From assembly GCA_964030475.1 (NCBI GenBank), contig CAXIPT010000004.1, positions 5,651,009-5,715,008 on the forward strand: a stretch of DNA of 64,000 bases, in the 5' to 3' direction. Shown here piece by piece: positions 1 to 64,000 of the stretch; the stretch's first letter is position 1, and every line of letters begins with the position of its first letter. The translations under genes were made by a program, and so were the position numbers. Source of the stretch: Tethya wilhelma (Eukaryota; Porifera; Demospongiae; Tethyida; Tethyidae). The notes under the pieces were generated by a model. That model had not been told where the DNA came from. It was given only the letters and a program-made list of their open reading frames with translations, and made no database searches.

Positions 1-94
<94 letters not shown>
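1..94. repeat. (GT)n microsatellite
   Basis: Almost pure GT dinucleotide tract of about 94 bp at the left edge. It may continue outside the window. Confidence 0.98.
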
Positions 95-95
<1 letters not shown>

Positions 96-329
96 ATCTA
101 TCCACGTAATTTGACAGTTCTGAGAATGCCTAATAAAATTAATAATGACATTTTGTTTTGTAATGTGGTGACATGATAATTATAATGCTGTCTTCCCCTC
201 CAATTTACCCCTCCCTATACTTGTTGGTCATTTGCTAGGAGGGACTCGCAAAGGGGATTATGTTAGTTACTCCTAAATTAAGTCTCCTAATTAAAGATGT
301 TTTTTGTGTTACTCTCTATATCTATACAG

Positions 330-1717
330 CGATATTGTCACAGCCAAAAAGAAAGACGAAAAAAAGAAACGACCAACAATCTCACATCAAAGCAATGGAC
401 GCCACTCCCGTACTCGATCCCCTAGCTTCACAACCCTCACCACCCTCACAGCATCACACAGTCACACCCGATAAAGATAGCAAAACGGAACAAGAGGTCA
501 AAAGGTCAGATGAACAAAAAAGGAAAACGAAAGAAGCCCAAAAACAAGACAGTTTGGAGCAAGCTCTCGATGACATGGCTGTCTTAAACCACACCTCTCG
601 CTCACAACTTGATACACATCGTGTCAAAAACGATTCCCTGTCTCTCAATACATCTGAGAATGTACATGTGCTGCCGGCTCCTGGTAACCATAGCAACAAT
701 GCCAGTGGTAGTGATGATGTAATTGGTGCAAAACCGAGACGATCGAAATTACGACTCGTTTTGAAACCGCTAACGCCAGAAGAACAAGAACGTGAAAAAG
801 AGTTCATGAAATGTCCCGAGTGTGCAATGAGAAATAAGATGCAACAGAAACAGTCGCAAGAGTTGTGTTCAAAGAAGCTAGATCGCATTGTTTTCAATGT
901 GCTTACTTCTAATAATATGTGCACACTTGACTCTGAATCACAGAGACATGATTCAAATTCTACACTGCCTTCTTTAGAAGATAGTGAAAAGCAACCTTTG
1001 ATTTCTGAGACCTCCAAAGGTAGTAGGAAATCAAATGATTCTTCAAGCGGTAGTGATAGCGAAAGCACCGATGAAGAAGAACTAAAGAAAACTTACAGTG
1101 AACTCAACGAGGCTCTCAACTGTGCACTGGGGGAGGGAAACACTGAAAACTGCGAGAAGACTCAGAGCGAGTATCACAAGAAAAAACAATCAAAACAAGC
1201 TAAGAAATCGGACAAAATGGACACTTCTAACACCATTGGTGGTGAAACCAAAATGCGTCAAGAGGGTAAAAAATCGAAAAAAAATTCGGCGGTATCTGAC
1301 GAAATGTTGGTCTTTGAACATCTCGATTCTGAGGAATGGTTGGGTCCTAAAGTCACCATTGATGCTCAAGGGAGAAAGATGGGCGATGCCCCTCTCCCTG
1401 AAAATTATCGCCCATTAACCACTAAAGAATATCCAGAATCTTATCACAAAAGGAATTTCTTGCCTTATAATCCGCTACCTGAACAACTAGAAGCGGTGAT
1501 TTTCCCGAAAGCTGTCAGTCCTTCAAAGTTGGCTTTATCGGATGATCCTTACTGGCCTAACAAGCAAGAGTGTTTGGGACTTGTGCAAAAGTTGAGACTA
1601 AATCCGAAGTTTGCTAGTTTCACGGGCACTTTTATTATACCGGAAGCTAGAGGGGCAGAGTAAGTGTCATGTGATTGTCACGTGATGATGATTGGTGTAT
1701 ATATTATGCTCACACCA

Positions 1718-1797
<80 letters not shown>

Positions 1798-3865
1798 CCC
1801 TCTCCCTCCCTCCCTCCCTCTCTCTCTCTTTGCAGTGTTCCTAAGCTCTTTGCCTCGGTGCCATGGGTCCTCCCAAACAATATGCAGAGTGAACCTCGCT
1901 GTACTGATATTGTTGATCTCCCGTACAGTATGTCTGCCATGGACCACCTGGAGCCCATCATGTACAGGCACAACCTGAGAGTTAGCCGACAGAGTGGAGA
2001 GAGAGTCATACAGAAGGTGCGTTTTATAGCTACTATTAATTGAATGAAAAAATATTTGATTTTAAATTTTTTCGTCTTGATTGTAGTTCTAATGTACAAT
2101 GACGAAAATATTTTTCATGCTAAAAATTTTCTGATTTGCGGTAAAATAATAATTACATACTTAGTTTCATTATTTTGGCCATTTTATTTTTCATCTCTAC
2201 AACTTTCTTTAATGTATCAGTAGATCTGATATACTAAGTATTATTGTCTACAAGTAGTAAAAATTTCAAAAAAATTAGTAGTGTAGGAATGGGCAGTGCG
2301 GTAAAAAGTATTGGAACAAGGCGTGTCTCAATTTCGGCACATGACTACTTCAATTTTAATCTTGATCCCTTGTAAGGATCCTATAAGTGTCATAAATGCA
2401 TGCAATGATCAGTACAATAGTGCCATAGCTTAATTATTGCATTGGTTCAAATTTCTACTAATTAGTAGGCTAAGCAGTGGAGCAAACTATAGCAGACAGG
2501 AAACTCAAACTGGACTGCCAATCCAAGAGTTGGGTATAAAAATGAAGTAGTCATGTGCCGAAATTGAGACACGCCTTGTTCCAATACTTTTTACCGCACT
2601 GCCCATTCCTACACTACTAATTTTTTTGAAATTTTTACTACTTGTTCATTCACTTTTTTCAACACTACAGTGTGGAGACTATCAGAGACTGGTTAGTCCC
2701 TACAAAAAGCTTGAGTGGCAGCTACATGCACTTCAATATGCTAGAGGCTAGTGCGCATGCGCATAATAATGCCACGTGGTTAATGACCTCTGAACTCTAC
2801 CTACATAGATGGCTGAATTGTAGTACATAAATTTATATACTAAGTTTCAAACCTTTCTAGTTTTTGTTTAGGCTTATTTGTGATGAAAACGAGTATCAAG
2901 GAATGTAGTACCTATGAAAAGAACTTACTTTGTGCTGTCAAAGTTGGCCCAACACATTCTGGTTCTCTGGAAATCCTTTTCAAGTAAGTCAGTTAGGAAG
3001 TAAGTAAGTACGTTAGCAGAACAAAAATGGCACTATGGGGGCTTCCCACTAGCGCTCTCTACGAGTGCCGAGGAAAGTTTTTGTGAGTTTTAGGCCTTGC
3101 AGGCAATTGATAATCTGTCAGTGAGAGCCTCTGAGCAAGTTTGAAGGTTTAATTTTGTTTTGCTAGATTTTTATAATCATAAACATTTTGTATTGTGTCT
3201 ATGGGACATTCGGCCCATTCCTACTATACGTACTACCGTACGTATGATAGAGCTAGAGTAAGCACAATATTTTCTACAGAGTGGCAAATTTGTCTCAATG
3301 TATGACACCAGCAAGCTACATACCATAAAGAGGGTAAATTTGGCGATTTGGCAAATTATTTTTCAAATTGCCAGATTTTAAATTTTTATGTTTTATACAC
3401 ACGTGCGGTATACAGTTATACAGTCTCTTTGTATTTTGATTGTATGTTTATGTATGCAGCTGATTCTGGTCCTTTAGTCATGAATATTTAATAGTGGTTA
3501 GCAATGACCTGGCTATAATTAGGATATGAATGAAAGTAAGAATGAAAATAAAGTAATCATTTGCCAAAATTTCCGAAACTTGCCTTGTTTCATCGCCTTT
3601 TACAGCACTGGCCATTGCAATTTTTGCTACTTGTGTTTTTGTACGTACGTGTGTGTACATTGTCTGTAGGAGCTGTTCACCATCCTTTGCTGTACAGACA
3701 TGTTCTGTAGCTGTACATTGTAATATGTATGTATGTATGTATGTATGTTGTAATGTGCCGAACACATTCATGTAGGTATTGATAGAGGCTGTGAAGGGTA
3801 ACTCTAATGTCGAGGACCTCAGCTTTGAAGAAAGTGGTCATAGAGCATATGCTGCTATGCTTAAG

Positions 3866-3960
<95 letters not shown>

Positions 3961-4313
3961 NCCCCCCCCCCATTCCATCCTCACAGCCTGTCTCTCACTA
4001 CACTCTGGCTAGTATCTACCTCAGTCTCAATGACTACGTGGCCTCCAGTCTCCATCTTAGAGCAGCTCTACGGTCTCAGCCTGAGTTCCAACAGGCTCTC
4101 AACTCTTTACAGTTTCTGAGATGCTCGATGAAGTTCAGTGAAGAACACAAGCAACTTAAGAAAAAGGTAACTTGGTGTAACATTAACAGGAGGAAAGAGT
4201 AATATACTTTTTTTTCACCTTTTTATAGTATGTTTGTTTCTTTCTCTGTATATACAAATACTAAGAAAGAAACATTGTGTGTGTGAGTGAGTATGTGTGC
4301 TACGCGTACATGC

Positions 4314-4351
<38 letters not shown>

Positions 4352-7300
4352 GTGTGTGTACAATATAAAAAGAATACATTGTATAATTGTAGAAATGTTA
4401 TGTAAGTCCATCAACACAAAACACCATCACTCCTCTGCACAAACTGACACATGACTGTGTAATTAAGTGCGACACAGTGTACTCCTACAGCAGTTGTTGC
4501 AATATTTCTCAGCTTTATACCTGTATATGTACATAACCACTAATATTAATGTATTGGGTGTAATTATTAAGGGAGGGTCACATAATTAGAGGGGAAAGAA
4601 TTTACAAAAGATAACACAATGTCATGCACATAAATTTGCAATTATAATTGAAATTACAAGTTTACTATTGCATATACAATGTACTTATATATATAATTTA
4701 AAAGTGAAATTAGAGAAAAAATAAAACAAAACAAAGAAAAATAGATGGACATGCATTTGTTTGGAAAGGTTCATATCAATCATCATAATAATAATTAATG
4801 TTCTCTGCAGCTTATTTTTTGTGCCAGGACCACCAGCATAGACATATGGATCCAATGAGCATAGCAGTACCTCCTAGTATAAACCCTGCACTGACTATAG
4901 ACGCTGTCACTCTTACATCATAACTATCCATGTACTTGTAAGAGTAGCTCACAAGCTCAAAGCTATTGTTCAGATGAAGCAGCACGGTGCTGTTTACCTC
5001 TGCTTGTGCATCTTGTTGGCACCCTTCTGCATAAACGATATACTCGATATCGACTAGCGTGCCTTCAACGGGCTGGGTGGTGGCATAGAGAACTGAATCG
5101 AGGTTTAGGGAATGTATGGACGAGTTATCGGGGCAAGAAATGATAGAGTTCAATTCAATGATGGCAATATCAAGAGCTGACATCACTAGGACATCTCGTG
5201 CCGGCTTTTCGATCGAATTTGCCGAACAGTCGTGAGGGGTCATTGACAGCAGATCTTCCATGTCTTGATCCGAGCTTTCCGCATCTCGAGGGGTCAATTC
5301 GGGCACGTAAAAACTCGACCTTGTCCCGATTTTCAAATCCCCCCTACGAATTCTAAAATATCCTCCCTCTCCATAGTTGACCCCCCAACTGTTCTTGATC
5401 ACCCAAAAAGGAACGTCAGATTCGACCCCATAGTCAACTATTTCCACCGAATGCCCCCCTCTTAGAGAATCCCCTTTGGTGTCGTGTGTGTAGACGCCAC
5501 ACTTATACTCATACATCAGCGTTTCTGATAGTCGCATTGATACAACCACTGGTCCATCTTCTAAAGCTTTTATCACGTCACTTTCTCGTATCACGTACGA
5601 GAAGCCAGGGAGAAAGATACTGTTGCTTTCTAATTGTGAACCGTCTTCACATTTCGAAGGGCAATATCTTCGAATGGGGTTGTTCTTCTTGTAATTGAAA
5701 TCGTTCTGTGGGTAGTTGTAGAGAGTGTAACTCACGCATTCCTCAGTAACTGCTCCGTACTTTCGAAAGAACTCCAAAGCTGCGAAGGGGCTTGCACCAC
5801 AACACCCGTTCCCGCTACTCACCAGTCCGTAGTCATGGAAACAGGCTGTTGGATAGTGGGAGGAGATTTGAGACTGGGTCCTTCCGCTGGCGATCGTAAG
5901 TCGATCGGTGTACATGTGTGCAGCGGCAAAAGCCCAACAGCTGCCACATCTTCCTTGGGATTGGGGACTCGAGAGGAAACCAGAGTCCCTTCGGCCTAGG
6001 ACGTCATTTTGTGTCACATCTGGTTGGTTGCAAGGTGTGAATAAGTAACGTCTCTTCTCCCAAGAGTTAGAGTCTGTGTTTGAGTCTTGGTTCATCTTGC
6101 TTCTGTTATCCAAGTGGTCGTTCCAGCGGGTTGATTCTCTGGTAGGCCATGCCTGCGCTGGTAGAGGGGTGTTGAGAGATAGAAGGATGAGAGAGCATAG
6201 AAATTGAGCATACTTCATTCTTTTATCACAAAGTGGTTGTTAGTCTATGGTCTATGGTTTAGTCTCTATATACAGTAAATTAATACTAAAAATCTATTCA
6301 GTCACTAGTATAGTTACTACAGTGGATAAGCGTATTTTTTTATGATTTTTAAAGAATTGGTTATCTTAAGCTTAACAAACAAACTTGAGCCAAAAATCTT
6401 GATTGAGTTTTCTTGCTAAAAGAACTACTACCCAAGTTGTGCCTGTACTCTTGCTAATTCTGAGAATATTTCTGACTCTGTGTTTAATCACTCATGTTTT
6501 TGTGCCCTGTGACATTACATGTACACACATTCTTGTTCAAAGTAACATTATGTGAGTTTTGATTGACTCTCCACGTGGTCTTGTATTGATGAATGGTGAA
6601 CTTTAGAGATGAGTGTTTGAAATGGTGCACACGTACAATTAGTTTGTGTTTAAGGATTATACTCCTAATCAGCTTGTCAATATATTTTTGTATGCTTGCT
6701 ATTTGTGCTACGCGTGCATACACTTTATACGCTTCATACTCTTTTTCTCTCACACTCATAAACACACACACACTCACTCATACACACCCTCACACCCTCA
6801 CACCCTCACACACTCTCACACCATCACACCCACACATACCCAGAGGCAAGAAGTCGAGAGAGAGATGCTCAAGAAGCAAGAAGAAGAACTCATGAAAAGC
6901 CTCAAAGAAGCTGTCAACAGCGGCAACCTCGAGCGACAGACACAACCAGCCATGGTGCTGGACAGCAAAGACATCCCAGAGCTCCCAGAAATGAAGATTA
7001 AAGAAACAATTTCAAGTCCTTTCACAGGAGAAGACGCCATTCGCTACCTGACTAGGCTGGCCCTTTATCAACACGGAAAGAAATCGTCGCAAAAGAATTC
7101 AACCTCTTCAAGTATGGAAGAGGGCGCTAGCAAAAAGACAAAAACTAATGCCGAAGGTGATGAACTTGAAAAACAAGAAGATGATGATAGTACTCAGAGT
7201 GTAAACGAAGATCATAAGGTCCCTACTGTGAGCAAAGAAGACAGTGATGGTGGGCATCAATTGGAAGAAAACCAACCGAGCAAATCCTCGAGTGGTATCA

Positions 7301-9357
7301 AAATGATACCCATACTATCGACCTCAAAGGACGACGATGAAACTGTAGGTGAGAATGTTATAAGTCAAGAAATTCTCGAAAAGATCACCAAAGAAATGGA
7401 AAAAGAAAACCCAGCCGCGAGTGTCAAGACTAAAATGCCCAAGACAAAAAAAAGTGCATCTTCGACATCTGCGAGGAAATCTCAAGGTGTAAAGGTCAAT
7501 TCTGAAATTGACGATCTCGATCCAGAGTTAATGAAAATACTCAACGAAGCTGCCGAAACGATAAAGAAAAATCAGACTCCGATTACACGTCAGTTTCCAA
7601 CCAGAGTACGCAAGACCCCGCCCCAACAGCTGAAGGAGGAGGAGCTCAAGCGCAGGTTCCCGGGGAGACAACCTTGGCCCTCGTACGAAGAGTGCATGGA
7701 GAAACCACTGCCTAAGACATTGGTCTTCACGAGCACCTGGCTGTCGGTGACAGCAAAAGGAGTGAGGTATACGATAGACGTTTTTTAATGGTAATTATTC
7801 TTGTTTACCAACCAAGTATATATGAATAGTTATCAATTCTACCCAATTCTTCATTTCTTGTTCTTGTTATTCAAAAGTGACAAATTTTTCTAAGCTGTGT
7901 AGGACTGGACTAGCATTGTTCCCAGGTACCTCCTTCATCTAGCCAAGTACTATAGTATTTGCTTGAAGTTTTGACTTAGCCATTCATCCAAGGCTCCTCC
8001 TTGGAATACTATTATAAAGAATATTCATGAGGGAGGAGTATATGAATGAAGATAGTTATTGTGCCTACTTATAGTCTCATCTCAGGCACCTCCCTTAGCT
8101 ATTGTTTGTAAAAAGCACTGTCACTGTGGAGCAACCTATGTAGACAAGTACATTGATAGATTAGGCCTCAAGCCATTGTAAAGCCATTGTACTGCTATGT
8201 ATGTAGCTGTTAGCAAAAAAAAAAACACAGGGTTGCTTACTTAGATAGACAAGAGTCTCAAACCACTGTATTTTAATATAGATAGTGTAGGCTAAACCTA
8301 TACACTATATATCTATGATTTATATAGTCATTATTGGTAAAACTACTATATACAATATCCACTGTTTTTGTTTATAAATGTTTCTTACAATTGTTTTTTT
8401 ATTTCCATGCAGTATTAAACATCACATTGACTACAAGACTCCTCTGGACCACTATCCCAAACTCCCTTACTGTCACAACGACTTCCCACTCTCAAGAAAG
8501 ACACTCAACCATCTCACAGTAAGAATGTTATATGAATATGCACAAATCAAACCGTATATATATATAGTCGGAAACTTTCAAAGTGGACAATAGGGTGTGC
8601 ATGAGTGAGCTGGTATCTGTAGGAAGTATGGGAATAAGTCCAAGTTTATACATATTGTGGCATATCTACAGCTCTGTATATTTCAAGTCTGGGTACTTGG
8701 TGTGCTTCAGTTTTTGTCATCAAAATATTTGTTGATATGCAATGCTGTTTGCTCTTCAGAGCTCCACAAATGTAAATCGCCGGAAACAGTTTTATGATCA
8801 CTGTCATATGTACTGTTTCCTACATTTTATCAGCTCTTTCGCACTTGTGTGATAGTTTCAAGTCGAATTGTTTGTTTTCTGCTGAAACCAATAATTCAGC
8901 CAAGAAAGAAAACTTTTCACAGTTCACGTGAAATAACATTATATGAGAAAAGTATATCACAGATTAGCTTCCATGTAGTATGTACCAGTTTTACATTATT
9001 CACAACAGAAAACTTTTGCTTATTCATACATAACGAAAAATCCATCATCTCCCTATGAGTCTCTTGAAAGTTTCCTGCCACTATAGTGATAATTATGTGG
9101 ATATCTTATGGCATACATAACATTATACATCATACATGTATAATAATTGTGAACAACATCAATCATTGAATCGAGAATTCGCCTTAAATGTGTTCACGAT
9201 TGTTTTTGGTGCTCTCTATTTGCCTCCAGGGTATGAATGGCCACCCTCTGATGCAGTACAAGGCGGAGAAGGGTCTTCAAGAGGTCCTGTGCACTTTGGA
9301 TGGCTTCAAGAGGAATGTTGATGAAATGGCCACCAGGATAAAGTTAGCAATGGACAA
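330..9357 (+). CDS. TTC17: TTC17-like TPR protein, middle to C-terminal exons
   Basis: Exons inferred from GT/AG sites and continuous reading phase: 330-1659, 1836-2016, 3776-3865, 3987-4166, 6844-7766, 8413-8520, 9230-9357. The 5' end lies outside the window. The first exon encodes a long charged Lys/Ser/Glu linker. Next come the CTDIVDLPYSMSAMDHL block and a TPR-like piece (HYTLASIYLSLNDY, RSQPEFQQALNSLQFLRC), a coiled-coil-like charged linker, then PWPSYEEC and STWLSVTAKG, and a block with HIDYKTPLD. I recognise these, in the same order, as the repeated signature blocks of vertebrate TTC17, a TPR protein linked in the literature to actin organisation and ciliogenesis. TPR helices expected between 3865 and 3987 are absent where an N interrupts the sequence. 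The gene continues as an inverted exon at 9616-9735 and two exons at 21559-22273. The linker is poorly conserved, so identification rests on the conserved blocks. Confidence 0.85.
1717..1830. repeat. (CT)n microsatellite / long pyrimidine tract
   Basis: Near-perfect CT repeats followed by CCCT units. The tract forms an exceptionally long polypyrimidine stretch directly before the acceptor of the TTC17 exon starting at 1836. Long reading frames through it encode only repeated Leu/Ser or Arg/Glu and are artefacts. Confidence 0.95.
2017..2249. other. Intronic AT-rich sequence, nothing recognised
   Basis: Start of the 1.76-kb TTC17 intron, AT-rich, without a convincing coding or repeat signal. 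The rest of this intron is largely made of the F1 and F2 elements listed next. Confidence 0.6.
2250..2645. mobile_element. F1 MITE-like element, copy 1
   Basis: About 105 bp starting ACAAGTAGTAAAAATTTC (with GTAGGAATGGGCAGTG further in) is repeated as a near-perfect reverse complement at the right end, around a unique AT-rich core of about 190 bp. No coding capacity. It is a short non-autonomous inverted-repeat element in a TTC17 intron. Related copies lie at 16278-16775 and 20849-21216, and a single decayed arm at about 3560-3640. Confidence 0.85.
2914..3246 (+). mobile_element. F2 interspersed repeat, copy 1
   Basis: A 330-bp unit containing GAACTTACTTTGTGCTGTCA, a run of AAGT repeats, CTAGCGCTCTCTACGAGTG, and the end block CCCATTCCTACTATACGTAC. 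The same blocks in the same order recur at 11928-12268, and in reverse at 14595-14900. No reading frame. It is a short non-autonomous repeat whose class I cannot name. Confidence 0.8.
3723..3750. repeat. (TATG)n tetranucleotide repeat
   Basis: About six TATG units in the TTC17 intron, just before the exon starting at 3776. Confidence 0.9.
3867..3970. repeat. (CA)n microsatellite ending in a one-base assembly gap
   Basis: About 94 bp of CA starts two bases inside a TTC17 intron, then N at 3961 and a C run. The N marks a scaffold gap. One or more TTC17 exons (a TPR unit present in vertebrate orthologues) should lie here. Confidence 0.9.
4314..4358. repeat. (GT)n microsatellite
   Basis: Short GT tract with GC interruptions in the TTC17 intron that hosts the protease gene. 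Confidence 0.95.
4812..6218 (-). CDS. Membrane-anchored papain-like (C1) cysteine protease with C-terminal cystatin-like domain
   Basis: A single exon of 468 codons in an intron of TTC17, opposite strand. Residues 1-23 are a signal peptide (LILLSLNTPLPAQA). The peptidase C1 core spans about 70-305, with QGRCGSCWAFA (oxyanion Gln88, catalytic Cys94), GGHSVEIVDYG (His256) and KNSWGVNYGEGGY (Asn276), so all catalytic residues are present. The prodomain is short (about 50 residues), as in cathepsin B/C-like relatives. Residues 340-430 look like a cystatin fold: a helix with DIAIIELNSI, then QPVEG at 382-386 matching the QxVxG inhibitory-loop motif, then a beta-rich stretch with Cys400. A single TM helix at about 437-462 and a short WSWHKK tail follow, predicting a type I membrane protein of endolysosome or cell surface. 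The lack of introns among intron-rich neighbours suggests a retrocopy or acquired gene. The protease call is firm; the cystatin call is an inference from motif and order. Confidence 0.9.
   Translation of the reverse strand: MKYAQFLCSLILLSLNTPLPAQAWPTRESTRWNDHLDNRSKMNQDSNTDSNSWEKRRYLFTPCNQPDVTQNDVLGRRDSGFLSSPQSQGRCGSCWAFAAAHMYTDRLTIASGRTQSQISSHYPTACFHDYGLVSSGNGCCGASPFAALEFFRKYGAVTEECVSYTLYNYPQNDFNYKKNNPIRRYCPSKCEDGSQLESNSIFLPGFSYVIRESDVIKALEDGPVVVSMRLSETLMYEYKCGVYTHDTKGDSLRGGHSVEIVDYGVESDVPFWVIKNSWGVNYGEGGYFRIRRGDLKIGTRSSFYVPELTPRDAESSDQDMEDLLSMTPHDCSANSIEKPARDVLVMSALDIAIIELNSIISCPDNSSIHSLNLDSVLYATTQPVEGTLVDIEYIVYAEGCQQDAQAEVNSTVLLHLNNSFELVSYSYKYMDSYDVRVTASIVSAGFILGGTAMLIGSICLCWWSWHKK
6219..6843. 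other. TTC17 intron remainder with CA-rich acceptor region
   Basis: Upstream side of the protease gene, AT-rich, presumably containing its promoter; I see no clear TATA box. From about 6750 the plus strand turns into degenerate CACACC/CTCACA repeats that serve as the pyrimidine-rich tract before the TTC17 exon at 6844. Confidence 0.6.
7767..8412. other. TTC17 intron, no feature recognised
   Basis: AT-rich intron between the coding exons ending at 7766 and starting at 8413. It contains an A10 run near 8216 and short palindromic AT stretches, and no coding signal. Confidence 0.6.
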
Positions 9358-9359
9358 GG

Positions 9360-9366
9360 TGTGTGT

Positions 9367-9406
<40 letters not shown>

Positions 9407-9436
9407 ATGTGTGTGCATGTGTGTGTGTGCGTGTGT
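9360..9436. repeat. (GT)n microsatellite at a splice donor
   Basis: GT tract beginning at the donor of the TTC17 exon that ends at 9357, so many competing GT dinucleotides follow the exon. Confidence 0.95.
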
Positions 9437-9615
9437 TGGAAGTTACTCAAGTATTCAAGTAGTTTCATTTTTCAATATTATTTACTTAGTAACATGTAAA
9501 TGCTTTGAAAAAGTCAGTGTAAACTTCAAACAAATTAGTTGCATTACCTCAAGTAAAGGTAACAACCCCATTTGTGAATTTTTATGAGATTGGATTAAAA
9601 ACTACATTTTCTTAC

Positions 9616-9735
9616 CCTGACGTCATCATTGGAGTAGTAGAGAGCATGTTTGAGACACTTTATAGCCAACTGTCCCTGGCCAACGATCCTCCAATAGAGA
9701 GCAGCCATGTTGGAGAGAACCCAAGATGTGGAATT
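9616..9735 (-). CDS. TTC17: Inverted TTC17 TPR exon
   Basis: A 120-bp phase-0 exon on the opposite strand to the rest of TTC17, bounded by TTAG acceptor and GTAAG donor on the minus strand. Its 40 residues (NSTSWVLSNMAALYWR, GQGQLAIKCLKHALYYS) are the TPR block that in TTC17 follows directly after the block encoded at 9230-9357. Reading frame and splice sites are intact, so this is a recent inversion or an assembly inversion rather than old decay. As drawn it cannot join the plus-strand transcript. The next TPR exon (the helix pair before the penultimate exon) was not found. Confidence 0.85.
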
Positions 9736-10070
9736 CTAAGGGATTGATAACAAAAGTTTTATGTAATATTTCAGTACGTATAAGTGAGTATACCACTCCT
9801 AATTTCCCAAGACTAGGCACCTGAGTGGCTTGGCCTAATTTTGCCAATTTTATAGAAACTTGCCTGAGCAGGCGTTGGGAGGGTTCTTTTAGGTTTGGAA
9901 TTGATTGTAAAGATAAGACTATTTGAATTTTCATGAACCAAACTTAGGAAGTTATGCCGTAGATTGGGAACTCCCCACTTGGTGAAAGTGGTAAAATTTA
10001 ACCCAAATTAAGCACATAAAAATTTAAAATGTAGAGCAATCAGTATACAAAGTGTCGGAAATTCATAGTA

Positions 10071-10342
10071 GTGAATGTTTCCCAATCTACACCAGCTTCA
10101 TCAGTGAATGATAGCCTCCCATATCCACCTGATTGTACTGGTTCACAATCCCTTGATGCTGACTCAGTAGCTGAAACTGAGCAGTTTACTGATTTTATGT
10201 CAGCAGATACTGAAATTGATTCCATTTCTCGTCATGCTGATCAAGATAGTGTCAAAGCTGAACAAGCTAAAATTGAATGTGATGAGATGCCAATAGACAA
10301 CCCCTCAAACATCTCTGTCACAGCTAGTGAGACAGACATGAC
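10071..10342 (+). pseudogene. Acidic coding fragment of unknown origin, cut by a gap
   Basis: About 90 codons open in frame up to the N at 10343. The composition is Asp/Glu/Ser-rich with no recognisable domain. It may be a piece of a transposon or host gene whose remainder is in the gap. There are no flanking splice sites that I trust. Confidence 0.3.
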
Positions 10343-10554
10343 NCCATTCCATCTTGTTTGCTTTCTTTTTATGATTTAGCCATTCCTGTGTCTCATTACA
10401 TTTCCAATGTTTTTTATACTTGTAATTATAGAGAGAGCAAAAATGCTTCTAGAAATACAGTTGGACACAATGTCAGACTCAATCTGCTCTGGCTCTCTGG
10501 ATAGTTTTGTGCTCAGCCCTTTTTATTTATTTTTACATTGGGCAGAAGCAAAAA

Positions 10555-10800
10555 GGGTCTGGCAAAGCTGCTAGTTCTAGCTGGTCCAAGAATTTCATGG
10601 AACGATAGTTTATTCATAGCCTGCTAACCATGAGAACAGTTCAACTGTATATTATGCTTTGGTAATCCCCATTTATGTAGGTACATGTTGTTACTCTTTG
10701 TATCCCTCAGTGTATATGGTTCTTGTGGTTAGCAGCTGGGCTATGAATTATTATTGCATGGTCCACGAAATTCCTGGACCAGCTAGAACAAGTAGTATGT
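10555..10800. repeat. Inverted repeat pair around a short loop
   Basis: GTTCTAGCTGGTCCAAGAA near 10576 and its reverse complement near 10770-10793 (GGACCAGCTAGAAC) form arms of about 30 bp with a few mismatches. A second pair (AGCCTGCTAACC / GGTTAGCAGCTGGGCT) lies inside. It looks like a small degenerate inverted-repeat element. Confidence 0.6.
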
Positions 10801-11927
10801 TTATAATGTATACATGCAGTGTGCCGAGGCTTGTGCACCATTGGTGCCTTCATTTATTAATTTATAACCAATGCAAATAGGGGCAATAATTGGGTGTATA
10901 ATTTTTTCAAGTTGGTATGGCACCATACCTAGGAACAATAATAGTTTATTGTTGTATATCGATAATGTATGATATATAGTAGTTCAATATATTGTCCTCA
11001 TTTGTTTTGTTTGTTTTTCTAGAACCAGAGGAAGGCATGTCAAAGCTATTGTCTGCAAATGAGCTAAGAATTCTTGGACTGGTGTTAGCAAAGTATTTAC
11101 CATCACTGAAAGCAAATGGATTAGACGTTGAGAATGCCAAGCCAGGACAGTACACAAAGGAGCAAATCGTTGAACACTTGAGGAGAATTGGTCAAGATCA
11201 GTTAGCTCTACTTCTAAGCAAGAAACGAGGTAAGATTTTGTCTCCAGCATTGTACAGCCATGTTGATAATTGTGAAAAATGCAGCTATCATCTGTAAAAT
11301 GTAATAAGAATAATTATGCCTGTGCATTATCGAAATGTGCATACTTTTGCAGAAACATGTAATAAGTAACATGACATGAATGTGGGTATACCTACGTAAA
11401 TGGGGTGTGGCCGTACGTACGTTACGGAATCATTGAGCGTTGAAAAATTACAAGCATAAGCTGCTCGTAGATTGCCGCATAAGTGCATGCAAGCGAGCTT
11501 ACTAATAGAGAACCTAACAAACCTGAGCAAAAAGCGAACAGCCAGCACAATTTAGGAATTATGGTGAGACTCTGAAAGAATTAAGATTTTTGCATTAGTA
11601 TGTGGCCACGCCACATGACATCAAGGTAAAGATTTACTAGCAAAATTAATTACGAATAGATATTATTAACATATATACGCGTTTTCATGTGCATGTCAAC
11701 AAGGTTATAGTTGTTATTATTGTAGCGGACCTTCAGCTGTATTATCTGTAAAGAATTATATAGTAATGATACAAAACCATGCTCAATTCATAACTTTATC
11801 TTTAATTATACATGTACATTGATATAATATGCACAGGAATTCAAAACCTTCAGAGTGAGGTTTATCGTGATNTAGCTCTTGTTTTAACACATTTAGGCAG
11901 TAAACGAGGGTAAAAGACCCTAGTTCG

Positions 11928-12005
11928 GATGAAAAGAAGTTACTTTGTGTTGTCAAAGCTAGCTCAAATTCTTCTGTTTGTTTGGAAACCGCGTTCAAGT
12001 AAGTC

Positions 12006-12040
<35 letters not shown>

Positions 12041-12268
12041 GAGAACAAAATTGCGTGGGTGTAACTTTTGACTAGCGCTCTCTACGAGTGCTTTGGAAAG
12101 TTTCTGTAAGCTTTAGGCCTTACATACTGTTGGTAATCAGCCTAAAAGAGCTTCTGAGCAAGTGTGAAGGCTTAACTTTGTCTTGCTAGATTTTTATGGT
12201 GATAAACATTTTGTATTGTGTCTATGGGGCAGTTGGCCCATTCCTACTATACGTACTACCGTACGTAT
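11928..12268 (+). mobile_element. F2 interspersed repeat, copy 2
   Basis: Same blocks as the copy at 2914-3246, including an (AAGT)n run at about 12000-12040 and the end block CCATTCCTACTATACGTACT. It lies inside copy A where the GTPase exon should be, directly after the gap at 11872. Confidence 0.8.
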
Positions 12269-13334
12269 AATTAGTATAAAAAGGCCAATTTTGCTAAAAC
12301 TAAAGGGTATTTAGTTTTAGTTTTATTTTTGGTTTTAATTAACTGAAATAACAGTGCAGTGATGATTATGTATGCTCAGTCACTGCATATATTAAATTCT
12401 TATTGTATATAATATTATAATGCTTTAATACTGTTGCTATCCATAATGAATACAGCTGTAAAGCCCAGAGAACAGTCTATCAATATGCCCACTGCTTCAT
12501 CTCAACCTCGAGGTACACTCAACTGAAAACCCATTCATTCCAATTATTAATAACTGATCAGTGATTATTGTATATTGTATTAATAAGGACATTTTAATGT
12601 TTGTAGATAACCTATCTGAGTCTCAATGGGCTGATGTTGTTCATTATTTGAGAAAAATGGACCGAGAACAGATAAGGACGCTTGGTGGAGTGTTAGGGTT
12701 GGATATTTACAATCTTGAAAAAATGCAAGCAATACCTAATGATATGGTGAGAGCTTGGTTGAGAAAACAGGACAATGTAATAGAAAAATCTGGTGATACC
12801 CTCACATGGACAGTGTTAGCAAATGCACTCAAGAGAGTTGGCCAGAATGGCATTGCCAGTGACATTCTTAAACATGAGTGTGGACTGAATGACTCTCACA
12901 ATGATAGGGGTAAGTTAATAATTTTAATAATGATCAGTATTGACTTTTAAAAATTGTGTTTACAATACCGTAGTATTATGTTGATAAGAATTGTTTGTGA
13001 AGGTTTATTTTCATGGCTATTAATTTATATACTATATATTATTATTTTTCAATTGTCACAAAATTTTTCGCTATATACGTCTGTTTAGCTTGTGAAAATT
13101 TTTGATACTACAACATCATGCATTACGCATTACAAAGTCATTTCTTAAATTTTTTCAGAGAAATAGTAAAGCTTATGCATCACCTTTTACTAAATTTTGC
13201 TGTGCATATATACCTGCCCATTCTAGATAGTGACTCGAAAGACAAGCTTGATGCAGGAAATTCTGATAAGAGAAGTGAATTTAGTAACTAGTGACTATAA
13301 TTATGCAAAAAATAATTTTGTTATAATAAATATC

Positions 13335-13356
13335 ATACGTACGGTAGTACGTATAG
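13335..13356 (-). mobile_element. Left tip of interrupted F2 copy 3
   Basis: ATACGTACGGTAGTACGTATAG is the reverse complement of the F2 end block, minus the remainder of the element, which resumes at 14595 after the nested insertion. Confidence 0.75.
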
Positions 13357-14594
13357 CAGTCGAACCGCACGCGTACGCGGAAACACTCCTACGTTGAGAT
13401 TTATTTGCAAATGAATTTATTCATAAGGTCAAGTACAGCTAATTCGCGATTATGAAGTATGCAACGCATTGTTTTTATTTCTTTCACAGATTCTTGCTTT
13501 GCTCTTCCAAACTTGGTATGCAAGTTATACATTAAATAATCTAACTATCAACAAAGTCTAGTGTCCAGAGATTGGATTTTATGCTCATGGCAATCACCAA
13601 CAGACTGAAGATAGGAAACTTTACCCCCCAAGTTAAAGCTTTGGACATTTCTGTTTTAAGAGTAGCCAGCAGACAAAACCCAGTTTTCAGCCTTCTTAGA
13701 CTCCAATCCAAAGAATCATGGCCTCTATGTTTGTGTCCAGGTCTCAGAATGCTTGCAATCGATGGATTTAACAGCTTACATAAATGTACATTAAAATGTA
13801 GCTGTTCAATGGTAGGCACAAATCACAAACACTGTTTTGTATGAATTGGAGTACTTTCTAAAGTGATTTCAACTGTCAGAAGATGTGCCCAAATCAGAGC
13901 CTGCAGAAGACAAGAATTGAGACTATACATGAACTGTCATAAACTCAGTGTATGAATATTCATGATGTACTATTTCCATACAATTATGATAAACTTGACC
14001 AGGTCAAATAGTGCATTAGAATAACCTAGTGACAGACAGATATAACTTGTACAAGTCTGAGTATGCCCTATTGTGCTTCAAATTCAGTGGCAGAATACAA
14101 AAGTACAGAAAGTAGTATTGCAATACACAATACATTGAATTTATATGTATTCATATGTAGATCAGGGTGACTGCCCTTACAAAGGCTTTGGACATTTCCG
14201 TTTAAAAGCATTTGCAATACCAATAATTATATACCAGATGCTAAAGGCATTGTAGAACATAAATAAGCAAGCGAAAATTGTGTCCCTTACTTACCGGGTG
14301 ATATTCTTCTGGAAATAGTCATCACACACTGCTTGGCTGGTGTCTTCATGCAAATATTCACGGCAAGCAGACTCTTAGTATAACACTTGAGCTCATAAAT
14401 AGAGACTTATTTTATTCTTTGGACATCTGAGTATCCATTGATAGGCACAGATAGAGCCAAATCCCAATGCAATATGGCTAAAAACTTCGTTCTTCAATGT
14501 GTCTCCAAACGGCCAAAAAGCCGCCATTTTCCTGGTCACGCCCACTTACGTTGCAAACAAAATCAGGCGCGGATATTCCTGTGCGGTTCGACTG
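13357..14594. mobile_element. 1.24-kb DNA transposon nested in F2, 14-bp TIRs, 4-bp TSD
   Basis: Begins CAGTCGAACCGCAC and ends with its exact reverse complement GTGCGGTTCGACTG. It is flanked on both sides by ATAG; other F2 copies carry ATAG only once at this spot, so the ATAG pair is a 4-bp target site duplication and the boundaries are exact. I find no transposase in the interior, so the element is non-autonomous. I cannot assign a superfamily from TIR and TSD alone. Confidence 0.88.
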
Positions 14595-14900
14595 ATAGTA
14601 GGAATGGGCCGACTGTCCCATAGACACAATACAAAATATTCATGCTTATAAACTTTCAAGGAAAGTTAGTTAAGTATTCAAACTTATATAGAGCCTGTTT
14701 TAGACAGTTTTTCTAACTGTATGCACCCCAAAAAACTCACAGAAACTGTTTAGAGCGCTCTAGAGCGAACGCTAGCGGGAAGCCACAACAGTGCAATTTT
14801 GTTCTCCCCTTCCTTCCTTCCTAACTGACTTACTTGAACAAGATTTCCGGAAAATCGAAGCAACTTAGGACCGGTTTCACAGCACGAAAAGATGAGTCTC
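14595..14900 (-). mobile_element. F2 interspersed repeat, copy 3 (reverse, interrupted)
   Basis: Resumes with ATAGTAGGAATGGGCC and continues as the reverse complement of the other F2 copies (CATAGACACAATACAAAATA and the AGAGCGCTC block). Diverged more than the other two copies. Confidence 0.75.
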
Positions 14901-15634
14901 TGTGCAAAGTACGTCCTTTTTAACTTTTTAGCTACACAAATAGCGATATCCGAGAGCTAAGTAGCTCTGAAGTCTCTAACTAATATAAATTACTGTACTT
15001 TGCATAATAGCCAGGTAAAGGTCGACATTATTATAATATAAGCTATAATATTATACTTGCTGGTATGACGATCTTTGCCAGAGTCAAGCCTTGTTCCTAG
15101 GTCGTTATAGGTCTGGAGGGTATTATCTATGTCTGGAGTTTTGGAACGAAACTGGTAAATTACGTATGCGCAGGTATGCCTGCATACGTATGGCTGCACC
15201 ACTGGTTAAAACCTGTTCGAGAACCAGTTTGAAGCAGTTTCGGAGCAGTTTTCCTGAGGAAAGAAGTCTTTTTGTCCGCTGTTGTGAGTGGTTCCGAAGA
15301 TTTCGGCAGAGAGTCTTATAGCTTTGAAATTTTATGAACTTTCAGTTTGAGTTGCATTGATTCTACCTTTCTAAAGCTAAGTTGTTTGTCAGTATTAAGT
15401 GTTGTTTCAGTGTCTTGTAGTTGTGCTAAACTTCAGTGTACTGTATGTGTTAATTTGTTCTCTGTATAGTTCCCATAGTAAGTAGATAAGCTTCAATTTA
15501 TACTGTGTTGCTTAGTATATTATGCATAAACTGTAATTTGTTTCCCGCTGATAGCCTAATATAGTAATTTGTACATTTACCACTAAAATTAATACCATAG
15601 TAATTTTGTTGAAATTAATTCATACTTATACAAT

Positions 15635-15782
15635 ATGCCAACTAGACAGTTCAAGCAGCGTTCCAAACGAAAGCTGTATTATTTGGCTAAAAAAAAGCAA
15701 AGCTCTAACTNAGAGAAAGCTTTGCAGGATTATGAAACCAGTGATAACAAAATCTTTCTTCTCCTTGTAGTCCTGTCACAAG
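15635..15782 (+). pseudogene. Short Lys/Arg-rich coding fragment broken by a gap
   Basis: An ATG opens a basic peptide (MPTRQFKQRSKRKLYYLAKK) interrupted by the N at 15711. Frame resumes as EKALQDYETSDNK. The basic start resembles the N-terminus of many transposon-encoded proteins, but nothing specific is recognised. Confidence 0.3.
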
Positions 15783-16277
15783 ATCAATGAGCACAAGACA
15801 ACAGAAATAATAATTGACACTTGATTTCTGCTCCTTATCAGTTTCTATTGTGTATTATGGATTGGTTAATGTTATACAATTATTATGTTACAGTTATGTA
15901 ATGTTATACAAGCGGTGTTTTGTTGCTAAAAATAAATATAATAATGACATTTTGTGACGTATTTTGTTGATACTCAGGTACGAACGTTTGCATACTACCC
16001 CGTGTATTGTGCATTTTGCATTTTTAGTACTACGTAGTAGCTCGCGCGTTATGCGCACTTAAAACTGTAAGGTTTCTGTTTACAACCAGTTGTGGAACTG
16101 CTCTATTATAGGTTATATATGTATTAGATACATATGTATGATGTGATGTAGTAAAATTATACTGTGGACGTATAACTTTTCCTTCAAATGCTTTTTGTTG
16201 CCATTATACTCAACCATTTTGTCAAAAGTAAAATAGTATCTCATTCCTAAACTGTAAGTGTTCAAAAAAGTGAATGA

Positions 16278-16775
16278 ACAAGTATAATAAAAAATTTATA
16301 AAAATTAATGAGTGTAGGAATGGGCAGTGCCATAAAAAGTAATGAAACAAGGAATGTCACAATTTCGGCACTATCGGCACATGACTACTTCATTTTTTTA
16401 TGCCCGATTTTACTCTTCCAATAAGGTTGGCTATACCAAGTTGTAAGGAATGTCAAAATATTATGCTGCATTATGATTTGAAGTATGAATCAGATCCATT
16501 GACAACTTCAGTTTCAGTGTCCATTGTATACTCAATAATAATATTATCAGTTGCAGCTCAATGACTGACTCTAAGCCACTGTATACGTAATCGTTAATAA
16601 GAATGGTCCAAATCCAAGGCAATTGCAACACTTGGCAACAAGAAAAAATTTAAAAGGAAAAAATGAAGTAGTCATGTGCCGATAGTGCCGAAATTGTGAC
16701 ATTCCTTGTTTCATTACTTTTTATGGCACTGCCCATTCCTACACTCATTAATTTTTATAAATTTTTGTATTATTG
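16278..16775. mobile_element. F1 MITE-like element, copy 2
   Basis: Terminal inverted repeats of about 120 bp with the family core GTAGGAATGGGCAGTG and GGCACATGACTACTTCA. The loop is unrelated to that of copy 1. It is inserted 16 bp before the SAM exon of copy A and so supplies part of the acceptor region. Confidence 0.85.
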
Positions 16776-17282
16776 CATTGCATGTTTGCAGACTTCTCAA
16801 CAGAAATGTCACAACCTGCATTTATTGAATGGTTGAAAAGTAAACAAGTGCTTGAACGTGATTGGAAAACTTTAGACGGTAAGAGTTTTACTGCATGCCA
16901 TACTTAAATAATATGTCCAACCAGCAATCACACGCACCTTTTGCTAATTAGTTACTGACCTTTTTTCACATGCATGCAGAGAATGGTATCAATGCAATGG
17001 CATTTTCTATGCTGAATACAGAAGATCTAAAAGAGTTAAAAATATCATTTGGTGGTAGACGAATTATGATACCTCTCATTGAAGGAATTAACAAATAAAA
17101 CATGACTTTATGATTATAGTACTTTGTGTAATGCTGGCTATTATCACAATTATATAATGCAAGACGTTAATGTAATTTACTTTGATGTTGAGGTGTATTA
17201 ACTTTGTTCTTCTGCGTATGCGTCTAATGAAGTGTTTATGCAGACGTGGGAGGGGCTAGGCACATGCGCGCATGCTAATTTT

Positions 17283-17434
17283 TGGAAGCTGCTGGTTTCT
17301 ATGAGTCCACTCTTCAATACCAGCCATGCAGAGTTTTAACCTGCTGTAGACATGTATATACAGGCTCAAGACCGCCAGGTGCCTCATTATTGTTGCCAAA
17401 CAGAAGTGAAGAGAAGACTAACCTAGGCAATTGG
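17283..17434 (+). pseudogene. TTC17: Truncated duplicate of the last TTC17 exon
   Basis: GGAAGCTGCTGGTTTCTATGA and following sequence match the true last exon at 22124-22273. A central stretch is replaced by unrelated bases and the frame is broken. It is fused to the 3' flank of copy A (which matches the flank at about 35560-35670) at a TTTTTG microhomology. Its 3' part (ACCTAGGCAATTGG) is split by an F3 element. Confidence 0.85.
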
Positions 17435-17606
17435 TAGCCTCGTTCCCAGGCTCTCTCCCTGAATATTACACGCTGAAAAATAGGAAGGGAGAGATATATA
17501 TAGCTCTACGGGCAACGTCATTCACGTGATTTCGCGCGTACCAGGCTCTTTTCCCTTTTTATTTTTGCGCGCGCGCGTGCATAACTGGGAGAGAGCCTGG
17601 GAGCTA
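17435..17606. mobile_element. F3 element, copy 1, with 9-bp TSD
   Basis: Starts TAGCCTCGTTCCCAGGCTCTC and ends with a partly deleted complement (GAGAGCCTGGGAG). It is flanked by GGCAATTGG at 17426-17434 and 17607-17615. The intact exon at 22124-22273 contains a single related GGCAATTG, which confirms the insertion. Confidence 0.85.
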
Positions 17607-17675
17607 GGCAATTGGTGCACTATCACTTAATGTTGTAATATAATTATCTGCTGTTTTAAGTATATAATCAGCAAG

Positions 17676-17860
17676 ATGACTGCTCTGTCTCATTTACCAG
17701 GAACACGACAACATCCCCGGTATATCTGCATTGCTCAAGGTGACAAGTCGTACAGTTGGTCAAGTATGAAGTTCAGTTGTAATGCTGTTAAAGTTGGTGA
17801 TGTAGCTACTGAGAGTAGTGACGAGGACATTGAAAATTGTTCGTCTATAGGGTATCAGAC
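17676..17860 (+). pseudogene. Unidentified coding fragment ending at a gap
   Basis: About 60 codons open to the N at 17861; a TTTACCAG acceptor-like site precedes GAACACG. The sequence is Ser/Asp/Glu-rich towards the end and contains YICIAQGDKSYSWSS. No family recognised. Right of the N the sequence abruptly becomes homologous to 26513 onward, so the fragment belongs to different source DNA. Confidence 0.3.
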
Positions 17861-18039
17861 NTGCAGTCCACTGATAGCAAACTGGCGTCTGTAGTCAGGC
17901 AGTCAATATGAGTGGCAGGATCGAAATGTTTGTGGGATTTTTTGGCAATTTCTTAGTGACATCAACCAATCCGATGCGATACGTACGTACGTATACATAT
18001 ACCCAAATTACGATGACGTAATATTCGTATCCGGCCGGC

Positions 18040-18065
18040 CGGCCGGCCCCGCGCCCAGCGCCGGG
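18040..18065. repeat. GGCC-rich palindromic stretch
   Basis: Repeated CCGG/GGCC followed by CCGCGCCCAGCGCCGGGCC, isolated in AT-rich DNA about 80 bp upstream of the copy B start codon. Absent from the equivalent place upstream of 26767. Confidence 0.7.
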
Positions 18066-19056
18066 CCCTCTATAATAATTATTATAGCTATAGCGCTGGC
18101 AGGTGTTACATTGAAGTATCAACTCGAACTGTCATGGCTGAGGCTCTGGAATCAAGCGAACAGGGTGAGTTTAGGTAAAATATTCAAGTTCCAGTTGTAT
18201 CTAAACTAATGCCAGATGGGTGGTTCCATCGTTTTATTGGTATTGGTCCAAAAGGTTTCTCACTGTTGAAGTATATACTGCACGATACCTAAGATAAACT
18301 TACTATATAGCAGTATAAATCAATCATCATTATGAGTACAAATATTACTTACTATCTGCATGCCTATACATGATATATATCTATACTGTGCTATTATGAT
18401 ATTCGTTATTGAATGAACTGCAGTGCCCTCGGGAACACATACAACTGCCCTAAGAGTACTTACTCATAGTACAGATATTAAACTTGTGTACCATAGTGGT
18501 GTGGTCACTTTACTAGTGTACAACCACTTGTAACCTGGCAGAGAGCCTGCATATGTACGCATGATCACATGATTGACGTAGCTTGTAGAAATATCCATGC
18601 GATAGTGTATTGTAAAAACTCTCTCTATGGGATGGGAACCGAAGGCTAGGTTAGCCATGCAGTGACGGTACATGGGATATATTATGTAAAGTTTGATGAC
18701 GACCACACTCAATGTGGCATGAAACTGTGATGTCCAGGCTAGGCAACTTTATAATGACCATTATCCGGAATTTTAATACTTCTGTCTAGCCTAGTACATG
18801 CATGTACATATAATCAGTGTATAATCAGCGTAATAGTGACACACTAATCCTATCATGTACACAGCATGAATTTGTACAGAAAAGAATGGCCTTGATAACC
18901 AGCCTAGAAGGCAGAGAACTTAATTGGGCTGGTGAATGGACCAGCATATATAGTGTCGGATGACTATATCTTGGTAGTACCATGGTGATCTGGGTAGAGT
19001 GTAGTATAAAGTCATTATATCATATCTAGGAAGTGTTGAGCAATACTGGCAGCAGT

Positions 19057-19122
19057 ACCTGTTTACAGCTGTATATTCCTGGATTCATTACCTGTTTACA
19101 GCTGTATATTCCTGGGTTCATT
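19057..19122. repeat. Two-copy 33-bp tandem repeat
   Basis: ACCTGTTTACAGCTGTATAT recurs with a 33-bp period. No function seen. Confidence 0.85.
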
Positions 19123-19444
19123 ACCTAGTGCATGTAAGCCACTTCATGGTATACAAATCTTTAACCTTAACATAATTAGCTAGCAATCACTTAATTGCTT
19201 CCATAGTGACTTCCCAAGGCATGCACCTGTCTATTGTGGGTACAGAGCTAGGGATTCACTTGTGCTTGTCACAATTGAACTCTGTCTGTATAGTGAAAAT
19301 CAATCAGATAAACTACCCTCAGACTTAGTGTCACTCCCAGCAAGGAACACAGCTGCAGACTGGTGTGGATGATGGGAGGAATAACATGTAGTTTGTGGTG
19401 GGAAATCCAATTCATAGTACTGGTTGGCTTGTTTTTGCTTTTTC

Positions 19445-19481
19445 GTGCGTGTGTGCGTGTGTGCGTGTGTGCGTGTGTGTG

Positions 19482-19514
<33 letters not shown>
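19445..19514. repeat. (GT)n microsatellite with GC interruptions
   Basis: GTGTGC units passing into pure GT. Confidence 0.95.
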
Positions 19515-20847
19515 AGGTACAGTGACTGACAATGTCATGGTTATTTGCATGATTGTACCTATAGTAGTCCAGGAATGCATGGAGGAAAGCATTGAATTGT
19601 GTGACTATATAATGTGGTTATGTGACGTTATATCCCACCTAGTACTTTTTCTCCTGTTGACTTTTAGGTAATAAAACTCATGTTTCCCACCCTTGGGCAA
19701 AAAAGATGCGTAATAAAGCCATAATTCCCTCCTCTAGGCTATTGTTTGTAGTGCATTGTTCAATAGAAACTCAGCTTTGCTCATTGCAGACTAGCTTATT
19801 TGCATAATTATTGTTTCCAAGAAGAATGTTAAAAAAAATATGTTTCTAAGAAGAATACATAACTGTGCATATGAAAGCTAGAAAACTAGATCTTTACAGC
19901 TGAGCAAAGTTTAGCTAATGGTTGTGGCTTGGCTTCTTAGTGTAGTAGTCGTAGTAGTAGTAGTAAATACTGAACTATGAACTATAAACTCAAATAAAAC
20001 CACAAAGTGGCTGGAGTCAAACAGTTTAGCTAATTCTGAGTCAGCAGTTTTTCTGAGCCAGTTGTTAGCTACAGCTCGAGGTTTGCTGCTTTCAGTTTTG
20101 TTTTGGTCTAGCGTAGAGTAGTAAAACTAAGCCACAGTTATCTAAAAACAAGTAGCGTTCAGTTTACTAGCTAACTAGCTAGCTAAACTAGAAGTAGCTA
20201 GCTACGTTTATGAGTTGCTATTTTGAGCACTTATTCTGGACACTCCATTGTGGGCAGAGGATTTCCTGGGTGGAGTTTGGTTTCTTCAGCTGGAAGAAGA
20301 CTCGAGCCTGAAGTTTCTGGAGCTGACGAGTAGCTGCATCTTTTATAAATGAAGAACGTGACCACTAAACAAAACTAGGTAGAGCTGTTACTAAGATAAA
20401 TCTGTATAGAGCGCGCCTCCATTTAACCAATTAAAGTAGTGATGCAGTTAATGCACACTTAATTGACAGTTAATGCACACTTAATTGCTGACGTAAACAT
20501 CCTTGCCCTCGGGCATCGGACGTTTACTGCCATAATTCCCTACCTACTGTGCATTAACTATTACTTAAGGTTGGTGTATTTTGAGTAGGTGAGACTTTTG
20601 TTATCGCTAATTTAATTAGTGAATCGTGAAGGGGTGTGTCCAAGATTTCTATATCAAAATATACAAAATAAAAGTGTTCAGGAGGTGCTGGAGATCATTT
20701 TTGTGCAAAAACTAGCGACTGGAAGTTGTCTTCGAACAAGTGACCGGAAATTAGACCACATCAAAGCACTTCAAAACATTCTTTGAAAAACGCGGACCGC
20801 AGGCACTTAAAAAAAAAAAAAAAAAAAAAGAAAAAGAAAAATTACTC
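19515..20847. other. AT-rich spacer without a recognised gene
   Basis: Contains clusters of short TAGC/AGCTAG palindromes near 20165-20215, a GTA trinucleotide run near 19940, and a pyrimidine-poor A-tract (20809-20840) running into the N at 20848. No reading frame of interest. Confidence 0.6.
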
Positions 20848-20848
20848 N

Positions 20849-21216
20849 TAAAAATTTTGTAAAAAATAAGCAGTGTAGGAATGGGCAGTGCTCTAAAAAG
20901 CAATGAAACAAGGCAAGACTCGGAACTCCGGCACATGACTACTTCATTTTTTTTGCCTAAGTCTCATAATCTCACATAGGTTTTATACGTACCTGCATGC
21001 TTGCTGTTATTTCATCCCCATAGCAAACCATGTAGCTGAAGATTGTATGACTATATATATTGACCAAAATAATGAGCTGGGGCATGCATATGTCCAGCTA
21101 AGTGACTGAAATGAAGTAGTCATGTGCCGGAGTTCCGAGTCTTGCCTTGTTTCATTGCTTTTTAGAGCACTGCCCATTCCTACACTGCTTATTTTTTACA
21201 AAATTTTTACTACTTG
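20849..21216. mobile_element. F1 MITE-like element, copy 3
   Basis: Terminal inverted repeats of about 110 bp with the family core; the left end abuts the N at 20848. Either strand of the arm gives the same short false reading frame. Confidence 0.85.
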
Positions 21217-21558
21217 TAATATTATGACTAAATTTGCTTTGTTATATGATTGCTACAATAACTTTTGTGTAATAATATTATGTGGTGGTAATATAATTAT
21301 GATCCAAGTGTCTAAAACATTCTAAATACATTTTAGTAATTACATGTGTCTTATTACCAAAGAGCTATGATAACTGTAAACACACATAACTCTGTGTGTA
21401 AAGCAGAAACATAGCTACACATAGCTCTGTGTGCAAAACGAATTACAGCTATAACCATAGCTCTATGTAAAATGAATTGGCTACACATAACTCTGTGTGT
21501 ATATAGACCGCGTAAAGATCAACTAATTCAATGTTTGTTGTTGTTGTTTTTTCCACAG

Positions 21559-22273
21559 GCTTCTCCATCACTCGTGGTCACCCACTTTACAATGGCCAAC
21601 ATGCTTGCTGCTCAGGTACACAATAATAATGTACTCCCATTGGCAAGTGTATACAAGTACAAGTGCAGTTGTATACAAAACCTGTTAACCCTCGGCGTGT
21701 GAAACACACTGAAAGTGTTAATAGTAGCTGTTTTTTTCCATGTGTGTGTGTGTGTGTTCACTCTTAATCTGAAGAATAAAAAGTCTACTCTGAAAATATG
21801 GACATAAGCATTGAATATTGATGTTTGTCTAAGAAAAGTATATTTTTTAGAAGCTAAAAGCTTATAGTTCCTATGCTATGCCAGATTTTCAGTCTGATTC
21901 ATCGCTCGAGCAGCAGCTGCACCTTGATTTTAATCAGCTGCAGTATCATTAATGCTTGGATGTATGAAGTATAGAAAGTGTTAAACAACAAACAACATAG
22001 AAACAATTTTTATTTGTTCATTTTAATCCTTTTACTAGAATTTTTGATTGAATGTTTAAACTTTACCTTAAACTTTTGTTTTATCATTCATGCACCTGTT
22101 AAAATGTCACTATTTTATTCTAGGGGTTCTTTTTGGAAGCTGCTGGTTTCTATGAGTCCACTCTTCAATACCAGCCTGAGTTCCAACCAGCCATTGATAG
22201 GCTCAAGACTGCCCGGTGCCTCATTATTGTGGCGAAACACAGAAGTGAAGAGAAGACTGACCTAGGCAATTGA
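21559..22273 (+). CDS. TTC17: TTC17-like protein, last two exons
   Basis: Exon 21559-21615 (VVTHFTMANMLAAQ) and final exon 22124-22273 (GFYESTLQYQPEFQPAIDRL, stop TGA at 22271) have proper AG/GT borders and phase 0. They match the C-terminal TPR of TTC17 (helix pair NHFTLGNVY-like and YESTL-QPEF-like). They lie about 12 kb beyond the preceding forward exon at 9230-9357. The intervening exon is inverted at 9616-9735, and one helix-pair exon is missing. Confidence 0.85.
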
Positions 22274-22739
22274 TGCACGATCACTTTATGTTGTATGTGT
22301 TGTTTTAAGTGTATAATATGGTACATAATGTTATAATCCGATTGACTGTACATGTATCAGTGTTATGTCAGCATTTTGTTTATTATTTATAATAGCATGA
22401 AAATTATAGGGGTCTTCTTAGAGTAAGTAATATTGATCACCATCAATATCAGTTGACATTGACCTTGTGACTACTTCTTCAAGATTGGTACCACAATGTG
22501 ACACGCAAGACGTACAGTCCGTGAAAATAATTAATATCGTGTAATTATAATGCATAAAATTTCTTCCAGCCCCACCCACTTTCCATAATCAGGTGTGTCC
22601 GAATATATCTGATAACATTATTAAAAATTATAGCTTCTACTTTCTATACGTACGTATAGACGTTACTGATACTATATTATATATATAATAGCTATTTGTC
22701 TGTGTATGCATGCAATTGCATGCGTTTATCGTGCCGCAT
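22274..22739. other. TTC17 3' flank
   Basis: AT-rich DNA after the stop codon. TTTATAATAGCATGAAAATT-type sequence is present but no canonical AATAAA is evident on the plus strand here. A 12-bp ATATATAT/TATATA palindrome lies near 22677. Confidence 0.5.
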
Positions 22740-25025
22740 TATATAAGCTAGCCTCGTCCCAAGGCCCGCTTTCGGCCCTCCGCTTTAGCGGGCCGCTTTG
22801 GCGGAGCACACTTCCGCTAAAGCGGAAATGACTTCCGCCAAGGCGGAGCTCATTTTCCGCCAAAGGCGGAGTTTACTTCAGCCAAAGCCAAAAGTCTCGT
22901 GACTAACTCGTGACTTATCGATGAAAGTTTCTACTATGAATTTTCCTGCTTTTAGGCTCTGGGAGGACAACTTAGATATAAGCTAAGTAAAGCTATTCTG
23001 AGACACATTATACATTATTATAGTAATAATCATAATAGTACTCTCATAATTATTGTTTATGAATATACTGATTATCATTTACTTTACTACTCTTATATGT
23101 TCGATTCTGTTTTTGGCATGTTTACCATGGGTACCATTAATTGTGGATCATAAGTAGGCCTTTGCAAATTATGCTTAATTTTTTGCCCATTATGCTATGC
23201 TCTAATCAGTCTACACGAACGCATCGTAATTGTGGGTGTGTCAATTTTTGCTGCCCTTCACGTCACGTAAAATTTTGCACAGAGCTTATTACGTCACGTA
23301 GTACTAAACGCGCGCATGCTAAATTATTCATATTACATCATTGCAAACTACGTTGACTGATGACGTCAAAAGGAAGACACATGGAAGATAATAGGACCTT
23401 TTCAGGATTTTGCAACGGTATATCTCCTCCGTAGTTTTACCTGCATGCTTCTCACTTGGAATACTTGTGGTTCAGGATGGAATGTGCATGCACAGCAAGT
23501 CTTATGAGCTAGAAAGACTTTGCACATGGTTGCCCAAAAATTCCAAGTTACCGCATCAAGAAAGTTCACTGAACATCACTCAGATAAAATTTGTGTATCT
23601 CCAGATAAGACTAGAGTATGGGCACAGAATACGTTCTGCTAAAAGTACAGTGTTTTACAAGCAGCGTGGTGCTTGTCTGATGTCAATAGCTCGAGGTAAG
23701 CGTGTTCAGTAGATCAGTAAAGTACCGCATTTCTAGCGGTTTTTGACTAGTAATTTTAGCTATATAGTTTTAGTTACTGGAATACTACTACAGTATGTTA
23801 TACTGCTAGATGTAAGTTACAACTGGTAGAGTATGGATGCCCTCAGTACTTTTGCACCATGCTGCCCAAAAAATCAAAGTCGTCTGGTCCATTTTATCGC
23901 TACACGGTAGAAATTCAACTTGAAGACAATTTAGACTCTGTATTCCTGTTAAAAATTACATTCTTATAACAAATATAGCTCTAAGAACTATAGCTACTTC
24001 TTTTCTGGCTGTTTCTCCTGTGTTGTCATCACTTCCATGTGCTTGGCCACCATTTTGTTTAACTTCCGGGTGGAAATTAATTAAGGATGCGTTCGTGTAG
24101 ACTGAATGCTCACAATTTCACCTATTATGCTCCACAATTTTACCTATTATGCTCAACATTTTCCTGTTAATATCCATAATTTGTCATGCATTCATACAAA
24201 ATACACAACATCTACCAAGATATCCAGATCTTTTTTGATTGCAATTTGACACAACTGCTGTTAGGATAAGATGCAATTGTTAAGCGATATTATAAGGTGA
24301 TTTATCTAGAGTAAACTATATATTGATTATTCAAACCTACAATAGTTAGTACGAAAGTGTTCAAGTCTATAATTTTTTTTCAAATTATGCCAGGAATTCA
24401 CCTATTATGCCAGCATAATTCTCTGATTCTAATGTTTACCTATTATGCTCAAAATTATGCTAGCATAATTTGCAAAGGCCTAATCATAAGATCTAGATGA
24501 CATTGTTTTCATCACTTAATTTCAATACTTATATAGCAATATTAAGTACAAAATTATTGAAGTCACTGACAAGACTAATATTATTTTAAATACAGCAGTA
24601 TGTACATGTATATATACCTGCATGTTTTCTGCAATTGACTTAATTATTATCATTAATATTGTTATTTATTATTATCATTATTATTATTATTATTAGTGAG
24701 AGAAACATGCCACAAACAGAATCATACATAAGAGTTGTAAAGTAAATGATAATAATATTATTATATTCATAAATAATAATTATGAGAGTATATACTATTA
24801 TAATTATTATTATAATAATGTATAATGTGTCTCAGTCTAGCTTTACTTAGCTTATATCTAAGTTGTCCTCCCAGAGCCTAAAGCAGAAAATTGATGGTAG
24901 AAAACTTTCATCGATAAGTCACGAGTTAGTCACGAGACTTTTGGCTTTGGCTGAAGTAAACTCCGCCTTAGCGGACCGCTTAAGCGGCCAGCTCCACTTT
25001 GGCTAAGGGACCCTAAAACTGGTTG
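22740..25025. mobile_element. 2.3-kb foldback element with nested inverted repeats
   Basis: The left arm (about 22780-23110) and right arm (about 24740-25010) are inverted copies over about 250-300 bp, sharing GACAACTTAGATATAAGCTAAG and AAGTCTCGTGACTAACTCGTG. A second, inner pair occurs: GGCCTTTGCAAATTATGC at 23157 against 24461-24480, and GTCTACACGAACGCATC at 23211 against about 24090. The left tip carries five CCGC-(4-5 nt)-GCGG palindromes. No transposase is apparent in the 1.5-kb interior, which is AT-rich with ATTATGC repeats. It is probably a composite of two inverted-repeat elements, one inserted in the other. Confidence 0.8.
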
Positions 25026-25801
25026 AGCGTTCGATATACATACGTCATGTATGAACACACCCACAAATCTTCTCAAAACCACGTGGTTTCACGGCTTACG
25101 CGCATGCGCAAACAGTGTGTACCAGGCCCGCCTGGGGACGAGGCTAAAGAAAAGCCGGCACGGCGCGGCGCGGGGGGGTTGAACGTGACGTCACAATCAT
25201 GTTACATGCATCATAGATAATACATTATGTATTATCTATGCATGCATGCGCATATCCATGCGATATGCACGTGCGCACGCGCGAAATTCCGAAAATGTTT
25301 ATTATGACCTAAAAGTTACATATTCATGCATGAACCGCATCGCGTGGGACAGATCAACCAGTACTAGGGCATGTACACATGCAGGAGGAAGCTTTAATAT
25401 AGTGTGATCAGTCATGGTGCATGTATATATAAAACATAACGTATAATTTTATTATAATATATATTATTATGAAATCAACATGAGTATTTATTGTCACCAC
25501 ATACACAATAATAAATAAACTAGCTATTATAATTATAATCTTAACAATCTTAACAAATTAACAAGCCTGAAATGTCAAAGACCATGCACTCATGTTTCTA
25601 TAATGGCGGAAAGTTCATTATTATCCTTAAACGCCGTATACTATAATTATATTGATATTCACTTATTGTACACCTCAGTCTGTACATTTTCACGGTCCAT
25701 TGGCTTAGGTAGATTTTTTTGCCTCAGCTAAAAGGAGGGAAATGATATCGCTTATGCTAGTGATGCATGCTGTGTAATTATATACTTGCAAGTTGCAAGA
25801 C

Positions 25802-26474
25802 TCATGCATTTATTATTATACAAAATTTTAAATTATTTTTAGTAAGCATAGTTAATTTTGATCTCTGCTTACATGCTTTCGCTGAAATCTCTTCTTTGCT
25901 GGGTAGTTCTCCATTGCCTTTCATAAATTTATATGCCATTTCTGTTAGTTGCTTCTTTTTGTCCTCAGAGAGTTCATCACCTACATTCAGTGATTGCATG
26001 TGCACAATATTATGAGGCTGAGATTAGTATAGCCATGCATTCATTCATTCATGTGTAGAATAAATTTTATGATAAAGTTATTAGTATATGTGACGATTAA
26101 TTGTGATAAGTCTTATTGAGTTGTGATGCTGACCTTCATATTCTTGACGATGTTCATCAAGATATTCAGCTGCATTGTAGTTTAATGATACAAATTTAAT
26201 ATAGTGCATTAAATTCACAATTATAGCTGGCACCAAAATAAAATAATGACTAAATGCATGCACGGTGGTTATTAAGCTTATAGTTTATGCTAACAGTAAC
26301 ACGCTTACCCACTTTCCTTGGGACGGGATCATTGTGGCAAGAAGGACAAACAGCGCCAGTGAATAAGTTTCCTCCATATTCACTAATCCGTCTAGTCGTC
26401 TTGCAGTGAGGACATTGATAAGGAATGAAGCTACCTAGCGTATTTCCAAGATCAGCGAAAAACTCAGCAGCCAT
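25802..26474 (-). CDS. Small zinc-ribbon protein, three exons
   Basis: Exons on the minus strand: 26474-26309 (ATG to GTAAGC donor), a 36-bp exon at about 26169-26134, and 25990-25802 (stop TGA). Phases agree (1, 1). The product is about 130 aa: MAAEFFADLGNTLGSFIPYQ, then CPHC and CPSC separated by 20 residues (a two-knuckle zinc-ribbon-like arrangement), a charged helix EYLDEHRQEY, and a Lys-rich helical end with KKKQLTEMAYKFMKG. No signal peptide or TM. Family not recognised; a role in nucleic-acid or protein binding is only a guess. Its start lies 292 bp from the divergent GTPase gene. Confidence 0.75.
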
Positions 26475-26766
26475 CGTTCAGTATTTTGTTCAAATTGCGC
26501 GTAATAGCGTTTTGCAGTCCACTGGTTACCGTAGCAAGCTGGTGTCTACAGTCGGGCAGTCAATGTAAGACTTGCAAGCGACCGGCAAGAAGTTACAACT
26601 TATGCAAGTGAAATTTTTTTGTCAATTTCTCAGTCATCCAACCAATCCGATTGCATTACGATGACGTAATAATTATGTAGCCACAATTAACGACCGACCC
26701 ACGATTCCACTTGCCGCTGACTGTGGCTACAAGTCGAGAGGTTATCTAGCGGAGACTCAAGTTATA
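26475..26766. promoter_or_regulatory. Putative bidirectional promoter
   Basis: The 292 bp between the start codons of the zinc-ribbon gene (-) and the GTPase gene (+). Its right part (from 26513) is duplicated upstream of copy B at 17862. It contains GACGTAA/TGACGTAAT CRE-like words around 26662. No TATA box at a convincing distance. Confidence 0.5.
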
Positions 26767-29700
26767 ATGGCTGAGGCTCCGGAATCAAGCGAAAAGGGTG
26801 AGTCTTTGAGATTAGAATCCTGATGTAGACTATCCTATACTTGTTATCTAGTCCTGCGTAGCGCGCGTAATAGCTAACATTACCATGTTGTCAAATTATG
26901 TATCTATTTGGTTCCATCGTTTGTTGGTATTGGTCCAAAAGGTTGACAAACTATAGGCCTAAAATAAACCGTTACTTATAGACACACGTATCATATCATG
27001 ATCTTCAAGCTCTCGCCATGATGGTTTAACAATATGAAACTGTGATGTTCAGGCTAGACGAATTTTTGAATGATCAATTCCAACTATGTGCACATACAAA
27101 TGTGGTGGCTAGTGTACATTTATAGTACACAAAATTTGGGAGACTCGTCCTAAAAAAAGCTTTGCTCAGTACCTCGGTATAACCGGCCTGCGGCAGGCAT
27201 ACGTAAGTCTCCTAAACATAAAGCGGATTCACAATGTTTGCTGTTGCATCACCTAACATTATTTGTCAGAAACGCAATGTATTAAATTTATTAAACATAC
27301 ATTCAGACACATGCTGATCCCATGATGCTATTCGTGACCATCGGCACGGCTACACCATGCTGCCAAAAATTGTATGGGGTCCACATATTCCAGGACATGC
27401 TGCGTTGCATAGTAGAAACTTCATGCATGCAGTTGGCGATGCAGCGCACTCAGTCTGACACAATTAATGTCACGCAGATTCAGAATTTCAGAATGTATGA
27501 GTGAAGTATATACATTCAATAAGGAATATCAGAACACATGCGTGCACTTCATACTGGCATAGTGCCGGCCTGTTTACAATTTTACATCAATCTGGAGGGT
27601 TAATACAATCTATTACACTTTTTGTTATGTAATCAAGGACTATATAACTATAACTAAAAGGGTAAACTACGGCAACGTTATTCCCTCTATCCAGCATAAC
27701 TCATGTTGCAAACTGTGTGATGTTCATGCATGCCAAATTTGTGGGTTGTTCATGCCATAAGGTGTTTATGTATATGGGCCACATTTTGCACAAGGTTGAC
27801 AATGTGTAAGTAGTACACAACATTTAACCATTAACCTTAATAATTAATAGTAATCACTTGCTGGCAATACCGGCTATCTATAGATAGGGGGATTACTTGT
27901 GTACTCATGTACTCCAATTAAACCCTAGCTGTCTGACAGTGTATAGTGAAAGTAATTATTAGTTCAATACCCTCAGACATATTGACTCCTGGCTGGCATG
28001 CATATCTACACAGCTGCAGAGTGGTAGGGGTGAACTGTTAGGTATATATTACTACAAAGCAGCTCTTTGTGAAATCTCTAGCATTCCCCAGTATACAAAC
28101 AACTATTATTCCCTATCGTTCAGTACTATCCAGGGATTATATAGTTTATAGATCATGATAGTAGTGATTTGTGAACACCTATGCAAGGAAACAGGAATTT
28201 TTATTAAGTTTCCTTGTGACCCTCAGTCATGCATAATAATATTCATAATACATCAGCGAAATCATGCATGTTTACCCATAGTGGACAATACAATTGCTAG
28301 CATGCATGCATGCATGCACAAAGTATTCAGTCTGGGTCTGGGAGGTAGCGGCACTCATTACATGGTAGTAATTATTTGGAATGTAGGAAATAATAACCAT
28401 AATAACACACTTGGATTGAAATTTTGAAGCAGACCTTGAGCCTCGGCCTGGTTACTGTGTTATTATTATATTTTATTTATTCAAATTTTCCTTTTTGCAC
28501 TATACAGATTTCGATACAAGCCTACCAGCTGGTATGTAAATTTAATATTATTATAATGTGGTAATCAGTGAAATACTTATGTTCAGTTTTATGGTACTTA
28601 GTTTGGAATGTAGGAAATGTAGGAAACGCGGTAGTAAGGTTTATTTTTGCATTATATAGATATCAAAGGTGTGAACTTTCTTGAAGGGGTGATTCATGAT
28701 GACTTGGTTGACAGATTTAAAGAAATTTTAGAACACCAAGATGCGCTAACAGCAGAGAATTTTGAAGATTTACTTCCAAGATTGACTGCGAATATGGGTA
28801 AGCTAGTAATTTTCATTGTCAGTTGCATACAATGATTGTGATAATGTATATAATGCTTGCATGTGCCAATCATCATTGCTCCATGGGGAAATATTTATTG
28901 TATGACTAGTAATAATGTAAACAGAAACCAGATAATTATGTCACATAGTTATTGTTATTGACAGCTATATACATTATTACAGTGTGTTGGGAAACCAATT
29001 AATGCAGATGCAAATAGCTAGGTCTAGGGTTGCTCACCTGGGATCAATAATTATTCAGTGTATAGTTTTTAAATTGATTACCACATGCATGGGTATGATG
29101 GAGTTTAGACTACCATATAGCCCTTGATACCATAATGGTTCTTGGCCTTTCGTGTTTAAATGTTTTCATCATTGTATCTATAGAACCAGAGGAAGACATG
29201 TCAAAGCTTTTATCTGCAAATGAGCTGAGAATTCTTGGACTGGTATTAGCAAAGTATTTACCATCGCTGAAGGCAAATGGATTAGACATTGAGAATGCCA
29301 AACCAGGACAGTACACAAAGGAGCAAATTGTTGAACGGTTGAAGAGTATTGGCCAAGATCAGCTAGCTCTACTTCTAAGCAAGAAACGAGGTGAGAAAAG
29401 TATGATTTTGTTTCAGGGTATACGTACAGTCATACTTTTGAGAATCACTAATAATTGATGGGGCTATATATCAACTGCAAGATTATGACTGTGCATTAAT
29501 TGGGGAACATCACGTACAAATCAAATAAAAGCCTCCAAGTATTGACCCTAGCGGCCTTAATTGTACCCATGCTGCTCTCAGTGTTTTGAATCAGGAGGAC
29601 ATGGTATCACTGGTGTCCTCATGCCTGTTCAAGAGGTTGACACTGACAGTGGTTCAGTGTCTTTAAAGTAAGTGTGGGTATACAATAGAGTCTGTAGTTA

Positions 29701-32700
29701 GCTGCAGTGTACGTGGCATTAGAATAAATGTTAATTGTTCTGACGACCATTACCGATTAGCTGCAGCTGCCTTTTACCATGACGATCCTTACCAAAAAGT
29801 ATGCAAATCATTGTTGTTGAGTGTGACCAATGAGTCTAGTCAGCATTGTCATCAGTACAACCTCAGAGGCTTGATCTGCTTTGCTTGCATTGTCTTTCAT
29901 TGCTCTGCATGCTCAGTTACCATTAATTGTAGATGAATCAACACTCAGTCCTAGCTCAGGATACCATGGATCCATAATCATATCCCACAGCACTGTTTCA
30001 GTCCCATAGCTGTATATTGCAAAGAGTTAACAATGAACCATGCTCAATTCATAATGTATCTTTACGTATGCATTGATATATACACAGGAATTCAAAACCT
30101 TCAGAGTGAGGTTTATCGTGATGTATATGTAAATGCTTTACGGGATCCGAAGGGTTTCACTGTTGATCTTCAGATTCTAAAAATGATCCTCTGTGGTGTG
30201 CCTCGATCAGGCAAGAGTACTTTCTGGAGACGACTCGTGAGTGAAAACTTTGACACTGACAAAATATCGCAAAGTACAATTTTAGCTGAACATCATTACA
30301 TCCATGTGAGTGTAAAGTCAGCAACGTTTGCAGTTAGTGAAGCTGCCTCAACAACTGACGGTGATTTAGTGTATGACTGGCATCTCTGTAGCGAAGATGA
30401 TGGCTTAGCTTCCAGCATCCACCAAGATCTTGACAAAGAAGCTTTGGTGATATACAAGAAGATATTAGAAACTCGGAGTGCTAACATTTTGACCAATGAA
30501 CAATCCAAAACTGATGCAGTGGTATCTGCAGCCCCTGTTACAAAACGACAAAAGTTGTCTAGTGAGCCTTTAGGCGTGGCTGTAGAAAATGTGCCTGAGA
30601 CTCAAGGCTTACCTAAGATTGAAATGTTCCAAAAAATCGATCAAATATTTGACAGACTAAAAGATCGTCTTACAAATACAGAAGAAGTACCAGATATCAA
30701 TGGAATGTCAAAGATGTTTAATCTGATAGATACAGGTGGTCAGCGAGCATTCCTTGAACTGTTGCCTGTATTAACAATTGGAAAGGCATTGTATCTAATA
30801 TTCTTTTCGTATGCTGATCATCTGAGGAACACACTTCAAGATAAGTACCAAGGAAAGAGCAAAGCTTTTACACTCGATAATCATTACAATCAACTTGATG
30901 TTATCTTACAGTCACTAAGGTGTGTGTCGACAAACACTTTTTTAGAAGATGCCTTGATTGAAAAGAAAGACACTCAGTCTGATGTTACAGCCTTACTAGT
31001 TGGTACTCATACAGATTTACCATGTGATCAGCCTGGCATTAATGGAAGTGTAGATAAATACATCCAAGGGCAAGTAAAAGGCTTCATAGAATCTGAAATT
31101 TTAGAATATGCTAAAATGAGGCAGTTAGTGCTGAGAGTAAACAACAAGACAGAAGATGAGGCAGAATTTAAAGCTTATCGAGAGCTGCTAACAGAAGTTG
31201 TAGACAGGAAATTTTCTGATAGTGCTAAGAAGTTACCTGGTGCATGGTTGATGTTTAGTATCATAGCAAGGAAGATGAAACATGCTGGTTATTCTGTATT
31301 GCCCTACGAACATTGCGAGTACATTGCATCTAAACTATTCATTCCGTCTGCTGCATTAGAAAGCTTGTTGTATTTCATGCACAAGGATCTTGGTATATTG
31401 ATGTACTTTCCCGAAGTCCCTTGCTTGAAGCGACTTATTATTTGTGATCCAGCTGCCGTTTTCACCAGCATATCTGAAATAATAATAAAGACATTTATTG
31501 AAGATGTTACCAAGAAATCTAAAACTGGTATTAAACAGTCTCATTGGTTTATAGAGTATGCAGTGTTTTCGTACGAAACTGTCAATCAACTCACAAAAAA
31601 GAAGCGCAAGTCACTTGAACTAAATACTTTACTAGTACTTCTTCAACACACTGGAATCATTGCTCCTGTTGAATTCTCTAACCCTGATCCCGATTTAGAA
31701 TTCAAGTGCACATTGGTTCACGACCATCAAGAAGACTCGCTACACTGTATTCACCGAGAATACATCATCCCTTGCGTGTTAAAGGCTGCTTCAAAAGATG
31801 AAGAAACAAGAATTAATGAGCACTATCGTGATATTGAATCGATGGTTGCCCCACTGATAATCACCTTCCAATGCAATTTTGCCCCAATGGGTGGATTTTG
31901 TTATCTGTTTACAAAGTTGATCACAGACCAAAGAGAAAATGGATGGAGCCCTCATTTACCTGATGTAAACTCGCCAGATGATTGCCCAATCGAGAGAATC
32001 ATTCGAAGAAACAAAATCACTTTTGTTATTCGTGGAAAGTTTTTTGTTACATTAGTGTCAACAGCTCAGTGCTACAAGGTATATGTTGAACACCGAGAAA
32101 ACAAAAACCAGCTTGGATACGAGTTCATTTGCTATGAAGTTCAAAGAGCCATTAAAGATGCACTCTCAAATTGCTTAAATTCCCAAGTAAGAGATTTCAA
32201 CTTAGCCTTCCAATGTAAAGGACACCAGGAAAAGACAGATTATGAGCAAAACGAACATTTGATGATTCTTTGCCGAGATTTGAACACTGAATCAAATAAG
32301 ATTGTCGCAGTATGTCAGCGAGACGATGCTGAAGTAAATGTTATGGATACCTATACTCATGCTCTAATGGTCTGGCTTCAGGTAAGATATTGACCACATG
32401 CATCTATACAGATAGAGTAATGGTGAATCTTGTCCCTGTATAAATTTACAGTCTCAAACTCAACAGCGTGTTGCTTTTCTTGCATGATTCCAGAAGTGCA
32501 TTTTTGGCAAATATTTACACAATAATAATTGCTTGTGTTTTTTTTTGTGTGTGTGTGTTGTTTTTTAATAAAGGGTCCCTTTAGACTCGTAACTAAGCCG
32601 CTCTCTGATCAGCTAAACTCCATTGACGATAAAGTACCATATGCAGAAGAGATAAAATTAAGTGTATGTACATGTTCCACCTGTAAGTGTAACTTTCAGT

Positions 32701-35419
32701 GGAAACTCAACGGACGGCAACTCGAGTGGGATAACCTTTGGTACATGGGTGCAACATCACAAACACTTACTCTCAAACATTTCTGTAAAGAATATGAAGG
32801 AGTATATGTGTGCACTGTGACAGATGACAAAAATGAAGACTATTCTGAATCCTTTGCAGTAATGCTAACATTAAAGGGTATGTAAATTTTCATAGATATA
32901 TAGAAAGTTATTTTCGGACTACATAAATTATACAAATTAACTGTTTTGTTTTGTTTTCTTTACAGCTCCAAAAGAATTTGATATCAAGTTGGATGATGAA
33001 AGTTTTCATGCTTACCTCAATGACAAAGGCCTCTCACCTGATGATATTGGTAGCTTAAAATGTATGTTCTAATACTAATGATACTAATTTCAGGCTAATA
33101 CTAAGTTAAGGAATAAGGATATAATGCTCTTCCTTGCATTGCTCAGTGAAATTGGCAGTGATCATGTGCATGTTCAGCTGTTACCTAAAACAGTAGTTAC
33201 TGTATACTTAGTGAAAATCCTGCCAGTCACTAGATTATAAATTAAGAAATGCAATGATTGCATGAATCATAACAGCTAATAATTTTTTTAGTAATTATCA
33301 TAATTATTGGCTGTTGTTCATAGCTGACAAAGTCAATGCTGAGAGCTTCAGTGAGGAAACCATACCTAGCGACATAACAAAGGGAGGAAAGAAACTTCTG
33401 GAAGATCTATTGAAAGGTAATATTATAATGACTATAAGTTTGCTGTAATCAACACTCAAGTTTGACTTGCATGACATTGTGTATTATGCATGCTCAAACA
33501 CTGCATGTATTTTAATATTATTGTATAATGATTTTGACATAGTTGTTATTAGTATCATTTATACAGCTGTAAAGCTCAGAGGTCAGTCCAGTAATAAGTC
33601 CACCACTTCATCTCAATCTCAAGGTAAACTCAACTGAAAATCCAATTAACCTGCATCTATTATAATAATAATTAATTAATAATTATTACAATGACATTAT
33701 AATCCTTGCAGATGAACTAACTGAGTCTCATTGGAGTGATGTTGTTCTTTATTTGAGAAAAATGGATCGAGGACAGATAAGGATACTTGGTGGAGTGTTA
33801 GGCTTGGATACTTTTAATCTTGACAAAATGCAAGAATTCCCTGATGATATGGTGAGAGCTTGGTTGAGAAAACAGGACAATGTGATACAAAAGTGTAGCG
33901 GTATCCTCACATGGAGAGTGTTAGCAGATGCACTCGAGAGAGTTGGCCAGAATGGCATTGCCGGGGACATCCTTAAAGATAAGTGTGGACAGAATGACTC
34001 TCACCAGGACAGGGGTACGAGTTAATAATAATTCTCAGTATTGACTTTACATTATCATGATAATATTATTATAATATTTAACATTATTTTCATACTAATA
34101 ATAGTCACAAACTTTTCCACAGTATATATACGTCTTGTGAAATTTTTTGATGCTACAATGTCATGCTTTTTTTCTAAACTCATGAAGGTCACAAAAATAG
34201 AAATGCTATTATCACCTTTTATGTTGCTATGCATGCATGCCCATTTTAGATAATGACTCGAAAGACAAGCTTGTTGCTGGAAATTCTGATAAAAGAAGTG
34301 AATCTAGTACGTAAGATTTAACTAGTGAACATACTTATAATATACAAAAAAAATTATAAATGTCTATGCTTGTTACATGTTATGTTACATGTTTGCAGGC
34401 TTCTCAACAGGAATGTCACTACCTGCATTTATTGAATGGTTGAAATGTGAACAAGTTCTTGAACGTGATTGGAAAATCTTGAACGGTAAGAGTTTGCATG
34501 CCATACTTTTGTTATGTCAAACCAGCAATCACATAATTATATCATTTTCACATGCACCTTTTGCTAATAAAAATGGTTATGTATGGACAAGCCAGGGCAC
34601 TCAGTTACAGCTACCGTGTGTGTATTATACACATAAACTGTGTTTATATGTACACGTCTTAACGTCTATATAGGGGCCCGGGGCACTTAATTTTAATTTG
34701 CACGCATCACTATTATAATAATTCATTATCATGACCTTTTTTCACATGCAGAGAGTGGTGTCAATGCAATGGCATTTTCTATGCTGAAAACAGATGATCT
34801 AAAAGAGTTGAAAATCTCATTTGGTGGTAAACGAATTCTGAAACCTCTCATTGAAAGAATTAATAAAATTAATCATGCAGGAAATTCTGATGAAAGAAGT
34901 GAATCTAGTAAGACTTAACTAGTGAACATACTATAATTTTGTAATAATAAATTATGTATGTTTGCAGACTTCTCAACAGAAATGTCACAACCTGCGTTTA
35001 TTGAATGGTTGAAAAGTAAACAAGTTCTTGAACGTGATTGGAAAATTTTGGATGGTAAGAGTTTGCACGCCATAATATGTCAAACCAGCAACCTTTTGCT
35101 TAAAAAATGGTTATGTATGGCCAGGCCAGGGCACTCAGTTGCAGCTATATACTTCATTTGAATTATACGCATAAACCATGTTTTAATTGTTTGTATATGT
35201 CTTGCCCGGGCAGGGCAGGGCGGGTGGGTGGGTGGGTGGTTCTTGCACACATTACTATTATAATTCATATCACAACCTTTTTTTTCAGATGCAGAGAATG
35301 GTATCAATGCAATGGCATTTTCTATGCTCGATAGAGATGATCTAGAAGAGTTAACTATCTCATTTGGTGGTAGACGAATTCTGATAACTCTCATTGAAAG
35401 AATTAGCAATCAGTCATGA
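26767..35419 (+). CDS. Roc-like GTPase with Ig-like, SAM, Death and two SAM domains
   Basis: Fifteen exons with consistent phases: 26767-26797, 28508-28531, 28660-28797, 29184-29390, 30088-32381, 32574-32877, 32966-33061, 33324-33416, 33567-33623, 33712-34014, 34250-34306, 34399-34485, 34752-34907, 34968-35054, 35289-35419. Total 1,354 aa, no signal peptide. Residues 19-133 hold two helical, death-fold-like modules. The GTPase exon (134-898) has P-loop GVPRSGKS (170-177), switch II DTGGQ (about 347-351) and GTHTD in the NKxD position (about 439-443). It is followed by a COR-like winged-helix region (DLGILMYFPEV...LIICDP). Residues 899-999 are Ig-like (CNFQWKLNG, YEGVYVCTV), then a SAM-like domain, a Death domain (1082-1183: LTWRVLADALERVGQ) and two SAM domains (about 1203-1354: GGRRILITLIERI). 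Roc-COR proteins with Death domains are known signalling GTPases (DAPK1-type), but this order has no kinase or LRR. Probably an intracellular innate-immune or apoptosis adaptor; that is inference. Confidence 0.85.
27000..28507. other. First intron of the GTPase gene
   Basis: Long 1.7-kb intron (26798-28507), in part duplicated in copy B. It contains TGCATGCA runs near 28300 and no other recognised gene. Confidence 0.6.
29391..30087. other. Intron with a possible frame-shifting cassette exon
   Basis: An AG/GT-bounded open segment at 29595-29667 (GGHGITGVLMPVQ...) continues the frame of the exon ending at 29390 but leaves phase 2, while the GTPase exon at 30088 needs phase 1. Including it would shift the frame before the P-loop. 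Skipping it restores the frame. Confidence 0.4.
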
Positions 35420-35697
35420 CTGTATGATCACGTGACAGTAGCTTAATTGTGTAATGCTAGCTATTATTATCGCAAATGTAATGCAAGACTTATAATTATA
35501 CTGTTAATGTATTGCAAGACTTATATACTGTTCATGTATTTAATGCTATAGCTAATAACTTTAATGTTGAGGTCTATTTTTTTTCTTGTTCTTCTGCGCA
35601 TGCGTGTCCGTGAGCGGTTGTGGGAGGAAGTGTTTGTGCAAACGTGGGAGGGGCTAGGCTAATTTTTGCGGTCAACATAATCTTTTCCAGACCGCAT

Positions 35698-38600
35698 ATG
35701 ATGCATGTGAAGGAAGAAAATGGCAACCGAGAGTTTGAAGTGGTGTACGAAGTGCTCAAAAATGAGAAGAAGAATGATGACACTGACGCCATTGAGCCGA
35801 AAGACTTCTTTTGGGACCAGTTCATCAAGTACATCAGCTCGGCTATCTTGGCACTCACCGTGCTCAACGTTTCCGTGGATTTCTTGCGTGAAGGTGGCAT
35901 TAAATGTTTCCCGCCCCCTGATACGGCTACATATTTCCTTCAAGACAACCCAGTGTACGAGTTTGGACGAGACCACGCAAGTTACGTTAACAACTACTGT
36001 TCAAGAAGTGTACCCATATCAGAATACTTTCCCATCTACATTCTGGTTCATGGGATTCTTCTAGTAGCACCCCACTACATCTGGAATTCAGTCTTCAAAG
36101 GAGACTTTGACAGCTTCTTTGCCATTGCTGAAAAATTTGATCGTCTTCGAAGCTACCAGACGGGAGAGTACCAACAGAACAATTTTGATCGTGTTAAGAA
36201 GCTGGAGGATGAGTATGGTGGCATGAAGCGAGGTATATTCAATGCTTATATCTTAAAACTCTTGGTGCAATTTCTAGTCTGTATCGGTTCTGTGGTCTTC
36301 AGTGCCCTGTTTTTCATCGATTTCTCCTTCTCTTTCGATTGTCCCGGAGGTTTTGAAACCAATAACGTTCCTCACGGTTGGCCTTTAAATGTCACGATCC
36401 CTTGCGTCTACACTAGCCTGAGAATCTTACGTCTTGTCCGCTTTGCCGACTTTTTCCTAAATGCTTTAGCTGGTGTCTTAGCACTGTTTGGTATTGGATG
36501 GTGCTTTGTTCGACACACTCATGAACTTGGACACATCGAGATTGCTCGCTTTTCGTTTCAAGCGTGTCTCATTTCAGAGAGCTTCATTTTTCCTCCGAAG
36601 TTCTCTTGGCCAAGTTATCCTTGCTTCAGAGCTGTCAAGTATAAAGGGCATGGCCCACAGTGGCTGAGGAAACTGATTTGGATCTTTACGCACTATCCTC
36701 GTATACACGTAAGGAATATATTCACCCCTCAAGTGAAGAATGATCTGGATTTTCTCGTCATGCGACTTTTTCGAGCCGACTCAAGTCATGGAAAGGTGTT
36801 CAAGGATATTCAAGTGANCAGGAAGACTTTAGAGGTATCCGTGACTGGATTTACTGGTTTGTGGCGATGTTTGGTCCGAAAGTCAACAGCACATCTCAAC
36901 AACACCAACATGGTGCTGCCACCACTAGTGCCCTTCGACCCAGCAACACACTCGCCATTGACATTTCCTTTGGTTCCATCGGATATGCTCTTGTGTTGGC
37001 TCGACCCTTCAAAAGAGTAAGAGCTTCAGTCACAATGGGTGTTATTTTGTTAGTTCTATGTTGTATGACTAATGATTGTTGCATGAAGAAAATTTAAATT
37101 GCCTTGCATTTAGCTAGTTATCAGGTCTGAATATACATCATGTCATGTACAGCTAATGCATGCATTGATTATACTAATTGAAGTCTATTTGCTGTATAGG
37201 CATTCAGTTTTTTTCTCTATGACTTAACCACATGCACATGTCAATATTTCAAACACTATATTTGTAACTTTTATAATAGCAAAGTTTCGCATAAATTCTG
37301 TTAGTATCTAGATAAAAACAGGTGAACTCAAGTAGACTTTAGGTAGTCTCATTCTATGGCTTGATTGTTTAGAAAATAACCAAGCTAGACACTAGAGAGA
37401 GCCTGCATGGCGGCATTATTATATTACAAGGAAATAGCCTATTATTCTCAAGGGAAGAGAGCTCTCTGTGGGCCAGACTGGGAAAGCTCCAGGTGACTGA
37501 CCCTTGGCTGCTATACTACTCACTGGTATGCATGTGGGTTTACCTCTGTCCATTAGTGGGAAAATCCATGGCAAAGATAGGCTTGATAAGCAAATTCTTT
37601 TGGTTGCTTGCTTCATCACTTCTTGATAGTGAGTATATCTATCTCTCCAATCCCATATTATTGCTAGCTGGACTGGGTGTATATAACACCTGCATTCCTT
37701 TCTTATCAATTGACCTTATTATACATGACTTGTGATAGCAGATATAGCTATAGTAACAGGTAGATAGCTAGTGTACTTGGTCTTTTGTTTCTAAGAATTG
37801 TAAATCAATGCGGCTTGGTGTCAAACGGCTCTCACATTATGTCTCTTTCTTCTTAATTCTGTTAATTCTGTGCGGCTTCAGCTGCATGAAGCAAGCCTAC
37901 TTTTTTGCACATTACGCATCTTGATAACAACTATAGTAAGTATAATAGTAGTTGGTGATATTAGGATCTCTACTATTTGACTAGATGGACTTACACATAA
38001 TTTTGATACTCCCAGTGGCGTAGCCAGGGAGGTGCTAAAGGGGCACTTGCACCCCCTTTTTTCCGTTGCTCCCTCTTTTTCAAAATCCTGGTTACGTCAT
38101 AGCTAGGGTACTATTTATCAATTTTGTTCGTAACTGCATGTTGTACATGAGCTCGAGGTCCTTGATCTATCGTCTGTTTATGAAATGTACCTATACTTGA
38201 ACACTTTTACAATTCATAATGGTGTGTAGGTTCTTTCCATCAACTTTGATGCTTTCTTTCGTGGAAGAGACAGTGGAAAGACGAAGGAAGTGGTTATCAT
38301 GGACGAATTCTACACCAACTATGCCACTGTCAAGTTTCCGCATGACATTTTCACTCAACAGAACTACAACATTAATGATGTAAGTATGCCTTTATAGTAT
38401 GCATCATATCAATGTCACTAGCTGCCAAATTGACATATTGTTGGTTGGTTTTGTTTCTAGGTTGGCAAAATTATTTCAGAATTTTTAGGTAAAGTCCGAG
38501 GAAACATTGATTTCTTGGTGGTTGGACCCATTGCTGAGGAGCAGAAGAGAGTTAGTGGTGAGTCTTGTTGTTTGTGTGTTTGTCAAATCAGGCATATATA

Positions 38601-41317
38601 TCCTTAACAATGCATGCATCATGGAAATGGTCAGGTTGCTAGATTTCTAGTAATGTACATGCATGTGTTCATGGTCATGCAGTAGCCTGTTAGCCTCGTT
38701 CCCAGGCTCCTCCTTCGCGAATATTTTCTTCGAAAATAAGGAAGGAGAGAGCCTGGTACCAGTAGTCACGTGAGTGACGTACTGTTTTACGTAATTCAAG
38801 TTAGTTAGCAAGAGAAAGTTTCCTGGGAGCGACCTCGATCTTTCAGTCTGACCAAACCAAGGTACAAAACAAAAGCAACGATCACAAACGCTGTTTGGGA
38901 AGTACATCTTAACTCTTGGCACACAAGAAATGACTTTGAACAAGCAAATGGTAGTTTTTTTCAAGCATTTTTTTGTTCTGTTCTGTTCGCGATTGGACAC
39001 AGAACCAAAAATGCTGATTCAGAGAGACTGCCATTTATCTGTTGCTTCTTGGACTGTCTTTGGAGACTACTGGCTGCTTTTTTCTTGTCTATTCCCATCG
39101 TCTTCTACGTCTAGCTCTCTCAGAGCTCGTAGATACGCAAAAATTTTTGCCAACATCAACTGTACAGACTGGAACACGTGCGTGACGCATTTTAGATAAA
39201 GCGCGTAATGCTGAGTAGACTCACGTCTACCAGACGTCTACCCTGTACGTCACTCACGTGACTACTGGTACCAGGCTCTCTCCTTCCTTATTTTCGAAGA
39301 AAATATTCGCGAAGGAGGAGCCTGGGAACAAGGCTAGTAGCCTGTCACTCGCTTTTCTTTGAAATAACTATTGTGTGTAATGTATAAGTGCATGGAATCA
39401 ATATAGGCATAAGATAAGGGAATTCCACTAAACTGCATGATCATAAGTGTATTCATATTTCTGGTTAAATTGGTAATTTATAGCTAGATTTCATGTGGAG
39501 TATATTTCTAGGTATCTAGCTCTTGTTATAATTAACTTCATGCAGTGAACCTGATGATAAACATGTTGTACACTATGGATAAGATCAGAGACCAAGCTCT
39601 ACTCCTAGCCATTCGGCCCCTCAAAGTTGGCTCAGCAAAACTCTCCAAACATTACTACAAATATGCTCCCTCAAAACAGTAAGTATGTTGATTGATTGAT
39701 TGATTGATATGTAATAATAGAGGACTGAGTTCTATAGTTGTAGTAGCTTGCTGATAACATACCCAATCATGGTGGACGATAAATTAATGCCTAACCTTTA
39801 AGTTCCGATTCAGTTATACAAGTAAGAAATATTCTTTATGCAGCGAATGCTCGTGTATGTGTATGTTTGTTAAATTCTTTTGTTATAGATTATTTGACCA
39901 TGGTGTTCAGCACAATGAGATTGAACTGAAACTAAAGGACAGAGGTATACGACTCTGGCCTGTTGATGAGAACAAAGGCATCCAGTTCTTTTGTGGAAAG
40001 GTTCCTTGCGTCTTTGAATTCTCAGCTTACCGTTACAATGGAGCGAGAATAAAAAATAACTCCATGAGAGCTGTAAGCGTTTCGAACAAAAATCAGAATC
40101 GTAATGGCTCACGTTTGCCACCACCAAGCAATGATATCGGCCAACCTACGTTTGATCAAAGTTCTCATCAACAATCCACTCACAGAGAACATACTGATGG
40201 TGGAACTGAGATACACAGTTCTGATGGAGCAAATTTTGCCGAATCTGTTGATCTTCCGTACGAATCGAATGAACGCTTGCATACTGATTCTGTAGTTTCT
40301 TCCGAAACAAGTGGCTCTTCTCGTGACGAGATTGACGAGGAATCTTTTGATAGCCAGGAAAATTTAGCCACTCAATGGCGATTGCCGTCATCTACAAAGA
40401 CAGTGTCTGCAAAAACCCAGCCTGGTGAAGTTAGGTCAAGCCTAGGTGCTGCCACTCGACTTGCTACAGCTGTACTAGCTCCACAAAGTGTACCAGCAAT
40501 AGCAGATGGTCAAAGTCTGATGAGTGGGGGTGCTCAAACCGCTGAGAATGTGCCAGCTCTGAATTTTCAAAGTATATCTACTAATTTAGTTCTCGATAAA
40601 AATGCTCGTACTGCTAGTTCCCAACAACCACTGCGTCGTGCCGTACAAGATCGTTCTCGTTTTATGGATGCCCGCGCCCAAGAACAAAAGCCATGGATTC
40701 CGATGAAGGCTCACCATACTGATAGCCATAGAGCTTTGTTGGATAAATTCCCACAGGCTCAACCTCCAGACAATCAACTAGGAATGATGGATTCTCCGAC
40801 AACTCCAAACAACGATCAACCGATTTATACCTTTCCCGATCAACCAAAGTTAGATCTTGCAGCTGATCATTTAACTGACTACGAGATTCACAGTGGTGTA
40901 GCTTCTCACTTCAGTCAAACAGAAACTCTTGAACGACAACCTACCAAATCGTCACCACTGCGGCAGAAGACAGAGAGTCTCGAAATTGATGCCACCGCCA
41001 ATAGCCATCAGAGTCCTGCTCCGGATGCTGGCAATCAACCTGGATCAGAATCAAGTGAAACTGGTCACATATCTCGTCCTAGAATCAAGAGTCAGATGAG
41101 TCTCAATCATAACGAAATAGTCAATCAGGTTTTGTCGAATCAAGAAAGTACTGATTCGGGAATAGTATTTTCTCCTAATGCTGAAGCTCCTGGAGATCTT
41201 GAGACTAAGTTACGAAGTGTTGCTGGTGATTCTCCCACTGTGCCAAGTTTATCGGGCAATGTGGTTGTACCAGCTCTGAATGAAGAAGAACATAATCTAT
41301 CAGATTCTGAAGTCTAA
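35698..41317 (+). CDS. Pannexin/LRRC8-like four-TM channel with novel C-terminal region, paralogue 1
   Basis: Exons 35698-36813, 36822-37016 (after an N gap), 38230-38379, 38461-38557, 39546-39678, 39889-41317. The start ATG at 35698 follows a pyrimidine tract; the next ATG is adjacent. The channel part has TM1 (AILALTVLNVSV), first extracellular loop with CFPPPDT and YVNNYC (Cys70, Cys101), TM2 in YFPIYILVHGILLVAPHYIW, TM3, second loop with two Cys (FDCPGG, TIPCVY) and a glycosylation sequon NVT, and TM4 ending GWCFVRHT. Two Cys per loop and the CF-P / YC / FPY-like words are hallmarks of pannexin, innexin and LRRC8 membrane domains. The cytoplasmic part has no LRRs. It carries ISFGSIGYALVLARPFKR and LLLAIRPLKVGS, both shared with paralogue 2, then a Ser/Gln/Asp-rich disordered tail of about 400 residues. 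The exons between 36813 and 36822 are missing in the gap. Confidence 0.8.
36814..36821. other. Hidden assembly gap replacing several exons
   Basis: The donor GTGA of the first exon, a single N (36818), and the acceptor CAG of a later exon are only 8 bp apart. In the paralogue the equivalent interval (42701-44660) holds four coding exons. So roughly 180 codons and about 2 kb are probably missing here. Confidence 0.85.
37017..38229. other. Intron of channel paralogue 1
   Basis: 1.2 kb, AT-rich. It contains GTGGCGTAGCCAGGGAGG near 38016, a word typical of dispersed repeats, but no element boundaries that I can fix. Confidence 0.5.
38691..39336. mobile_element. F3 element, copy 2, with 9-bp TSD
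   Basis: TIRs of about 85-90 bp: TAGCCTCGTTCCCAGGCTCC at the left and the complement ending GGGAACAAGGCTA at the right, with CGAATATTTTCTTCGAAAAT inside the arm. Flanked by GTAGCCTGT on both sides (38682-38690, 39337-39345). Inserted in an intron of channel paralogue 1. No transposase in the 450-bp core. Confidence 0.9.
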
Positions 41318-41611
41318 TGCCATAATGTGTGGATGCATGAAACTTAGCTGAATCAAGCCACTTTTTTTTTTAAACATTGTTTGGCAATTCAATAACTGTA
41401 GCAGTGTACGTGTATGACTGTGTGTTTATAAGATCATGTTCTGTACCCTATGGTTTGTGCATGTGCAGTCTGCTCAGGTTATCAAGTTGTATGTTGCGGT
41501 ATAAATCAATCATAGATTATGACCTCAAATTTTCATATGGGAGGTCGCTGAACTGGATCCCGCGTAAAAGGCGGGCCGCAGTTCACCGCAAATTCGATTA
41601 CACAATGTAAA
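41318..41611. other. Spacer between tandem channel genes
   Basis: 294 bp between the stop of paralogue 1 and the start of paralogue 2. No TATA box at a clear position. CCGCGTAAAAGGCGGGCCGC lies about 40 bp before the start codon. Confidence 0.6.
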
Positions 41612-44600
41612 ATGGCAAGCTCTGCAGTAGCAGCTGTCCAAGATCTTCTTAGCAATGCGGACAAGAAGAAAGACAGCAACGATGCTATAGAGCCTAAGGA
41701 CTTCTTCTGGGACCAATTTCACAAGTACATCAGTTCGGCTATACTGGCACTCACAGTGCTGAACGTTTCTGTGGACCTTTTGCGTGATGGAGGAGTTGTA
41801 TGTTTTCCACCCCCAGATACTGATGATTTGCTCACGAACAAGCTTGTTTACGAGTTTGGACGAGACCAGGCAAAGTATTTGAACAACTATTGCGCCAGGA
41901 GTGTGCCCATAACGGAATACTTTCCCATTTATATCCTGGTTCATGGTATATTTCTCATAGCTCCCCACTATATCTGGAATGCCATAAATAAGGGAGATTT
42001 TGACAGCTTCTTTGCCATTGCTGAGAAGTTTGACCGATTACGTGACTACAAGACTGGAGAATATGGAGAACAGAACTTTGACCGTGTATCGAAACTCGAA
42101 TTTGAGTACGGAGGTAAAAGACGAAAGATTTTCATCTTCTACTTTCTCAAACTGTGTTTACAAGTACTTGTCTGTGTTGGTTCCATCATTTTTAGTAGCC
42201 TCTACTTTACCGACTTTTCATTTTCATTTTCGTGTCCTCGAGATTTGTCTGAAGACAGCTTCTCCATGGGTTGGCCTCTGAACGTCACTGTACCATGTGT
42301 CTACACCAGTCTGAGGATACTCAGCCTGATTCGCTATGCAGACTTCATACTTGTTGGTATAGCCTGTCTGCTATCGCTGTACGGAATAGGGTGGTGCTTT
42401 TTTCGTCACACCAGTGAGCTTGGGCACATAGAAATTGCACGATTTCAGTTCCAGTCTGGTTTAAACGCCGACGATTTCGTCTTTCCATCAGTTATTTCGT
42501 GGCCTAGCCATCGGTACTGCTGTTGTAAGGAAAAGAAGAAGAATAGGCCTCCGTTCCTTAGACCATTGGTGTGGGTGTTTACTCACTATCCTCGGATTCG
42601 TAACGTCTTCTCTCCTCGGATAAAGAGTGACTTTGACTTTCTGATCATGAGACTGTTCAGGGCTGATCTGAGTCATGGAAAAGTGTTCAGGGACATCCAA
42701 GTGAGTGCACAGTGACACCATATTCATTGTAAGGTGTAGTCATAGATCTAACAGGATCAAGATGAATATTCCTGTTTCTAAGCCACTCCCATTCTGAAGA
42801 AGTAGTGATAGGGTTGACCTATTAGCCTAATGAGGGTACTGAGTTCACCCAGGATAGCAATGTCAACCCTGTCCATCTCCTCTGATTCCCAGCTTTCTGC
42901 TAGATTGTTAGGTGTGACACCGCAACATAACCATCAGCATAAGTAATACCCAGGCTATCCCCTAGCTCCACTCCTGATTATAGCAAATGTATTAGTGAGG
43001 TTCATACAGAAATGGAAGTAGATCTAACATGTATTGTGCCATTTGTGATGCCATTAGGTCATGACTTGATAATTATTTTTCTCCAGGTGAACAAGGAACT
43101 CAAGCGTTTGATTGGTAGGGATCACCAGTTGTTGCATCTTTACATCAACATCCAGAACAACATGAGAGACAATGTTGGGGTGCCACTCACTAAGAAGAAT
43201 ACTCCAAAACAAAGAGTGGAAGAAGGTAAACCTCAACATAAGATCTGGTACCTGTGTGATAAGAGCTCACTAGCACTCGAAATAGCCAAATTAAGAGCAA
43301 TCATGTTTTCAGTAGTTAGCAAATGCACTTCATAGATATGTACAGTGAATCTGTTTGTCTTCTTCATGGTCAAGTAATATTCAGGAAGTGATTCAGTGTT
43401 TAAGCTGTGTGTTTTCCCTTCATTTGACACTATCAACCTTGAGCTGAATAATCCCCCAAGATTGTTTTTTTCTCAGTCACCTATTGTAAGTATATTTAAA
43501 CGATATGGTTTGCTCTCACACCTTACCCAGAAAAAGGCTGTTGTGGATATTTAAGACGACTCTTCTGTAATTGGCGGTCCCATGGAAGACGCACTAGACA
43601 ACAAGAAACTGTGGAAGTTGATAGTTCTGTACAAACCCAAACGGTGACTGATCGAGGAGGTCCAGGTTACACAAATCCAGCTTACTTATCAGCTCAGGAA
43701 TCACTGGAAAGTGAGTACTCTTATTGTTTGTAGTAAAAAATTGAGTAACTGTTACTCCTGCATGTGTGTTTCCAGTAATAATTGGAGGACATAGTAAAGT
43801 TTTTGTTGTAGTGTTGTGTGTGTAAATGCATTTGAATAAATTCTACTTGTTTAACTGTAACCGTTCATCCTTAGATGTAGTTTTTTTTCCTTTTTTTTAG
43901 TGCCGACTAGCTTACTGACTTTTTTTTGCAAACACTTGACTAGTACATTGTACTTATTGAATTTTAGCTGAATCTCAAGTTTCTTTTGAATCTTTCTTCT
44001 CCTTCTACTTGTAGATCGGCTGACTTCTACAGAAAGTGAAGCAGATGGCCGCTCACAGACAGGTACATTAACTGTGTGTTAAGAGTGAGTGATGTATTAT
44101 AGAGTTGGGCTATTTAGCGCATGTACTTATTGGGATAATAGCAGAAAAGTATTTGCTAAATAAAGAGAACTAATACAAGACCACGCCCCCAAATGTATGA
44201 TGTCATTAAGCTAGTTCGAGCTAGTGCTCGAGTGCGTGCAAGCGCTTGAGAATTAAACTCCTTTTTTCAATCAAAACACAGAGCCAAACTGTCAAGGAAA
44301 TGAAAGAAGGCCATATATGCGCCTAATAGCAAATATACGCTAAGTAACAAAGGGTGCCGAATAACCCAACTCTGTGGTATAGTTAAATATATTGTATTGT
44401 AACACAATTATGTATTGATTCAGGCTCAGATACTGAAAGTGAAAATGATGATGACTGGCTTGAGGAGACAGACAATGCCGAACTCATTGGAGCAACTAGG
44501 GACTTTCATCAAATCTTTCTCGATTCCGGATTCACTTGTAACCCAGAGAAGCTTGCCTTCAACTATTTCAAAGCCTTTCTTGGAAACGTCCAGTTCTTTG

Positions 44601-47018
44601 AGGTTGGTTGCAGAATACTCAAGAATGAAAGAATAATGTCATTTTTCTTTCTACTTGTAGGAAGATTTCAGTGGTTTTCGAGATTGTTTTTACTGGTTTT
44701 TCCAGTTTCTTCCAACTTACAAAGGGTGGTCAAGTGTACCTGATGGAGTAATTCCAAGAAATGACCTTGCTCTGGACGTGTCATTTGGCTCACATGGATT
44801 TGCTCTTGTACTGGCCAGAGCATTCAAAATGGTAATATTGAATGGTAAAGGGACGTCAGAAATACTTGTGCATTTTTGTATTTTTTTTAAATTTTTTTTT
44901 TTAGGTGATGTCCCTAAATTTTCATCCTTATTATCGTAACGCTGCTAGTCAAGAAGCCTTTTACACCAATCATGTGACATTTACTTTACCAGAGAATATT
45001 TACACTCAAGCTGATCAGAATATTACCAAGGTGAGATGTTCGATCAGTTGTAATGATGGTTCTTTAACACATACACACGTACATTTTGTGTGACAAGATT
45101 TTACTTTTGGAACTTATATATAGGCCACAATGCTGGTGTTTGACTATATTCGTAAAGGTCCGGCTGTAGGCAGGACATTTGATTTCATCCTAATCGGGCC
45201 AATTGTAGAAGAAGCAAAGATAGTCAGTGGTAAGGATACTAAAGTGCTATGTGAGTGAGGAAATTATAATTATTGTGAAAAAGTCCAGCCGATTCAACTT
45301 CCTCTGATCCCATTGCAATCCATTATGGTCGCATGACAGCAGAGGTGCTCCACAAATTTATTTTTCTAAGGTGGCTGGGGATATCAAGGGGAAGCACTCC
45401 CCTTTGGCACTAAACTTTGAAATTACTTACAACTTATAGCCTATTGATCCTCCTCTATCGTGCTTTACTTACCATTAGCATATTCATTTCCTGTATCCCT
45501 TTGTGACTTGGTTGTGTTGCCATGACGATGTAAGTAGTGTATGCAGCAAATGTAGTTGATGACCCTGTACCATTTTATCCAAATCTTATTGTTACCTTGT
45601 TTTCTATTAACATGAAATGGTTTCTTTATACAGCTAACCTTCTCATTGATAATCTTTGCACTGTCGATAACCATGGTTTCGTTGGAGAGGAGGCCCTGCT
45701 CATTGCTATTAGACCACTCAAAGTGGGCTCTAGGAAGTTAACACAGTACTACCACAAGTTTAAACCATCTGAACAGTATGTCATGTAGCCTGATTCCCAG
45801 CTCTCTCCCAGTGAATATTTATACACACGGGGCTTGCAAAAATAGGAAGAGAGAGAGCCTGGTACACGAAATCACGTGAATGACGTTGCCCGTAGACAGA
45901 GTTTGTATGGTTTCTCTACTACAGCATACTAATTTTTTTGTGCGCTACGTCATTCACGTGATTTCGCATACCAAGCTCTCTCCCTTCCTATTTTCCAGTA
46001 TGTGATATTCAGGGAGAGAACCTGGGAATGAGGCTCTAATATGTTATGTATTTGAGTGTGTGTATATATGTGAGTCAACACAATGTGAGTACACCACCAA
46101 CTTTTTCCAGGCTTTTTGAGAATATTTCGAAAACCGAAGTTCTTCCTAAACTACGCAAGGCTAAAGGTGTTCAGAGACGTCGAGTTGACCACATACGAGG
46201 CATTGAAGTCAAATGTGGAAACATACCGTGTGTCTTTGAGTTTGCTGTGTATCGTTACAAAGTGAAAAGGCCGGCCCGTGTTCATCTGCAGGGAGATAAG
46301 AACCGTTCGCAGGCTCGTGGTGGTGTTACCGAACCAGGTGGAGCAAATACTGATTCTAATGCTCAAGCTGTTTCTAATGACCAAGCTCAAGTTCAAAGAG
46401 AAGGTGCATACCATAGATTGTATTTTTAAAGATTTTCATTTGTGAGGCCTGGTACTATGTAGAGAGTGTTATAGATGTAATTTTTTGTACATGTAGGATT
46501 CACTGCCCATTCTGTTGCTAGAACTGTTCAAGTTCCAGTTCAAGGAGAAGGTGATATGTGTAATGCAGTCTAACTTATTGCTCATGTATACCTATGTGTA
46601 TATACAGTATGTTTGGGTCTTTAGCTTGTCACAGACTGTTCAGCTTTTTTTTTCTTTTTTATTTTCTTGGTGACATACTATTTTAGGATTCTCTGAGATA
46701 ACAGCTCATCCACAAAATGGCCATCCTCCACTAGGTGCAACCAACGAGAGACTGAGATCCACAGACTCTGGTGTGTTTAGTCCTACTTCAAATGATACGC
46801 AACAGCCCTTTGAGCAGGTGAATAATGAACAACCCTTGGAGCAAGCTGAATCAGAGGCCACCATGTCTAATACTCCAGCAATAAGCAGTCAGTCGCCTTC
46901 ACACGGGAGCCAGTCTGAGTCTTCTGAAGATAGTTCACTGACAGCAGCAGAGCACAATGACAGGTGTACTAGTAAGCCACAGGATGATGATGATATAAAG
47001 AGCCATTCAAGCTGTTAG
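41612..47018 (+). CDS. Pannexin/LRRC8-like four-TM channel with novel C-terminal region, paralogue 2
   Basis: Twelve exons, phases all consistent: 41612-42700, 43087-43225, 43531-43710, 44015-44062, 44424-44602, 44661-44831, 44905-45030, 45124-45229, 45634-45775, 46111-46403, 46497-46550, 46687-47018, giving 952 aa. TM1 about 39-57, TM2 103-123, TM3 175-199, TM4 242-264. Loop cysteines are Cys64, Cys94, Cys208 and Cys229, with sequon NVT at 224-226. Conserved words with paralogue 1: EPKDFFWDQF, GRDQAKYLNNYC, KGDFDSFFAIAEKFDRLR, ELGHIEIARF. The cytoplasmic region has a Cys-rich GCCGYLRRLFCNW segment, an acidic stretch (ESENDDDWLEE), then the shared C-terminal domain (DVSFGSHGFALVLARAFK, FDFILIGPIVEEAK, LLIAIRPLKVGSRK) and a Ser/Gln/Glu-rich tail. 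No LRRs. Role inferred: large-pore channel or volume-regulated channel relative with a distinct sensor domain. Family placement is moderately sure; function is not shown. Confidence 0.85.
45786..46039. mobile_element. F3 element, copy 3
   Basis: TAGCCTGATTCCCAGCTCTC at the left and the complement ending GGGAATGAGGCT at the right, with internal ACGTCATTCACGTGATTTCG present in both arms. Flanked by TATGTCATG (45777-45785) and TATGTTATG (46040-46048), a 9-bp duplication with one mismatch. It lies in an intron of channel paralogue 2, only a few bases after the donor. Confidence 0.8.
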
Positions 47019-47331
47019 TCAGGTTTGGCTGATTTTGTAAGTTACTCAGATATCTATGATAGGTAAATAGGTTCATGTACTAGTCTTGTGAGTATGAGAG
47101 TGCTGTATACATACCAAATATTTTATAAAAATAGTATTGTGTGGGACTTCAAGTTTTTATATGACCATGTACTAACTCTTTTATTCAACTTGATAGAAAT
47201 GTTATGGTGTGTGACACCAGTGTTAATTTCATAGGATTTTATTGTGAAAATTAATTGTGATTTACATGATTGTTGTGATTTCAAGATGATAATTTATTAT
47301 GATGTGTGTATCTGAATGGAACATAAAAGCA
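47019..47331. other. Convergent 3' flank with poly(A) signal for gene A
   Basis: Between the stop of channel paralogue 2 (+) and gene A (-). AATAAA on the minus strand at 47238-47243, about 90 bp after the stop of the gene A distal exon. No clear plus-strand AATAAA. Confidence 0.6.
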
Positions 47332-47505
47332 TCAAATGTATCTTCTCTTTGCAAATGGGTGTGCAGGACATTGATTCTTGTTAGTGCAATCTTCACACAG
47401 TTTATGTGTTCCACATTGGAACTGACTATAGTCTCTTGTGGGGACTTGTCTGTTGCAACCTGGGCAGGGGGGTAGCCTTTCTGGTTCCTGAACTGTTGTT
47501 TTACT
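47332..47505 (-). CDS. Gene A terminal exon A2 (RING-like Cys/His module)
   Basis: Acceptor TTATCAG, phase 0, stop TGA at 47332-47334, AATAAA about 90 bp downstream. Cys/His spacing is C-x2-C-x12-C-x2-H-x2-C-x2-C-x5-C-P-x-H, close to a compact RING or zinc-knuckle pair. Its closest relative in the window is exon B7. Confidence 0.7.
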   Translation of the reverse strand, partial: SKTTVQEPERLPPCPGCNRQVPTRDYSQFQCGTHKLCEDCTNKNQCPAHPFAKRRYI

Positions 47506-49740
47506 CTGATAAATGTGTGTAGAAAGTGAACAAAATTATGATTAGGTATTATTTCAGTATGCCTTATTTTGTTAATTTTCTATAGCTAGGCTTTAATTGA
47601 AGTTCAATTATGTGACCAGATCAACTGAGCATGTGTGCATGCTGCAAAAGCAAGAGCAATTACTTGTTACTTCTCATGCAAGTTTGCTTTGCTGAGTATT
47701 ATACTGTACTCTTTTCCCAAGAATTGTTACAATTAATGTTTGCTCTATAGGGTGTCTAAGAGTCGATGGACCTCTAAATTTTTTCCGGCCTCCCAAAAAT
47801 ATAGAACATACGTAAACCATATGAATTCACATTTGTACATGTGTACCGTTGATTGTGATTAAGTTTATAAACATACCATTGTAAAAGATATAGGGCACAA
47901 AATTGTGGACACTTTACTAAAATTTCTAGAGCAAACACTGATTGTATGTTCACATTATCAAAGTTCAATTATTCATCATATTTTTAGCTTAACAATAGTT
48001 AAAATATTAAAGTGCAATTGTAAATTCTAAAGCTTAAAATTAAGAAAAAACCAACAAACTATTAAATGCAGCTAAAAATTTAGAGTTTTAGTTCTGTTAG
48101 TGATGGTCAGGAAATCTCTAATATCTCTGACAAGCATCTTTACTTTCAGTTGAATCTTTCTTCAAACCGGGCCTTGCTTCAAAGAATGTGGTGTACAAAA
48201 GAGGCTCTGGTGGTGGAGGTGGTGGTTCAGCAACCCTTACTGTGGTTGAGTATTGAGACCATGAGCTGTACGGGTATGATGAGTATGTATGTTGCTGTCG
48301 AGGAGCTGTTACTACTTCAGGAGGACCAGGTGGTGTTTCTTTTTTTGCACCATGTCCAAATGGACACGAAATATAAGCTTTATAGCACTGGTCACACATT
48401 GTAAACATGTCATTGCAGCCATAAAGCACATTATCGTGTGCATATTTATCAGAATGGTTGCAGGCCCAGTATTGTATTCGCTGTTTAAAAAGTACATAAG
48501 TATACAAAATTGGATGAACATCTTTTTTTTCTTATTTATTTACCTATTAATTTTATCATTATTACTATTACTTTTTATAATTGTTTTATTTTTTTGCAGT
48601 GAGCTGTTCGTTTTCATCAAGTTCCTGTGGTCTGCTATGCCTGCTGGCTTTTGTGACATCATTTTGAGGTGAACACTTGCTGTACACAACTATTGAATTA
48701 GCTATAAATAAATTCATTGTTGCTAGGCAGCACAAGTGGCTATCTCTCTGAAGTAGCTAAAGCCATGCATCAATGTACTTGTCCATGTATCCATGTAAAC
48801 TAGTATCCTTTAGAAGGTGTCTACTTTTTCAAAAAGGCAATTCTAGATACTTGTCTACTAGATATTGAATTAAGTACATGCCACTATGAATATCTGCTCT
48901 GCACCTGTTCAAATGCTTGTCCCAAGTAGACTAATGTGCAAGTGTGAAGTGTGCAGCACTTCAATTTTCCCCATATCTTGGCTGTACTTACAAGCTGCTA
49001 AAGAGGTCATTGCTGACTCTAAAACAGATTCAGAGCACTTACTGCACTTACTGCAAGCCTGCTAAATAGCCCAAGTGCTCTTGGCCACTTGGCACAAGTA
49101 CTTGATGAAGAGGGCCAGCTTAACTGGCACTCAAGTTACTAACTGTGTACACTAAAAATTATTATGGAATACTTTTATCAAACAATTTGCTTGTGTAGAT
49201 GAAAACATAAACATTGCTGCATTCTGCATTATGCATTAAGTATTCAATTGTTTTATACCTTTCCAATGCTGCATGTAGACCCATGCAAATAGTTATGCAT
49301 ACATTGATATATTTCTAGCTTGTATCATGCACTTATGTACATGTAGGTTTGTGCGTGTCATGCAAAATCTTACTGGGTTGCTTGCCATGGCTGATGTGTT
49401 TGCTGTTTTTTTCTACATGTATTGTTAGTGTATGTATGGTGGAGAATTAACTTTCATGCACTGTAAAGTGGACAAAACCAATTTTTCTAACAATAATGCA
49501 GTCAAAATAGTTTTGCAGAATTTTTTTTTTTTTTTTTGCACTCACCAGTGACTTAACGTTTGTAGAAAATGCTCCTTTGTATGTATAGATCTGCTGGAGA
49601 CTTTGGTTGCACAGGATAATAACTTTTCCTTGGTAGTTTTTTCTCCGAGATTGGGTTGGTGAAGAAGTGTCCGAGCTGAAGGTCTGAGTTTTGCGGCTTC
49701 TCTAATCCATCTGATGCTATTTCTTTGTCTTTTTATACTA
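47332..49740 (-). CDS. Gene A: leader exon plus two alternative-looking terminal exons with Cys/His domains
   Basis: Minus-strand unit: TATAAAAA at about 49737-49730, non-coding first exon ending at 49546 (GTGAG donor), leader coding exon 49388-49374 (MASNP, donor GTAAGA, phase 0), then two phase-0 exons with their own stops: 48480-48118 (120 codons) and 47505-47332 (57 codons). Joining the leader to either gives 125 or 62 aa. The first domain has the pattern W-x-C ... Y-x-C ... C-x2-C-x6-CP followed by a Pro-rich tail. The second is CPGC ... FQCGTHKLCEDCTNKNQCPAH, a C2-CH-C2-C zinc-binding pattern. The two exons cannot be read through in one mRNA because the first ends in a stop and lacks a donor. 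Gene B nearby has the same plan. Function unknown. Confidence 0.65.
48118..48480 (-). CDS. Gene A terminal exon A1
   Basis: Acceptor TTTAAACAG, phase 0. Begins RIQYWACNH, then YGCNDMFTMCDQCYKAYISCP, and a long Pro/Tyr/Ser-rich tail to a stop at 48118. Unlike exons B3-B6 it has NDM in place of the GH after the second Cys. Confidence 0.7.
   Translation of the reverse strand, partial: RIQYWACNHSDKYAHDNVLYGCNDMFTMCDQCYKAYISCPFGHGAKKETPPGPPEVVTAPRQQHTYSSYPYSSWSQYSTTVRVAEPPPPPPEPLLYTTFFEARPGLKKDSTESKDACQRY
49374..49388 (-). CDS. Gene A leader exon MASNP
   Basis: ATG GCA AGC AAC CCA directly followed by GTAAGA. A CATCAG acceptor lies 2 bp before the ATG. Matches the MADP leader of gene B in length, phase and donor. 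Confidence 0.65.
49730..49737 (-). promoter_or_regulatory. TATA box of gene A
   Basis: GTATAAAAAGAC on the minus strand, upstream of a spliced non-coding exon that ends at 49546. Gene B has CTATAAAAAGAAG in the same setting. Confidence 0.6.
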
Positions 49741-49769
49741 CACGATTTTCTAGGGGTGGTGGTGTTCAC

Positions 49770-50660
49770 CTGAACTGGTTCCCACCGTGACTAAGTGGAA
49801 CTATGACCTACGGGAGCTACCCGATAACTCACTGACAATGCCTTTTAGCGCTAGCACACTTTATTCATGAGCATGTGATCGATAGTAAGGTTTCTCCCGA
49901 ACGATGCATGTGGTTGGTTGGCCACGTCACTCCATCACTGTTGCACGTGTGGATTCTTCTCGAAGGCTCCAATAGACCATGCCTTCTGGTTCTATTATTA
50001 GATTGAGGTGTGTAGTTTGAGTAGCCATGCACAGAAGTTGAGCATATTCATCGAAGCTGGGGACGGTAATGTAGATAAAGATCTGTCCCTAGTTCAACCT
50101 CTGGCGGCATAGCTGTCTCTGATGTCCATCATAGTCCTGAAGATCATGAATATTCATTCTCTAGGGTGTTTGGTTAGCTTCTTGTGTATCATGGTGCAGG
50201 TATTTTGGTTGGTAGAGTTTAGGATTGATGATTATGAGTGATTAATGTTAATTACCCCCCACATAGCCAGACTTTATGCATATATGTTGTGATTCGTATG
50301 CTTATATAGCTTTATTGGCAGCTTACCAAGCATACATGCTATCAAGTATTATGAGCGTTTTGAACTATTCTTAAAATCTAATAATTTTTTTCTCTTGAAA
50401 AGTTAGCAGTGGCAGAATTTACAAAATGAGCATTTAATATACCAATACTGATACTGATACTGAACAAACATAATGTTGACATAGTGACATGATCTTGGAG
50501 TATGTTACAACTGACTGCATGTGTGTCTTGCTGTAATAGTGTGATGTATAATATGAGAGATATTGTAGTGGCTATGTATCTGCTGAGATTAACTGATGAT
50601 ATGGAAAGAAAAATTTTAAGTGAAGAGATCAATGTATCCACAGTCCAATTTGCATTGTTG
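49770..50660. other. Spacer upstream of gene A / 3' of gene B
   Basis: Contains the HSE-like dyad TTCTCGAA at 49957-49964, and minus-strand AATAAA near 50317-50312, which could serve exon B7. No gene seen. Confidence 0.55.
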
Positions 50661-50789
50661 TCATTTTCTATGAGCCCACTTGTGCACTGGACAGAGCCTC
50701 TTGTTTGCACAGGCATCACAGAATCTGTGCGTCCCACACTGAAAGACATCGACTAGCTTTGTTGGCACTTGTTGCTTGCAACCTTCACA
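50661..50789 (-). CDS. Gene B terminal exon B7 (RING-like Cys/His module)
   Basis: Acceptor CTCTGCAG. CEGCKQQVPTKL, FQCGTHRFCDAC, CPVHKWAHRK, stop at 50661. Same subtype as A2, and like A2 the most distal exon of its array. Confidence 0.7.
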   Translation of the reverse strand, partial: CEGCKQQVPTKLVDVFQCGTHRFCDACANKRLCPVHKWAHRK

Positions 50790-53700
50790 CTGCAGAGAAA
50801 ATATTAGCAGCAATGTGGTTAGTAAACAATTGTAAACAGGTAGTAGTGAATATAGTTAATAATTTGTGTGTCACTGAGATTTGAAACAACCCAATTATCG
50901 TGCCATGATACTTATTCACTCATTTTAATTCAAAAATTGTATACAATTTTCAAACAATACAAATCTCTTATAATGCACAAAGAATCTATCAATAGTCTTT
51001 TCAAGTTCAATCTTGATAATTATTGATATTTAGGAAACTTCTTAGTTGCATAAAATGTTGTGTCTGCTTTTCCTCTTATATCATCAGGGTTGTAATCATC
51101 ACTGTCTGCCCTTCTACGTGACCCACATTGCCATGGACACCTTGTGTAGCCATTGTAGCATGCATGGCACATTGTGATAATGTGCCCACATTGGTATTCT
51201 ACGTCAGTGAAGTGTGGATGCCCATGATGTTTTGTGCTGTAACATATCCAGTATTGCCATTCTTTCTGAAATGGAAAAGAATTACAATCAGCAAGAGGTG
51301 AAAGTTTAATATTGACAGAATATTATCCACCGATCTACATATAGTGATAGTTAAACGTCAGCTACTGGAGTAAAAAAAAATCTAAAAAGTATAATTGTGA
51401 AAGTTAGATGTAAAAGTTCATACAGTAAAAAAGCTGACTATAGTAATTCAGTCTCGATATCGAAGAAACTTTTTGATAGCAAAAAATTTTTTGTCTCGTC
51501 TGCGTCCTATAGGCTTTGTGTCATATTCACAGTCTGGCATTCTATGTGCTGCACGGTCCCACTTGCAGTGCTGGTAATACCTGTAGCACGCAACACACAT
51601 GTTGACAATGTGTCCACATTTATATTTTACTCGTAGGATAGTCTGATCTGGATAGTATTTTGCATTGTAGCACTTCCATTCTTCCCATACTTTCTGAAAA
51701 TAATGATAGAACAACAACAAACCATACATTCAAATATATAGCAAGATGCTGGGATCAATATACTGTAGAGACTACTCATTCTTTGTGTGTGTATTTTCTG
51801 TGATAAGTCATTTTTTTGTAAGGTTGTGGTTGATTGTACATAATTGTTTGTTTTATCATTAGTATAACTATTTTCATATTAGGATAATAAATATAGCAAA
51901 CATCTATTATGATAAAAATTAGTTCATAAAACTGTTAAAAAAGTGCTAAAATGATGTATAATACTGTTAGTTATTTGTATTGAGGAAATTTCTTTGTGCG
52001 ATAAAACCACTGGCATATAGGTCGACTAGTATCCAAAGAATATGTCTCGTATTCACTGTTAGGCCTTCTGCGTGCCCAGCTATCCCACGGACAGGTTGTA
52101 TCATACTTGTAACAGGAGTAACAAGAAGTGAAGACGTGTCCGCATTGGTACTCCACGTTGGTAAAATGTGGAAGGTCATAAGCTTTTTGGCATTTCCAGT
52201 GTTGCCAAACTTTCTTCTAAATTAGGAAAAGAGAATTTGTTTTATATTGAAAATTCTAAAGAGAATAATTGTAGTATAAAGTTTAATGTGTGTACAATGC
52301 ACTTGTATACAAAATGCTCATTAAAAATCTGTTGTGAAATATATTTCTAACAAGAGTTTTATAAAAAAAAATTGTGTGATCAAAGTCCATATCTCTTCTG
52401 TGGCAAGCCCAAGTCTTCAATTGCTAGAATCCAAGGCACAGCCTGAGATTTCAATTTGAAGGGTAGGCATATTTACAGTAAGAATGTTGTGAGTAATAGG
52501 ATGGACGGTTGGCTTCAGTTCCTGGTTGTCTACGAGCTGGGTCTCCGAATGGACAACTTTTGAAAGTGTTGTAGCATGCTACACATTGCGTGAAGATATG
52601 TCCGCACTGGTACTCCACCCCCCTGTAGCTGTACTCTTCACGATTTCTAGCTCGGTCACATGTCCAGTACTTGTACCGCTTCTATTACATACAAGTGAAG
52701 TTTAGTGTATAGGTAGCAAGGCCATTCTTTTAATGCTTTTAAATGAACATATTATGTGTTTGTACTAGTTACCATGGAAAAACTGAAAGTGGACAATTTT
52801 AACATGTATTTCTAGTCATGCTAAACTATCTTTGTTATTTAGTGAAACTAACAATTCCACTAGTACTTGGCACCCTCTACTGCTGGGAAGAATATTGTAT
52901 TCTCCAAGGAGCTTTGGGAATGGAGCTAGTTTGAAACACTGTTTCCCAGTCAGGCTGCTTGTGAGACAGACACCCAAGAAACACATTCAATTGGTGTAGG
53001 CTTCATTGAAATGTGGGCAAAAATTGAAGCGATGTCCACACTGATACTGGACCTCGGCTTTAAAGTGGTCATTGGTGTGGTTACATGCCCAGTGCCTCCA
53101 TAATTTTGTTAGATCAATGGTTGGTTTAGTCTATTGTGGTGGAAAAAAATTATTTCAGCAAAGGCACAAATCAGTTCTTTAACACCTATGTACATGTATG
53201 TACTTGTGCATTTAACACTGCCCCTATTTTACTAATAGTCCTTTGCTAGATATATTCCTAACTTTAAATGTTCTAGGCATCAAGCTTAAAGTACTAGCTA
53301 CGACCAAACGGATGCAGTGGACAGTGGTTCTTGTACTTGGAGTAGCAGGTGTCACACATGGCTATCTGGTCTTGGCATTGATAGGAGACGGTATAGATCC
53401 AGTCATTCTCATGGGTACATGCTGCGTAGTTGTCCACAATGCATGTGACATCTTTAGCCGGCGAAGACTCGAGTTTTGGTAGCTTGCAATTAAAGTGGGA
53501 AAAGGGTTATTTATTAACACGATTTTGTAGTCATTGACCCAACCATAGCATTGTTTCACTCAGTGTGCACGCTAGTTTTATTAGCTGGAGAGTTTTATTT
53601 TGCTGTTTTCACAATAACTTACAAGTGTTATTTTTTATACAACTGTCATGTATTGTACACAGTATAGTAGTGGTTACCTTTAAAAACCCACGAGCATGTA

Positions 53701-54480
53701 CTCACACAACCACAATTGCTAAAATGTATTTAATAGACCCAATTATTGATGCTTTGTGCAGCTCTAGGGTTCATTTTGCTAGTTTGTAGCACCTTATCTG
53801 TCTCTTGCCCAAATTAATAAACTCTGATTATGCATTTCATCCCTACACTACTTAGCTTGTATGCATGCATAAAACCTATCCTGTTTATTCATGGATTATT
53901 TTCTTTAATATTAAGTTTTTGTATTCCAACTATTTATAGCATGCTGTCTTTCTACTTGTAATCTAGTTTACTACTTTGCAATTTGCAAACTGTATGCATA
54001 CTTTTGCATGCTAAAATTACTGAAGAGATTTTGTAGTATGTATTCTTATGATGTCTTACCGGATCTGCCATAGTTCTTGCTGTTTCTTTAACAAGATTGG
54101 TCTAAATCTAGAATTGAAAATAAAAAAGAATGTTTCTGACTAGTAGCGTACAGTATAGTGATATATAGTTAAGACCCTGGGTTACAGCCATGCAATGAAA
54201 CTTTCAATGCTTATGTTTAGACTAATTACTCCCTTCACATTAATGAGGAAAGCAATAGTTGTCATTCAATCCACACTCTGTCATTTCTCTAAACTGTCTA
54301 ATTTGTACTCACTGAGAATAGCTTGGACTTTGTTGGTCGACAAACACTTTACAGATCGGCTTCTTGGTGTTTCACTTTTGGTGCAGTGAATTCTGAGATT
54401 TCTTTCGATGTCTTTCTCTTCTTCTCCGAGTGCTGCTGTCCACTTTTTTCTCTTCTCTCGTTAATTTCTTCTTTTTATAG
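50661..54480 (-). CDS. Gene B: leader exon plus array of seven phase-0 terminal exons
   Basis: TATA box at 54480-54471, first non-coding exon ending at 54313 (GTGAG), second exon 54101-54060 with 5' UTR and MADP (ATG at 54071, donor GTAAGA). Then seven exons, each with its own acceptor, phase 0, a Cys/His module and a stop: B1 53482-53294 (62 aa), B2 53130-52987 (47), B3 52681-52451 (76), B4 52216-51971 (81), B5 51693-51448 (81), B6 51265-51020 (81), B7 50789-50661 (42). None has a clear donor before its stop, so each would be an alternative last exon joined to MADP. B4-B6 are exactly equal in length, indicating recent tandem duplication. The pattern W-x-C-x(16-20)-Y-x-C-G-H-x(5)-C-x2-C-x6-C predicts zinc binding. 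No ATG starts the exons, so separate genes are less likely. Expression evidence is needed to settle isoforms. Confidence 0.65.
51020..51265 (-). CDS. Gene B terminal exon B6
   Basis: Acceptor CATTTCAG. KEWQYWICYS, VEYQCGHIITMCHACY, CPWQCGSRRR, ends FYATKKFPKYQ. 246 bp, as B4 and B5. ATTAAA on the minus strand about 90 bp after the stop. Confidence 0.7.
   Translation of the reverse strand, partial: KEWQYWICYSTKHHGHPHFTDVEYQCGHIITMCHACYNGYTRCPWQCGSRRRADSDDYNPDDIRGKADTTFYATKKFPKYQ
51448..51693 (-). CDS. Gene B terminal exon B5
   Basis: Acceptor TTTTCAG. KVWEEWKCYN, VKYKCGHIVNMCVACY, CKWDRAAHRM, ends FFAIKKFLRYRD. 246 bp. ATTAAA on the minus strand about 140 bp after the stop. Confidence 0.7.
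   Translation of the reverse strand, partial: KVWEEWKCYNAKYYPDQTILRVKYKCGHIVNMCVACYRYYQHCKWDRAAHRMPDCEYDTKPIGRRRDKKFFAIKKFLRYRD
51971..52216 (-). CDS. Gene B terminal exon B4
   Basis: Acceptor AATTTAG. KKVWQHWKC, VEYQCGHVFTSCYSCY, CPWDSWARRRP, ends FYRTKKFPQYK. 246 bp, closest to B6. Confidence 0.7.
   Translation of the reverse strand, partial: KKVWQHWKCQKAYDLPHFTNVEYQCGHVFTSCYSCYKYDTTCPWDSWARRRPNSEYETYSLDTSRPICQWFYRTKKFPQYK
52451..52681 (-). CDS. Gene B terminal exon B3
   Basis: Acceptor GTAATAG. KRYKYWTCDR, VEYQCGHIFTQCVACY, CPFGDPARRQ, stop at 52451. ATTAAA on the minus strand about 170 bp downstream. Confidence 0.7.
   Translation of the reverse strand, partial: KRYKYWTCDRARNREEYSYRGVEYQCGHIFTQCVACYNTFKSCPFGDPARRQPGTEANRPSYYSQHSYCKYAYPSN
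52987..53130 (-). CDS. Gene B terminal exon B2 (shorter, degenerate module)
   Basis: Acceptor CACAATAG. LWRHWACNHTND, VQYQCGHRFNFCPHF, then stop. The second CxxC is CPHF and the final CP is missing, so the module is truncated or decayed. Confidence 0.6.
   Translation of the reverse strand, partial: TKPTIDLTKLWRHWACNHTNDHFKAEVQYQCGHRFNFCPHFNEAYTN
53294..53482 (-). CDS. Gene B terminal exon B1
   Basis: Acceptor ATTGCAAG. Longer N-terminal linker, then CTHENDWIYTVSYQC, MCDTCYSKYKNHCPLH, stop TAG at 53294. QDQ replaces the GH after the second Cys, as in A1. Confidence 0.65.
   Translation of the reverse strand, partial: LPKLESSPAKDVTCIVDNYAACTHENDWIYTVSYQCQDQIAMCDTCYSKYKNHCPLHPFGRS
54060..54101 (-). 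CDS. Gene B leader exon MADP
   Basis: Acceptor GATTTAG, 30 nt of 5' UTR, then ATG GCA GAT CCG followed by GTAAGA. Phase 0 matches every exon of the array. Confidence 0.65.
54471..54480 (-). promoter_or_regulatory. TATA box of gene B
   Basis: CTATAAAAAG, about 160 bp before the donor of the first non-coding exon. Resembles the gene A box. Confidence 0.6.
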
Positions 54481-56076
54481 TTTTACTATTTCACAACACA
54501 AATTCCTACAAACTAGCCTACGTACGCAGAAAGTTACTGGGAACTACCCGATATAACTCCCCTACCTGCCGATAAGGTGCCAATACGCCCACTTTTTTGA
54601 CACAAACAATCTTGACGTAGGTCTAATAGTCGCTAAAAACCCGTTTTTCGGGAAATCACCTACTGAACTGTTAGCACTAAATTGCGTGCTTTCATGCGTA
54701 CCAGTGCATTTATTGTTTATTCATAACATTGCGTATTGCTGGCTTCAGCACACTAGGCGGCCGGCGCACTAGTCCAGGTGATGGACACGTCATTGTGTTA
54801 ATCTTGCGATCTACTACGATGGAATCTTCTCGAAGCCTTTCCTGTCCATGTACATGTACCATGGTGTGTGTCCTCTATTGGGTTCATGTGGAGTGGGTCT
54901 TTTTGTTGTGTGTGCAATGAGTGGCATTGAGACAAGAAGCAAGATGGTATTCATGGCGTTCAATCCCTAGAAGTGAGCTCCTCCTCTGGCGGCAGACTTA
55001 TTTCCACTGCATGTCCCAAACTACATGTATGATGTACACACACCAAGTATGAATTTCATTGGATGCTTGCACTGAAATGCACTTTATTATTATTATTATG
55101 TTGCATATGGTGTTACAGTGGCTTCTCTCACTTTTTTCCTCCTGCTTTGTTTTTGTGTGAAAATTTGAGAAATGTCTGCTTGTGGGAGAGATGGAGAGAA
55201 AGAGAGCATAGCTTCTCTTTGTGTGTGTTGAGATGTCTGTATTTCATCCCTTTATGTGTTTGATGTTGGACTAGATTTGTGGTGGTGTTAAGATTTTTGT
55301 GAGTGGAGCATACATAGCTAGTTAGCAAGCATTTGTCCTGTTATGGGCACACACACTGTTGTCATAGAGACCTGTTGTGTATTGATATTGAAATCTTAAA
55401 GGCATAAATTTCAGGGGATTTGAGAATTTGCTGTAAAATTTCGACTTATTTTTTCATTGCTATTGTGTAAAATGCTTATAAATATTGTCCATGTTGTGTT
55501 GTGTGTGCTTCTCTTAGTTTTTAATTTTTGTCTGCACATGTGTGACCTTTGCACCCCACATGCATAATTCATGAAGCTATATCCATAGCACATGTGTGCA
55601 CGTGAGTGCATGCATGATCTTCATGCATATATTCACGAGGGAGTTTCCCTTGTATAGTTAGCGTAGCGAACATATCTGAGTAAATTTCAATTTTTCATAA
55701 TGATGTGTAATAATTGTTAGCATGCAACCATCCATCCATGCATAAGAACAGTTTTTTTAATGATGGCTATTGAAATTTATAATTACAAAAGCAATAAAAT
55801 AATTATGTAATGAAAGCGGTTCAAAACATACTGTAATATTGTGTAATGTGTACATGTATTTAAGCGATTCTGAACCGCCAAATCTAAGATTAAAAGTGAT
55901 GTACAACAGCTCTCCATTTATCTATCAGCCTAAAGCATCTAAAATTGTTTTTTTTTTCCCTGTAAAATAAATGCAGCACTATCTTGTTTAGCTATACTCT
56001 TAGTAGCGATAAACTTGCTCCATAAACAGTTTTTCCTTCAACTTTCTTTTTCTTTCTCTGTCCAAAAAAAAAAACC
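54481..56076. other. Spacer between genes B and C
   Basis: Contains the HSE-like dyad TTCTCGAA at 54837-54844 upstream of gene B, an ATT run near 55090, and GTTGTCATAGAGACC (X-box-like) near 55361. No coding sequence that I can support. Confidence 0.55.
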
Positions 56077-57540
56077 TCAGCAACAGTTCACCTGACTGTG
56101 AACCCTGTACCCTCCACTACTCATGGCACAGGGAGAAGGGATACTGCTGCTGCAGCTGCTCCAAGTGACCGTCGTAGCAAGGCGTGGCTTATCACAGCAG
56201 GTGTCGGGAGGGCCCGGTCGAGTGCCCGCATTGTTCCAAGTGACGGTTGTCGTGTGATCCGTATTGTCATTGCAGTCTGTTGGCTTGGGGTACGACATTT
56301 TGCTCCACGTCAGAGTGGGTGTACTGTCTGTGCCTGGATCGCATGTCTCAGGTGGCGGTGGATTGGGGTTGCCGGGTGAGGAACCAGTCCACGAGAGGGT
56401 TGTGACACTATCGGTGCCGTTGCAGCACGTATCAGGTGGTGGAGAAGACCAGGAAGAGTTGCTGTAAGTCAGAGTCGGGGTGCTGTCTGTGTTATCATCG
56501 CACGTATCAGGCGGCGGTGGAACTGGGTTGCTGGGGGAGGAACCAGCCCACGAGAGGGTTGTTGTACTATCGGTCCCGTTGCAGCACGTATCAGGAGGTG
56601 GAGAGGACCATGAGGAATTGCTGTAAGTCAGAGTAGAGGTGTGTTTCGTAGGATCTTCACTCGTGTCCGGTGGTTTTGGGTGTGTTGAGGTACTCCACGA
56701 GATGGTGGTCGTATGGTCCGTACCGTCATCGCTGGACTCCACTGGACGGGGGTGAGGGGTACTGGCGTAGGAGATGGTAGTGGTACCACTGTCGGTGTTG
56801 TCACGGCAAGTGTCGACAGGCGGAAGGAACCGATCAAAGCTGGAAATGTCCCTCATCGGTTCACAACCCATGTCTGGCCATGGGTAGGTGGAATGTGGAG
56901 GCCGCTGTGTGTGGAGAGAAGGGGAAAAAAATTACGTGTGTTTGATTTATTACAAAATTAATGCCATGGTTGCAATACTTGACAATTCTTTTCTCCTTCG
57001 TTTGTAGCAATTCAGCCTAATAATTTTTTCACATTTTTTTTCTCTATTTTTTTTTCTTCTTACAAGATTTTTCCGTGCTTATACAACTTGGTATTATGTT
57101 CTTCTTACCGTGCACATTTTGTTGTGTCTTGTGTGAGATGTGCTTCAAGCTTTAAGTGGTAGATATTGTGTACCTATTCAACTGCAATTACAAAAGAAAA
57201 AAATTTTTTAGATAGATTTTCATGTGGCGTTCAATTTTTTGACATTTAACTGAGCATGTACGTATGCTGCAGCCTACAATGCAGAAAAATCTCTCCCACA
57301 AATACTGGCTTTAGTGTACCAATCACTTTTCATGCGAACAAAGGGAAATTTCTTATATCTGCATGGAATACTTGTCCCAATGTCCATAACATACGCACAT
57401 TACACATTTCTTCTTACCTTGTTACCAAAATCTCCCTTTTGTTCTTGATCAAGAACTCTACGTTAATTTTTTTTCTTCTCTTGAACAAAATATGGCCGTC
57501 TATCCTTAGGTTCACAAATTTTCCCTTCGTTTTATAACTA
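56077..57540 (-). CDS. Gene C: Thr/Ser/Pro/Cys-rich repeat protein with MCT leader exon
   Basis: TATAAAA at about 57537, first non-coding exon ending at 57418 (GTAAG), leader exon with MCT (57117-57109, donor GTAAG, phase 0), terminal exon 56904-56077 (275 codons), giving 278 aa. The body is about nine imperfect repeats of 24-30 residues with the core DTC-x4-TDSTTTLSW followed by SS and Pro runs. Two repeats have lost their Cys pair (SSDDGTDH, TSEDPTKH). Each repeat would form short beta strands joined by Pro-rich linkers. The terminal segment is Cys/Ser-rich (SSCSSSIPSPC ... VNCC). No signal peptide, so the product is predicted cytosolic despite the extracellular-looking composition. Unlike genes A and B it has one terminal exon. 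No family recognised. Confidence 0.65.
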
Positions 57541-57619
57541 CCGGACCACATTTCAGGTGACGTACTAGTCTTGGGACCGTCCATCCTAACTGCTTGCTGT
57601 GCACTAGGGCTATGACGTA

Positions 57620-58480
57620 GTTTAAGAGCAGTGTGCAAAAAGCATGCAAGTAACGTGGCCTAAATACTAGCACAGGCTAAAGATAGTATCTACGTAATTG
57701 CCATGTTACTGGTCAGCCCAGTTTCCAAACCTGTTTAACTACTTCCCAGCCTCCCGTACTCCACTGTATGTTCTTATGAGCACTTGTAGAGCTCTGAGCT
57801 TGTTCCCCAGAGCATATTCATGCATATTAATTGGATAAGGATCAGACTGGACTCTCATTGGTTGGCGGCAAGTTGTACTTGACATGTAGCTGGCATGGTG
57901 CTGTTTTTTTGTGTTAGGGACTCAGGGATATGAATATTAATATCTTGTGGTTAGGTTCATATTTTGTGTGTTTGACTTTTGGAATGCTTTTCCCTCTCCA
58001 TTTTGTTTTAGCTACATCTATCCCCTAATGGTGATAGAGACTGCTTCTAAGATTAGTTGTGCATAACATTTTCCCCAAACCTACACGTTTCACAAGAGTA
58101 CATTGTGTGTTAGCAATTACAATCAAACAACTTGTAAAACACTGTGAAAAACTCTAAAAAATAATGAATTCAAGTGTATAATGTCCTTTGCAATGTTTGC
58201 TTGAGAGTTTAAGTGGGAAAAAAGTTGACTGTTATTTGTTCCATCTCATTTTTCACCATGTAGAGCAAGGTAGAACTGTGGCTGCACAGATGAAGAAGTG
58301 TGTAGCTGTTCTTGTGTCATCATGAGTGCACGTGTGTACATCAGCGTCACTTCCTGTAGTAAGGGAAGAGTATTAAAATTTTATTGACATAGCTGTGGTT
58401 TTGTTTGAATAGTACAACTATTTGCTTAATAGCATTTCCAACCAATTAGTTTGTGTCTGACATTGTAACAGCTCTATGTA
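57620..58480. other. Spacer upstream of gene C, no gene recognised
   Basis: AT-rich DNA with no supported reading frame. Confidence 0.55.
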
Positions 58481-58481
58481 G

Positions 58482-58572
<91 letters not shown>

Positions 58573-58580
58573 TGTGTGTG
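58482..58580. repeat. (GT)n microsatellite
   Basis: About 98 bp GT tract with one AT and one GC interruption, bounded by two copies of AGCTCTATGTAGCT (58470 and 58590). Confidence 0.95.
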
Positions 58581-59539
58581 ACACTGCAACAGCTCTATGT
58601 AGCTAGAGCTGAAACTAGCAGCTACTTTTCCTTCTTTGTAATTATGGTTGAATGTTCTATGGTTGGTTGCTGTTATACTGATTTGTCCAAGAGGTTAATG
58701 ACTGTAGTGACTCCATATAAACCTCTTTGTATCACATGGCTTATGCCCAGTTATAGCTGTAGCAAAATTTTGCACTAGTTTGGGTTATAAGGTCATCAAT
58801 ACCAACTTAAAACTCTTCATTCAACATTGTTGAGTAGCAAAGGTTACAAGCTTTGTATTATAGACAAAAAGTTACTCTTTCATGATTATGGACATAAGTA
58901 TCCCTGTAATGATTGTTGTATAGCTGGTTGTGGTTCAATTAACTGTTGAACTGATGGTAGTATCTTTTTTTGAAGACCCTTAATTTCAAGTTATTTGCTG
59001 TGGTAAGCATGCATACCATTAGCATAGTACTTTGAGTTAATCAGTATACACTCTATTGATATTCAATCATGTGGGTCAATGAAAGGGTTTTCACCAGGGG
59101 CTTTACCTTGTGGTGGTTGTCATGGTGTTATGTGCCTGGCATGTGTCTTGATCTGATTGGTCGCTCACTTTTGCACAGACATCACATAGGCCAGATAGGA
59201 TTACTGTGACTGTGACATCTAGAATAATGTGTCAATTGTAGTCAGTGTCCATACATGTCATGTATAGCTATTCTCAGTGGAAGCTGTACATTGTATGTAA
59301 GTCTATATTATTATCTATATACCTGATGCAATTTCTCCTATATTATGATCATGACAATTACATGCTATTTCAGTGGCTGTTTGCTCAATTATGCTGTGTG
59401 TACATATTTAATATTCATAAATTAAGGTATTCACAACTTAAAAATTCCCCAGGTAGTTTCCCAGGTATTCTCCCTTCCTACAGTAGCTGTGTGTACACAA
59501 ATTCTTGTGTATTGCACAACAACTTTTGCTATCAGTAAC
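58581..59539. other. Spacer, no gene recognised
   Basis: AT-rich, without an intact coding exon or repeat that I can define. Confidence 0.55.
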
Positions 59540-59599
59540 GGAACCTACTCACCTGTAAGATCTTATGTGGGAACCTACTCACCTGTAAGATCTTATGTC
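59540..59599. repeat. Two-copy 30-bp tandem repeat carrying a minus-strand donor-like site
   Basis: GGAACCTACTCACCTGTAAG occurs twice with a 30-bp period. Read on the minus strand each copy contains CTTACAG followed by GTGAGTAGG, a strong donor match. Confidence 0.85.
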
Positions 59600-59711
59600 T
59601 GGTGTCCATGGACAAGCAGCAAAGTGTTGATCTAATATTTACGAGACAGTGAATGCAGATACTGCTTCAATTCTTGTAGTAGATTGTGATGTAAAGAGAA
59701 AAAAGTGCTTG

Positions 59712-59784
59712 GTTTTAGTGTGCCTTGAACCAGGGTCATATTGTGTGAGAGACGGTGCTCTTAGCTACTGGGCCACTAGGTCTC
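59712..59784 (-). mobile_element. tRNA-derived (SINE-like) unit or tRNA pseudogene
   Basis: Minus strand: AGTGGCCCAGTAGCTAAGAG includes a box A-like word, and TGGTTCAAGGC is a box B-like word about 35 bp later, the spacing of an internal RNA polymerase III promoter. The acceptor-stem ends do not pair well, so a working tRNA is unlikely. A SINE head is the better reading. Confidence 0.6.
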
Positions 59785-60415
59785 TTGAGTAGTTGAATAG
59801 AGAACAATAGTAATTCAATTAATTAGGACTTTCCTATCTTGTTTATCCCATTGTGTACAATGATTTCCATTAGAAAATTTGATTCTGAAATAAGAAGCTA
59901 CGGTTGACAATGTTTGTATAGAGATATGTATGTATGTGCTATATGGTATATCAAGTATGTGATCTTGCAATAGTGTTGTATATACTGTGATGCTCTCATG
60001 AAACTGTACATCACTTACAGTGTATATACACAACTACACACTCTCGGCTCTGGTAACTAAGGCTATACATGTAGCCAGCTAGCTACCAACCCAGACACAC
60101 CTGTCAAGAATGGTTCACCTCTACACATGTCTCATTTATCCAAGTACATGTTGTGATGTGTGCAAGATGTGGTGCTGTTGATAGCATAATCATATCAGCT
60201 TACACATCTTCACACCCAGTTTTTGTTTTTTCGGCTAATATCGTTTTTGTGTCTTGGTTGGTTGGACATACATGTGGTGGTAGTTTCTTTCAAAATTACA
60301 AATCTTTTGTGTGTTCAAGGTTGTACTTGACAACTTCTTTGTGGGCTCAAAATGGAATGCTTTCTCTCACTTGTTCTTTATAGAGGTTACTGTGTACATA
60401 TTACTGCTAAAATCT

Positions 60416-60552
60416 GATTCCAGTATGCATGTCACTTCATGAGAAAGCTGGGGATTTTTTAGCGCTTAACCTTGTCTTGTTCCTGGTATACGATTCCTGT
60501 ATGCTTGTGACTTCATAGGCAAAGCTTGAGATTTTTTAGCGCTTAAGGTGGT
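60416..60552. repeat. Two-copy imperfect tandem repeat, 76-bp period
   Basis: Both units start GATTCC-GTATGC and contain GATTTTTTAGCGCTTAA. They differ at several positions. Confidence 0.8.
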
Positions 60553-60726
60553 CCTATTTCTAAGGTACAGCGGCTTGTTTCAATGACTCAAGAGTTTTTG
60601 TGTGAATTAACGTAATGCCTTTGCTAGCGCTGTTAGGATATGGGTCATTCCATTTCAACTGAACCATGCTTTGCAGCTAATTCTGTTTAAGCTGATTATA
60701 AATGTAAAGCTGCTAAAGTCTGATTC

Positions 60727-60729
<3 letters not shown>

Positions 60730-60778
<49 letters not shown>
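60730..60778. repeat. (GT)n microsatellite
   Basis: Pure GT tract of about 49 bp. Confidence 0.95.
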
Positions 60779-61200
60779 ACGCACATGTGTGTTTGCATGT
60801 CTTCATGGAACATGTTTAAGTATGTTTTAGGTGCATTGGTTGTCTTATTCATAGAGATACATTATAGTGATGTGATTTTGTTGAAATGTTGTGCTAGCGC
60901 CTTAAGATATAAAGTAAGATTTTCATTGGTTTAGTGGTTTTAGCTGTAACTCAAACTCTAAGAAGCCAAAGTACTTGGTTTTACAATATTCCGCCCAAAC
61001 AGTATTGTTTATTTATCTTGTCAACTCTGGGAATACCTAGATTAATAATAATGCTTTATCAGCAGATGAATGTGCTTATGGTTGATGACAATACAATATG
61101 AATATTTAGTTTAATAGTGTAGAGACATGTAGCTACTTTACATAGATATATTTTCTTTATTTGAACGTGACTTTTTGTATATGTGTTTTATTCTTCTTGT

Positions 61201-61340
61201 AGGTTCTTTTGGTGAAGACAGTGTCTCTCTCTCTCTGTCTCTGTTGATGCTTCCATGTGGACTCTGTCTGTCAATGGTTCATGATGAGTACTAAACCCTG
61301 TTGTCATGGTGACCAGCTCATATACACCTTTTCTCCTAAG
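61201..61340. other. Repeated unit with X-box-like palindrome, copy 1
   Basis: Similar to 61771-61890: a pyrimidine-rich start after TAG, then GTCTGTCAATGG-type sequence, and GTTGTCATGGTGACC at 61301-61315, which resembles the RFX X-box palindrome. No conserved reading frame links the two copies. Confidence 0.45.
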
Positions 61341-61710
61341 AATAGTAAGTTCTCTTTGGGCAACATCATGAAACCTTGTATACATAGGTGGTTATTTCAC
61401 GTTTATAATTCTCTTTTTACAAACTTTAGATTAGCTTTCTTTTCTGATAGACCATAATGATAGCTATACATGTAGCTGTATTTAACCTATCTTAAAGTTA
61501 TACAAGTGTAATGCTCGAGCAATCCCTTTTTGCATTATCACAGGACTTACTCACTAACCCTGTTTTGTTAGTCTTGCATGGGTTGTAATGTTTTGATGAT
61601 CGTGGTGTGTTGTTCATCAATCTGTTGTTGATTTTTGTGCAATGCCCATACATATTGCTAATCTTGAAATAACAGACACTCTTATTGCACAAACATCTAT
61701 GTATTGTGTA

Positions 61711-61750
61711 TTGTGTGTGTGTGTGCATGTGTGTGTTTGTGTGTGTGTGA
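61711..61750. repeat. (GT)n microsatellite, interrupted
   Basis: GT tract with CA and TT interruptions. Confidence 0.9.
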
Positions 61751-61770
61751 CATGTTGTTTGGATCATTTT

Positions 61771-61890
61771 TGTCCTAGGTTCAGTAGGTTCTCTCTGTGG
61801 TATGGTGTCTATCTGTGGTTGATAAAAAGGTCTGCTCCCTGTTGCCATGGTAATCCTGAATACCTCATTACATACACAGCTGCTTCTCAT
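61771..61890. other. Repeated unit with X-box-like palindrome, copy 2
   Basis: Contains GTTGCCATGGTAATC at 61841-61855, one base from a symmetric GTTGCCATGGTAAC X-box. The spacing to the TAG-GTTC start is similar to copy 1, about 570 bp away. Confidence 0.45.
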
Positions 61891-62241
61891 GAAAGGTTAG
61901 TCATGCTCATGCTATATTTGTCCCAATAGACCATCCATATCTCCCCCTTTTAACAATTTGTGGCTTGATCCAAAAATTGATATGTTTTAAGAAAAGAAAC
62001 ACAATATTTGTGAACAAATATATATATAGCTGTATGGTTCATGTATCTAGAGATACTCTATATATACGACCTGATAAGTTTATAGGATTGCTTACTACTA
62101 TGTAATTATTTGGAAAAGAAATGTGTACTTAACAAAAATCTGTATCTACAACTAAAAATATTGAGTATCGATTTTCTTGCAATCCTTTAATCAGTTTGCC
62201 ACATGACTGTCACACCCTCCCGCTCCTCAGTCATGTGACTA

Positions 62242-63280
62242 TCAGGCCGTCTCGCCCGAAGTCACATGACTGTGCACAATGCATGTTGAGCCGGTGGTTG
62301 AGCCAGTTGTTTGAGTGATGTTGCCGTGGATGGCCGTGGACCTGCTAGTGGTCACCACAGAGCTGGTGGGAGGCGGGCAGGTGTTGGTGGTAGTGCATAG
62401 CACGTCCATGCCACCATTGTAGGGTCCTTGAAATGTCTGTCAGTACAAAAGCATTTTATTGTTAGGGGTGAGAATAAAGTCTGTGACAAGTTTGTACGTG
62501 CAAGTGTATAGATTTTTGTATTGGAAGTTTTTGAGAAAGATGCGAACACAATGAATGCAGCACAGTTGCTGCGAATGGATGCTATTTGCTTGTGTATAGG
62601 CATTCTGGTCCTGTTCATGGGTACAGTGGTATTGTGTGATGTTTTATGATGCTCACCTGACTCATTGTGCTGGGTTAATGTTAAAGTCTTGGAATTAGAC
62701 TGAAATAGGAAAAAATTATGCATTATTATTCCATTACTAGTGTAATGTTGATGTCTATGGTGACATACAGTAGCATTGCTACCTGTGTCTGGTATCTGGC
62801 TGCATCAATAAGCTATGCCAAAAAATTTTTTTGAAATTGTGTACCCATTGGCTTTAGTTGATAATTATGACTCACCATGCATTATGCTCTCCCTAGTAAT
62901 CTAAATTCACATCCATTGCTGTTTTTACAGACTAAATGATATTTTTCCTTGTAAAAAATAATTTTGTAGGCTTTCAATAACACCTTTTAGAAATTGATTT
63001 ATATACATAAGCTGATTTATCAGCGAGGCTTAGCATACATAATTAGAAGTAGTAAAAAAATCTATATCTGCTAGGCTTTATATACATAATTATTTTGTTT
63101 TCAACTACGAAAAAAGTATCATGCTTTTAAATTACCTGCATGCATGTACTCACTTTAAAAATTCAATCGTCCAATTAGCGTTAACTTTCTTCTTGGAGTT
63201 GATCTTCTTCGATCCCCTTGCTCTAGTTTCCCTCTCTGGAACTGATTCCTAATTTTCTCTTGTCTTACTTTTTGTACGAT
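62242..63280 (-). CDS. Gene D: small Thr-rich protein with MSQ leader exon
   Basis: A first non-coding exon ends at 63154 (GTGAG donor). GTACAAAAAGTAAG near 63275 is a weak TATA-like box in the position used by genes A-C. The leader exon codes MSQ (62665-62657, donor GTGAGC, phase 0). The terminal exon 62436-62242 (acceptor TACTGACAG, 64 codons, stop TGA) gives a product of about 67 aa: TFQGPYNGGMDVLCTTTNTC, a PPP run, many Thr/Ser, then STCIVHSHVTSGETA. Three Cys, no signal peptide. The composition resembles gene C without its repeats. The exon structure, not the sequence, groups it with A-C. Confidence 0.55.
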
Positions 63281-64000
63281 CACTGGCGTACTTCACACAC
63301 GCACGTCATATTGCGTTGTACGAAGCATGCCTTCTCATTGGCCAATTGCTTCAACCAATCAAACAATCTTGATGACTGCTACGTCACATTCTCAGTAACT
63401 TTTTTCGATAGAGGGGGAAAATTTTTGCCACTCAAAAAGTTCATGCATGTATCTAAACTGCAGTGAGAGTAACTGATGCTTCAAGGTGACACTCATTCCT
63501 TTAAATAGGAGCTTACGGTATCTCTGTCTAGGATGCACGTGTCACAAGTGTGTACTTGGGTGGACCTTGGTGGACCATTTTATACGCTTCTCCTAGCTAC
63601 ACCACAGTACAGTGCAATACAGCAGTGGTTATGCTGTTAAGTGAATGAGGTATAAGATATTCATCACTTTGTGTGTGTGTTTAAAGCCGGTCAAGTGATG
63701 GCTTTGGACTTAGGGTGGCTGGCGGCAACAGTTTTGGGTCTTCATTTTGAGAGCAATTTTTAGAGCTAACATGTCTCCTTTGTAGCTTAATGAGATGGCT
63801 CATGAATATTCATGTGTGTGTTGGTGGGTGGAAATTTTATAATATCATGCATGTTGTGTGGAGATTGTGTTAGTGTGTATGGTATGGTTTATAGTGTGCT
63901 TTGCATATGATCTGTGCAGTGCTTTTGTGGTATACAATGGTCATGTAATATAGAACTATGGCTGAGTGGAGTATAGGTCACATGATTTAATGTCAGACAT
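63281..64000. other. Right-end spacer upstream of gene D
   Basis: Minus-strand TATAAAATGG near 63577 is an alternative promoter for gene D. No coding exon recognised up to the window edge. Confidence 0.5.

Follow-up and report, generated by a model that had tools for sequence, protein, structure and literature searches.

Sequence layout of a putative alternative-last-exon gene with RING-like modules behind a four-codon leader in a sponge

Genes of the mod(mdg4) kind join a common 5' part to many zinc-binding C-terminal parts. In Drosophila lola, as outlined in PMC5127561, a shared N-terminal part containing a BTB domain is combined with alternatively spliced C-termini, most of them zinc-finger, and the zinc fingers of most of these C-terminal parts bind DNA. 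Set beside that outline of lola, the locus described here, gene B, is alike in that it too combines a common 5' part with varied C-terminal parts predicted to bind zinc, and differs in that its common part is the tetrapeptide MADP and its modules are RING-like. The BTB domain of the lola/mod(mdg4) family was not found in gene B, and because this domain is missing and no more than four codons are shared, we do not regard gene B as a member of that family. What it does possess is the layout of alternative last exons, with one leader donor, several in-phase acceptors, a stop in each segment and no good donor downstream. Among the matches listed from literature on last-exon arrays, exon duplication and sponges, no such array appeared.

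If this reading is true, gene B would represent lola-like last-exon choice with the shared part brought down to four codons, so that splicing would exchange whole proteins. A small-protein family would then expand through duplicated last exons behind one promoter and not through duplicated genes, and with four such genes (A to D) in one genome one could compare directly how last exons arise, decay and are retained.

Layout of gene B and its paralogues

The window, that is, the whole stretch of 64,000 nucleotides analysed, covers positions 5651009-5715008 of contig C4 in a genome of 124.6 Mb, and gene B lies on its minus strand (Table 1). Gene B is probably one transcription unit in which the MADP donor is spliced to any one of several RING-like alternative last exons, and the earlier note's proposal to this effect stands as the best reading, backed by the paralogous arrays of genes A and C, their relative gene D and the tree described below. 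Transcription would start at a TATA-like promoter and run through a likely untranslated exon into the very short MADP coding exon; the phase-0 donor of this exon would be spliced to one of the last exons, several of them being used in RNA. Each last exon would bring nearly the whole protein, as a RING-like predicted zinc module with its own stop; a transcript end would form after each, the choice among them would be regulated, and last exons would be born and lost through tandem duplication.

Table 1. Positions in the window of the features of gene B and of its downstream paralogue, gene A
Feature	Position	Strand	Remarks
Gene B TATA-like site	54472..54479	-	TATAAAAA; genes A and C have similar sites ahead of their leaders
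Gene B likely untranslated exon	intron from 54312	-	donor TCA/GTGAGT
Gene B leader exon (exon 2)	54060..54107	-	5' untranslated part, ATG at 54071, MADP
Last exon B1 (type 1)	53294..53482	-	phase-0 acceptor, 84th percentile; own stop
Last exon B2 (cut short in Cys/His core)	52987..53130	-	acceptor 96th percentile
Last exon B3 (type 1)	52451..52681	-	acceptor 85th percentile; codon constraint
Last exon B4 (type 1), 246 bp	51971..52216	-	acceptor 98.5 percentile; codon constraint
Last exon B5 (type 1), 246 bp	51448..51693	-	acceptor 99.4 percentile; codon constraint
Last exon B6 (type 1), 246 bp	51020..51265	-	acceptor 99.3 percentile; codon constraint
Last exon B7 (type 2)	50661..50789	-	acceptor 98.1 percentile; full RING ligand spacing
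Gene A TATA-like site	49730..49737	-	TATAAAAA
Gene A leader, coding part MASNP	49374..49388	-	phase-0 donor GTAAGA, 95th percentile
Gene A last exon A1 (type 1)	48118..48480	-	in-frame phase-0 donor, intron from 48240
Gene A last exon A2 (type 2)	47332..47505	-	acceptor 95th percentile; strict RING spacing

The leader peptide is encoded by ATG GCA GAT CCG, after which comes the phase-0 donor CCG/GTAAGA (following 54060). Its exon has an acceptor at the 98.1 percentile and a donor at the 99.5 percentile (GT sites on the same strand), as judged with generic splice matrices that were not trained on Tethya wilhelma and on which all splice scores and percentiles given here rest. MADP had been described as carrying the only suitable upstream coding donor, and this was borne out in the stretch scanned, between 53490 and 54500, where it is the sole ATG-led phase-0 donor scoring at least 5; the intron between MADP and B1 held no further in-phase small coding exons at the thresholds used. 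TATAAAA occurs within gene B also at 53639, 52363 and 52246, so the TATA-like site is not specific, and within gene A at 49257 and 48579. The forms TATAAAAG or TATAAAAAG occur 12 times on both strands of 124 kb (one of them, at 48579, preceding A1), which makes their position before three leaders unlikely by chance. A bacterial promoter scan of 54000-54600 proved to be without bearing on gene B.

As the earlier note had it, seven homologous minus-strand segments follow, and all seven run in frame from a phase-0 AG to their own stop, with B4, B5 and B6 at 246 bp each once the stop codon is counted. The modules of B1-B7 are 42-81 residues long. The acceptors had been called good throughout, which holds for B2 and B4-B7 (96th to 99.4 percentile) but not for B1 and B3, where they are mediocre (84th and 85th). 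In none of the nine window exons tested (B1-B7, A1 and A2) does any in-phase site, back to the upstream in-frame stop, outscore the claimed acceptor; the chance of this for a single exon among B1-B7 is 0.02-0.19, and these values are not independent. Within genes, acceptor strength climbs from first to last exon in 21 of 28 pairs (permutation p 0.037, one-sided), a weak but suggestive trend, on which we do not lean, of the kind that later exons might need in order to be reached. ATTAAA is present after B3, B5 and B6, as reported before, and also after B2 and B7, yet of the 13 exons in genes A-C, 7 are followed by canonical poly(A) hexamers against a chance expectation of 6.0, so that ATTAAA is no evidence for exon ends, and we dropped poly(A) signals as support for the array. 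A search for shared intron elements gave two best repeat families that sit in exons, the others being short pairs or triples.

Searching the genome with eight protein queries revealed three further genes, A, C and D, which together with gene B have 14 last exons in all, although exon C3 of gene C, unlike the members found by query, was spotted by reading the sequence. Gene A lies just downstream of gene B and has a MASNP leader and two last exons; MASNP is the sole ATG-led phase-0 donor scoring at least 5 between the gene A promoter and A1, and there is one weak candidate for an extra small coding exon (48994-48905). Gene C, on the plus strand of contig C4 at about 5628255-5631273 and 20 kb outside the window, has a TATA-like site, a leader MASKFEKEEQ, two more phase-0 coding exons and the last exons C1, C2, C3 and C4, of which C3 is cut short and C1 and C2 have weak acceptors (69th and 63rd percentile). 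Gene D, on contig C5, begins with MASKKYIYE from 3934192 and has one last exon, of type 2 (3934694-3934837), in the 20 kb scanned; TATAAAA was absent from the 260 bases examined, and with the sites tried one of the exons of gene D did not come to a whole number of codons, which leaves that part of the gene uncertain. In each of genes A-D the last exon found is of type 2, the earlier ones being diverged type 1. That genes A and C show this layout too suggests that the arrangement is old and functional rather than debris.

Beyond genes A-D the eight queries yielded no convincing loci in the genome. We set aside weak matches on contig C3 (E 3.45), contig C8 (E 0.30) and contig C25 (E 0.0056, to residues 46-98 of exon A1). 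At E 0.001 the genome held no DNA copy of the locus other than the locus itself, and searches of a large protein set gave no relatives in other organisms at E up to 1, a result of little weight if few such animals are in it.

RING-like character of the modules

RING fingers have the ligand spacing C-x2-C-x(9-39)-C-x(1-3)-H-x(2-3)-C-x2-C-x(4-48)-C-x2-C/H. In its strict form this spacing is found in B7, A2 and C4 and in a relaxed form additionally in C1, C2 and D1, while the other 8 of the 14 exons, B1-B6 among them, lack it. The modules, previously described as zinc-binding-like Cys/His domains, are RING-like, with a full ligand set in B7 and incomplete sets in B1-B6. A Cys/His core motif, written after the exons had been seen, has 11 matches in 124 kb, whereas 20 random controls averaged 0.1. 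B7 and A2 are 52% identical, and B7 as a query retrieves A2 at E 8.4e-11.

Among curated profiles, zf-RING_5 and Sina_RING matched at E 0.018-0.055, below their cut-offs, and B3-B6 and A1 had no curated RING profile match. The predicted model of A2 (pLDDT 61.6) consists of a hairpin and a helix, and its best 16 Foldseek rows are RING domains of the XIAP, cIAP2, IDOL and MEX-3C kind, at scores that are not significant; the likeness of the modules to these short RING domains lies in these rows and in the spacing of B7, A2 and C4. The predicted structure of type 1 had a mean pLDDT of 46.5 and was left out of the fold search. Sequences of the PDB gave nothing up to E 1 against the B7/A2 alignment, and five chains up to E 10 against alignment A4 (the best at 0.46, TRAF6 at 4.3).

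Type 2 may be a minimal E3 ligase, and type 1 may supply non-catalytic partners or decoys. A far-reaching version of this idea, which we put forward as speculative and unlikely in its full form, is that behind one promoter last-exon choice swaps nearly the entire protein between complete and degenerate RING, and that this combinatorial ubiquitin-ligase/decoy system has been kept at three duplicated loci on one contig.

Constraint, age and rival readings of the array

Codon-level constraint was evaluated in 22 exon pairs (among B1, B3-B6 and A1; C1-C2; among B7, A2, C4 and D1; with B2 and C3 excluded). Synonymous differences exceeded nonsynonymous ones in all exon pairs listed, most dS values being saturated, and B3-B6 are among the exons in which this constraint was seen. 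Amino-acid identity lay above the randomised mean in 22 of 22 pairs, with the observed value reached by 0 of 500 shuffles in 16 pairs and by 1-6 of 500 in the other six, an excess that is inflated by the protein-guided alignments. When B4 was simulated as evolving neutrally, with 0.5 substitutions per site, frame and stop survived in 139 of 20,000 runs.

Trees of 54-55 columns were calculated from 13 exons (C3 omitted) and from 12 rows (B2 omitted too). The four type-2 exons split from all nine type-1 exons in the first tree with support 98/95, the corresponding split in the second had 97/93, and AU tests rejected one clade per gene for B (p 0.0126), C (p 0.028) and A (p 0.0293); these support and p values need care, since the first tree was already in view when the groups were defined, the alignment is short and some branches are long. 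An independent local expansion of last exons at each locus is thus rejected (p 0.013-0.029, on short alignments), so that alternative last exons are probably older than the duplications that gave these genes. Type-1 and type-2 last exons would, at face value, have coexisted before A, B and C split.

These observations bear on the reading that survives best among the rivals, which we nevertheless regard as improbable, namely that one exon per gene is used, most likely the type-2 one, the others being dead tandem duplicates. The earlier note had raised a row of dead duplicates as its own alternative, and this description fits only B2 and C3 of gene C, both of which are cut short: in B2, of 47 residues, Phe replaces a core Cys and the stop precedes the last core Cys, so that this exon is probably dead. 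Gene D, with a type-2 exon only in the 20 kb scanned, and the weak acceptors of B1, B3, C1 and C2 also speak in favour of a single live exon. Against it, frame, stop and Cys pattern are intact in the type-1 exons of genes A, B and C although their synonymous sites are near or beyond saturation, all 16 within-type-1 pairs lie above the randomised mean identity (with no more than 6 of 500 shuffles reaching it), and the neutral runs of B4 rarely kept what the exon has kept. Type 1 is moreover present at three loci, and the probable age of the alternative last exons relative to the gene duplications makes a single live exon amid dead copies less likely.

A second rival, somewhat less likely still, takes the type-1 exons as internal and spliced to type 2, which would give two-module proteins with interchangeable first modules. 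In its favour, A1 of gene A contains an in-frame phase-0 donor, ACA/GTAAGG at 48240 (95.7 percentile), and the phase of the A2 acceptor is likewise 0; a further donor, of score 7.1, lies past the A1 stop, at 47876. With these two donors A1 is possibly not always terminal, and a two-module A1-A2 protein is possible from the sequence of gene A. In gene B, however, phase-0 donors scoring above 2 within B1-B7 number only two, after codon 21 of B3 and after codon 1 of B5, and use of either would cut the module; donors past the core in B3-B6 are in phase 1 or 2, and B4-B6 share a C-terminal tail as far as the stop. Between the B stops and the next acceptors there were 0 donors scoring at least 6 against 3.9 expected in 1691 nt (P(0) 0.02), the scan past the B7 stop, which has no next acceptor, covering 300 nt. 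The claim that these exons end in stops with no evident donor is therefore upheld, and since no usable in-phase donor follows the module, picking one B exon would exclude the others in that mRNA, in keeping with alternative last exons behind MADP.

That the segments are independent small genes, each with a promoter and a start of its own, is scarcely credible, for although the array contains five ATG-led donors scoring at least 5 in 2.7 kb and TATAAAA at two of its internal positions (52363 and 52246), the density of such donors equals the strand background (1.7 per kb), the gaps of 163-305 bp between B exons are short for separate genes and, as had been noted from the start, none of B1-B7 has an ATG at the exon start.

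Neighbouring genes in the window

The window contains 81 open frames of at least 88 residues, of which 61 were scanned for families; the matches listed (the first 25 of 35 families), together with a further scan, point to a papain-type protease, a Roc-type GTPase and an LRRC8/pannexin-like protein, a set that fits an animal genome. Arrays A and C, like gene D, each have a convergent neighbour (window 46040-46426, plus strand; L010 2056-2853, minus strand; L011 1957-2244, minus strand), and window 39788-41314 (plus strand) was listed alongside them. By eye, the convergent neighbours of A, C and D have a C-x(2-4)-C-x-F-x(4-5)-YxY-like stretch in common. The gene C neighbour as a query weakly retrieved that of gene A (E 0.01) and 39911-40048 (E 0.047), and the same search did not retrieve the gene D neighbour. 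On the minus strand at 56077-56931, a frame of 284 residues is made up of degenerate repeats in which P, T, S, D and C abound, and it had no Pfam match. The Roc GTPase match (E 1.7e-6, with a weak COR-A match) falls in an 812-residue frame at 29955-32390 on the plus strand. Channels of the LRRC8/pannexin/innexin kind are generally described as absent from sponges. The 387-residue frame at 41552-42712 (plus strand) matched Pannexin_like of LRRC8 at E 1.4e-7, above the cut-off, and Innexin at 9.1e-5, below it, and its best PDB match was LRRC8C at 1.4e-5.
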